Source: Bacteroidales bacterium (lineage in GTDB: Bacteria; Bacteroidota; Bacteroidia; Bacteroidales; UBA932). From it: DNA of 38,687 nt. The translations under genes and the position numbers were made by a program. The number at the start of each line of letters is the position of its first letter. Position 1 is the stretch's first letter. Below are positions 1 to 38,687 of this stretch, one piece after another. The notes under the pieces were generated by a model. It was not told the DNA's origin and ran no database searches. It saw only the letters and a program-made list of their open reading frames with translations. The stretch is taken from assembly GCA_016291185.1 (NCBI GenBank), contig JAEFAI010000023.1, forward strand, positions 1 through 38,687, written 5' to 3'.

Positions 1-99
1 CCCGACCCCAAGTCCAACAAGCCGACCCGCGTGGGTTACAAGATGGACGGCGACAAGAAGATCCGTTACGCTAAAAAATCTGGGGAGGAGATCAAGTAA
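1..99 (+). CDS. rplX: 50S ribosomal protein L24, C-terminal part (partial)
   Basis: The window opens inside this frame. The last 32 codons encode a basic tail with [24 protein letters not shown] and a TAA stop. The GYK-x-DG-x-KxR-x-AKKSGE pattern is the usual end of bacterial L24, an assembly-initiator protein of the large subunit. It lies 2 bp upstream of rplE, as expected for rplN-rplX-rplE in the spc operon. The start and most of the protein are outside the window. Confidence 0.9.
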
Positions 100-101
100 T
101 T

Positions 102-698
102 ATGGCTAAGAAAAAAGAAACCGTAGCGGTCGCCGCTACCCCCGCAGGGTATGTGCCTTCCCTCAAGAAGGTTTACAAAGAGGAAATCGTCGAGAAGCTG
201 ACCAAGCAGTTCTCCTATACCACCCCGATGCAGGTTCCCCGTCTGCTCAAGATCACCATCAACGAAGGTGTCGGGCAGGGCACCCAGGACAAGAAGATTG
301 TCGAGGAAGCCGCCGAGGAACTTTCCCTCATCACCGGCCAGAAGGCCGTCATCACTTCGTCCAAGAAGGACGTCTCCAACTTCAAGCTCCGTCGCGGCAT
401 GCCGATCGGCACCAAGGTGACCCTTCGCAATGTCAAGATGTATGAGTTCCTCGAGAAGCTCATCCGCGTCGCCCTCCCGCGTATCCGTGACTTCAACGGT
501 GTCGCCGAGAATATGGACGGCCGTGGCAACTACACCCTCGGACTCAAGGAGCAGATCATCTTCCCGGAGATCGACATCGACAAGAACCCGCGCATCCACG
601 GCCTGGAGATCACCTTCGTGACCACCGCCCGTACCGATGAGGAGTGCCACGCACTGCTCGCCGCGTTTGGTCTTCCTTTCAAGAAACATAACAAATAA
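102..698 (+). CDS. rplE: 50S ribosomal protein L5
   Basis: L5 binds 5S rRNA in the central protuberance of the large subunit. The 198-residue product has the family signatures [14 protein letters not shown] (about residues 45-58), [41 protein letters not shown] and a [10 protein letters not shown] ending. It is about 15-20 residues longer than usual L5 because of a Lys- and Ala-rich N-terminal extension. The ATG at 102 is 2 bp after rplX, so the extension appears real; a later in-frame start cannot be excluded. It is co-transcribed with rpsN 6 bp downstream. Confidence 0.97.
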
Positions 699-704
699 GA
701 TACT

Positions 705-974
705 ATGGCAAAAGAATCAATGAAAGCCCGCGAAGTCAAACGCGCGAAAATGGTTGCTAAGTATGCTGAGAAGAGGAAGGCGCTCAAGGAGGCCGGTGAC
801 TGGGCCGCCCTGGACAAGCTCCCCAAGAACTCTTCTTCCGTCCGCCTTCACAACCGCTGCTCCCTGACCGGTCGTCCGAAGGGTTATATGCGGGCGTTCG
901 GCCTCAGCCGTATCCAGTTCCGCGAGATGGCCAGCAATGGCCTGATCCCGGGTGTCAAGAAGGCAAGTTGGTAA
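705..974 (+). CDS. rpsN: 30S ribosomal protein S14, zinc-independent form
   Basis: S14 is part of the small-subunit head. The 89-residue protein ends with [27 protein letters not shown] and [11 protein letters not shown], which is diagnostic. Only one cysteine remains in the region where the zinc-binding form has two CxxC pairs, so this is the C-minus, zinc-free type. The gene sits between rplE and rpsH in canonical spc order. No Shine-Dalgarno sequence is visible before its ATG. Confidence 0.97.
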
Positions 975-993
975 TATTAAAAGAATTAACGAT

Positions 994-1389
994 ATGACTG
1001 ATCCGATCGCAGATTATCTCACCAGGGTCCGCAACGCCTATTTGGCCGGCAAGAAGGTCGTGGAGATCCCGTCTTCCAAGATGAAGGTCGCCATCACCCA
1101 GATCCTGTGCGAGAAGGGTTACATCCTCAGCTACAAGGTGGTTGAGGGCACCCCTTACAATACCATCAAAATAGCCCTGAAGTACCATCCGCAGACCAAG
1201 ATGGCCGCCATCAAGAAGATTGAGCGCGTGTCCACCCCGGGTCTCCGCCGGTACACCGGTGTCGATGACATGCCGCGCGTGCTCAATGGCCTCGGCATCG
1301 CCATCCTCTCCACCCCGAAGGGCATCATCACCGACAAGGAAGCCAAGGAGCTCGGCGTCGGCGGTGAGGTTATTTGCTACGTTTATTAA
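994..1389 (+). CDS. rpsH: 30S ribosomal protein S8
   Basis: S8 binds the central domain of 16S rRNA. The start is placed at ATG 994, giving MTDPIADYLTRVRNA, the universal S8 N-terminus. A longer frame opens at 952 but overlaps the end of rpsN and adds non-homologous residues. The 131-residue product has the C-terminal signature RVLNGLGIAILSTPKGIITD and ends GGEVICYVY, where other S8 proteins have GGEvlcyVW or Y. It lies 19 bp after rpsN. Confidence 0.97.
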   Translation: MTDPIADYLTRVRNAYLAGKKVVEIPSSKMKVAITQILCEKGYILSYKVVEGTPYNTIKIALKYHPQTKMAAIKKIERVSTPGLRRYTGVDDMPRVLNGLGIAILSTPKGIITDKEAKELGVGGEVICYVY

Positions 1390-1408
1390 TTTTAAATGAA
1401 TAACGATA

Positions 1409-1969
1409 ATGTCACGAATTGGTAAATTGCCTGTAAGCCTTCCGACCGGCGTGAGCGTTGAGCTTCTCGACGGCAACGTGCTGAAGGTTAAAGGACCTCA
1501 CGGTGAGATGTGCCAGAAGATTGATCCGGACATCAAGCTCACCATTGAGGACAATCAGATCAAGTTCGAGCGCCCGACCGACCAGCCGCGTCACCGCTCC
1601 ATGCACGGTCTCTACCGCGCCCTGGTGCACAACATGGTCGTCGGTGTGTCCGAGCAGTTCACCACCACCCAGGAACTGGTGGGCGTCGGTTACCGTGTGT
1701 CTGTCAACGGACAGCTCCTGACCTTCTCCCTCGGTTATTCCCACGAAATCCAGCTGTTGCTTCCGAAGGAAGTCACCGCCGAGGTTCCCGATGTCCGCAA
1801 GGGCGAGAACCCGAAGCTCGTGCTGAAGAGCTGCGACAAGCAGCTTCTCGGCCAGGTGGCTGCCAAGATCCGTTCTTTCCGTAAGCCTGAGCCGTACAAG
1901 GGCAAGGGTATCAAGTTCGTTGGCGAGACGCTTCGCCGCAAGGCCGGTAAGACCGCCGCAGCTAAATAA
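1409..1969 (+). CDS. rplF: 50S ribosomal protein L6
   Basis: L6 lies near the GTPase-associated region of the large subunit and binds 23S rRNA. The 186-residue protein starts MSRIGKLPVSLPTGV and has the paired alpha/beta domains of L6. The second domain ends with KIRSFRKPEPYKGKGIKFVGE, the family signature. Length is normal. The next gene, rplR, is preceded by an unusual Shine-Dalgarno sequence. Confidence 0.97.
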   Translation: MSRIGKLPVSLPTGVSVELLDGNVLKVKGPHGEMCQKIDPDIKLTIEDNQIKFERPTDQPRHRSMHGLYRALVHNMVVGVSEQFTTTQELVGVGYRVSVNGQLLTFSLGYSHEIQLLLPKEVTAEVPDVRKGENPKLVLKSCDKQLLGQVAAKIRSFRKPEPYKGKGIKFVGETLRRKAGKTAAAK

Positions 1970-1970
1970 T

Positions 1971-1976
1971 AGGAGG
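1971..1976 (+). promoter_or_regulatory. Shine-Dalgarno sequence of rplR
   Basis: AGGAGG lies 8 nt before the rplR ATG at 1985. Bacteroidota genes usually lack such sites, so this and the two similar sites before rpmD and rplO stand out within the operon. Confidence 0.75.
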
Positions 1977-1984
1977 ATAGAATT

Positions 1985-2347
1985 ATGGCACTCAGTAGAA
2001 TTGAAAGAAGAAGAAGGATCCACTACCGCATCCGCAAGAAGGTCAACGGTACTGCCGAAAAGCCCCGTATGGTCGTTTTCCGCAGCAACAAGCAGATCTA
2101 CGTGCAGGTGGTCGATGACGAGCAGGGCAAGACCCTTTGCGCTGCCGCTTCCAACGATAAGGAACTTGCCGCGCAGTGCAAGGGCAAGACCGGTATCGAA
2201 GCTGCTGCCGTGGTCGGCAAGGCCATCGCGGAGCGCTGTCTGGCTAAGGGTATCAACGCGATCTGCTTCGACCGCGGCGGATATCTTTTCCACGGTAGAG
2301 TTAAAAGTTTGGCAGATGCTGCCCGTGAAGGCGGCCTCGTATTCTAA
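1985..2347 (+). CDS. rplR: 50S ribosomal protein L18
   Basis: L18 binds 5S rRNA together with L5. The 120-residue product starts with the basic stretch [20 protein letters not shown] and has [18 protein letters not shown] and an ending [24 protein letters not shown], all typical of L18. The length is normal. The start is fixed by the AGGAGG 8 nt upstream. Confidence 0.97.
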
Positions 2348-2358
2348 GAGTTAAGACT

Positions 2359-2877
2359 ATGGCAAATACAAATGTTAAGAGAGTAAAGACGTCTGACCTT
2401 GAACTGAAGGACAGACTGGTCGCCATCCAGCGCGTCACCAAGGTGACCAAGGGTGGTCGTCACTTCCGCTTTGCCGCCATCGTTGTCGTCGGTGACGAGA
2501 ACGGTGTCGTGGGCTATGGTCTTGGCAAGGCAAATGAAGTCACTGCCGCGATTGCGAAGGGCGTGGAGGATGCGAAGAAGAATCTCGTGAAGATTCCCGT
2601 CATCAACACGACCATCCCGCACGAGCAGGAGGCGAAATTCGGTGGCTCCCGCGTGTTCATGAAGCCCGCAGCGCCCGGTACCGGTGTCAAGGCCGGTGGT
2701 GCTATGCGTGCCGTGTTCGAATCCGTCGGCGTGCAGAACGTCCTGGCGAAGTCCAAGGGTTCTTCCAACCCTCACAACCTCGTCAAGGCGACCGTCTACG
2801 CCCTCACCCAGATGCGTGACGCCTACACCGTTGCCGGTCTGCGCGGCGTCGCGATGTCCAAGGTTTTCAACGGCTAA
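2359..2877 (+). CDS. rpsE: 30S ribosomal protein S5
   Basis: S5 contributes to decoding accuracy and mRNA unwinding at the entry channel. The 172-residue protein has the N-terminal double-stranded RNA-binding fold with [21 protein letters not shown] and GLGKANEV, then the C-terminal domain with the [14 protein letters not shown] signature. Length is usual. The start ATG is 11 bp after rplR. Confidence 0.97.
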
Positions 2878-2878
2878 T

Positions 2879-2883
2879 GGAGG
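2879..2883 (+). promoter_or_regulatory. Shine-Dalgarno sequence of rpmD
   Basis: GGAGG overlaps the region just after the rpsE stop and is 8 nt before the ATG at 2892. It favours 2892 as the rpmD start over the ATG at 2877, which overlaps the rpsE stop codon. Confidence 0.7.
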
Positions 2884-2891
2884 ACACGACT

Positions 2892-3074
2892 ATGGCAAAG
2901 TACAGAATTACCCAGATTATCAGCAGCAACGGTGAGACCAAGCGCCAGAAGGACAACCTTCGTTGCCTCGGTGTCCGCCGCATGCACAAGACCGTGGAGG
3001 TGGAGAAGACCCCGATCACCGAGGGTCAGGTCGCCAAGATCGCTCACCTCTGCAAAGTTGAAGTTATTGACTAA
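2892..3074 (+). CDS. rpmD: 50S ribosomal protein L30
   Basis: L30 is a small surface protein of the large subunit. The 60-residue product begins MAKYRITQIISSNG and has KRQKDNLRCLGVRRMHKTVE, matching the L30 core (GLRK or GVRRxxxxV). An in-frame ATG at 2877 would add MEDTT; the shorter form is preferred because it starts like other L30 proteins and has GGAGG at the right spacing. Confidence 0.95.
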   Translation: MAKYRITQIISSNGETKRQKDNLRCLGVRRMHKTVEVEKTPITEGQVAKIAHLCKVEVID

Positions 3075-3080
3075 AGGAGG
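3073..3080 (+). promoter_or_regulatory. Shine-Dalgarno sequence of rplO
   Basis: AAAGGAGG is 8 nt before the ATG at 3089. It is the strongest ribosome binding site seen in the operon and has the same spacing as the sites of rplR and rpmD. Confidence 0.75.
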
Positions 3081-3088
3081 ACCTAGAG

Positions 3089-3538
3089 ATGAAACTCAAT
3101 AATTTGACACCTGCTACGGGTTCTACCCATACCAGCAAGAGACTCGGCCGCGGACAGGGTTCCGGCAAGGGTGGCACCGCCACCCGCGGTACCAAGGGCG
3201 CCCAGGCCCGTGCCGGTTACGAGCACAAGATCGGCTTCGAAGGAGGCCAGATGCCTATCCAGCGCCGTCTGCCGAAGTTCGGCTTCAAGAACCCGACCCG
3301 CGTCGAGTACAAGGCCATCAATGTCGCTGACATCGAGGCCCTCGCCGCCGCTGCCGGCCTGAAGGAGCTTGGTATCGCTGAGATCGTTTCCGCTGGCCTG
3401 GCCGGTAAGAACGACCTCGTGAAGGTGCTCGGAAATGGCGAAATCAAGGCCGCGGTCACCGTTACCGCCCATGGTTTCTCCAAGTCCGCTATCGCCAAAA
3501 TCGAAGCCGCCGGTGGCAAGGCGGTCGTAATTGAATAG
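3089..3538 (+). CDS. rplO: 50S ribosomal protein L15
   Basis: L15 is a late-assembly protein of the large subunit with a long Gly- and Lys-rich N-terminal extension. That extension is visible here: RLGRGQGSGKGGTATRGTKG, then ARAGYEHKIGFEGGQMPIQRRLPKFGF. The C-terminal globular part ends GFSKSAIAKIEAAGGKAVVIE, the L15 signature. The 149-residue length is normal. secY starts 2 bp downstream, indicating translational coupling as in other spc operons. Confidence 0.97.
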   Translation: MKLNNLTPATGSTHTSKRLGRGQGSGKGGTATRGTKGAQARAGYEHKIGFEGGQMPIQRRLPKFGFKNPTRVEYKAINVADIEALAAAAGLKELGIAEIVSAGLAGKNDLVKVLGNGEIKAAVTVTAHGFSKSAIAKIEAAGGKAVVIE

Positions 3539-3540
3539 CC

Positions 3541-4878
3541 ATGAAGAAGTTTATCGAGACAATCAAGAACATCTTCAAGATCGAGGAGCTCCGCAAGAGA
3601 CTCGCCTACACGTTCGTGCTGATCCTGGTTTACCGTTTCGGCTGTTTCGTGGTCCTTCCGGGCATTGACGCGTCCATGCTTGCCGGTCTTCAGAGCACTG
3701 CCAGCGAAGGCCTTGTCGGCCTCCTGAACATGTTCTCCGGCGGCGCCTTCGGTAATGCCTCGATCTTCGCACTGGGTGTGATGCCGTACATCTCGGCATC
3801 CATCATCATCCAGCTGCTGGGTGTCTTCTCCGGCACTTTCCGCAAACTCCAGCAGGAGGGCGAGAGCGGCCGCAAGAAGATCAACCAGATGACCCGCTGG
3901 CTGACCATCCTCGTGATCTGCATCCAGGGCCCGGCCTACATGGCTACGGTCCACAACCAGATTCCTGCCGCCGCTTTCGTGGCTGTCAACCAGCTGGGTT
4001 GGAGCGACTTCATGTTCAACATTGTTTCCACGGTCATCCTGATGGCCGGCTCGATGTTCGTGATGTGGCTCGGCGAGCGGATCACTGACCGTGGTATCGG
4101 CAACGGTATCTCCCTGATCATCATGATCGGTATCGTGGCCCGCCTGCCGTACGCCCTGATCGCTGAGTTCCAGGACAAGTTCTCCGCCAACAACGGTGGT
4201 CCGATCCTCCTGATTGTCGAGCTCGTGATCTGGTTCTTCGTCGTGCTGGCTGCTGTCGCACTGGTGCAGGCTGTCCGCCGCGTGCCCGTGCAGTACGCCA
4301 AGCGCGTGATCGGCAACCGTCAGTACGGCGGTGTCCGCCAGTACATCCCGCTCAAGGTCAACGCAGCCGGCGTGATGCCTATCATCTTCGCCCAGGCGCT
4401 GATGCTCTTCCCGATCATCTTCTCCAAGTTCGACGCCACGCGCGGACTTGCTGCGACTCTCGGCAACTACCAGGGATTCTGGTATAACCTCATTTTCTTC
4501 ATCCTGATCGTGATCTTCACGTACTTCTACACGGCCGTTACCGTCAGCCCGTCGGCGATGGCCGAAAGAATGAAGCAGGATGGAGGATTCATTCCCGGCG
4601 TCAAGCCCGGCAAGCCGACCGCGGAGTATCTGGACACCATCATGTCCAGAGTTACCCTCCCCGGTTCCATCTTCCTGGGCATCATCGCCATCCTCCCTGC
4701 CCTTGCGATGATTTTCGGTATCTCCAACGCCTTCGCAAGCTTCTACGGCGGCACTTCGCTGTTGATCCTTGTGGGTGTGGTTCTCGACACGCTGCAGCAG
4801 GTGGAAAGTTATTTGCTGATGCGCCACTACGACGGTCTGATGAAGACCGGCCGTCTCAGCGGGCGCTCAGGTATGTAG
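3541..4878 (+). CDS. secY: Preprotein translocase subunit SecY
   Basis: SecY is the channel-forming subunit of the SecYEG translocon in the inner membrane. The 445-residue protein has about ten hydrophobic segments and conserved SecY stretches: LPGIDAS near residue 42, GGAFGNASIFALGVMPYISASIIIQLL (the plug/TM2 region), GERITDRGIGNGISLIIM, RRVPVQYAKR in a cytosolic loop, and QQDGGFIPGVKPGKPTAEYL-like residues before TM9. It lies immediately after rplO and before map, the standard order. Confidence 0.98.
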   Translation: MKKFIETIKNIFKIEELRKRLAYTFVLILVYRFGCFVVLPGIDASMLAGLQSTASEGLVGLLNMFSGGAFGNASIFALGVMPYISASIIIQLLGVFSGTFRKLQQEGESGRKKINQMTRWLTILVICIQGPAYMATVHNQIPAAAFVAVNQLGWSDFMFNIVSTVILMAGSMFVMWLGERITDRGIGNGISLIIMIGIVARLPYALIAEFQDKFSANNGGPILLIVELVIWFFVVLAAVALVQAVRRVPVQYAKRVIGNRQYGGVRQYIPLKVNAAGVMPIIFAQALMLFPIIFSKFDATRGLAATLGNYQGFWYNLIFFILIVIFTYFYTAVTVSPSAMAERMKQDGGFIPGVKPGKPTAEYLDTIMSRVTLPGSIFLGIIAILPALAMIFGISNAFASFYGGTSLLILVGVVLDTLQQVESYLLMRHYDGLMKTGRLSGRSGM

Positions 4879-4902
4879 TTCTTTGATTTTAATTGAACGG
4901 TT

Positions 4903-5682
4903 GTGATTAAGCCTAAGACAGAAGAAGAAATCGAGCTGCTTCGCGAAAATGCGATCATCGTCTCGAAGACGTTGGCGGAAGTCGGTAAAGCGGTCGCCCC
5001 TGGTGTGACAACGAAAACGTTGAGTAAGGTGGCCGAGACTTTCATTCGCGACAACGGCGCGATTCCCAGCTTCCTGGGTTTCGAGGGCTTCCCGGCAGCC
5101 ATCTGTGCCTCGGTCAACGATGTGGTCGTCCACGGTTTTCCGTCCGACTATGTCCTCAAGGAGGGCGACATCGTCAGCGCCGACATCGGCACGCTCTATA
5201 AGGGCTATAACGGCGACTCCTGCTACACCTTCCCCGTGGGGGAGGTGTCGCCGGAGACCCGGAAGCTCCTGGACGTGACGAAGGAGTCGCTCTACAGAGG
5301 TATCGCTGCGGCTGTCGCGGGTGCGCGGATCGGAGACATCGGATACGCGGTGCAATCGTATGCTGAATCATTCGGTTTTTCCGTGGTCCGCGAACTCGAA
5401 GGGCACGGAATCGGCCGGGAGATGCACGAGAATCCGGGCGTGCCCAACTACGGGCGTCCGGGCCGCGGCACCCACCTGGTGGACGGAATGGTCCTGTGTA
5501 TCGAGCCGATGATCAACGCCGGCGGCAAGGCGGTCTATCTGGACAGAAACGGATGGGCCGTGCACACCGCCGACCACAAGAATTCGGCTCACTACGAGCT
5601 TACGGTTGTTGTCCGGAAAGGCCGGGCCGAGCAGCTCTCAACCTTCGATTTTATCGAGAAAGATGGCACGATTAAATTTTAA
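4903..5682 (+). CDS. map: Methionine aminopeptidase, type I
   Basis: This enzyme removes the initiator methionine from nascent proteins in the cytosol. The 259-residue product has the type Ia fold without an N-terminal zinc-binding extension. Metal-ligand motifs are visible: SADIGTLYKGYNGDSCYTF (two Asp), GHGIGREMHENPGVPNYG (His), CIEPMIN (Glu) and the final Glu in HYELTVVV. A GTG at 4903 is the most plausible start, as no ATG lies nearby and the frame starts (M)IKPKTEEEIELLRE as in relatives. It follows secY by 24 bp and precedes infA. Confidence 0.95.
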   Translation: MIKPKTEEEIELLRENAIIVSKTLAEVGKAVAPGVTTKTLSKVAETFIRDNGAIPSFLGFEGFPAAICASVNDVVVHGFPSDYVLKEGDIVSADIGTLYKGYNGDSCYTFPVGEVSPETRKLLDVTKESLYRGIAAAVAGARIGDIGYAVQSYAESFGFSVVRELEGHGIGREMHENPGVPNYGRPGRGTHLVDGMVLCIEPMINAGGKAVYLDRNGWAVHTADHKNSAHYELTVVVRKGRAEQLSTFDFIEKDGTIKF

Positions 5683-5694
5683 AGTGATTTTTTA

Positions 5695-5913
5695 ATGTCT
5701 AAACAAGTAGCAATAGAACAAGATGGGAAGGTCATCGAGACCCTTCCAAACGCGATGTTCAAAGTCGAGCTTGAGAACGGTCACGTCCTGCTCTGCAACA
5801 TTTCGGGCAAGATGCGTATGAACTTTATCCATATTCTTCTTGGCGACAAAGTGAGAGTTGAGATTTCACCGTACGATTTAACCAAAGGCAGAATATCTTT
5901 CAGATACAAATAA
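5695..5913 (+). CDS. infA: Translation initiation factor IF-1
   Basis: IF-1 occupies the ribosomal A site during initiation. The 72-residue product is a single S1-type OB fold with the family features [37 protein letters not shown] and a [12 protein letters not shown] ending. It starts 12 bp after map and lies before rpmJ, as in most bacteria. Confidence 0.98.
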
Positions 5914-5925
5914 AAACGCATAGAT

Positions 5926-6042
5926 ATGAAAGTCAAGACATCCATCAAGAAGCGCAGCGAGGATTGCAAGATCGTCAGACGCAAAGGCCGCCTGTACGTC
6001 ATCTGCAAGAAGAACCCCAAGTTCAAGATGCGCCAAGGATAA
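5926..6042 (+). CDS. rpmJ: 50S ribosomal protein L36, partly zinc-less
   Basis: This is a 38-residue gene. The sequence [20 protein letters not shown] and the following [18 protein letters not shown] identify L36. The zinc-binding form carries C-x2-C...C-x4-H. Here the first Cys is Ser and the His is Phe, with one extra Lys before it, while the second and third Cys (residues 14 and 27) remain. This resembles other Bacteroidota L36 proteins and suggests zinc is no longer bound. It starts 12 bp after infA. Confidence 0.95.
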
Positions 6043-6074
6043 TCAATCAGTAACAAATTAAGTAAAGTATAATT

Positions 6075-6452
6075 ATGGCAAGAATCGCCGGTGTAGATTT
6101 ACCGAACAACAAACAGGGAGAAATAGGTCTGACCTATATCTTCGGTATCGGCCGCTCTTCCGCGAAGCGAATCCTCGAGAAGTGCGGAATCGATCCCACC
6201 ATCAAAGTGGGCGACTGGAATGATGACCAGATCGCCAAGATCCGTTCCGAGATCAATGAGGAGTACAAGATCGAGGGCGAGCTCCGCTCCTCCATCCAGC
6301 TGGACATCAAGCGCCTCATGGATATCGGTTGCTATCGCGGAATCCGCCACCGTCTCGGACTCCCCGTCCGTGGCCAGAGCACCAAGAACAACGCCCGTAC
6401 CCGCAAGGGTAAGAAGAAGACCGTTGCCAACAAGAAGAAGGCGACCAAGTAA
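6075..6452 (+). CDS. rpsM: 30S ribosomal protein S13
   Basis: S13 forms inter-subunit bridges in the small-subunit head. The 125-residue protein begins [26 protein letters not shown] and contains [32 protein letters not shown], which is diagnostic. It heads the alpha-operon part (rpsM-rpsK-rpsD-rpoA-rplQ). A 32-bp AT-rich gap precedes it; I see no clear TAnnTTTG promoter there, so read-through from upstream is likely. Confidence 0.98.
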
Positions 6453-6465
6453 AAACTGATGAATT

Positions 6466-6852
6466 ATGGCAAAGAAAACTACAACATCCAAGAGAGTTGT
6501 CAAGGTTGAAGCTTATGGCGAAGCCCATATTTCATCGACCTTCAACAACGTCATCGTGTCCCTGACCAACGCTCAGGGCCAGGTGATCAGCTGGGGCTCT
6601 GCCGGTAAGTGCGGCTTCAGAGGCTCCAAGAAGAACACCCCGTACGCTGCCCAGATGGCCGCCGAGGATGCCGCCAAGACGGCTTTCGACGCCGGTCTGC
6701 GTCGCGTCAAGTGCTACGTCAAGGGTCCGGGCTCCGGTCGTGAGTCCGCCATCCGTACCATCAACAACGCCGGTATCGTTGTGACCGAGATCGTCGACGT
6801 CACGCCGATGCCGCACAACGGGTGCCGTCCTAAAGGCCGTCGTAAAGTTTAA
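6466..6852 (+). CDS. rpsK: 30S ribosomal protein S11
   Basis: S11 forms part of the platform of the small subunit near the mRNA exit. The 128-residue product has [54 protein letters not shown] and an ending of [17 protein letters not shown], all standard. It is 13 bp after rpsM and 19 bp before rpsD. Confidence 0.98.
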
Positions 6853-6871
6853 TTCTTAAAGCAAGACTACT

Positions 6872-7474
6872 ATGGCAAGATATACAGGTCCCAGCACCAA
6901 GATCGCCCGTAAATTCGGCGAGCCGATTTTCGGTTCCGATAAGTATTTTGAGAAGCGCAACTATCCTCCGGGACAGCACGGCCTCGCCGCGAAGCGCAAG
7001 AAGTCCAAGGAATATGCTACCCAGCTGAAGGAGAAGCAGAAAGTCAAGTACATGTACGGTGTGCTCGAGCGTCAGTTCCACAACACCTACGACAAGGCTT
7101 CCCGTATGGCCGGCCAGAAGGGTGAGAACCTCGTGATTCTCCTCGAGTCCCGTCTCGACAATATCGTGTATCGTCTCGGTATTGCCCCGACCCGCGCCGC
7201 CGCCCGTCAGCTCGTGTCCCACCACCACATCACCCTGAACGGCAACGTGTGCAGCATCCCCTCCACCCAGGTGAAGGCCGGCGACACCGTGGCCGTCCGC
7301 GAGCGCTCCAAGAGCCTCGAGGTGATCCAGAACAGCGTGGCCTCCGTGACCAAGTATGCCTGGCTGGACTTCGACACCAAGACCCTCAGTGGTAAGTTCC
7401 TTAACGTTCCGACCCGTGCGGAAATCCCCGAGAACATCAACGAGCAGCTGATCGTCGACCTCTATTCCAAATAA
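6872..7474 (+). CDS. rpsD: 30S ribosomal protein S4
   Basis: S4 is a primary 16S rRNA-binding protein and often the autoregulator of the alpha operon. The 200-residue protein starts [20 protein letters not shown] and has YPPGQHG, the central [17 protein letters not shown] and the S4 RNA-binding domain [14 protein letters not shown]. There are no cysteines in the N-terminal region where some S4 proteins bind zinc. Whether it regulates the operon here is not shown by the sequence. Confidence 0.98.
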
Positions 7475-7493
7475 TCCCTAACACCACTGTAAT

Positions 7494-8501
7494 ATGGCAA
7501 TCTTAGCATTTCAGAAACCGGACAAGGTGATTATGCTCGAAAGCACCGACACTGTCGGCCGTTTCGAATTCCGGCCGCTTGAGCCGGGCTACGGCCAGAC
7601 GATCGGTAACGCTCTTCGTCGCATCTTGCTGGCCTCCCTGGAGGGGTTTGCTATCAGTCAGATCAAGATCTCCGGTGTGGACCAGGAGTTCCAGACCATC
7701 CCCGGCGTTATCGAGGGGATGCAGGACATCATCCTGAACCTCAAGCAGGTGCGTTTCCGCCGCATGGTCGAGACCGTGGACACTGAGACGGCAAACATCG
7801 TCATCAGCGGCAAGCAGGAGTTTACGGCAGAAGATATCTCCAAAGGATTGTCTTCTTTCATGGTGTTGAATCCCGAATTGCACATCTGCTCGCTCGAGCC
7901 TTCCGTGAAGCTCGAAATCTCCCTCGTCATCACGAAGGGTCGTGGTTTCGTGCCCGCTGAGGAGCTCCGCGACCCGGACACGCCGATCGGAACCATTCCG
8001 GTCGATGCGATCTACACTCCGATCCGCAAGGTCAACTGGAGCGTGGAGAACTGGCGTGTCGAGCAGAAGACGGACTTCGAGAAACTCAATCTTGAGATCG
8101 TGACGGACGGTTCGATTTCCCCGAACGCTGCCCTTCACGAGGCGGCCAACATCCTGATCTACCACTTCAAGCTCTTTACCGACGACAAGAAGATGTCGCT
8201 GGAGAGCACGGTGGAGACCGACAGCAAGGAACTGGACGAGGAGTCGCTGCACATGCGTCACCTCCTCCTGACCAAGCTCTCCGATGTGGGCCTGTCGGTG
8301 CGTGCCTTCAACTGCCTCAAGGCAGCTGAGATCGACACCTTCGCCGACCTCGTGTCCTATTCTCGTCCCGAGCTGATGAAGTTCCGCAACTTCGGTCGGA
8401 AGTCTCTCAACGAAATCGACCTCCTGGTCGAGAAGATGAAGCTTTCGTTCGGAATGGACGTCACCAAGTATAATATTGAACCCAAGAAAAAGACTGTATA
8501 A
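7494..8501 (+). CDS. rpoA: RNA polymerase alpha subunit
   Basis: The alpha dimer nucleates RNA polymerase assembly, and its C-terminal domain contacts DNA and activators. The 335-residue protein has the N-terminal domain with [30 protein letters not shown] (about residues 22-51) and the insert domain. After an acidic linker comes the C-terminal helix-hairpin-helix domain with [21 protein letters not shown] and [15 protein letters not shown]. It lies between rpsD and rplQ. Confidence 0.98.
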
Positions 8502-8503
8502 AG

Positions 8504-9070
8504 ATGAGACACAATAAAGCTATCAATCATCTTGGTCGTCAGGCTGGCCACCGCAAGGCGCTCCTCGCCAACATGGCCTGCTCCCTGATCCAGCATAAGC
8601 GCATCACCACCACTGTGGCGAAGGCCAAGGCCCTGAAGAGCTATATCGAGCCGCTTGTCACCAAGTCCAAGGAGGATACGACCCACAGCCGTCGCGTTGT
8701 GTTCAGCTACCTCAAGGACAAGGAGGCCGTGACCGAACTGTTCCGCACCATCGCCCCGAAGATCGCTGATCGTCCGGGCGGATACACCCGCGTGCTGCAC
8801 ATCGGTTTCCGCCAGGGTGACGCTGCCGAGATGGCGCTGATCGAGTTCGTTGACTTCAACGAGGCCGCTCTCGCTGCCGCTCCGAAGGCTGCTGCCAAGA
8901 AGACTACCCGCCGTAGCCGCGCCAAGAAAGCCGAGGCCGCTCCCGCTGAGGAAGCTCCCAAGGCAGAAGAGGTGAAAGCTGAGGCTCCCGCTGAGGAGCC
9001 GAAGGCTGCCCCGAAGGCCAAGAAGGCTGCTCCCAAGGCCAAGAAGGCCGAAGAGCCGAAGGCTGAGTAA
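8504..9070 (+). CDS. rplQ: 50S ribosomal protein L17 with long charged tail
   Basis: L17 sits near the peptide exit tunnel. The first about 125 residues are standard: [29 protein letters not shown], then [28 protein letters not shown]. The remaining about 60 residues are almost only Ala, Lys, Glu and Pro, ending in repeated PKAKKA units encoded by a short imperfect DNA repeat. At 188 residues it is longer than typical L17 (about 120-165); Bacteroidota often have such tails. It starts 2 bp after rpoA and is the last gene of the operon. Confidence 0.96.
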
Positions 9071-9083
9071 GCCCGGAGGGTCC

Positions 9084-9112
9084 GTCATTCGCCGGCCCTG
9101 ACCGGCGAATCT
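9084..9112 (+). repeat. Dispersed palindrome, family A, copy 1
   Basis: GTCATTC, then GCCGG, a short loop and CCGGCGAATCT. The arms ATTCGCCGG/CCGGCGAAT pair perfectly. It lies between the convergent ends of rplQ and the aroD-aroA gene and overlaps the latter's stop codon. It could end transcription from both sides, but no U-run follows on the rplQ side. See the finding on this repeat family. Confidence 0.85.
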
Positions 9113-11090
9113 AAAGCCTAAATCCAGGGAATGATTTCCCCACGCAAGCCTCATCGTCGATGACGATGGGGCTTTCTGTTCCCAGGGAGGCCACCTGCAG
9201 AGCCATCACCATACGGTGGTCGTGGCGCGAGCTGTATTCGCCGCCCTTGAGCAGGTGCCCTCCGAGCAGCCGGGCGGCGAGGGTCTCGCCCCAGACGACC
9301 AGTTCGTCTCCTTCGATACGGGCTTCCACGCCCATCTGCAGGAGCATCTCGAGGATGGCTTCCGCGCGGTTGGACTCTTTGGTCGTCAGGCGTCCCACGC
9401 CTGCGATGCGGCTTTCGCCGGCGCAGAAGGCGGCGAGCACGGCGATAATGGGAAAGAGGTCGGGCGCATTCGAGAGGTCCTGCTGGAAGGCTTCCAGCGG
9501 GGCTTTTCGTACGCAGACGGTGCCTCCGTCCAACTGCGAGACCACGGCGCCCGCATCCACGAGGATGTCAATGACGCTCAGGTCGGCCTGCAGGGAGGTG
9601 GTGTCCATCCCGACGAGTTCGGCCGAGCCGAAGATGGCGCCGGCCACGAGGAAATTGGCGGCTGCGCTCCAGTCGCCTTCGATGTCGAAGTCGGCTGCGC
9701 GGTAGTGCTGGCGGCCGCGTATCTTGAAGTTGATGCCGGTGCAGCCGGACCAGTCGTCCGCCTCCAGCATTTCGGCGTCGCCCTCCATTTCGCTCCGGGT
9801 CTGGATGCCGAAATGGCGCAGCACGTCGAGGGTGATGTACATGTAGGGAATGCTCTTGGGCTCGCTGACGCGCAGTAGCGACTCCTTGTCACACAGCGGC
9901 AGGGCCATCAGCAGGCCCGAGATGAGCTGCGAGCCGCCCTTGCCGGGGACTTCGGCCGTGCCCGGGATGAGGTGTCCCTTGACGGTGGCGGGGATATAGA
10001 CGTCCTTGCCCTCGCGCTCCTGCTCGTTCGCGAGCAGCACGCCGAAGGCGGCCATGATGTCCGCGGCGCCGCTGAGCGGCCGGCGAAGCAGGGTGCCGCG
10101 ACCGGTCACGGAGAAGCTGCCGTCGCCCACGGCGGCGAGCACCGGGATGGTCAGGCGCGTGAGCAGGCCGGATTCGCCGGTATCCACGCTGCCCGGCTGC
10201 AACTGGCGGCAGCGGGCGCCGATGCCGGTAATGGTGAGCGCCGCGCCGTCCTGCTCGACCTTCGCGCCGAGGGCGCGGGCGAGCGAGAGTGCAGCCTCCG
10301 AGTCGCCGCAGGGGCTGTAGCCTCCCAGGTGCGAGGTGCCTTCGGCGAGCGCCGCGGCGAGGATTGCGCGTTGGGCAAAGCTCTTCGAAGCGGGCATGCG
10401 GCGTCCCTCCACCCGGTAGGGTTTACGGTCGCCGTAGAGCGCGGCGTAGAGTTCCGCGAGCGGCCACTGGCCAGGTGCGGTGGCCTCTTCCGCGCTGAGC
10501 GCGGCAAAGGTGAACGGAGCCCCGCGGCGCAGGCACTGCAGGCGCGTGTCGCGGCCTGCGTCACCCATGCCGAAGGCGACGAGCCGCCCCTGGAGCGAGT
10601 CCACTCCCTCCAGCACGAGGCTATAGAGGGACTCGATGCGGGCGGCGTCCTCCGCCGTGTGGCAGGTGGTCACGACCTTGGCGATGTCGGCGCCATAGCG
10701 GAAGCAACGCGCCAGGGCCATCTGCAGGACTTCCATGTCCGGCGTGCCCTCGAAGTCGTGGAAGGAGCGGATGATTTCCGTGCCGCTCTTGCGGCAGAGC
10801 TGCTGAAAATGCTTGCTCATCTGGGCCGGGGCCTCGATCTCGAGGTCAGCGAAACGGGCGCCCGCCTCGATGGCCACGCGTAGCCGGCGCTCCGCCTCTT
10901 CGGGCGAGGGGCAGCCGTCGATGCGGCAGGTGGCGATGAGCGGGGTGTCGGACTCGCTGAAGAGCTCTTCAATCTGGTCGTCCGACAGGTCGAGGCGGTC
11001 GAGGCGGATCTCCGCCATTTCGACCGTGGGGTCTTCGAGGATCGCGAGAATCTGCTCGAAGGTCTTATGCTGCAGGCTGGTGCAAATCAT
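9111..11090 (-). CDS. aroD/aroA: Fused type I 3-dehydroquinate dehydratase / EPSP synthase
   Basis: A single 659-residue protein carries two shikimate-pathway enzymes. Residues about 1-218 are a type I dehydroquinate dehydratase (step 3): EIRLDRLD, the catalytic His111 in RSFHDFEGTPD, and the Schiff-base Lys138 in ADIAKVVTT, ending APGQWPLAELY. Residues about 224-659 are an EPSP synthase (step 6): PASKSFAQRAILAAALAEG (Lys236), GESGLLTRL, EVPGKGGSQLISGLLMALP, LTTKESNRAEAI and HDHRMVMALQVAS, ending KSFPGFRL. The linker is only about six residues. LTTKESNR has Asn where most EPSP synthases have Asp. The start overlaps the end of aroB by 26 bp, implying coupled translation. The fusion is seen directly; bifunctional activity is inferred. 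Confidence 0.93.
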   Translation of the reverse strand: MICTSLQHKTFEQILAILEDPTVEMAEIRLDRLDLSDDQIEELFSESDTPLIATCRIDGCPSPEEAERRLRVAIEAGARFADLEIEAPAQMSKHFQQLCRKSGTEIIRSFHDFEGTPDMEVLQMALARCFRYGADIAKVVTTCHTAEDAARIESLYSLVLEGVDSLQGRLVAFGMGDAGRDTRLQCLRRGAPFTFAALSAEEATAPGQWPLAELYAALYGDRKPYRVEGRRMPASKSFAQRAILAAALAEGTSHLGGYSPCGDSEAALSLARALGAKVEQDGAALTITGIGARCRQLQPGSVDTGESGLLTRLTIPVLAAVGDGSFSVTGRGTLLRRPLSGAADIMAAFGVLLANEQEREGKDVYIPATVKGHLIPGTAEVPGKGGSQLISGLLMALPLCDKESLLRVSEPKSIPYMYITLDVLRHFGIQTRSEMEGDAEMLEADDWSGCTGINFKIRGRQHYRAADFDIEGDWSAAANFLVAGAIFGSAELVGMDTTSLQADLSVIDILVDAGAVVSQLDGGTVCVRKAPLEAFQQDLSNAPDLFPIIAVLAAFCAGESRIAGVGRLTTKESNRAEAILEMLLQMGVEARIEGDELVVWGETLAARLLGGHLLKGGEYSSRHDHRMVMALQVASLGTESPIVIDDEACVGKSFPGFRL

Positions 11091-12018
11091 CCAGGTCTTT
11101 GATTATCACTTTGCCGATCTTCTTGATCAGGACAAAGTGGATGATGCCTTTTTCGGCTTTCTTGTCTTTCCACAGGGCGGCTTCCAGTTCCTCCTCCGGG
11201 CAGGGGAGCTCCGTCGGGAGCCCGCAGGCCTGCAGGTCTTGGCGAAGTTTCTCCGCGAGGCCGGCCTTGCACAGGCCCAGGCGCTCGGACAGGAGCGCGG
11301 CCTGCACCATACCCACGGCGACGGCCTCGCCGTGCGTCATCGGTTCGGCGGTCTCGTGCGTGTGCTGATACCATTCGATGGCATGGGCGTAGGTGTGGCC
11401 CAGGTTCAGGCAGCGGCGCAGGTTCTCCTCGTAGGGGTCCTGCTCCACGATTTTACGCTTGACGGCCGCGGCCGCCTCGATGAGCGGCGCGAGTGCGGCG
11501 AAGTCGATCTTCGGCTCGGAGAGCACTTTGACCGCCTTTTCGTAGCGGTCGCCCTTGTTGTCAATGATGAAGGTTTTGAGCATTTCGGCGGCGCCGGAGC
11601 GCAGTTCCCGGGCCGGCAGGGTCGCAAGGACTTCCGGCAGGATGCGGGTGTAGATGGGGAATTTCGTGACCCCGATCATGTTCTTGTAGCTGTCCAGGTT
11701 CACGCCGGTCTTGCCGCCCACGCCCGCGTCCACCTGGCTGAGCAGGGTGGTGGGGTAGTTGGCGTAGCGTACGCCGCGCTTGTAGATGCTGGCGGCGAAG
11801 CCCACCAGGTCCGTCGTCACACCGCCGCCCACGGCCCAGACGATGGCGTCGCGGTTCGCGCCTTGCGCGAGCAGCCAGCGGCAGATGTCCAGCACGGTGT
11901 CCATCGTTTTGTGCGCCTCGTCGGCGGTGATGGCCAGCGCCGGGCGTCCCTCGGCCAGTTTCAGCGCGAAAGCCTCGACGTTGCGGTCGTAGATGACGTA
12001 AATACTTTTCTTCTCCAT
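11065..12018 (-). CDS. aroB: 3-dehydroquinate synthase
   Basis: This enzyme converts DAHP to 3-dehydroquinate, step 2 of the shikimate pathway, using NAD and a divalent metal. The 317-residue product has DAIVWAVGGGVTTDLVGFAASIYKRGVRYANYPTTLLSQVDAGVGGKTGVNL, the NAD-binding and active-site core, then NLGHTYAHAIEW and MTHGEAVAVGMVQAALL with metal-binding His. The start is set at 12018 (MEKKSIYVIYDRN); a frame continuing upstream would run through the tRNA-Leu gene. It is somewhat shorter than common AroB (about 350). A box TATCTTCG, one base from the -7 consensus, lies 8 nt before the ATG. Confidence 0.95.
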   Translation of the reverse strand: MEKKSIYVIYDRNVEAFALKLAEGRPALAITADEAHKTMDTVLDICRWLLAQGANRDAIVWAVGGGVTTDLVGFAASIYKRGVRYANYPTTLLSQVDAGVGGKTGVNLDSYKNMIGVTKFPIYTRILPEVLATLPARELRSGAAEMLKTFIIDNKGDRYEKAVKVLSEPKIDFAALAPLIEAAAAVKRKIVEQDPYEENLRRCLNLGHTYAHAIEWYQHTHETAEPMTHGEAVAVGMVQAALLSERLGLCKAGLAEKLRQDLQACGLPTELPCPEEELEAALWKDKKAEKGIIHFVLIKKIGKVIIKDLDDLHQPAA

Positions 12019-12043
12019 ACGAAAAGCGAAGATACGCCAAAAA

Positions 12044-12074
12044 TTTGATAAATCGCGTTTTTTAAATACCTTTG
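12044..12074 (+). promoter_or_regulatory. Promoter of tRNA-Leu
   Basis: -33 element TTTG (12044-12047), 19-bp spacer and -7 box TACCTTTG (12067-12074), an exact Bacteroidetes sigma-ABfr match. It is followed by CAGTCCCT, also found after the rrn -7 box. Confidence 0.9.
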
Positions 12075-12086
12075 CAGTCCCTACCA

Positions 12087-12171
12087 GCCCTGATGGCGGA
12101 ATTGGTAGACGCGCTGGACTCAAAATCCAGTGGCCTTTAAAGCCGTGCGGGTTCGATTCCCGCTTGGGGCA
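12087..12171 (+). tRNA. tRNA-Leu (anticodon CAA)
   Basis: The 85-nt sequence folds as a class II tRNA. The acceptor arms GCCCTGA and TTGGGGC pair, allowing G-U. The D-arm is TGGCGGAATTGGTAGACGC. The anticodon stem CTGGA/TCCAG encloses loop CTCAAAA with anticodon CAA (12121-12123). There is a long variable arm, and GGGTTCGATTCCC forms the T-arm. It reads UUG codons. The discriminator base is A (12171) and the next bases are CAC, so the CCA end is not encoded and must be added. It lies divergent from aroB. Confidence 0.97.
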
Positions 12172-12174
12172 CAC

Positions 12175-12206
12175 GAAAAAGGGAGCGCAACCGCGCTCCC
12201 TTTTTC
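12175..12206 (+). terminator. Intrinsic terminator after tRNA-Leu
   Basis: A 14-bp perfect stem GAAAAAGGGAGCGC/GCGCTCCCTTTTTC with loop AACC starts 3 nt after the tRNA. The run of T on the 3' arm fits a Rho-independent terminator; by symmetry it could also stop minus-strand transcripts. Confidence 0.9.
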
Positions 12207-12351
12207 GTCATTCTCCAGGCTTGCCTTTCCTCCTGCGGCGTCGGCAGCTTCGTCCCGTTCGAGCCAACAAAAAGGCCCGTCCGTGACGAACTACCGCCCG
12301 CCTTCTACAACGCCCTCGCACGGCAAGCACCCAACGCTGATCGGCGAATAC

Positions 12352-12705
12352 CTATACCAGCGAGTGGAGTTTGAAGGAGAAGTTGCCCTTTCCGTCCAGG
12401 TAGGCCAGAGCGTCGGCGAGCAGGGCTGCCTTGGCCTCTTCGTCCAGGTCGGAGTGGAAAAGGATCTCGATGAAGGTCTCCAGCGCCGCGTCGGAGAGCT
12501 TCGCGGTCTGGGTCAAGTACCAGACCGGGTTCTCTTGCTGCAGGATGGTGTCCAGATCGAAGGGCAGGCCGGACTTGCCGATCTCTTCTTGAACGTCGTC
12601 CAGGGTATAGTCCGGGGCGGTGCCGTCCAGCAGCCCCAGCTTGCGGGCGACCATTCGCAGCATCTCGCCCAGGCGGTCAATCTCTTTGAGGATAAAATCT
12701 TCCAT
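12352..12705 (-). CDS. Small unknown protein, last gene of the ECF operon
   Basis: I do not recognise this 117-residue acidic protein with certainty. It starts MEDFILKEIDRLGEMLRMVARKLG, has no signal peptide or membrane segment, and looks all-helical with an EEAKAALLADALAYLDGKGNFSF end; a TPR-like or DUF6483-like helical protein is possible but not established. It starts 11 bp after the stop of the hydrolase gene upstream, so it is probably the fourth gene of the sigma-factor operon. A cytosolic location is inferred. Confidence 0.75.
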   Translation of the reverse strand: MEDFILKEIDRLGEMLRMVARKLGLLDGTAPDYTLDDVQEEIGKSGLPFDLDTILQQENPVWYLTQTAKLSDAALETFIEILFHSDLDEEAKAALLADALAYLDGKGNFSFKLHSLV

Positions 12706-12716
12706 CAGAAACCTTT

Positions 12717-14009
12717 CTATTTGAAATCAGATAGCCAATCAATCATCAACTCCAACACCTCCGGCGCGATGGTCTCCTCAATCTGGCGGTATTCGGCGAT
12801 GTCTCCGGTCGTGCAGTGCTGGAACAAATGATTAGCACCTTCTATAGCTTCTATTCTATTCTTGGGATTTGCCGGGAGGCCACTGCGGAGTGCCCCCAGG
12901 TTGCTTTCGGACGCCACCTGAATATCCTTGGTGCCGTTGATCGCCAGGACGGGGCAGGTAATCCCGCCCAGCAGCGGCCGCATATCCAGCGATAGGATCT
13001 TGATCATCCACGGGACCTGGATCTGGTGCAGCACCGCCAGGTAATTCTGCTTCAGCGCTTCCGGGAGGTCCAACTCGTCGGCGAAAGGCATTCGGCCGCC
13101 GTGGAGGCGCACATGGCAGGCCTGCCGCACAGCCTCGCAATATCTATCCACGATCTCTTTCGGGTATCCCGCAGATTCAAGCGCGACGCGGCTCTGTGCC
13201 ACGGTCGTTTCCAGACCGGAAACCACCATAGCCGCCAGGCTGACGATGAAATCGACCTGCCCGTCCGCTGCCAGCATCAAGGCGATGGTACCCCCTTCGC
13301 TGTGGCCGATGACGCCGACCTTGTCGAAGCGCTCCCGGAGCAGTTGGATGCCGGCGAGGGCATCATCCCTGAAATCTTCCGTGGTGGCATTAACTACATC
13401 TCCGGTAGAGCCGCCGACGCCGCGGTCATCAAAGCGGAGCGTCGCGATACCCGCCCGACCGAGAGCGTCGGCGATGACCGCAAAAGGCTTATGCTCGACG
13501 ATGGTCTCATCCCGGTCCTCCTGACCGCTGCCGGTGACGAAGATCAGCACGGGCGTCTGGCGCGAATACCCTTCCGGAAGCACCAGCGTGCCTTCCAGAT
13601 GCGCATCTCCATTGTCAAAGGATACCTCCTCCGTCGCATACGGGAACGGCCCTTGCGGGGTTTGCGGGCGGTTCAGCTTCTCTTCTCCGGGCGTAAGGGT
13701 TAGCGGCAGGGACTGGCCCAGTTGCGTAAAGGTGCCGAGAATCTGCTTGCCCAGCCACAGACCTTCATAGCTGGCGCTGAGCAGGGGGATCCTGATGGTA
13801 ATTTTCCCCATCTCGTTCTTTTCGACCTGGATGGGAATGCCCTTTGCGGCCTGGTCCGGAGAGTCCATGGTCGGCTCATCGCCGTCCAGGTGGAAGACAA
13901 CCGTCAGTTTCTTTCCTTGGGCCTCGAGCTTTCCTGTCCAGGTGCCTTCCTGGGCGCTCGCCAGGAATGAGAGCAGCAGGGCAACAACGATCGTAAAGAT
14001 TCTTTTCAT
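12717..14009 (-). CDS. Secreted alpha/beta hydrolase (serine peptidase S33-like)
   Basis: The 430-residue protein has a signal peptide (MKRIFTIVVALLLSFLASAQ, cleavage after SAQ). A beta-rich N-terminal domain of about 110 residues follows, then an alpha/beta-hydrolase domain from about residue 130. Catalytic candidates are the nucleophile Ser in GVIGHSEGGTIAL, Asp in LAINGTKDIQV and His in EGANHLFQ. FVTGSGQEDRDET supplies the oxyanion-hole region and LRFDDRGVGGSTG is typical of this group of esterases and peptidases. The likely location is the periplasm; the substrate is unknown. It lies 7 bp after the membrane-protein gene of the same operon. Confidence 0.88.
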   Translation of the reverse strand: MKRIFTIVVALLLSFLASAQEGTWTGKLEAQGKKLTVVFHLDGDEPTMDSPDQAAKGIPIQVEKNEMGKITIRIPLLSASYEGLWLGKQILGTFTQLGQSLPLTLTPGEEKLNRPQTPQGPFPYATEEVSFDNGDAHLEGTLVLPEGYSRQTPVLIFVTGSGQEDRDETIVEHKPFAVIADALGRAGIATLRFDDRGVGGSTGDVVNATTEDFRDDALAGIQLLRERFDKVGVIGHSEGGTIALMLAADGQVDFIVSLAAMVVSGLETTVAQSRVALESAGYPKEIVDRYCEAVRQACHVRLHGGRMPFADELDLPEALKQNYLAVLHQIQVPWMIKILSLDMRPLLGGITCPVLAINGTKDIQVASESNLGALRSGLPANPKNRIEAIEGANHLFQHCTTGDIAEYRQIEETIAPEVLELMIDWLSDFK

Positions 14010-14016
14010 GGTCGGA

Positions 14017-14628
14017 TTATTGTTTTAGATCGCCATCTTCTTTCATCTGCAGGCGCTCCAGGATTTTGTCGCAGGCCTGCATCAGGCGCTTGAAGCCGAA
14101 CACACCGATGATGGCCAGGATCACGAGCAGGACCCCCATCATGACGAATACGGAGACGGCTTTCCCGGAGGGGCTCCAGATGCGGTAAACCACCGGCGAG
14201 AAAACGCCGAGCATGCCTAACACGGCGACCCAGCAGAAGATCGTTCCCCGCAGGTACTGCTGTTTGAAGCGTCTGACCTTCTTGGTGGCGGTGAGGATGT
14301 CCTCTCCGAACAAGGTGTCCAAAGACAGATTCTTATAGACCCAAAGGATGGCCAGCACCGCGATGATGCAAACGGCGCACAGCGGAATGGAATAGCGCCA
14401 CGGGAGGCCCCTCCAGATGGAGAAGGAGATGAGCGAGAGGATGGTGAAAGCACCGGCTACCAGCGTGGCCCCCCGATCGAGCGAGAGCCAGCCGATGTCG
14501 GACTTGAAAGCCTTTTCCATCAACTTCTCGTTGAGGATCTGCTGCTTGTCGAACCGTACCTTCAGATCGGCATAGTCCTGCCGCATCTGCTCCAGTTCCT
14601 GATTGATATCGATTTCTTCCTTGTTCAT
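14017..14628 (-). CDS. Membrane protein paired with the ECF sigma factor
   Basis: The 203-residue protein begins with a charged helical region (MNKEEIDINQELEQMRQDYADLKVRFDKQ, probable coiled coil to about residue 45). Four hydrophobic segments follow, near residues 54-72, 79-97, 130-150 and 158-180, and the tail is charged. Bacteroidota sigma factors are often followed by proteins of this layout. A role as a membrane-tethered regulator (anti-sigma-like) of the sigma factor 11 bp upstream is inferred from position only; there is no recognised FecR or zinc-finger anti-sigma motif. Confidence 0.8.
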   Translation of the reverse strand: MNKEEIDINQELEQMRQDYADLKVRFDKQQILNEKLMEKAFKSDIGWLSLDRGATLVAGAFTILSLISFSIWRGLPWRYSIPLCAVCIIAVLAILWVYKNLSLDTLFGEDILTATKKVRRFKQQYLRGTIFCWVAVLGMLGVFSPVVYRIWSPSGKAVSVFVMMGVLLVILAIIGVFGFKRLMQACDKILERLQMKEDGDLKQ

Positions 14629-14639
14629 GGCACGAGCGT

Positions 14640-15122
14640 TTAAAGGTGGGACTTTTTGAGTTCATCTTTGATTCGATGCAACTGGAAGGAAACATTCTTC
14701 ACCGTAATACCGACGATGGCGCCGATCTCCTCGTAGCTCAGGCCTTCGAGCCAGAGAAGGATGATGGCGCGGTCCACCAGACCCAGCTGATTGATCCGGG
14801 CGTACAGGCGCTTGGTTTGCAGCGCCCGGTCGTTCGCATCCTCAAACGGGTCGATGTCCACGCTCAGCGGCACGCGGTCTCTGAGCAGCCGACGCTTCTT
14901 CCTGTCTGCGCTGAGGCAACAGTTCAGCGCGACGCGATAAATCCAGGTCCGGACATCGGATTCCGCGCGGAAAGAATCGTATCCCTTCCAGAGCCTGATC
15001 AGAATCTCCTGGAAGAGGTCGTCAATCTCATCCGTGTCCTTCGAGAACATATAGCACACCGAGTAGATGGTGCTCTTGTGCTCCCGGACCAAATGGGTGA
15101 ATGCTTGTTCCTTGTTATTCAT
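14640..15122 (-). CDS. ECF-type RNA polymerase sigma factor
   Basis: The 160-residue protein has sigma-70 region 2 (about residues 8-75: YSVCYMFSKDTDEIDDLFQEILIRLWKGYDSFR, then SDVRTWIYRVALNCCLSADRK). Region 4 spans about residues 105-158 (LVDRAIILLWLEGLSYEEIGAIVGITVKNVSFQLHRIKDEL), with no region 3, hence an ECF group-4 sigma factor. It directs RNA polymerase to specific promoters. It is the first gene of a four-gene minus-strand operon with gaps of 11, 7 and 11 bp. A CAAAGGTC at 15152-15159 (minus strand GACCTTTG, one mismatch to the -7 box) may be its promoter. Confidence 0.93.
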   Translation of the reverse strand: MNNKEQAFTHLVREHKSTIYSVCYMFSKDTDEIDDLFQEILIRLWKGYDSFRAESDVRTWIYRVALNCCLSADRKKRRLLRDRVPLSVDIDPFEDANDRALQTKRLYARINQLGLVDRAIILLWLEGLSYEEIGAIVGITVKNVSFQLHRIKDELKKSHL

Positions 15123-15178
15123 TTTCGATCGAATCTACACCCGTTAGACGCCAAAGGTCGCAAAAAACTATAATAATC

Positions 15179-15246
15179 GGACAGGAATTCTCAGAAAAAA
15201 CGGGCAGGCCGCTCCAAAACAGAGGGGACCTGCCCGAAAAAGTCGG
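15179..15246. repeat. Long palindromic element, family B, copy 1
   Basis: A 36-nt hairpin (15201-15236) has arms CGGGCAGG/CCTGCCCG, flanked left by GGACAGGAATTCTCAG and right by AAAAAGTCGG. A second copy of the same length lies at 23635-23701. On the minus strand the hairpin is followed by six T residues, so here it can act as an intrinsic terminator for the esterase gene ending at 15268. Confidence 0.8.
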
Positions 15247-15267
15247 ATTAATCAGTCCGGAATCCTC

Positions 15268-16519
<1,252 letters not shown>

Positions 16520-16524
16520 AACTG

Positions 16525-16740
16525 ATGAAACCGAGATTTTGCTCTTTTGCTGCCCGCCTGGTCTGCTGCCTGACTGCACTGCTGGGCCTTACGCTGAGCG
16601 CCCAGACCTGCGATGACGGTCTGCAGCGCAGCACCCCCGAGGCAGAGGGGATCCGCTCCGACGCCGGCCACGCGCGACATCACCCTCACGGCGTCCCGGA
16701 TCAAGAGCACATATTAGCTCCCGGTATCATTTATGCATGA
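16525..16740 (+). pseudogene. Remnant of a secreted serine hydrolase (beta-lactamase family)
   Basis: The frame starts with a good signal peptide (MKPRFCSFAARLVCCLTALL..LTLSAQ), then LQRSTPEAEGIRSDAG. This is the usual mature N-terminus of Bacteroidota beta-lactamase-type serine hydrolases (RSTPEAEGI). After that, homology to the family stops and the reading continues with low-complexity residues to a TGA at 16738. A different frame reads ATRDITLTASRIKSTY and ends at TAG 16715-16717, which may be the original C-terminus. A large internal deletion that joined the 5' and 3' ends out of frame is the simplest explanation. The assignment of the 3' part is inferred. Confidence 0.6.
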
Positions 16741-16772
16741 CACCTGACAGTTAACACTAAAACACATATTTT

Positions 16773-17318
16773 ATGAACGTTATCCGGAAATCCCTGACCA
16801 TCCTGGTCCTGGCGGCACTGCCCGTGCTGGCTTCCGCCCAGTCCATCCCCCAGCGGCTGGAGCTGGTCCAGATCGAGAAAGAGATCGACAGCTTCACCAT
16901 GGAGCTCCTGGAGGTCTTCAATATGCCCGCGGAAGGCGCGAACCATTATTACCTGACCGTCGGCCGCCTGGGTATCGGCGATGACGTGATTCAGGCCTAC
17001 ATCGATCCGCTCTCCGAGCTGTTCATCCCGCTGGGTGAGTCCGTCGCCGAAGCGCTGGAGAGCATGCAGCAGCTCCAGTCGCTCCTCAAGGAGCAGCCCG
17101 GCACGGGGCTGGAGACGGTGGGCTGCGTGGCCATCGGCTTCCCGAACGAGAATCTGGAGCCGGTCCGGGTCACGTACCGCAAGCCAGTGCTGACCAAGTC
17201 GCTCGAATTCACCGTTCAGCGCGACACTTATAGCCGCTCCGCACAGGTTGTGAAGAGCGACTTCGACGCGCTCGTGCGCGGCGTCAAATTCTATCAGCGG
17301 CTACACCCGAACGAGTAG
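16773..17318 (+). CDS. Secreted protein of unknown function
   Basis: I do not recognise this 181-residue protein. It has a clear signal peptide (MNVIRKSLTILVLAALPVLASAQ) and a mature part of about 158 residues with no membrane segment. The mature part is a mix of helix (LELVQIEKEIDSFTMELLEVF, SVAEALESMQQLQSLLKEQP) and beta-rich sequence (GCVAIGFPNENLEPVRVTYRKPVLTKSLEFTVQRD). One Cys is present. It is predicted periplasmic. It follows the decayed hydrolase gene and ends 3 bp from the convergent deacetylase gene. Confidence 0.8.
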   Translation: MNVIRKSLTILVLAALPVLASAQSIPQRLELVQIEKEIDSFTMELLEVFNMPAEGANHYYLTVGRLGIGDDVIQAYIDPLSELFIPLGESVAEALESMQQLQSLLKEQPGTGLETVGCVAIGFPNENLEPVRVTYRKPVLTKSLEFTVQRDTYSRSAQVVKSDFDALVRGVKFYQRLHPNE

Positions 17319-17321
17319 TGC

Positions 17322-18014
17322 TTATCTGCAGTCGGGAACGACGGTGTACATCGTGTGGCCGTCCGGGGTGCACTTCAGCTTTTTGAAGAGCTCCGACACG
17401 GTCACGAAGACGTATCCCTGCTCTTTCAGCACCGGGATGGCCTCGTCGAGGGCCTCGACGGTGGCCTCGTTGCCCTCAAAGTCATGCAGGAGATAGATGG
17501 CTCCGGGCTCCGCGTTGGCGATAATTCCCTCGCGGCGGAATTCTTTGTCGGCCGTAGCCTCCCAGTCCTGGCAGCCCTTGCCGCAGATGAAGGTGAGGTC
17601 GATCCAGTCGTACATCTCCGGCTTGACGTTGATGTACGGCGGGCGGAATAGCGTCGGACGCTTCCCGGTGATCTGCTCGATCAGGGCGGAGGTGGTCTCG
17701 ATTTCCTCCTTGACCTGGGCCTTGTCCAGCATCGTCATCATCGGATGCGTGAAGGAATGGTTGCCGATCTCGCAGCCCTGCTCGATGGCGCGCTTCATGT
17801 TCCCGGCGCTCTCGTCAGTAATATTTTCTCCGATGACGAAGAAGGTGGCGGGCACCTGGTGCCTGGCTAGGAGGTCGAGCATCTGGGACTCGGTGGTCAG
17901 GTTGGGGCCGTCGTCAAAGGCCAGGGCAAGGTACTTGACCGGCTCCTTGGGAGCGCAGGCCATCGCGAGTGCGGAAAGGCAGATCAGCAGGAAGAATTTG
18001 AGGGATCTTTTCAT
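17322..18014 (-). CDS. Polysaccharide deacetylase lipoprotein (NodB / CE4 family)
   Basis: The 230-residue protein has a lipoprotein signal (FFLLICLSALAMAC). All NodB motifs are present: LALAFDDGPN (catalytic base and metal Asp), EIGNHSFTHP (metal His pair), LFRPPY, the QDWEA region and IYLLHDFEG (catalytic His). These enzymes remove N- or O-acetyl groups from peptidoglycan, chitin or xylan. The mature protein is nearly all catalytic domain and is presumably anchored to a membrane facing the periplasm or surface. The substrate is not evident. It is convergent with the unknown secreted-protein gene and divergent from the symporter gene. Confidence 0.93.
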   Translation of the reverse strand: MKRSLKFFLLICLSALAMACAPKEPVKYLALAFDDGPNLTTESQMLDLLARHQVPATFFVIGENITDESAGNMKRAIEQGCEIGNHSFTHPMMTMLDKAQVKEEIETTSALIEQITGKRPTLFRPPYINVKPEMYDWIDLTFICGKGCQDWEATADKEFRREGIIANAEPGAIYLLHDFEGNEATVEALDEAIPVLKEQGYVFVTVSELFKKLKCTPDGHTMYTVVPDCR

Positions 18015-18056
18015 GGCGCTTGGTTATTATCTCCTCAAAGGTAATCAAAAAAGGCT

Positions 18057-18064
18057 TATCTTTG
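18057..18064 (+). promoter_or_regulatory. -7 box of the symporter gene (leaderless type)
   Basis: TATCTTTG matches TAnnTTTG and ends 7 nt before ATG 18072, so transcription would begin at or next to that ATG. No clear -33 TTTG is seen. The ATG at 18066, one base after the box, would probably be upstream of the transcript start. Confidence 0.6.
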
Positions 18065-18071
18065 TATGGAT

Positions 18072-19283
18072 ATGAAGAATGCCTTCCTGAAGAATTACGG
18101 CGCGACGCTCCTGCTGCTGCTTGGCCTGGTGGCCGGCGGCGTGTTGGGTGTTGTCCTGGGCGAGGGCGCCCGGGTCCTGCGCGTGCCGGGCACGCTGTTC
18201 CTCAATCTGGTTTTCATGCTGGTGGTGCCGCTGGTGTTCTTTTCCGTGGCGCATTCCCTTTCCGTCATGCAGCGAAGCGGCGTGATCGGCCGGGTCCTCG
18301 TGACGACCCTGGGCGTCTTCCTGGCGATGTCGCTCGTGGCGGGTATCTTCGGCTACGGCTTTATGTCCGCGTGGAACCCCTTCACCCGGGTCCTCGGGCA
18401 GGGCGGAACCGTGGCAGGCAGCGTGATGGGCGAAGGCATGAGCGTGGGCGACGCGATTGTGTCTGCCCTGACCGTCAACGACTTCCCCCTGCTGCTCTCC
18501 CGCGAGCATCTGCTGCCGCTCATCCTCTTCTCCGCCCTCTTCGGGCTCTCTGTCGCGCTGCTGGGCGAAAAGGCCGCGAGCGTGGACCGGTTCATCGCCG
18601 AAGGCGAGGCCGTGATCATCAAGATGATGGAGCTGGTGATGAAGCTCGCGCCCATCGGCATCGGTTGCTATTTCGCCGACACGGTCGGCTCGCTGGGCAG
18701 TCAGATCGTGGGGGACTATTTCGAGATCTTCCTGGTGGTGTGCGCTGCCACCGCGGTGTGCTACCTGGTCTTCCTGTCGCTGTACGCGCTTTTCTGCCGC
18801 GTGCCGCTCGGGCGCTTCTGGAAGGAGATGATTCCGCCCTCCGCGACGGCCGTCGGCACCTGCTCTTCGGCCGCCTGCATGCCCGTCAATATGGCTGCCG
18901 CGCGCCGTTTAGGCGTGAGCGACAAGCTCGTCGATGGCATCGTCCCGCTGGGGACCCACCTGCACAAGGACGGCTCCGTGATCACGTCGGTGGCCAAGGT
19001 GCTCTTCGCACTCTACTTCTTCGGCGCTGCGCCGGAGGGCTTCGGGGGTGCCGCACTGGTCGTGCTCGTGGCGCTGCTGGAGAGCATCGTGGTGGGTGCC
19101 ATCCCCGTGGGCGGCATGACGGGCGAACTGCTCATCTGCGCCATGCTGGGTCTGGACCCTTCCTTCGCGGCCGCGCTGCTGATCATCGGCACCATCTGCG
19201 ATATCCCCGCCACGCTCCTCAACGTGGCAGGGAATCTCGCCGCCCCACTCCTCGTCCAGCGGCTCACCCCGACGGACGAATAG
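18072..19283 (+). CDS. Dicarboxylate/amino acid:cation symporter (DAACS family)
   Basis: The 403-residue membrane protein has about eight hydrophobic segments plus two re-entrant hairpins. Family motifs appear: GTCSSAACMPVNM (hairpin 1, Ser-rich), PLGTHLHKDGSVI (TM7, where most members have NMDGT), IPVGGMTGE (hairpin 2) and NVAGNLAAP (TM8, Asn in place of Asp in the glutamate transporters). It should carry a dicarboxylate or acidic amino acid with Na+ or H+ across the inner membrane; the altered TM7 and TM8 residues make the substrate uncertain. Start 18072 is chosen over 18066 because of the -7 box position. Confidence 0.9.
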   Translation: MKNAFLKNYGATLLLLLGLVAGGVLGVVLGEGARVLRVPGTLFLNLVFMLVVPLVFFSVAHSLSVMQRSGVIGRVLVTTLGVFLAMSLVAGIFGYGFMSAWNPFTRVLGQGGTVAGSVMGEGMSVGDAIVSALTVNDFPLLLSREHLLPLILFSALFGLSVALLGEKAASVDRFIAEGEAVIIKMMELVMKLAPIGIGCYFADTVGSLGSQIVGDYFEIFLVVCAATAVCYLVFLSLYALFCRVPLGRFWKEMIPPSATAVGTCSSAACMPVNMAAARRLGVSDKLVDGIVPLGTHLHKDGSVITSVAKVLFALYFFGAAPEGFGGAALVVLVALLESIVVGAIPVGGMTGELLICAMLGLDPSFAAALLIIGTICDIPATLLNVAGNLAAPLLVQRLTPTDE

Positions 19284-19303
19284 ACTCTCCTCCCGGGCGC
19301 GGG

Positions 19304-19636
19304 CTACATCTTCGGTTTGCGGACGACGCGGATAATCAGCGAGATGATATAGACGACGGTGCCATAGGCCGCGGGGAGCAGGGCGCAAGGAACGGCACAC
19401 CAGATGATGTACGCGTCTGCGTCGGGGCCGCACGCAGCGACGGCATTCCCCATCTGCATAAACCCGATGAGGGTCCACAGCCACCCGACGGCAAGGCCGG
19501 CGAGGCCGGCTTCCTTCACCCAGGCGGGCGCTTTCCAGGCGACGAAGAAAAGAGCGATCAGGCACAGCGTAACGACGCAGGTTCCGGCGACGTTGGAACT
19601 GAAGAGTTGAAAGATGTTAGAGACAAGCGGTTGCAT
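19304..19636 (-). CDS. Small MotA/TolQ/ExbB-like membrane protein, left arm of the quartet
   Basis: The 110-residue protein has three to four hydrophobic segments. It shares with the protein at 21381-21725 the motif FFVAWKAPAWVKEAGL after the first membrane helix and the ending YGTVVYIISLIIRVVRKPKM. This resembles the short MotA/TolQ/ExbB-type proteins of Bacteroidota, which have WKAPxWVKEIG and end in IYxISLIIRIxQKPRI. It lacks the large cytosolic domain of true ExbB, so a proton-channel role is unproven. It is divergent from a LytTR regulator, with its own strong promoter. Confidence 0.8.
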   Translation of the reverse strand: MQPLVSNIFQLFSSNVAGTCVVTLCLIALFFVAWKAPAWVKEAGLAGLAVGWLWTLIGFMQMGNAVAACGPDADAYIIWCAVPCALLPAAYGTVVYIISLIIRVVRKPKM

Positions 19637-19685
19637 AGCTTTTTGTTTTTTAGTGTTCTACAATTGGGTTCGGAATTCCTTGCTG

Positions 19686-19718
19686 CAAAGGTACGTACGT
19701 TCGACTCAGAAATGCAAA
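19686..19718 (-). promoter_or_regulatory. Promoter of the left-arm small membrane protein
   Basis: On the minus strand: TTTG (complement of 19715-19718), 21-bp spacer and TACCTTTG (complement of 19686-19693). The spacer contains the 8-bp palindrome ACGTACGT. The start codon is about 50 nt downstream. Confidence 0.85.
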
Positions 19719-19818
19719 GCAGAATCCGCACAAACCGGCGTCAAATCCCCCGACATTTCCCTTTCGAGGCGCCCGGGCGCTGCTATTTCGCGGAAGAATG
19801 TGTATTATTGCATTCGGA

Positions 19819-20529
19819 ATGAAGAAAAGAATCATCATCGTCGCCTACTGGCTGGCCGCCATCGCCCTGACGGCTACGCTCCTCGTGAGCCTCGGCTATG
19901 ACCTGGGGCATGCGGTCGCGATGAGCCTGTCCTTCCTGCCCGCCGCCATGGCCCTGTCGTATTTCCTGCCCAAAGTGGACCGGACACGCGGCCGGAAGGA
20001 TCAGGTCCTGGACACCCTGTTCATTATTCTGGGGGTGATGACGATGACCTTCTTCTTCATTTACCTGATGCAGCTCCTCTTTCTGCTGGTCCTCGACCAG
20101 GCCCAGACCGGCTGGGATCTCCCCTCCATGCTCTGGAACCCCGTCTTCGTAGCCTTCATCCTGGCCATCCTCGCCTACGGACACTACCTGCTGGTGAAGT
20201 GGCTGGACAAAAAGTACCCGACCGAGCACCCCGTCACTTTCAATTCCGGCTACAAGAAGGTTTCTCTAAAGAAAGAAGACATCCTCTATATCGAATCGCG
20301 CGACGCCGAAGTCTGGATCTTTGCGCGGGACGGCCAGCAGTACCGCAATCGGACCGGCATCAGCCAGTGGGAAGATGTGCTCGGCCCGGAGTTCGTGCGG
20401 ATCCATCGCGCGTTCCTCGTCAACCGCTCGGACATGAAGGTGCTGTCTTCTGAGTCCGTCAGCGTGGCCGGCCAGGAGCTGCCAGTCTCCCGGAAATACA
20501 AGGAATCCGTCCAGCAGATCTACGAGTAA
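19819..20529 (+). CDS. Membrane-anchored LytTR transcription regulator, left arm
   Basis: The 236-residue protein has four predicted membrane helices (about residues 4-24, 30-50, 66-93 and 108-130). A C-terminal LytTR DNA-binding domain follows (about 140-236): KVSLKKEDILYIESRDAEVWIF, RNRTGISQWEDVL, FVRIHRAFLVNRSDM and LPVSRKYKESVQ. There is no receiver domain, so it is not an ordinary response regulator. The start ATG 19819 follows a near-consensus box TATTATTG by 8 nt. It overlaps its paralog at 20520-21224 tail to tail by 10 bp. DNA target and signal are unknown. Confidence 0.93.
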   Translation: MKKRIIIVAYWLAAIALTATLLVSLGYDLGHAVAMSLSFLPAAMALSYFLPKVDRTRGRKDQVLDTLFIILGVMTMTFFFIYLMQLLFLLVLDQAQTGWDLPSMLWNPVFVAFILAILAYGHYLLVKWLDKKYPTEHPVTFNSGYKKVSLKKEDILYIESRDAEVWIFARDGQQYRNRTGISQWEDVLGPEFVRIHRAFLVNRSDMKVLSSESVSVAGQELPVSRKYKESVQQIYE

Positions 20530-21224
20530 AACCCCTGCACCGTCTCGCGGTATTTCCGGGAGATGGGAAGCTGGGTGTCGCCCACATAGAGAATATCCAC
20601 GTCCACGCCGCTCACCGCCGTCTTGTTCACGAGGTAGGAGCGGTGGATGCGGATGAAATGGGGCTTGAGGATGGCTTCCCAGCGGGAAATGGGGGTGATG
20701 TTCCGGAAGCTCCGGCCACCGGTCGCATAGACGACGGTGGCGTCGTCGTTGGACTCCACGTAAAGAATTTCCTCGATCTGAAGGGTCACCGATTTGCGCC
20801 CGGAGGTGAAGGTGATGGGCGCGGGCGCCGTAGGATGCAGCTGATCCAACCAGCGCTCGAAGAAGTAGCTGCCCGCCGCCAGCACGGTCAGGATGAAGGC
20901 TATGAAGACGGGATTCGTCAGGATCTGGGGGATATCGGTCATCATCTGCTCTTCGCGCAGGTGCATGATGTAGAAGTGGGTGACCAGGAACAGCAGCATC
21001 TCGGCGACCAGGATCCCGCAGACGATGAAGATGGCGTTCTTGATGCCCGTCCGCCGGTTCTTGAAATCGACCTTCGGGAAAAAGTATTTGGCCGCGAGAG
21101 CGCCCGGCAGGAACATCGTGCCGCAGAACATGGCTTCCAGGAAGCGGTACCCCAGGCTGGTGAGGACAATGGACACCAGCAGGACGGAAACCACCCAATA
21201 AGATATGACCAGGAGCCGTTTCAT
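20520..21224 (-). CDS. Membrane-anchored LytTR transcription regulator, right arm
   Basis: A paralog of the gene at 19819-20529. The 234-residue product has the same layout: four membrane helices, then a LytTR domain (SVTLQIEEILYVESNDDATVVY, RNITPISRWEAIL, FIRIHRSYLVNKTAV, LPISRKYRETVQGFY). Shared residues run through the membrane part too (LGYRF.., FLPGALAAKYFFPKVD, NPVFIAFIL). The start ATG is at 21224; a longer upstream frame covers its own promoter region. The -7 box TACATTTG (minus strand, 21233-21240) ends 8 nt before the ATG, so the mRNA is probably leaderless. Confidence 0.93.
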   Translation of the reverse strand: MKRLLVISYWVVSVLLVSIVLTSLGYRFLEAMFCGTMFLPGALAAKYFFPKVDFKNRRTGIKNAIFIVCGILVAEMLLFLVTHFYIMHLREEQMMTDIPQILTNPVFIAFILTVLAAGSYFFERWLDQLHPTAPAPITFTSGRKSVTLQIEEILYVESNDDATVVYATGGRSFRNITPISRWEAILKPHFIRIHRSYLVNKTAVSGVDVDILYVGDTQLPISRKYRETVQGFYS

Positions 21225-21232
21225 TGCTGGAA

Positions 21233-21240
21233 CAAATGTA
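21233..21240 (-). promoter_or_regulatory. -7 box of the right-arm LytTR gene
   Basis: CAAATGTA on the plus strand, that is TACATTTG on the minus strand, an exact TAnnTTTG match 8 nt before the start codon. No TTTG lies at the usual distance upstream, so activation by a regulator is conceivable. Confidence 0.65.
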
Positions 21241-21313
21241 ATAAAAAACCTGTTCCCCGGTTCCGGCAAAAAGGCAAATTGGGGATTAAACGCCGCTGTT
21301 CGGGGTTTCGGCT

Positions 21314-21343
21314 TGGGGGAGATGCCGCCTTCCGCTACTTTTG
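21314..21343 (+). promoter_or_regulatory. Promoter of the right-arm small membrane protein
   Basis: TTG (21314-21316), 19-bp spacer and TACTTTTG (21336-21343), matching the Bacteroidetes consensus. It gives a leader of about 30 nt to ATG 21381. Confidence 0.8.
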
Positions 21344-21380
21344 CTCCAGAAAGTTTAACCCACAAAAACCTTTTTGCCTT

Positions 21381-21725
21381 ATGTTAGTTTTTTTTGTCCA
21401 AGGAGGTCTCGCATTCATGTCGATCCTCACCGTCCTGCTGGTCGCTATTTTCTTCGCTGCCTGGAAGGCTCCCCGCTGGGTGAAGGAGATCGGACTGTTC
21501 GCCCTTATGTTCGGATTCCTGGGGACGGTTCTGGGCCTCTTGCAGGTGCTTGACGTATTAGGAGAGTATGCTTCCCAGGGAGAGGGGCCGCTCGGCCTGT
21601 TCGACGTGGTCCCGATCGGCGTCATCTGCGGCGGGTTGAAGGTCACCCTCAATACCACTATTTACGGTATCGGCATTTACCTCGTTTCGCTCATCGTTCG
21701 CATCGTCCAGAAGCCGAGGTTATAG
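21381..21725 (+). CDS. Small MotA/TolQ/ExbB-like membrane protein, right arm of the quartet
   Basis: The 114-residue protein resembles short MotA/TolQ/ExbB-type membrane proteins: FFVQGGLAFMSILTVLLVAIFFAAWKAPRWVKEIGLF, a second helix pair with FGFLGTVLGLLQVL, GVICGGLKVTLNTTIYG and an ending IYLVSLIVRIVQKPRL. It is paralogous to the left-arm protein (AWKAPxWVKE and the last 20 residues). ATG 21381 is preferred because the QGGLAFMS stretch is family-like. ATG 21417 has AAGGAGG 10 nt upstream, but that purine run also encodes the Gln-Gly-Gly. It is divergent from the right-arm LytTR gene. Confidence 0.82.
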   Translation: MLVFFVQGGLAFMSILTVLLVAIFFAAWKAPRWVKEIGLFALMFGFLGTVLGLLQVLDVLGEYASQGEGPLGLFDVVPIGVICGGLKVTLNTTIYGIGIYLVSLIVRIVQKPRL

Positions 21726-21755
21726 TCATTCCGCTCAGCCTACGATCGCCATCGG

Positions 21756-21784
21756 AGATTCGCCGGTCGGAGCCGGCGAATGAC
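21756..21784 (-). repeat. Dispersed palindrome, family A, copy 2 (inverted)
   Basis: Plus strand reads AGATTCGCCGG, six-base loop, CCGGCGAATGAC: the family A unit in reverse orientation. It lies between the convergent ends of the small membrane protein gene (21725) and the aminopeptidase gene (21825). Confidence 0.85.
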
Positions 21785-21824
21785 GAATAAAGGGCCGGGG
21801 CGCAGAATGAAGACCGCTGCCGTT

Positions 21825-23579
21825 TTAGATGGCGGCGGTTTTTTCGCGCAGCCAGTCGGCGATTTCGCGGGGGAGGTGCGGGGAGAGCGTGCGGAAGACC
21901 CGCTCGTGGTAGGCGTTGAGCCAGTCGATTTCGCTGCGGTCCAGCAGCGAGCGGTCCAGTCCGTCGGTGTCGAAGTGGCAGAGGGTGAGCGTCTCGAAGG
22001 CAAGCCAGCGGCCGAACTCATTTTGTCCGGCAGGCACGACCAGCAACAGATTCTCGTGGCGCACGCCATGCTTCCCCTCCCGGTAGATGCCGGGCTCGTC
22101 GGAAAGGATCATGCCCGGCTCCAGGGGCGTCGGGTTGAGGTTTTGCCGCAGATCGTGCGGCCCCTCGTGCACGCCGAGGAACCAGCCGACACCGTGGCCC
22201 GTGCCGTGGCCGAAGTTGCGCTGGCTGCGCCATAGCGGTTCGCGGGCGAGGGCATCCAGGCGGCAGCCGGGGGTCCCTTCCGGGAAAACGGCCATCGCCA
22301 GGTCAATGTGTCCCTTCAGCACCAGCGTGTAGTCTTCGCGCTCCAGGGCGCTGATGCGCCCGATGGGGACGGTGCGGGTGATATCCGTCGTGCCGTTGTC
22401 GTACTGTCCGCCGCTGTCGCAAAGGTAGAGTCCACCCTCGCGGATCACGGGGGCATAGGTGTGCGGTGTGATATAATGCGGCAGGGCGGCGCCGGGCCCG
22501 AAGGCGGAGATGGTCTCGAAGCTGTCGCCGCGGTAGCCGGGAATGTCGGCGCGCAGCTGGCCCAGCTTGACGGCGGCGTCCCACTCCGTGATCTCGCGTC
22601 CGGCGTCCACCGAGCGTTCCAGCCAGTACAGGTAGCGCTCCATCGCGAGCCCGTCCTGCAGGTGCGCCTCGCGCATCCCTGCGATCTCGGTGGCGTTCTT
22701 GACAGCCTTGCGCAGGCCCACGGGGCTCTCCCCTAGATCGAGGAGCACGTCTGCGGCGCTTAGCGCGGAATAGAGCTGGTAGTTGAGGGTGGAGCCGTCC
22801 ACGAAGAGCCGGCCCTGGAACTCGGAGGGCAGGTAGTCGATGTCAGCATAAGGCAGCGCACGCACGCCGTCGGCCTCCAGGATGCTGAAGGTGGCCGCGG
22901 AGTCGGGGTCTTCGACCGCATCCTTGAGCACGTACCAGCAGACATCGTCCTGCGAGACGAGCAGGTAGCTGATCACAAGCGGGTTATAATCGATGTCGGA
23001 GGCGCGGACATTGAGCAGCCAGGCAATCTCGTCCAGCGCCGTCAGCAGGATTCCGTCGCAGTCGCGCTCCCGCAGGAAGCGGCGGATCCAGTCCAGTTTC
23101 TCCCGGCGGCTCTCGCCGGGATTCACGGTGAAGATCGGCGTCTGCGGGATGGCGGGCCGGTCGGCCCAGAAAGGGCTCAGCAGGTCCGGGACGCTGATCA
23201 CGGTGCCGGGCAGCGACTGCGCGAAATCGGTCCCCATGCACAGCCCGTCCACGGCGATGAGCCCCTCGCTGCCAAACTGGCGCTCCAGCCACTCGGGGAT
23301 CAGGACCTGCTCCGGCACGCGCGTCTTGTGGAGCACGATGCCGGTGCCGGCGAGCTGCTGCTCGGCCTGAATGAAGTAGCGCGTGTCGGTCCAGAGGCCG
23401 GCGTGGTCCAGGGTGACCACCAGGTCGCCTGCTTCGCCGGTGAAGCCGGACAGCCACTCCACCTGCTTCCAGCGCTCGGCGGGATATTCGCTGCAATGAG
23501 GGTCCGAGCCGGTCACGACCACCGCGTCCCAGCCCCTGGCGCGCATCAATGTGCGCAGTGTCTCGATTCTGTCTGACAT
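21825..23579 (-). CDS. pepP: Xaa-Pro aminopeptidase (M24B family)
   Basis: Aminopeptidase P removes N-terminal residues before proline. The 584-residue protein has two non-catalytic creatinase-like N-terminal domains (from MSDRIETLRTLMRARGWDAVVVTGSDPHCSEYPAERW) and a C-terminal pita-bread domain. Metal ligands are visible in LCDSGGQYDNGTTDITRT (two Asp), FGHGTGHGVGWFLGVHEGPH (His), LSDEPGIYREGKHGVRHEN (Glu) and the final Glu in HENLLLV. It is the long, three-domain type common in Bacteroidota and eukaryotes. No signal peptide is seen, so it is cytosolic. The start is set at 23579; ATG 23591 is an alternative. The family A palindrome lies just upstream. Confidence 0.93.
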   Translation of the reverse strand: MSDRIETLRTLMRARGWDAVVVTGSDPHCSEYPAERWKQVEWLSGFTGEAGDLVVTLDHAGLWTDTRYFIQAEQQLAGTGIVLHKTRVPEQVLIPEWLERQFGSEGLIAVDGLCMGTDFAQSLPGTVISVPDLLSPFWADRPAIPQTPIFTVNPGESRREKLDWIRRFLRERDCDGILLTALDEIAWLLNVRASDIDYNPLVISYLLVSQDDVCWYVLKDAVEDPDSAATFSILEADGVRALPYADIDYLPSEFQGRLFVDGSTLNYQLYSALSAADVLLDLGESPVGLRKAVKNATEIAGMREAHLQDGLAMERYLYWLERSVDAGREITEWDAAVKLGQLRADIPGYRGDSFETISAFGPGAALPHYITPHTYAPVIREGGLYLCDSGGQYDNGTTDITRTVPIGRISALEREDYTLVLKGHIDLAMAVFPEGTPGCRLDALAREPLWRSQRNFGHGTGHGVGWFLGVHEGPHDLRQNLNPTPLEPGMILSDEPGIYREGKHGVRHENLLLVVPAGQNEFGRWLAFETLTLCHFDTDGLDRSLLDRSEIDWLNAYHERVFRTLSPHLPREIADWLREKTAAI

Positions 23580-23586
23580 ATCCTTC

Positions 23587-23614
23587 GTCATTCGCCGGCT
23601 TGACCGGCGAATCT
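23587..23614 (+). repeat. Dispersed palindrome, family A, copy 3
   Basis: GTCATTCGCCGG, loop CTTGA, CCGGCGAATCT. It is located between the divergent pepP and dusB genes, close to the pepP start, so it cannot be a terminator for either gene. Confidence 0.85.
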
Positions 23615-23634
23615 TTACAAAGATAGGCAATTCC

Positions 23635-23701
23635 GGACAGAAATCCCTGGGAAAACCTGGCAGGTCCCCTCAAAATAGAAGGGACCTGCCAGAAAAACCG
23701 G
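23635..23701. repeat. Long palindromic element, family B, copy 2
   Basis: A 12-bp perfect stem CTGGCAGGTCCC/GGGACCTGCCAG (23657-23668 and 23681-23692) is flanked by GGACAGAAATCCCTGGG on the left and AAAAACCGG on the right. It aligns without gaps to copy 1 over the hairpin (28 of 36 bases identical). It lies in the divergent pepP-dusB region. Confidence 0.82.
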
Positions 23702-23766
23702 CCTTTTTCTGCCCGGTTCTTCCGGTAGAGCCGGCAGGGCGGGCTTCGCCTTCCCCAAAAAATTGC

Positions 23767-23774
23767 TAATTTTG
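23767..23774 (+). promoter_or_regulatory. -7 box of dusB (leaderless type)
   Basis: TAATTTTG matches TAnnTTTG and ends 6 nt before ATG 23781. The upstream in-frame ATG at 23763 would lie before the predicted transcript start. Confidence 0.6.
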
Positions 23775-23780
23775 CATGTT

Positions 23781-24776
23781 ATGAAGATCGGATCCCTGGA
23801 CCTGGGCGAGCGTCCGCTTTTGCTCGCGCCGATGGAAGACGTCACGGACGTCTCTTTCCGCGTGCTCTGTCGCGAGCAGGGCGCGGCCATGGTCTATACG
23901 GAGTTTGTCAACTCCGACGGGCTGGTTCGCGATGTCCCCAAGACCATTGCCAAGATGCATACGCTCGAGGAGGAGGCCCCGGTGGGCATCCAGATCTACG
24001 GGCAGCACCCCGACGCGATGGTGGACGCGGCCCGGATGGCCGAGCGCGCCGCAGAGCTGACCGGCGGCCACGGGGCCGACCTCATTGACATCAACTTCGG
24101 CTGCCCCGTGAGCAAGATCGCGGGCCGCGGCGCCGGGTCCGGCATGATGCGCGAGCCGGACAAGATGGTGGCCATCACCAAGGCCGTCGTGGAGGCGGTC
24201 GGCAAGCCGGTGACCGTCAAGACGCGCCTGGGCTGGGATGATAATTCCAAGATCATCGTCGAACTCGCAGAGCGCCTGCAGGACGTGGGCATCGCTGCCC
24301 TGACCATCCACGGGCGGACGCGCTGCCAGCTCTACAAGGGCGAAGCCGACTGGACGCTGATCGGCGCCGTCAAGGCGAACCCCCGCATGCACATTCCCAT
24401 CATCGGCAACGGCGATATCACCGACGGCCCCTCCGCGAAGCAGGCCTTTGAGCGCTATGGCGTGGACGGCATCATGATCGGACGCGCGACCTTCGGGCAT
24501 CCCTGGATCTTCCGGGAGATCCGCTACTTCCTCGAGCACGGCGAAGCGATGCCGGCCCTGTCGGTGGCGGAGAAAGTGGCTCTGGCGCGCCGTCATCTGG
24601 CCCTGTCGCTGCAGTACAAGGGCGAACCGCGCGGTATCTACGAGATGCGCCGCCACCTGTCCTGCTACTTCAAGGGCCTGCCCGATTTCAAAGAGACCCG
24701 CATGCGCATGGTCACGACCCTGGACGTGGCCGAGCTGAACGACATCCTCGACACCATAGAACAGCGATATGATTGA
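23781..24776 (+). CDS. dusB: tRNA-dihydrouridine synthase (DusB-like)
   Basis: Dus enzymes reduce uridine to dihydrouridine in the tRNA D-loop using FMN and NADPH. The 331-residue protein is a TIM barrel with LLLAPMEDVTDVSFR, the catalytic Cys in INFGCPVSKIAGRGAGSGMM, KTRLGWDD, IHGRTRCQLYKGEADW, GNGDI and GVDGIMIGRATFGHPWIF, followed by the helical tRNA-binding C-terminus. The NFGCP-V-KI pattern fits DusB. The start is fixed by the -7 box. It overlaps lpxK by 8 bp. Confidence 0.94.
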   Translation: MKIGSLDLGERPLLLAPMEDVTDVSFRVLCREQGAAMVYTEFVNSDGLVRDVPKTIAKMHTLEEEAPVGIQIYGQHPDAMVDAARMAERAAELTGGHGADLIDINFGCPVSKIAGRGAGSGMMREPDKMVAITKAVVEAVGKPVTVKTRLGWDDNSKIIVELAERLQDVGIAALTIHGRTRCQLYKGEADWTLIGAVKANPRMHIPIIGNGDITDGPSAKQAFERYGVDGIMIGRATFGHPWIFREIRYFLEHGEAMPALSVAEKVALARRHLALSLQYKGEPRGIYEMRRHLSCYFKGLPDFKETRMRMVTTLDVAELNDILDTIEQRYD

Positions 24777-25893
24777 CAAGTTCCTCCTTTTCCCGTATTA
24801 CTGGGTCCTGAAAGCCCGCAATCGCCGCTGGAGTCGCCCCGGCCGCAAGTTCAGCTACGCCGAAGTGCCGACGCTCTGCATCGGCAACGTGACCGTCGGC
24901 GGCACCGGGAAAACTCCGCACGTGGAAATGGTCCTGCGCCTGCTGCTGCAGCACCCGGACTGGTGCAACAAGCAGATCGCCGTGCTTTCACGCGGCTACA
25001 AGCGCGACAGCAAGGGCTTCCAGCAGGTGACGCCGGAGGGGAGCGCAATCATGTACGGCGACGAGCCGATGCAGATCAAGAAAAAGTTTCCGGGGGTGGT
25101 CGTGGCCGTGGACAAGAAGCGTGAGCAGGGTTGCGACCTGCTGGTGCATCCCGAGAAGCTGACGGGACGCCGCTGGGAGAAGCGCTGCTGGAACCGCGAA
25201 TTCAAACCCGCTGACTACATCGTGCTGGACGACGCCTTCCAGTACCGCCGTCTCAAGACGCACAAGAGCGTGGTGCTGGTGGATTATAACCGTCCCGTCC
25301 AGAAAGATATGCTGCTGCCGCTGGGCCGCCTGCGCGACCTGCCGGAGCGCATCTTCGACGCCGACGCACTCATCGTGACCAAATGCCCGGCGGAGCTGGA
25401 TGAGACCGCGCGCGCCATGTTCGTGCGTGACCTGGGCTTCACGGATTATCTTCCGTCTGAGTGCGAAGCCACCAATCCCAAGGGCCGCCGGCAGCTGATC
25501 TTCTTTACCTCCATTCAGTACGCACCGGCCGCGGGCGTCTTCCCGACGGCCGAGCCGCGCTACGCATACTCCAAGAAAGCCATCCTCGTGACGGGTATCG
25601 CGGGCGACCGGCCGCTGCGCGCCTACTTGAGCGACAGCTACAAGATCTGCGAGCACTTCCGTTTCCCGGACCACCACCGCTACGCGTGGAAGGACATCAC
25701 GCGCATCCAGCATGCCGTGAAGAAGCAGCCCACGGCCGCCGTCATCACGACAGAGAAGGACGCCCAACGCCTGCTGGACTGCGCAGGAATGCCACAGGCG
25801 CTCATGGAGCGCCTGGTCATGGTTCCGATCTCCGCAGACTTCCTGACGGAAGAGGAGCGGACGATCTTTACGAATTTTATTGCGGAAGTGTAG
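24769..25893 (+). CDS. lpxK: Tetraacyldisaccharide 4'-kinase
   Basis: LpxK phosphorylates the 4' position of the lipid A precursor at the inner membrane, the sixth step of the Raetz pathway. The 374-residue protein has an N-terminal membrane-associated segment (LLFPYYWVLKARNRRW), the P-loop GNVTVGGTGKTPHVEM, GYKRDSKGF, the DDAFQYRRLKTHKSVVLVDYNRP region and KFP/FPDHHRY near the C-terminus. The length is slightly above E. coli LpxK (328), as usual in Bacteroidota. The ATG overlaps the end of dusB, so translation is probably coupled. Confidence 0.95.
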   Translation: MIDKFLLFPYYWVLKARNRRWSRPGRKFSYAEVPTLCIGNVTVGGTGKTPHVEMVLRLLLQHPDWCNKQIAVLSRGYKRDSKGFQQVTPEGSAIMYGDEPMQIKKKFPGVVVAVDKKREQGCDLLVHPEKLTGRRWEKRCWNREFKPADYIVLDDAFQYRRLKTHKSVVLVDYNRPVQKDMLLPLGRLRDLPERIFDADALIVTKCPAELDETARAMFVRDLGFTDYLPSECEATNPKGRRQLIFFTSIQYAPAAGVFPTAEPRYAYSKKAILVTGIAGDRPLRAYLSDSYKICEHFRFPDHHRYAWKDITRIQHAVKKQPTAAVITTEKDAQRLLDCAGMPQALMERLVMVPISADFLTEEERTIFTNFIAEV

Positions 25894-25905
25894 TCCCGAC
25901 GGGTC

Positions 25906-26475
25906 TTAGACCGTCATGATCTCTTTTTCCTTGGCGGCGACGAGGTCGTCCACCTTCTTGACGTTCTTGTCGGTGATCTTCTGCACCTCGACTTCCGCCT
26001 CTTTCTCGGTGTCCTCGGACATGCCGTCGTTCTTCTGAGCTTTCTTGAGGAGCTCGATACCGTCGCGGCGGGCGTTGCGGACCACGACCTTGGCGTTCTC
26101 GCCGGTGGTCTTGGCCTTCTTGATGAGGTCCTTGCGGCGATCCTCGGTCAGGGCCGGGACGGTGCAGCGGATGACCTCGCCGTTGTTCTGCGGGGTGAGG
26201 CCGAGGTTGGCGTCGATGATGGCCTTCTCAATCTTGTTGATGAGGCTCTTCTCCCAGGGCTGCAGCGCAAGGGTCTTGGCGTCCGGTGCGGAGATGGATG
26301 CCACCTGGTGCAGGGGGGTGGGGGTGCCGTAATAGTCGATGGTCACACCGTTGAAGATGGCCGGGTTGGCCTTGCCGACGCGGTAGGACTTGAGGTCTTC
26401 CTCCAGGAAGTTGAGGGCTTCCTGCATTTTGCCTTCGGTCAGGTCGATGATTTCTTTTGCTTTGTCGGTTAACAT
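25906..26475 (-). CDS. frr: Ribosome recycling factor
   Basis: RRF splits post-termination ribosomes together with EF-G. The 189-residue product has the standard two-domain L shape: SYRVGKANPAIFNGVTIDYYGTPTPLHQVASISAPDAKTLALQPWEKSLI, then the three-helix bundle with RKDLIKKAKTTGENAKVVVRNARRDG. It lies downstream of pyrH on the same strand, 54 bp away, the common pyrH-frr order, with a family A palindrome between them. Confidence 0.97.
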   Translation of the reverse strand: MLTDKAKEIIDLTEGKMQEALNFLEEDLKSYRVGKANPAIFNGVTIDYYGTPTPLHQVASISAPDAKTLALQPWEKSLINKIEKAIIDANLGLTPQNNGEVIRCTVPALTEDRRKDLIKKAKTTGENAKVVVRNARRDGIELLKKAQKNDGMSEDTEKEAEVEVQKITDKNVKKVDDLVAAKEKEIMTV

Positions 26476-26505
26476 ATTCTTATCCTTTTTATTATTTACA
26501 TTATA

Positions 26506-26531
26506 GTCATTCCGGACTTGATCCGGAATCT
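26506..26531 (+). repeat. Dispersed palindrome, family A, copy 4
   Basis: GTCATTCCGGA, loop CTTGA, TCCGGAATCT. It lies between pyrH and frr, which are read on the minus strand, and overlaps the last codon and stop region of pyrH by 2 bases. The arms differ from copies 1-3 but remain self-complementary. Confidence 0.85.
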
Positions 26532-27228
26532 ACGCGTGCACGACGGTGCCGATCTTCTCGCCGTTCAGCAGGCGGGTCAGGTTGCCGTCCTGCTCAACGT
26601 TGAAGACGATGATGGGGATGGGCCCCTGCTCGCAGAGGGCGAAGGCGGTCATGTCCATGACCTTGAGCTTGTCGGAGATGGCTTTCGAGAAGGTGAGCTC
26701 CTCGTAGCGCGTGGCGGTTGGATCCTTCTCGGGATCGGCGGTGTACACGCCGTCCACGCGGGTGCCCTTCAGCAGGGCGTCCGCCTCGATCTCGAGGGCG
26801 CGCAGCGCGGCGCCGGAGTCGGTGGTGAAGAAGGGATTGCCGGTGCCGCCGGCGATGAGGGCCACGCCGCCGCGCTTCAGCACGGCCAGGGCGTCTTCCT
26901 TCCTATAATAATGCGCGACGGGGTTCATCGGGGTGGCGGTGAAGACCTCGGCCTCCACGCCCAGGCTGCGGATGGCACCGGCGATGGCAAGCGCGTTCAT
27001 CACCGTGGCGAGCATGCCCATGCGGTCGCCCGTGATGCGGTCGAAACCCTTGCCCATGCCCTGCAGGCCGCGGAAGAAATTGCCGCCGCCGTTGACGATG
27101 GCAACCTGGTGGCCGGCCTTCACGGCCTCTACGATCTCACGGGCATAGCGCATGAGGTGTTTTTCGTCGATTCCTTTTCCTGCGGGGCCGCCCAGGGACT
27201 CGCCGCTCAGCTTCAGCAAAACTCTCAT
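26530..27228 (-). CDS. pyrH: UMP kinase
   Basis: UMP kinase phosphorylates UMP to UDP at the start of pyrimidine nucleotide supply. The 232-residue protein of the amino acid kinase fold starts MRVLLKLSGESLGGPAGKGID and has QVAIVNGGGNFFRG, DRMGMLATVMNALAI, LIAGGTGNPFFTTDSGAALRALEIEADALLKGTRVDGVYTADPEKDP and MDMTAFALCEQ, all standard. The start is placed at 27228; a frame beginning at 27252 adds eight unrelated residues. Confidence 0.97.
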   Translation of the reverse strand: MRVLLKLSGESLGGPAGKGIDEKHLMRYAREIVEAVKAGHQVAIVNGGGNFFRGLQGMGKGFDRITGDRMGMLATVMNALAIAGAIRSLGVEAEVFTATPMNPVAHYYRKEDALAVLKRGGVALIAGGTGNPFFTTDSGAALRALEIEADALLKGTRVDGVYTADPEKDPTATRYEELTFSKAISDKLKVMDMTAFALCEQGPIPIIVFNVEQDGNLTRLLNGEKIGTVVHA

Positions 27229-27289
27229 AGATTCAGTGTTTGTGAAGAACAAAATTATTGGAAAATTATGAAACTTGCAAGATTCGGGT

Positions 27290-27303
27290 TATATTTGCAG
27301 TCC
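27290..27303 (+). promoter_or_regulatory. -7 box and start region of sdhC
   Basis: TATATTTG followed by CAGTCC. The box matches TAnnTTTG, and the CAGTCC matches the base run following the rrn and tRNA-Leu boxes. No clean -33 element. The leader to ATG 27327 is about 23 nt. Confidence 0.6.
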
Positions 27304-27326
27304 AGACTAGCTTTAATCCAAACACG

Positions 27327-28052
27327 ATGTTTATATTCAATTCCTCTATCGGCAAAAAATTCATCCAGGCGGTGAGTGGAGCCTTCCTGATCTTTTTCCT
27401 CATCCTTCACGGAGTTATCAACTTCTTCTCTGTCATCGATTCCTTCACGGGCAAGTTCGGTGTCGTTGCGAACGACGAGGCGATCTTCAGCAAGGGCGAC
27501 GGCCTGTTCAAGCTCGGCTGCGACTTCATGTCCACGCCGATCATTGACATCATGGTCCCGATCCTCGCGCTTGGTTTTGTGATCCATATCGCCTATGGCT
27601 GCTGGCTGACCTGGCAGAACATCCGCGCCCGCGGCGGCGTGAAGCGCTACGAAGTGGCCAGCAAGGCCGCCGTCGATTCCTGGTCCGCCAAGAATATGCT
27701 CGTGCTCGGTATCATGATCCTTGGTTTCCTGGGCTTCCACCTGACGCACTTCTGGGCCAAGATGCAGCTGCCGGAGATGTTCGGTGTCGGCAATTTCGAG
27801 AACAATCCTTACCTTCTGCTGACCACCACGTTCGGTTCCTGGTGGGTCGTGGCGCTCTACATCGTGTGGTTTGTCGCCATCTGGTTCCACCTCGTGCACG
27901 GCTTTTGGAGCATGTTCCAGACCGTGGGCTGGAACGGCAGCACCTGGTTCAAGCGCCTGAAGGTCATCGGCGTTATCGTCGCTACGCTGATTGTCGTGCT
28001 CTTCGTCGCCACCGCCATCAACGCCTTCGTCCAGGCAAACTTCATCGCCTAG
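27327..28052 (+). CDS. sdhC: Succinate dehydrogenase / fumarate reductase cytochrome b subunit
   Basis: This is the membrane anchor of complex II, which passes electrons between quinone and the flavoprotein/iron-sulfur subunits. The 241-residue protein has five hydrophobic segments with His in FLILHGVINFF, VIHIAYGCWLTWQN, GFHLTHFW and WFHLVHGFWSMFQTVGWN, which fits the diheme b558-type SdhC of Bacteroidota. The start ATG 27327 (MFIFNSSIGKKFIQAVSGAFL) is well supported. The partner genes sdhA and sdhB normally follow directly; here the next gene is rplM. The stop codon is inside a degenerate palindrome. Confidence 0.93.
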   Translation: MFIFNSSIGKKFIQAVSGAFLIFFLILHGVINFFSVIDSFTGKFGVVANDEAIFSKGDGLFKLGCDFMSTPIIDIMVPILALGFVIHIAYGCWLTWQNIRARGGVKRYEVASKAAVDSWSAKNMLVLGIMILGFLGFHLTHFWAKMQLPEMFGVGNFENNPYLLLTTTFGSWWVVALYIVWFVAIWFHLVHGFWSMFQTVGWNGSTWFKRLKVIGVIVATLIVVLFVATAINAFVQANFIA

Positions 28053-28078
28053 ATTCGCCGATCCAGTCGGCACGTGAC
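28051..28078 (-). repeat. Degenerate family A palindrome
   Basis: AGATTCGCCGATC...CGGCACGTGAC resembles the reverse-oriented unit (AGATTCGCCGG...CCGGCGAATGAC) with several mismatches. It overlaps the sdhC stop codon and lies 8 bp before an intact copy. Confidence 0.5.
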
Positions 28079-28086
28079 GAAAAAAC

Positions 28087-28112
28087 GTCATTCCGGGCTT
28101 GACCCGGAATCT
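28087..28112 (+). repeat. Dispersed palindrome, family A, copy 5
   Basis: GTCATTCCGGG, loop CTTGA, CCCGGAATCT. It lies between sdhC and rplM, upstream of the rplM promoter. Confidence 0.85.
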
Positions 28113-28126
28113 CCTGTGCAGCAGGA

Positions 28127-28157
28127 TTTGTTTTTTCAGAATAAATGACTACCTTTG
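28127..28157 (+). promoter_or_regulatory. Promoter of the rplM operon
   Basis: TTTG (28127-28130), 19-bp spacer and TACCTTTG (28150-28157), then CGGTCCCT. It is almost identical to the tRNA-Leu and rrn promoters. Confidence 0.9.
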
Positions 28158-28160
28158 CGG

Positions 28161-28180
28161 TCCCTATTTTGTGTAGGGAT
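28161..28180 (+). promoter_or_regulatory. Hairpin in the rplM leader (possible L13 autoregulatory RNA)
   Basis: TCCCTA/TAGGGA around an 7-8 nt loop forms a hairpin at the very 5' end of the predicted transcript, followed by an A/T-rich stretch to the GTG start at 28215. Ribosomal-protein leaders before rplM have been reported in Bacteroidia; a match to them cannot be tested here. Confidence 0.5.
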
Positions 28181-28214
28181 CGCAAATTTTATTAACTATT
28201 TAAAGATCAAGACA

Positions 28215-28667
28215 GTGGACACACAAAGCTACAAGACTGTTTCGCTTAACAAAGCGACGGTTGACAAAAAGTGGGTTGTCATTGACGCGACTGATCTCGC
28301 TCTTGGTCGTCTTGCTGCCCGCGTGGTGCTTGTCCTTCGTGGCAAGAACAAGCCGGGTTATACGCCCCACGTGGACTGCGGTGACAACGTCATCGTCGTC
28401 AATGCGGAGAAGGTTGCCCTCAGCGGCAAGAAGATGACCGACCGGGTTTACACCCGCTACACCGGCTACCCCGGTGGACAGCGGTTCACGACCCCGCGCG
28501 ATATCCTCGCCAAGCGGCCTACCGAACTTGTCCGGAGAGCAGTTAAGGGTATGCTCCCGAAGACCCGTCTTGGTGCCGACCTCCTCAACAACCTGTTCAT
28601 CTATGCAGGTCCGGAGCATCCGCACCAGGCCCAGAACCCGAAAGAAATCAAGTTGGACGAAATTTAA
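28215..28667 (+). CDS. rplM: 50S ribosomal protein L13
   Basis: L13 is an early-assembly protein of the large subunit. GTG 28215 is chosen as the start: it gives (M)DTQSYKTVSLNKATVDKKWVVIDATDLALGRLAAR, which matches the MDTLSYKT start of Bacteroides L13. The longer frame from 28155 runs back into the promoter. The 150-residue protein has GKNKPGYTPHVDCGDNVIVVNAEKVALSGKKMTDRVYTRYTGYPGG and the AVKGMLPKTRLG signature. It is first in a rplM-rpsI-(rpsB-tsf) cluster. Confidence 0.96.
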   Translation: MDTQSYKTVSLNKATVDKKWVVIDATDLALGRLAARVVLVLRGKNKPGYTPHVDCGDNVIVVNAEKVALSGKKMTDRVYTRYTGYPGGQRFTTPRDILAKRPTELVRRAVKGMLPKTRLGADLLNNLFIYAGPEHPHQAQNPKEIKLDEI

Positions 28668-28676
28668 ACAGAGCAA

Positions 28677-29066
28677 ATGGAACAGACACACGCCCTTGGA
28701 AGACGTAAAGCAGCTGTCGCTCGCGTTTATCTCACTCCCGGCGCCGGCAATGTCACGGTCAACGGTCGCGCTCTCGAGACGTATTTTGCGCTCGATTCCC
28801 TCCGCTACATCGTGAATCAGCCGTTCGAGGTTACCTCGACGCTCGGCCAGTTTGACGTGAAGGTCACCGTTATCGGCGGTGGTACCAAAGGTCAGGCTGA
28901 GGCCATCCGTCTGGGTATCGCCCGCGCCCTCAGCGAGCTGGACCGTGAAGCTTATCGCTCTGCACTGAAGGCCGCCGGTTTCCTCACCCGCGATGCACGC
29001 GAGGTCGAGCGCAAGAAGCCGGGTCAGCCGGGTGCACGCCGCCGCTTCCAGTTCAGTAAACGTTAG
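28677..29066 (+). CDS. rpsI: 30S ribosomal protein S9
   Basis: S9 reaches the P-site tRNA with its C-terminal tail. The 129-residue protein has [45 protein letters not shown], the signature [28 protein letters not shown] and the terminal Lys-Arg. It starts 9 bp after rplM, as in nearly all bacteria. Confidence 0.98.
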
Positions 29067-29070
29067 TTAC

Positions 29071-29217
29071 TGCCCGTTTTACGGCACAGTCGCGGTTCTA
29101 AACTTCCGGTGTCCGTGAGGACCGAGATGGGAAGTTGCCGCGCTGCGGAAAAGGTCGGAGACCGGAAAAGCTCCGCTACTCCGCCTTGAAGAAAAGAGGC
29201 CCCGCACGCGGGGACAG
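29071..29217 (+). promoter_or_regulatory. Structured leader between rpsI and rpsB
   Basis: The 185-bp gap contains at least five potential hairpins. They are TGCCcGT/ACGGCA (29071-29086); AACTTCC/GGAAGTT (29101-29136) enclosing GTCC-GTGA-GGAC; CCGC-GCT-GCGG (29138-29148); GGTC-GGA-GACC (29153-29163); and CCCCG-CACG-CGGGG (29200-29213) followed by ACAGTTTT. The last resembles a weak terminator just before the rpsB start. No TAnnTTTG promoter is seen. A regulatory leader for rpsB-tsf, perhaps bound by S2, is inferred. Confidence 0.55.
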
Positions 29218-29251
29218 TTTTAAAAAGAACAAAAACAAACAACGACACAAA

Positions 29252-30070
29252 ATGTCACGTACAAATTTCCAGGAATTGCTTGATGCAGGTGTTCACTTCG
29301 GCCACCTGGCCCGTAAGTGGAACCCTAAGATGGCTCCCTATATCTTCGATCAGAAGAACGGAATCCACATCATCGACCTGCACAAGACCATCGGCAAGAT
29401 CGATGAGGCTGCCGACGAGATGAAGCAGCTGGCCAAGAGTGGCCGCAAGATTCTCTTCGTCGCCACCAAGAAGCAGGCCAAGGATCTCGTCAAGGAGAAG
29501 GCCACCGCGGTCAACATGCCCTCCATCACGGAGCGCTGGGCTGGCGGTATGCTGACCAACTTCCCGACGATCCGTAAGGCCGTCAAGAAAATGTCCACCA
29601 TCGACAAGATGAAAGAGGACGGTACCTTCGACAAGCTCGCCAAGCGTGAGCGTCTGCAGGTTGACCGTCAGCGCGCCAAGCTCGAGAAGAACCTCGGCTC
29701 GATCCGCGACATGTCCCGCCTTCCTTCCGCCCTGTTCGTCATTGACGTGCAGAAGGAAGCCAACGCCGTCAAAGAGGCCAACCGCCTCAACATCCCGGTA
29801 TTCGCAATGGTTGATACTTGTTGCGATCCCACCCCGATTGATTATGTGATACCGGCGAACGACGACGCGACGAAGTCCATCGAGTGCGTGCTGAACGTCC
29901 TCTGCGCAGCCATCCAGGAAGGCCTCGACGAGCGCAAGCTCGAGAAGGACAAGGAGGCTGTCGAGGAGTCCGCGGCTGACGAGGCGGCCAAGCCCGCTGC
30001 AGCCCGCAAGCTCCGCGCCCGCAAGGGTGGTAAGGACGCCGAGGAGAAAGCCGAAGAGGCAGCCGAATAA
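29252..30070 (+). CDS. rpsB: 30S ribosomal protein S2
   Basis: S2 joins the head and body of the small subunit. The start ATG 29252 gives MSRTNFQELLDAGVHFGHLARKWNPKMAPYIF, the standard N-terminus; the frame open further upstream lies in the structured leader. The 272-residue protein has WAGGMLTNFPTIRKAVKKM, PSALFVIDVQKEANAVKEANRLNIPVFAMVDTCCDPTPIDYVIPANDDATKSIE, then an Ala-, Glu- and Lys-rich tail of about 40 residues, longer than in E. coli but usual in Bacteroidota. tsf follows. Confidence 0.97.
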   Translation: MSRTNFQELLDAGVHFGHLARKWNPKMAPYIFDQKNGIHIIDLHKTIGKIDEAADEMKQLAKSGRKILFVATKKQAKDLVKEKATAVNMPSITERWAGGMLTNFPTIRKAVKKMSTIDKMKEDGTFDKLAKRERLQVDRQRAKLEKNLGSIRDMSRLPSALFVIDVQKEANAVKEANRLNIPVFAMVDTCCDPTPIDYVIPANDDATKSIECVLNVLCAAIQEGLDERKLEKDKEAVEESAADEAAKPAAARKLRARKGGKDAEEKAEEAAE

Positions 30071-30100
30071 GTTCCATCTATAAAAATACAGAAAAGCATT

Positions 30101-31096
30101 ATGGCTATTACTGCAGCAGATGTAATGAAGCTCCGGAAGATGACTTCCGCGGGTATGATGGATTGCAAGAAGGCCCTTGAGGAAGCCGCCGGCGACTTCG
30201 AGAAGGCCATCGGCATCATCCGCGAGAAGGGCAAGCTCGTGGCCGCCAAGCGTGCGGACCGTGAGACTTCCGAGGGTGCCGTGAAGGCCCGCGTGGCCGG
30301 AAACAAGGCGATCCTTGTCTGCCTCGGTTGCGAGACCGACTTCGTGTCCCGCAACTCCGATTTCCAGAATCTTGCCAACGCGATCGCCGACGTGGCCATC
30401 GCGAACTGCCCTGCCGACATCGAAGGCCTGAAGGCCTGCAAGATGGCGGACGGCTACACCGTCGAGGAGGCCGTTGAGGCCCAGACCGGCAAGACTGGTG
30501 AGAAGCACGTCCTCGCTTACTACGCGTTCGTGGAAGCTCCCGTCGTGGTTGAGTACGTCCACACGCTGAACGGCAAGCTCGGCGCGCTCGTCGGCTTCAA
30601 CAAGGAGGTCCCTGCGGAGCTCGCCAAGGGTATCGTGATGCAGGTTGCATCCATGAACCCGGTGGCCATCTCCCCGGCTGACTGCCCCGCTGAGGTGCTC
30701 GAGAACGAGAAGAAGATCGCGATCGAGAAGACCAAGGAAGAGCAGGTCCAGAAGGCCGTTGACGCCGCCCTCAAGAAGGCCGGCATCAACCCTGCCCACG
30801 TGGACAGCGAGGAACACATCGAGTCCAATACCGCCAAGGGCTGGCTCACCCAGGAGCAGGCTGACAAGGCTCGCGAGATCATCAAGACCGTCAGCGCCGA
30901 GAAGGCTGCGAACCTTCCTGCCGCGATGATCGAGAACATCGCCAACGGCCGTGTCCAGAAGTTCCTGAAGGAGAACACCCTGACGGAGCAGGAGTACCAG
31001 ATGGCCGACGACAAGTCCACCGTCGCCCAGGCGCTCGCCGCCTTCGACAAGGACGCCAAGATCGTCGCCACCAAGCGCTTCTCCCTGAACGACTAA
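30101..31096 (+). CDS. tsf: Elongation factor Ts
   Basis: EF-Ts is the nucleotide exchange factor for EF-Tu. The 331-residue protein starts MAITAADVMKLRKMTSAGMMDCKKALEEAAGDFEKAI (UBA-like domain). The core has NKAILVCLGCETDFVSRNSDFQNLA and the dimerisation region VEYVHTLNGKLGALVGFN, and the C-terminal module ends FLKENTLTEQEYQMADDKSTVAQAL. The length matches the longer Bacteroidota EF-Ts (about 330) rather than E. coli (283). It follows rpsB by 30 bp and ends the cluster at a terminator. Confidence 0.97.
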   Translation: MAITAADVMKLRKMTSAGMMDCKKALEEAAGDFEKAIGIIREKGKLVAAKRADRETSEGAVKARVAGNKAILVCLGCETDFVSRNSDFQNLANAIADVAIANCPADIEGLKACKMADGYTVEEAVEAQTGKTGEKHVLAYYAFVEAPVVVEYVHTLNGKLGALVGFNKEVPAELAKGIVMQVASMNPVAISPADCPAEVLENEKKIAIEKTKEEQVQKAVDAALKKAGINPAHVDSEEHIESNTAKGWLTQEQADKAREIIKTVSAEKAANLPAAMIENIANGRVQKFLKENTLTEQEYQMADDKSTVAQALAAFDKDAKIVATKRFSLND

Positions 31097-31118
31097 TTCA
31101 ACAAGTCAAATATTGCAG

Positions 31119-31149
31119 AAATGGCTCGCTTACTGCGAGCCATTTTTGT
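31119..31149 (+). terminator. Intrinsic terminator after tsf
   Basis: An 11-bp perfect stem AAATGGCTCGC/GCGAGCCATTT with loop TTACT is followed by TTGTT. It lies 22 bp after the tsf stop. Confidence 0.9.
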
Positions 31150-31157
31150 TATCTTTG
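31150..31157 (+). promoter_or_regulatory. -7 box of the flippase-like gene (leaderless type)
   Basis: TATCTTTG overlaps the end of the tsf terminator T-run and ends 7 nt before ATG 31165, so the mRNA probably has no leader. Confidence 0.6.
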
Positions 31158-31164
31158 CACTCGT

Positions 31165-32616
31165 ATGAATCTGAAGAGTCTCGCAAAGGATACAGCTCTT
31201 TACGGGCTGGTGAGCATCGTCGGGCGGTTCCTGAATTACCTGCTGGTGCCGGTGCATACCTACTACATTCCTGTGGAGAGCGGCGGGTATGGCATTGTGT
31301 CCAACCTGTATGCCTACGCGGCGCTGCTCATGGCGCTGCTGACCTTCGGCATGGAGACGACGCTCTTCCGCTTCGCGAACAAGCCCGGGTCGGACGACAG
31401 GATGGTCTATAGCAACGCCCTCCGGATGGTGGGCGGCGTGGGGGTCTTCTTCCTCGCGCTGGTCTTCCTGCTGCTGACCCCGATCTCCGCTTCGATGGGC
31501 TATTCGGCGCATCCGGAGTACATCGGGATGTTCGCGCTGATCACAGCGCAGGATGCCTTCCAGGCCGTTATGTTCAGCCGCCTGCGTCAGCAGCGCCGGC
31601 CGTTGCGCTTCGTGTTCCTGAAGATGTCCTTCATCATTCCGAGCGTCCTGCTGAACCTCTTCATCTTCCTGGTGATGCCGAAGATCCCTGCGCTGCAGGA
31701 CTTCTTCCAGCAGTACAACTACGGCGTGGGCCTCATCTTCCTGGCGAACCTTCTCTGCACGACCCTGGTTTCCCTTCTCTTCATCCCCGAGATCCGGGGC
31801 ATCGGCTACGGCTTCGACAAGGCTCTGGCGAAGGAGATGCTGGGCTACTCCTGGCCGCTGCTGATCTTGGGCCTGGTGGGCATACTCAACCAGGTCTCGG
31901 ACAAGATTCTGCTTCCGAAACTGATGCCGGGTGAAGAGGGGATGGTGCAGCTGGGCATCTACGGCGCCTGCGTCAAGCTGGCGATGGTGATGGCCCTGCT
32001 CACGCAGGCCTTCCGCTATGCCTACGAGCCCATCGTCTTCGCGGACAACAAGGACAAGAACAGCCCTTCGACGCTTGCCGACGGGACCAAATACTTTATA
32101 ATCTTCACCCTGCTTGCCTTCCTGGCGGTGATGTTCTATCTGCCGCTGTTGCAGCACTTCATCGGTGGCGATTACCGCGAGGGCCTCGGCGTCATCCCCA
32201 TCGTGATGATGGCGGAGATCTTCATGGGCGTGTACTTCAACCTGTCCTTCTGGTACAAGCTCACCGATCAGAACTGGTGGGGCGCGGTCATCAGCGCCAT
32301 CGGCGTGGCCGTGATGATTGCGGTGAACGTCGTCTTCGTGCCGAAGATCGGCTACTGGGCCTGCGCCTGGGGCGGATTTGCCGGCTACGGCATCCCGATG
32401 GTGATCAGCTACTTCCTCGGGCAGAAGAAGTACCCTATCCCGTACGACCTGAAGGCCGTCGGCAAATTCGTGCTGCTCGCTGGTGCGCTGTTCGCTGTGT
32501 ACTGGTTCTGGCTGCGCACGCTGCCCGCATGGGCGCAGATGACCGTCGGTACGGTCCTGCTGGCGCCATACGTCCTGCTGGCCTGGAAAGAAATCAAAAC
32601 ATCAAAAGCTATATGA
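31165..32616 (+). CDS. Polysaccharide/lipid flippase-like membrane protein (MOP superfamily)
   Basis: The 483-residue protein has 12-14 hydrophobic segments. It begins MNLKSLAKDTALYGLVSIVGRFLNYLLVPVHTYYI and continues GGYGIVSNLYAYAALLMALLTFGMETTLFRF, the typical N-terminus of Wzx-like oligosaccharide flippases. Such proteins move undecaprenyl-linked sugars or lipid II across the inner membrane. No glycosyltransferase genes lie nearby, so the substrate is unknown. Its stop overlaps the start of the cyclophilin gene (ATGA, 32613-32616). Confidence 0.88.
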   Translation: MNLKSLAKDTALYGLVSIVGRFLNYLLVPVHTYYIPVESGGYGIVSNLYAYAALLMALLTFGMETTLFRFANKPGSDDRMVYSNALRMVGGVGVFFLALVFLLLTPISASMGYSAHPEYIGMFALITAQDAFQAVMFSRLRQQRRPLRFVFLKMSFIIPSVLLNLFIFLVMPKIPALQDFFQQYNYGVGLIFLANLLCTTLVSLLFIPEIRGIGYGFDKALAKEMLGYSWPLLILGLVGILNQVSDKILLPKLMPGEEGMVQLGIYGACVKLAMVMALLTQAFRYAYEPIVFADNKDKNSPSTLADGTKYFIIFTLLAFLAVMFYLPLLQHFIGGDYREGLGVIPIVMMAEIFMGVYFNLSFWYKLTDQNWWGAVISAIGVAVMIAVNVVFVPKIGYWACAWGGFAGYGIPMVISYFLGQKKYPIPYDLKAVGKFVLLAGALFAVYWFWLRTLPAWAQMTVGTVLLAPYVLLAWKEIKTSKAI

Positions 32617-33293
32617 AACGTATTTTAACCCTTACCCTCTGCTGCCTCGGTGCGGCTGCCCTGTTGGTCAGCTGCGGCGGGAATGCCGCCAAGAAAGCCG
32701 CCAAAGAGGCGGAAAAGGCCGCCGCCGACTCTGTCGCGGCAGCGGAACAAACCCAACGTACCATGGAGAAAATCGCCCAACTGCCGGCCGAGCCGGTCTT
32801 CGACATCATCACCTCAATGGGTGTCATCAAGATTAAACTGTACGAAGGCACCCCGAAGCACCGCGAGAACTTCGCGAAGCTTGCCCTCGAGAAATACTAT
32901 GACGGGATGCTCTTCCATCGCGTCATCGACGGCTTCATGATCCAGGGAGGCGACCCGCTGACCAAGGATGCTGCCAACAAGGCACGCTTCGGCACGGGCG
33001 GCCCGGACTACACCGTGCCCGCCGAGTTTGTGCCCGAGTACCGCCACAAGAAGGGCGCCATCGCGGCCGCTCGTCGCGGCGACGCCGTCAACCCCTACAA
33101 GGAATCCTCCGGCTCCCAGTTCTATCTGGTTCAGGATGAGCGCAATTGCGCCCAGCTGGATGGGGAGTACACCGTGTTCGGCGAGACCATCGAGGGCCTC
33201 GACGTGATCGACAAGATCGCTGCTGTCCAGACCGACGGCCGCGACTGCCCGGTGCAGGATGTGAAAATCATCACAATCAAGCTCGCAGAGTAG
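32613..33293 (+). CDS. Lipoprotein peptidyl-prolyl isomerase (cyclophilin type)
   Basis: The 226-residue protein starts with a lipoprotein signal (MKRILTLTLCCLGAAALLVSCGG). An Ala- and Lys-rich helical spacer follows (AAKKAAKEAEKAAADSVAAAEQT), then a cyclophilin domain from about residue 65: FDIITSMGVIKIKLYEGTPKHRENFAKLA, YYDGMLFHRVIDGFMIQGGDP, GGPDYTVPAEF, the catalytic-loop SSGSQFYLVQD and YTVFGETIEGLDVIDKIA. It probably assists protein folding in the periplasm. The start lies in an ATGA overlap with the flippase-like gene. Confidence 0.94.
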   Translation: MKRILTLTLCCLGAAALLVSCGGNAAKKAAKEAEKAAADSVAAAEQTQRTMEKIAQLPAEPVFDIITSMGVIKIKLYEGTPKHRENFAKLALEKYYDGMLFHRVIDGFMIQGGDPLTKDAANKARFGTGGPDYTVPAEFVPEYRHKKGAIAAARRGDAVNPYKESSGSQFYLVQDERNCAQLDGEYTVFGETIEGLDVIDKIAAVQTDGRDCPVQDVKIITIKLAE

Positions 33294-33370
33294 CCTGCTG
33301 GCATAGAAATTGTTGTAAAATAGAACTGAATAGTTTTTTCATAGGTTTAATTTTAGGTTAGAATTGCGAG

Positions 33371-33406
33371 AGGGCCCCGCTGGGAAGCGGGACCCTTATT
33401 TTTTTT
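33371..33406 (+). terminator. Intrinsic terminator after the cyclophilin gene
   Basis: AGGGcCCCGCT/AGCGGGaCCCT with loop GGGA (one C-A mismatch) is followed by TATTTTTTTT. It lies 77 bp after the cyclophilin stop. Confidence 0.9.
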
Positions 33407-33440
33407 GATGCCAGTAGGGGGTCTTTAACGGGAAAATGTG

Positions 33441-33461
33441 TATTTTTGTGTGTTATAACAC
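33441..33461 (+). promoter_or_regulatory. -7 box and operator-like palindrome before the DUF4954 gene
   Basis: TATTTTTG (33441-33448) matches the -7 consensus. It is followed at once by the perfect 12-bp palindrome GTGTTATAACAC (33450-33461), which would cover the transcription start. No -33 TTTG is seen at the usual distance. A repressor or regulator binding site is inferred. Confidence 0.55.
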
Positions 33462-33479
33462 GCAAAAAAGCCACATTGT

Positions 33480-35684
33480 ATGGAAAAGGTGACCGTTCTC
33501 CCTCCCGAAAAGTTGATCAACGGTTGGATTGATCCCAAGTATCTCCCCGAAGGCAAGGATAAGTACTATATCCGCAACAAGCAGGTCCACAAGCCGCACG
33601 GCGGCTGGCGGCACCTGACCAGCGATGAGATCGAACGCCTGGTCAAGAACGACAACACGGCCGCCAGTTGGGACACCATTTGGGTCTCCGACGAATTCCG
33701 CCCGCAGGCGATCAAGAACAACAAGTTCTTCGGTACGGTGCGCATCGGACGCGTGTCCGAGAACGGCCTCCAGTTCCACGACCTGCGCCTGCCGATCGGC
33801 ATCACCAATTCCTCGATTCACTCCTGCGATATCGGCGACGACTGTGCCATCCACAATGTCCATTACCTGTCCCATTATATCATCGGTAACCGTTGCATGC
33901 TCTTCAATATCGAAGAAATGTGTACCACGGACCACTCCAAGTTCGGCAACGGCATCATCAAGGACGGCGAGCCAGAGGATGTGCGCGTGCGCATCGAGAT
34001 CATGAACGAGACGGGCTGCCGCGCGGTCTATCCCTTTGACGGGATGACGACGGCGGATGCCTACATGTGGGCCAAGTACATTGACGACGAACCCCTGCAG
34101 CAGAAGCTCCGCGAGATTACCCAGGCTTCGGTGGACAGCCACCGAGGCTACTACGGCACGGTGGGCGAGGGCTGCGTGATCAAGAATTCCTCCATCATCA
34201 AGGATGCCCGGATCGGTGCCTCCTGCTACATCAAAGGCGCCAGCAAACTCAAGAACATCACGATCAACTCCTCCGAGAAGGAGCCGTCCCAGATCGGCGA
34301 GAACGTCATCCTGGTCAACGGTATCATGGGCTACGGCAGCCGCGCCTTCTACTCCTGCACGGCCATCCGTTTCGTGATCGGCAACAACAGCGCCCTCAAG
34401 TTCGGCGCCCGCCTGATCAACTCCATCCTCGGCGACAATTCCACGATTTCCTGCTGCGAAGTGCTCCACAACCTCATCTTCCCGGCGCACGAGCAGCACC
34501 ACAACAATTCCTTCCTCATCGCCGCCTGCGTCAAGGGCCAGAGCAACATGGCCGCCGGCGCGACCATCGGCTCCAACCACAACAGCCGGACCAACGACAA
34601 CGAGGTGGTGGCCGGTCGCGGCTTCTGGCCCGGCCTGTGCACCAGCATCAAGCATTCCTGCGTGTTCGCCAGCTATACCCTCCTTGCGAAGGCCGACTAC
34701 CCGGCCGAGCTGAACATCCCGCTGCCGTTCTCCCTGCTGAGCAACAATGCCAAGGAGGACCGCCTGGAGGTGGCCCCGGCCTACTGGTGGAGCCACAATA
34801 TGTACGCGCTGGCGCGCAACAACTGGAAGTACAAGACCCGCGACAAGCGGATCACCAAGACCCAGAACATCGAATTCGATACCTTCGCCCCCGACAGCAT
34901 GTCGGAGGTCATCCACGCCCGCGAACTGCTGGAGCGCTGGACGGCCAAGGCGTGGTATCGCCATGAGAATAAACCTTTTGCAAAACTCAAGGACGAGCAG
35001 CTGCGGGCCAAGGGCCGCGAACTGCTTGGCGGGGACGCCAAGACGGTTGACGCGCTTGAAGTCCTTGGCGAAAACATGGAGAAGAGCCAGCGCGACGTCC
35101 TTATCCGCCGGCCCTGGCGGGCGTACCGTGCCTACGGCGACATGCTGGTGCATTATGCCGTGATGAACGCACTGGACTACGTTGAGGCCAATCCGGGCGA
35201 GACGCTCTCTTCCCTGTCTGCGCTGCTGAAGAGCCGTCGTCAGTGCGAGTGGGTCAACCTGGGCGGCCAGTTGATGATGACGACCGAGTTCGACCGTCTC
35301 CGCGCCGATATCCGAAGCGGAAAACTGGCTTCCTGGAAGGACATCCACAAGCGTTACAACGACATCTGGAAGCGCTACCCCGTCGATAAGCTCCGCCACG
35401 CCTATCATTCGCTCTGCTCGCTGCTGGGCGTCGAAAAGATGGACGCTGCCCTGTGGCAGCAGGTCATCGACGAGGAGGTGCGTATCCAGCACTACATCTG
35501 CGATGCGGTGTACAACTCCCGCCAGAAAGACCACGAGAATCCCTTCCGCCAGGCCACTTACCGCAACGCCGAGGAGATGACCGCCGCGATCGGGACCCTG
35601 GAAGACAACAGCTTCGTCCGGCAGATCCGCTCGGAGACCGAGACCAACCTCCGCCGCCTCGAGCAGCTTCGTTCACGTATCTAA
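33480..35684 (+). CDS. DUF4954-type protein with left-handed beta-helix
   Basis: This 734-residue cytosolic protein matches what I know of the DUF4954 family, almost confined to Bacteroidota and of unknown function. The middle part (about residues 80-380) has hexapeptide-like repeats typical of a left-handed beta-helix (IGITNSSIHSCDIGDDCAIHN, VGEGCVIKNSSIIKDARIGASCYIKG, IGNNSALKFGARLINSILGDNSTISC), as in sugar-nucleotide acyl/nucleotidyltransferases. A helical C-terminal region follows (RPWRAYRAYGDMLVHYAVMNALDYV). It is 12 bp upstream of a SIS-domain sugar isomerase gene, which suggests a role with sugar phosphates; this is inference. Confidence 0.88.
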   Translation: MEKVTVLPPEKLINGWIDPKYLPEGKDKYYIRNKQVHKPHGGWRHLTSDEIERLVKNDNTAASWDTIWVSDEFRPQAIKNNKFFGTVRIGRVSENGLQFHDLRLPIGITNSSIHSCDIGDDCAIHNVHYLSHYIIGNRCMLFNIEEMCTTDHSKFGNGIIKDGEPEDVRVRIEIMNETGCRAVYPFDGMTTADAYMWAKYIDDEPLQQKLREITQASVDSHRGYYGTVGEGCVIKNSSIIKDARIGASCYIKGASKLKNITINSSEKEPSQIGENVILVNGIMGYGSRAFYSCTAIRFVIGNNSALKFGARLINSILGDNSTISCCEVLHNLIFPAHEQHHNNSFLIAACVKGQSNMAAGATIGSNHNSRTNDNEVVAGRGFWPGLCTSIKHSCVFASYTLLAKADYPAELNIPLPFSLLSNNAKEDRLEVAPAYWWSHNMYALARNNWKYKTRDKRITKTQNIEFDTFAPDSMSEVIHARELLERWTAKAWYRHENKPFAKLKDEQLRAKGRELLGGDAKTVDALEVLGENMEKSQRDVLIRRPWRAYRAYGDMLVHYAVMNALDYVEANPGETLSSLSALLKSRRQCEWVNLGGQLMMTTEFDRLRADIRSGKLASWKDIHKRYNDIWKRYPVDKLRHAYHSLCSLLGVEKMDAALWQQVIDEEVRIQHYICDAVYNSRQKDHENPFRQATYRNAEEMTAAIGTLEDNSFVRQIRSETETNLRRLEQLRSRI

Positions 35685-35696
35685 AACCCTAATTAT

Positions 35697-36707
35697 ATGA
35701 ATCTTATAGACAATAAGTACGCCAAGTACTACCTGGTCCAGGAGATGATGGGCACCGTCCCTACCGTCGCCAAGTTTGATCCCGCTTGCTCCCAGTTCGT
35801 CGCGGACTCGCTCCGCAAGACGGGCCGTATGTTCTTCACCGGCGAGGGCTCTTCCCGCCTCTTCCCGGCCAAGAACTGCCGCCGTGTCGCGCTGACCTGG
35901 GGCCTGCCCGTCGAGGTCCAGAACGACGGCTCCCACCAGGCTGCGGAGTATGACCTGAGCAAGTTCACCGTCCTGGTCGATTCCAACTCCGGCCGCACCA
36001 AGGAGGCCCTGATGCTCGCCAAGAAGCTTCAGGCCGAAGGCCATAAGAATTGCTTCGCGCTGAGCGCCAACCCCGACACCCCGATCCGTCAGGCCTGTGT
36101 GGACGGCCACGTCCTCGGCTGCGGTTGGGAGGAGGCTGTCGCCGCTACGAAGAGCGTGGCCGAGCAGGCTCTCTTCTGCGAGTCCATCATCTGGAACCTC
36201 GCCGGCAAGGATATGAAGGCCGCCCTGAAGGGCCTTCCTGAGAAGCTCGAGCAGGCGATGACCCTGCCCGTGGATCCCGAGATCGTGAAATGGGTGAAAG
36301 GCGCCCACACCATCTACTTCGCGGGCTACAACGACGGCGTGGCCGAGGAGCTGACCCTCAAGACCAACGAGATCACCCGCCGCAAAAGCGACTACCTGGA
36401 GGGCACCTACGCCGTCCACGGCATCGAGGAAGTGATGCAGGAGGGCGACATCGTGTTCGTGGTGAACCCGATCGAGAGCGAGTACGACAAGTTCCTGACC
36501 GTCTTCAAGGGCGCGGGCGTGCACGTGGTCGCCATTGACACCAAGCCGACGCCGTTCGAGAAGACCATCGTCGTGCCGGACGCCGGCGCGCTGCAGGCAT
36601 ATGTTTATCTTTGCGCGGGCTGGAACGTCCTCGTGGAGGTCGGCATCAGCGACGGCATCAATCTCGACAAGCCGGAGCGTGCCCGCAAGGTTGGTAACGA
36701 AATGTAA
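35697..36707 (+). CDS. SIS-domain protein (sugar-phosphate isomerase-like)
   Basis: The 336-residue protein has two SIS domains, similar to the isomerase half of GlmS or to FrlB/AgaS. The first has FFTGEGSSRLFPAK, the VEVQNDGSHQAAEYDLSKFTVLVDSNSGRTKEALMLAKKL phosphosugar-binding strand and EEAVAATKSVAEQALF. The second has TIYFAGYNDGVAEELTLKTNEITRRKSDYLEGTYAVHGIEEVMQEGDIVFVVNPIE. There is no glutaminase domain. It probably acts on a phosphorylated (amino)sugar, substrate unknown. It is placed between the DUF4954 gene and lplA with gaps of 12 and 15 bp, so all three are likely co-transcribed. Confidence 0.88.
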   Translation: MNLIDNKYAKYYLVQEMMGTVPTVAKFDPACSQFVADSLRKTGRMFFTGEGSSRLFPAKNCRRVALTWGLPVEVQNDGSHQAAEYDLSKFTVLVDSNSGRTKEALMLAKKLQAEGHKNCFALSANPDTPIRQACVDGHVLGCGWEEAVAATKSVAEQALFCESIIWNLAGKDMKAALKGLPEKLEQAMTLPVDPEIVKWVKGAHTIYFAGYNDGVAEELTLKTNEITRRKSDYLEGTYAVHGIEEVMQEGDIVFVVNPIESEYDKFLTVFKGAGVHVVAIDTKPTPFEKTIVVPDAGALQAYVYLCAGWNVLVEVGISDGINLDKPERARKVGNEM

Positions 36708-36722
36708 TTCCCCGGTCGCCGT

Positions 36723-37718
36723 ATGCGGTTTCTGACAAACCCTTCGACCGACCCCTGGTACAATATGTCGTTCGACGAGTATTGCCTGGAGCAGTATCCG
36801 TCGAACGACGTCTTTTTCTATCTCTGGCGCAACCGGCCCTCCGTGATCGTAGGCGCCAACCAAAATGTCTATACCGAGGTGAACCTCGGCTTCCTGGAGG
36901 CGAACGACATCCGCCTCGCCCGCCGGGTGACGGGCGGCGGTGCCGTGTATCACGACCTGCAGAACCTGAACTACACGCTTGTGGGGAGGGAAGTGTCGCC
37001 GGAACCGATGGTGCGCGCCCTGCGCGCGCTGGGCGTGCCGGCGGAGCTGACCGGGCGCAATGACATCTTCGTCGAGGGCCGCAAAGTGTCCGGCTATGCC
37101 CGCCGCCTCTGGCGCGACCGGCAGATCATCCACGGCACGCTGATGTACGACGTGGATCTGGATACGCTCTCCCACGCGCTGGACGTGCCGGGCTCCAAGC
37201 TCGCCGTCAAGGGAATCGCCTCCGTGCGCAGCCGGGTAGCCAACCTGAAGGACTATCTGCCGCAGTTCCCTTCGCTCGATGCCCTGCAGGCAGCCCTGCA
37301 GGAAATGCTGGCGGCGGGCGACGGGGAATTACCCTTCGATGAGGGGCGCCGCGCAGAAGTGCAGCGTCTTTCGGATGAGAAATTCTCCACCTGGGACTGG
37401 ATCTATGGCCAGTCCCGCGCGGCGGATCTGGTTCGCCGGGCGCGTTTTGCCTGCGGCACTGTCGAGGCGCACATCTCCCTGGACCGCGGTGTGCTGACTG
37501 CCCTGCGCTTTGCGGGCGACTTTCAGGGCGCCCTCCCCGCCGCCGGCCTCGTCGACCGCCTCGTCGGCTTGCGCTTCGAGCGGGCCTCGCTTTGCGAGGC
37601 GCTCGAAGCGCAGGCCCTGCGGGCTGATGACCGGGGGGCGTTCCCCCCGGACCCCCCGTCCGTAGCTGCTTATTTCGATGATCTGAGCCCGCAGGAACTA
37701 CTTGATCTTCTTTTTTGA
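36723..37718 (+). CDS. lplA: Lipoate-protein ligase A
   Basis: LplA attaches free lipoate to lipoyl domains of 2-oxoacid dehydrogenases and GcvH. The 331-residue protein has LWRNRPSVIVGANQNVYTEVN, the lipoate-binding RRVTGGGAVYHDLQNLNYT, the catalytic-Lys motif GRNDIFVEGRKVSGYARR and HGTLMYDVDLDTLSHAL. The C-terminal accessory domain carries the KFSTWDWIYG signature of the full-length ligase. In E. coli the motif reads GNA rather than GYA. It ends 42 bp before the rRNA promoter. Confidence 0.93.
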   Translation: MRFLTNPSTDPWYNMSFDEYCLEQYPSNDVFFYLWRNRPSVIVGANQNVYTEVNLGFLEANDIRLARRVTGGGAVYHDLQNLNYTLVGREVSPEPMVRALRALGVPAELTGRNDIFVEGRKVSGYARRLWRDRQIIHGTLMYDVDLDTLSHALDVPGSKLAVKGIASVRSRVANLKDYLPQFPSLDALQAALQEMLAAGDGELPFDEGRRAEVQRLSDEKFSTWDWIYGQSRAADLVRRARFACGTVEAHISLDRGVLTALRFAGDFQGALPAAGLVDRLVGLRFERASLCEALEAQALRADDRGAFPPDPPSVAAYFDDLSPQELLDLLF

Positions 37719-37736
37719 AAAATTTCTCAAAATAAA

Positions 37737-37768
37737 TTTGGCAAATTCGAAAAAGTGGTTTACCTTTG
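37737..37768 (+). promoter_or_regulatory. rRNA operon promoter
   Basis: TTTG (37737-37740), 20-bp AT-rich spacer and TACCTTTG (37761-37768), followed by CAGTCCCT. The 16S gene begins about 150 nt downstream. The leader contains a CCTTTCC/GGAAGG hairpin (about 37773-37790). Confidence 0.9.
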
Positions 37769-37916
37769 CAGTCCCTTTCCGAGAGGAAGGAATGAAGATC
37801 ATTGAAAATACTGGAAGATAAGTACAAGCAAGTACCGAGAAACTAAGAATCGAGAGCGTTGATTTCTTTGGAAATTGATCGAGTGTCAGGAGAGACTAAG
37901 AAGTATAAAAGAATAT

Positions 37917-38687
<771 letters not shown>

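Follow-up and report, generated by a model that had tools for sequence, protein, structure and literature searches.

LytTR regulatory systems (LRS), such as HdrRM and BrsRM, combine a LytTR-family regulator with a membrane protein; the regulator is soluble, and the membrane protein, its inhibitor, is encoded in the same operon. In the accessible text of Zou et al. (PMC6193735), LRS operators are direct repeats with an 11–13-bp spacer just upstream of the promoter, and LRS-like operons of Bacteroides encode LytTR regulators with several transmembrane (TM) segments as well as NfeD/DUF2154 proteins. Here, we report the analysis of a four-gene locus within a 38,687-nt stretch of Bacteroidales DNA (hereafter the window), in which two LytTR regulators, LytA and LytB, each diverge from a gene for a small membrane protein that we denote mini-ExbB. 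We find that the locus shares with LRS the pairing of a LytTR regulator with a membrane protein, the several TM segments of the Bacteroides regulators and the layout of the putative operators (here N12, with a period of 21 bp). In contrast to LRS, however, the regulator carries a four-helix membrane domain, the two genes are divergent and the partner is mini-ExbB rather than HdrM/DUF2154; the words ExbB and divergent are absent from the main text of the LRS paper (PMC6193735). The analogy with streptococcal LRS drawn in the original prediction therefore holds for the operator layout and fails for the protein architecture.

By sequence comparison, nearer relatives than LRS are LytS-like kinase/LytTR systems, whose sensor domain is homologous and whose small partner is the same; the homology is to four-TM (4TM) kinases encoded beside mini-ExbB, rather than to LytS or BtsS themselves. 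LytS/BtsS-type two-component systems comprise a kinase and a receiver, whereas LytA and LytB have neither a histidine kinase nor a receiver domain in Pfam searches. Transmembrane transcription regulators (TTRs) likewise anchor a DNA-binding domain in the inner membrane, and the words ExbB and proton channel are absent from the main text of the TTR paper compared. In the open-access literature, we found no paper on a mini-ExbB/membrane-LytTR module. We consider it somewhat probable that the locus consists of two copies, from separate clades, of a divergent module of four-helix LytTR regulator and mini-ExbB, in which mini-ExbB would act as a feedback partner of the regulator.

Organization of the locus

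The quartet (19304–21725) is ordered sm1(−), LytA(+), LytB(−), sm2(+). The open reading frames of the window confirm the gene order, strands and interval first proposed, and also the 10-bp overlap between the 3′ ends of the LytTR genes.

19304–19636, minus strand: sm1, 110 aa; mini-ExbB (MotA/TolQ/ExbB-like, without the cytoplasmic domain), partner of LytA
19822–20529, plus strand: LytA, 235 aa; four-helix membrane domain and LytTR DNA-binding domain
20520–20529, no strand: 3′ overlap of LytA and LytB, 10 bp
20520–21224, minus strand: LytB, 234 aa; predicted four-helix membrane domain and LytTR domain; LytA paralogue belonging to another clade
21381–21725, plus strand: sm2, 114 aa; mini-ExbB with three long helices, partner of LytB
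19294–21725, no strand: whole cassette; the sister genome G330 carries it as a single inverted block with the same genes on either side

The LytA start was refined to 19822 (the listed start, 19798, lies eight codons further upstream), and an internal ATG in sm2 at 21417 gives a 102-aa form, as in its closest relatives. LytA and LytB are paralogous over their whole length, as had been claimed (40% identity over 235 residues), and both match the Pfam LytTR family above its cut-off (3.8e-13 and 8.1e-15, respectively). The AlphaFold2 model of LytA (mean pLDDT 88) features four long N-terminal helices followed by a LytTR fold, for which Foldseek returned LytTR/AgrA matches; the four-helix domain of LytB is assigned by homology to LytA. 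An origin from a mobile element or virus was considered and rejected: a close-match scan found no LytB relatives in viral contigs, and the one plasmid match for LytA was weak and confined to the LytTR part.

The divergent pair as a recurrent module

The unit is the divergent pair, a Bacteroidota module. Among membrane-LytTR genes (rows with a profile score under 100 and duplicates dropped; two short rows outside the tree), 83 of 94 have a divergent small MotA/TolQ/ExbB-like gene within 900 bp, an association above chance that bears out the two-gene module and its recurrence. In a survey of 198 genomes across the phylum, all five regulators of 100 bits or more among the matches listed adjoin a mini-ExbB gene. 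A check of the family trees had been set beforehand, and the histories are not unrelated: the LytTR and small-protein trees, both quick, unrooted and midpoint-drawn, agree overall (Mantel 0.55, 0/2000 permutations). In the small-protein tree, sm1 clusters with the partners of A-type pairs, and the B-type small proteins form three clades rather than one. Small-protein distances track the regulator's 4TM part more closely than its LytTR part (partial 0.46 versus 0.18), a difference that may only reflect a longer, faster-evolving 4TM part.

Origin of the quartet

The mirror order and the paralogy of both families had suggested that one pair was duplicated in place in inverted orientation, and that the 10-bp overlap, also 10 bp in the inverted G330 cassette, may couple the two modules through antisense transcription. 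The regulator tree, however, places LytA in a clade of 15 rows (support 93; 12 starred) and LytB in a clade of 17 starred rows, in different halves of the midpoint-rooted tree, and the related genomes G007 and G017 carry A-type and B-type modules on different contigs, each without the other adjoining. As there is also no sign of the overlap acting, duplication in place with antisense coupling is very unlikely.

In the matches listed from 400 genomes of this genus, G330 is the only other carrier of the same A+B quartet, which lies there inverted between the same flanks (BLASTN, 2436 columns, 90.1%). Although this opposite orientation would fit an invertible, phase-variable DNA segment, no inverted repeats were found at the cassette ends, and the comparison of orientations involves two genomes only. 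Furthermore, inversion would switch nothing obvious, because the promoter of each small gene stays inside the block, and we regard phase variation as extremely improbable.

Promoters and putative operators

The following elements lie between the divergent genes.

19686–19693, minus strand: sm1 promoter −7 box, TAnnTTTG (TACCTTTG), motif match
19722–19748, minus strand: A-type putative LytTR operator, GGATTTGAC-N12-GGATTC; direct repeat with a period of 21 bp, abutting the sm1 −33 region
21283–21309, plus strand: B-type putative LytTR operator, GGATTAAAC-N12-GGTTTC; period of 21 bp, abutting the sm2 −33 region
21336–21343, plus strand: sm2 promoter −7 box, TAnnTTTG (TACTTTTG), motif match

The TAnnTTTG box upstream of both small genes agrees with the consensus promoter originally claimed for each, and it recurs in the intergenic regions of 69 of the 76 pairs, against an expectation of 6.8. 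A direct repeat with a 21-bp period abuts the small-gene promoter in 47 of the 76 by a strict pattern (0.01 expected; reverse strand, 1) and is missing from the other 29; a relaxed pattern finds it in 53 (0.33 expected). Two of the intergenics are redundant (L030 counted twice, L066 repeating L014), and the strict count without them is 45/74. The B-type operator of the window misses the strict pattern by one base. Within the window, repeat and promoter are combined in only two places, the sm1/LytA and LytB/sm2 intergenics. This restriction and the recurrence of the repeat beside the promoter argue that direct control of each small gene by its divergent LytTR regulator is likely, and the control first proposed is probable given these putative operators.

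A loose operator pattern gave 91 matches in 24 regulator-carrying genomes (pair sites included), compared with 14 for a backward control pattern, and 32 in 24 genomes without the regulator. In genomes of the genus without the regulator, a promoter at 24–30 bases from a loose match was found at 0 of 30 loci. Judged by the backward control and the regulator-less genomes, loose matches away from the pairs are mostly chance, and we set them aside as operators. Outside Bacteroidales, the half-site occurs in only 5 of 14 one-component intergenics (0.18 expected) and only 3 of 14 kinase-type intergenics (0.1 expected).

The position of the repeats also bears on a strictly LRS-like arrangement, in which the small protein would be an HdrM/BrsM-like inhibitor and the regulator would feed back positively on its own operon. 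Direct repeats just upstream of a promoter, as in LRS, and the multi-TM LytTR regulators of LRS-like Bacteroides operons (Zou et al., in the accessible text; PMC6193735) are consistent with it. The regulators here, however, are membrane-embedded, the genes diverge instead of forming one operon and the partner belongs to another family. Moreover, the repeat faces the small gene; activation would therefore raise the inhibitor and close a negative loop. Such an arrangement is improbable.

Mini-ExbB proteins

The proposed paralogy of the small proteins is supported by 36% identity between sm1 and sm2 over 108 columns; their shared ending, given as xIYxxSLI, needs a small correction, as sm1 reads VVYIISLI. 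The MotA/ExbB-like label stands for sm2, which matches Pfam MotA_ExbB (PF01618; 27.5 bits against a cut-off of 22.9, E = 2.9e-6). No such match was found in sm1, so that its ExbB-like character follows solely from homology to sm2. Across 16 diverse small proteins, 10 match the family with E values of at most 0.01, the lowest being 5.4e-14. The AlphaFold2 model of sm2 (mean pLDDT 75) consists of three long helices. Foldseek compared it mainly with stator-type complexes: 49 of the 50 rows shown are chains of ExbBD, TolQR, MotAB/PomAB or ZorAB, although no row is significant by itself (best E = 0.15); the best hit of a PDB profile search (E = 0.0075) is likewise non-significant alone.

In ExbB, TM1 and TM2 are separated by a large cytoplasmic domain. 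In contrast to these MotA/TolQ/ExbB stators, mini-ExbB proteins, mostly around 105–120 aa long, lack this domain and have a TM1–TM2 stretch of roughly 10 residues. In none of the 16 genomes checked was ExbD found within 30 kb of mini-ExbB on the same contig, a search limited by contig ends in fragmented genomes; ExbD genes lie elsewhere in the genome in all 16.

Kinase-linked relatives

Among the matches listed for 395 Bacteroidota genomes, we counted 33 mini-ExbB genes, of which 16 neighbour a 4TM-LytTR protein (including a partial reading frame without the LytTR part, in G640) and 15 a 4TM histidine kinase; the remaining two are a second copy in the same operon and one gene elsewhere. The cut defining this set was placed after inspection of the list, where scores are continuous (69.5, then 68.3 bits); the break behind it is one of open-frame length and whole-profile coverage. 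Pfam identifies His_kinase in five of the kinases (L258, L262, L263, L265 and L288) and no named membrane sensor domain there. Relatives such as L258, L265 and L288 have both histidine kinase and receiver; receiver plus LytTR was assigned by Pfam in these three, and elsewhere by a LytTR profile or by reading the frame (L263). In G659 and G793, a kinase was seen and a LytTR regulator was undetected.

In single hhalign comparisons, the kinase profile matches an intermediate 4TM-LytTR family at 99.8% (E = 3e-28) and the window's own family at 94.5% (E = 8e-8), the latter a moderate link that rests on the membrane helices and is carried by the intermediate proteins. These profile matches indicate that the 4TM parts of the kinases and of the LytTR regulators are homologous. 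Kinase and kinase-less forms are intermixed on the tree, indicating changes of state (AU p = 0.003, for a group named after the tree was seen and with four long rows dropped), and the same locus, beside typA, holds one or the other form of the sensor.

Feedback partner or output

We infer the role of mini-ExbB, feedback partner or output, from sequence. In the feedback model, the four-helix domain would sense a membrane signal, upon which the LytTR domain would bind the repeats and activate the gene for mini-ExbB, joined in certain genomes by a few envelope genes; mini-ExbB, residing alongside the four-helix domain in the membrane, would then set or reset the activity of that domain, with feedback of either sign. 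The kinase-less form may have arisen repeatedly, through fusion of the kinase's sensor domain with a LytTR domain and loss of kinase and receiver; the tree has no root, so this repeated origin is only inferred.

Alternatively, mini-ExbB may be purely an output, a dedicated effector (for example, one that alters ion leak or joins ExbBD/TolQR stators) of a regulator that senses without it, a reading that we hold to be possible but doubtful. The one constant among the probable targets is the small gene, ExbD is available as a potential partner elsewhere in all 16 genomes, and single membrane targets are known: BtsSR controls btsT alone, according to the accessible text of PMC5936718. The linkage, however, extends over kinase and kinase-less forms in 32 of the 33 listed cases, and the trees are congruent, with the small protein covarying more closely with the 4TM part. 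In addition, with no ExbD nearby and no cytoplasmic domain, ion flow by mini-ExbB alone would be doubtful.

An output gene beside its regulator would yield equal synteny and an equal operator, which counts against the feedback model, as do the intergenics without the strict repeat, the sparse half-sites outside Bacteroidales, the split of the B-type small proteins into three clades and the moderate link between the kinases and the window's family.

A more far-reaching form of the feedback model is tentative and rather unlikely: mini-ExbB would be a third conserved subunit in a family of membrane sensors, a cut-down stator fold that informs the four-helix domain about membrane state or ion-motive force. 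This sensor core would repeatedly have swapped its phosphorelay for an attached DNA-binding domain, with the stator-like subunit retained. If the small protein does sense ion-motive force, the module would connect stator-type proteins to transcription.

These comparisons connect small ExbB-like proteins, a family so far unexplained, with one particular sensor domain across Bacteroidota. They also yield a predicted operator and predicted further targets, namely an outer-membrane barrel, TlpA-like proteins, a CarboxypepD_reg protein and an ABC transporter. Because kinase and kinase-less sensors occupy one locus beside typA, this site allows a direct study of how a phosphorelay is lost or gained.

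Organization of the quartet

All four genes of the cassette are present in the order and on the strands that had been predicted:

19304-19636, minus strand: sm1, small membrane protein gene
19822-20529, plus strand: LytA, LytTR regulator gene
20520-21224, minus strand: LytB, LytTR regulator gene
21381-21725, plus strand: sm2, small membrane protein gene

LytA and LytB both contain a LytTR domain and are whole-length paralogues, as proposed (40% identity across the full length). The AlphaFold2 model of LytA (mean pLDDT 88) comprises four long helices (4TM domain) followed by a LytTR fold, which matches the LytTR domains of 3d6w, ComE and AgrA in Foldseek. The likeness claimed for sm1 and sm2 corresponds to 36% identity. 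In Pfam, sm2 matches MotA_ExbB above the family cut-off, sm1 has no above-cut-off match to this family, and 10 of 16 diverse small proteins match at E 0.01 or better (top, 5.4e-14). The sm2 model (mean pLDDT 75) features three long helices, with the cytoplasmic domain absent. ExbBD, TolQR, MotAB/PomAB or ZorAB chains make up 49 of the 50 Foldseek rows shown for it, each singly non-significant (best E 0.15), and profile searching against PDB sequences gave similarly weak results (best E 0.0075, TolQ). We denote this family mini-ExbB.

The divergent pair is a unit

We scanned genome contigs with a LytTR alignment and kept the best 80 loci of at least 287 confirmed relatives, which, with further whole-genome loci and the window, yielded 94 distinct membrane-LytTR genes. 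The predicted recurrence of the pairing holds: a mini-ExbB gene lies divergently within 900 bp in 83 of the 94, with pairs in named Flavobacteriia and Cytophagia (Tamlana, Aestuariibaculum, Reichenbachiella and Ekhidna). The 11 unpaired genes comprise four at contig ends (L002, the first copy in L009, L037 and L070; L-numbers denote loci and G-numbers genomes), four with one intervening gene (the second L009 copy, L041, L048 and L068), one with two co-directional small genes (L065) and two for which the small gene is absent from the stretch examined (L064 and L113).

A shared history of the two families, also anticipated, is borne out by trees over the 83 pairs, which agree overall (Mantel Spearman 0.55, reached in 0 of 2,000 permutations). 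sm1 clusters with the small proteins of LytA-clade (A-type) pairs (93; starred with the two nearest), and those of LytB-clade (B-type) pairs split over three clades, sm2 grouping with those of L012, L013, L040, L010 and L011 (85, not starred). Diverged mini-ExbB tandem doublets stand beside one regulator in L027, L032, L042, L046, L049, L055 and L060.

Promoter and putative operator

The intergenic set (n = 76, two redundant) comprises the regions between divergent genes in the window and in the first 80 loci. A Bacteroidota -7 box, TAnnTTTG, occurs in 69 of these (6.8 expected). A GGWTTY-type direct repeat with a period of 21 bp, the putative operator, directly adjoins the -33 region on its upstream side. 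Its strict form is present in 47 of the 76 regions, against 0.01 expected and one on the reverse strand (45 of 74 with the redundant regions removed), and its relaxed form in 53 (0.33 expected). In the 38.7-kb window, repeat plus promoter occurs twice, at 19748 (minus) and 21283 (plus), once in each divergent intergenic region of the quartet. The repeats of the A and B types are not the same in detail, which suggests from sequence that the two modules may be insulated from each other. Outside Bacteroidales, the second half-site is found in 5 of 14 one-component intergenics (0.18 expected) and 3 of 14 kinase-type intergenics (0.1 expected). In L027-type pairs, the repeat spacing is about 32 bp rather than 21.

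Role of mini-ExbB

mini-ExbB is the constant partner that stays with the 4TM domain. Small-protein distances track the 4TM part over the LytTR part (partial 0.46 versus 0.18; bootstrap difference 0.16-0.40), a difference that may reflect the greater length and faster evolution of the 4TM part. All 16 genomes tested carry ExbD genes, but in none of them does one lie within 30 kb of mini-ExbB on its contig, so mini-ExbB probably does not act as an ordinary stator. Because it stays with the 4TM domain and is unlikely to be such a stator, we favour a feedback arrangement in which the sensor would control its own membrane partner, the main rival being that mini-ExbB is the dedicated output of the system.

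Kinase-type relatives

In a phylum sample of 198 genomes, in which regulator and small protein were searched separately, all five regulator matches of at least 100 bits among those listed adjoin a mini-ExbB gene. A second search, of 395 genomes with a more inclusive alignment of small proteins, gave, among the matches listed, 33 mini-ExbB genes in 32 genomes, whose neighbourhoods we read. Of these, 16 diverge from a gene for a 4TM-LytTR protein (a partial frame in G640) and 15 from a 4TM histidine kinase gene, with a LytTR regulator gene detected in 13 of the 15 and an amidase gene intervening in G624; G551 adds a further copy downstream of its first one, and the remaining gene, in G471, has a PadR gene close by. 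Pfam identifies His_kinase in all five kinases scanned (L258, L262, L263, L265 and L288) and Response_reg plus LytTR in all three regulators scanned; the remaining assignments rest on profiles built in this analysis.

From profile comparison, the membrane parts of the kinases and of the 4TM-LytTR proteins are judged homologous: the kinase part matches an intermediate 4TM-LytTR family (hhalign 99.8%, 3e-28) and the window's family (94.5%, 8e-8), and these two families match each other along their full length. Four state changes are required on a tree of 36 4TM domains, three of them forced by starred branches; without four long rows, three are required and two forced. Beside typA, two genomes carry kinase and regulator (L263 and L288) and three the joined 4TM-LytTR protein (L281, L284 and L286). 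As the tree is unrooted, we infer rather than read from it that the kinase form came first and the joined form later. A single kinase clade was rejected on the set without the four long rows (AU p 0.003; the group was chosen with the tree already in view).

In G551 (L265:3689-6863), a MacB/FtsX-type permease gene lies between two mini-ExbB genes, the three sharing one orientation and diverging from a kinase/LytTR pair. The G471 gene (L266:3343-4858), the sole one of the 33 without a LytTR or kinase tie, adjoins a gene for a 257-aa protein without a Pfam match, beyond which lies the PadR regulator, an order recalling the HAAS-PadR arrangement of envelope-stress neighbourhoods described in PMC11237479.

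Origin of the mirror arrangement

The original prediction explained the mirror as an inverted duplication in place. The LytA (15 rows) and LytB (17 rows) clades, however, occupy opposite halves of the midpoint-rooted tree, and A-type and B-type modules lie on separate contigs in G007 and G017. Membrane LytTR genes occur in 113 of 400 genomes of the genus; among the matches listed from these, A and B are convergent and abutting only in G330. In G008, an A-type gene truncated by the contig end converges on a LytTR gene from a different clade. G330 is closely related (neighbouring proteins 86-99% identical) and carries the whole cassette in the opposite orientation with the flanks unchanged (2,436 columns at 90.1% between window 19294-21725 and G330 in reverse); no inverted repeats were found at the cassette ends. 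Because of the separate clades, the separate contigs and this block inversion, the mirror is best read as two separate modules juxtaposed in two related genomes and block-flipped in one, rather than as an in-place duplication.

In G330, an S41 peptidase gene (L150:7409-8329) that is missing there in the window lies between a dicarboxylate symporter gene and the inverted quartet. A protein similar by eye is encoded in L015 (8064-8966), beside an operator-bearing TlpA-like gene.

Comparison with known systems

In the open-access library searched, we found no description of the mini-ExbB/membrane-LytTR pairing. Zou et al. 2018 (PMC6193735) give the same operator layout for LytTR Regulatory Systems (LRS), in which repeats with 11-13 bp between them immediately precede the promoter; in Bacteroides they describe LRS-like operons where multi-TM LytTR proteins are partnered by NfeD/DUF2154 proteins. 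Compared feature by feature, the module differs from both a strict LRS and an ordinary ExbB, resembling an LRS at the promoter and a LytS-type sensor at the membrane.

Further candidate targets

With the same gap between them, repeat and -7 box also precede the gene of an outer-membrane barrel in G330 (L187:2067-4982) and a similar gene in G014 (L195, near 5941; about 3.5 kb from a B-type pair). Both encode a 972/973-aa protein, in G330 a barrel with a CarboxypepD_reg domain. They also precede a CarboxypepD_reg protein gene (G043), DUF4369 or TlpA-like genes (G285 and L015) and, by 283 bp, an ABC transporter gene (G013); all these genes except that of G014 were scanned with Pfam. Loose repeat matches number 91, including pair sites, in 24 regulator-bearing genomes (backward control, 14) and 32 in 24 genomes without the regulator, where none of 30 loci examined has the promoter; from the part read, off-pair loose matches look mostly like chance. 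Between regulator and mini-ExbB lie a TlpA-like gene in L041 and L068, a gene for a 688-aa protein without a Pfam match in L048 and a 6-bladed propeller gene in L119 (Pfam for L041, L048 and L119).

Elsewhere in the window, an aro fusion joins 3-dehydroquinase I and EPSP synthase domains in one frame (9111-11090, minus strand).
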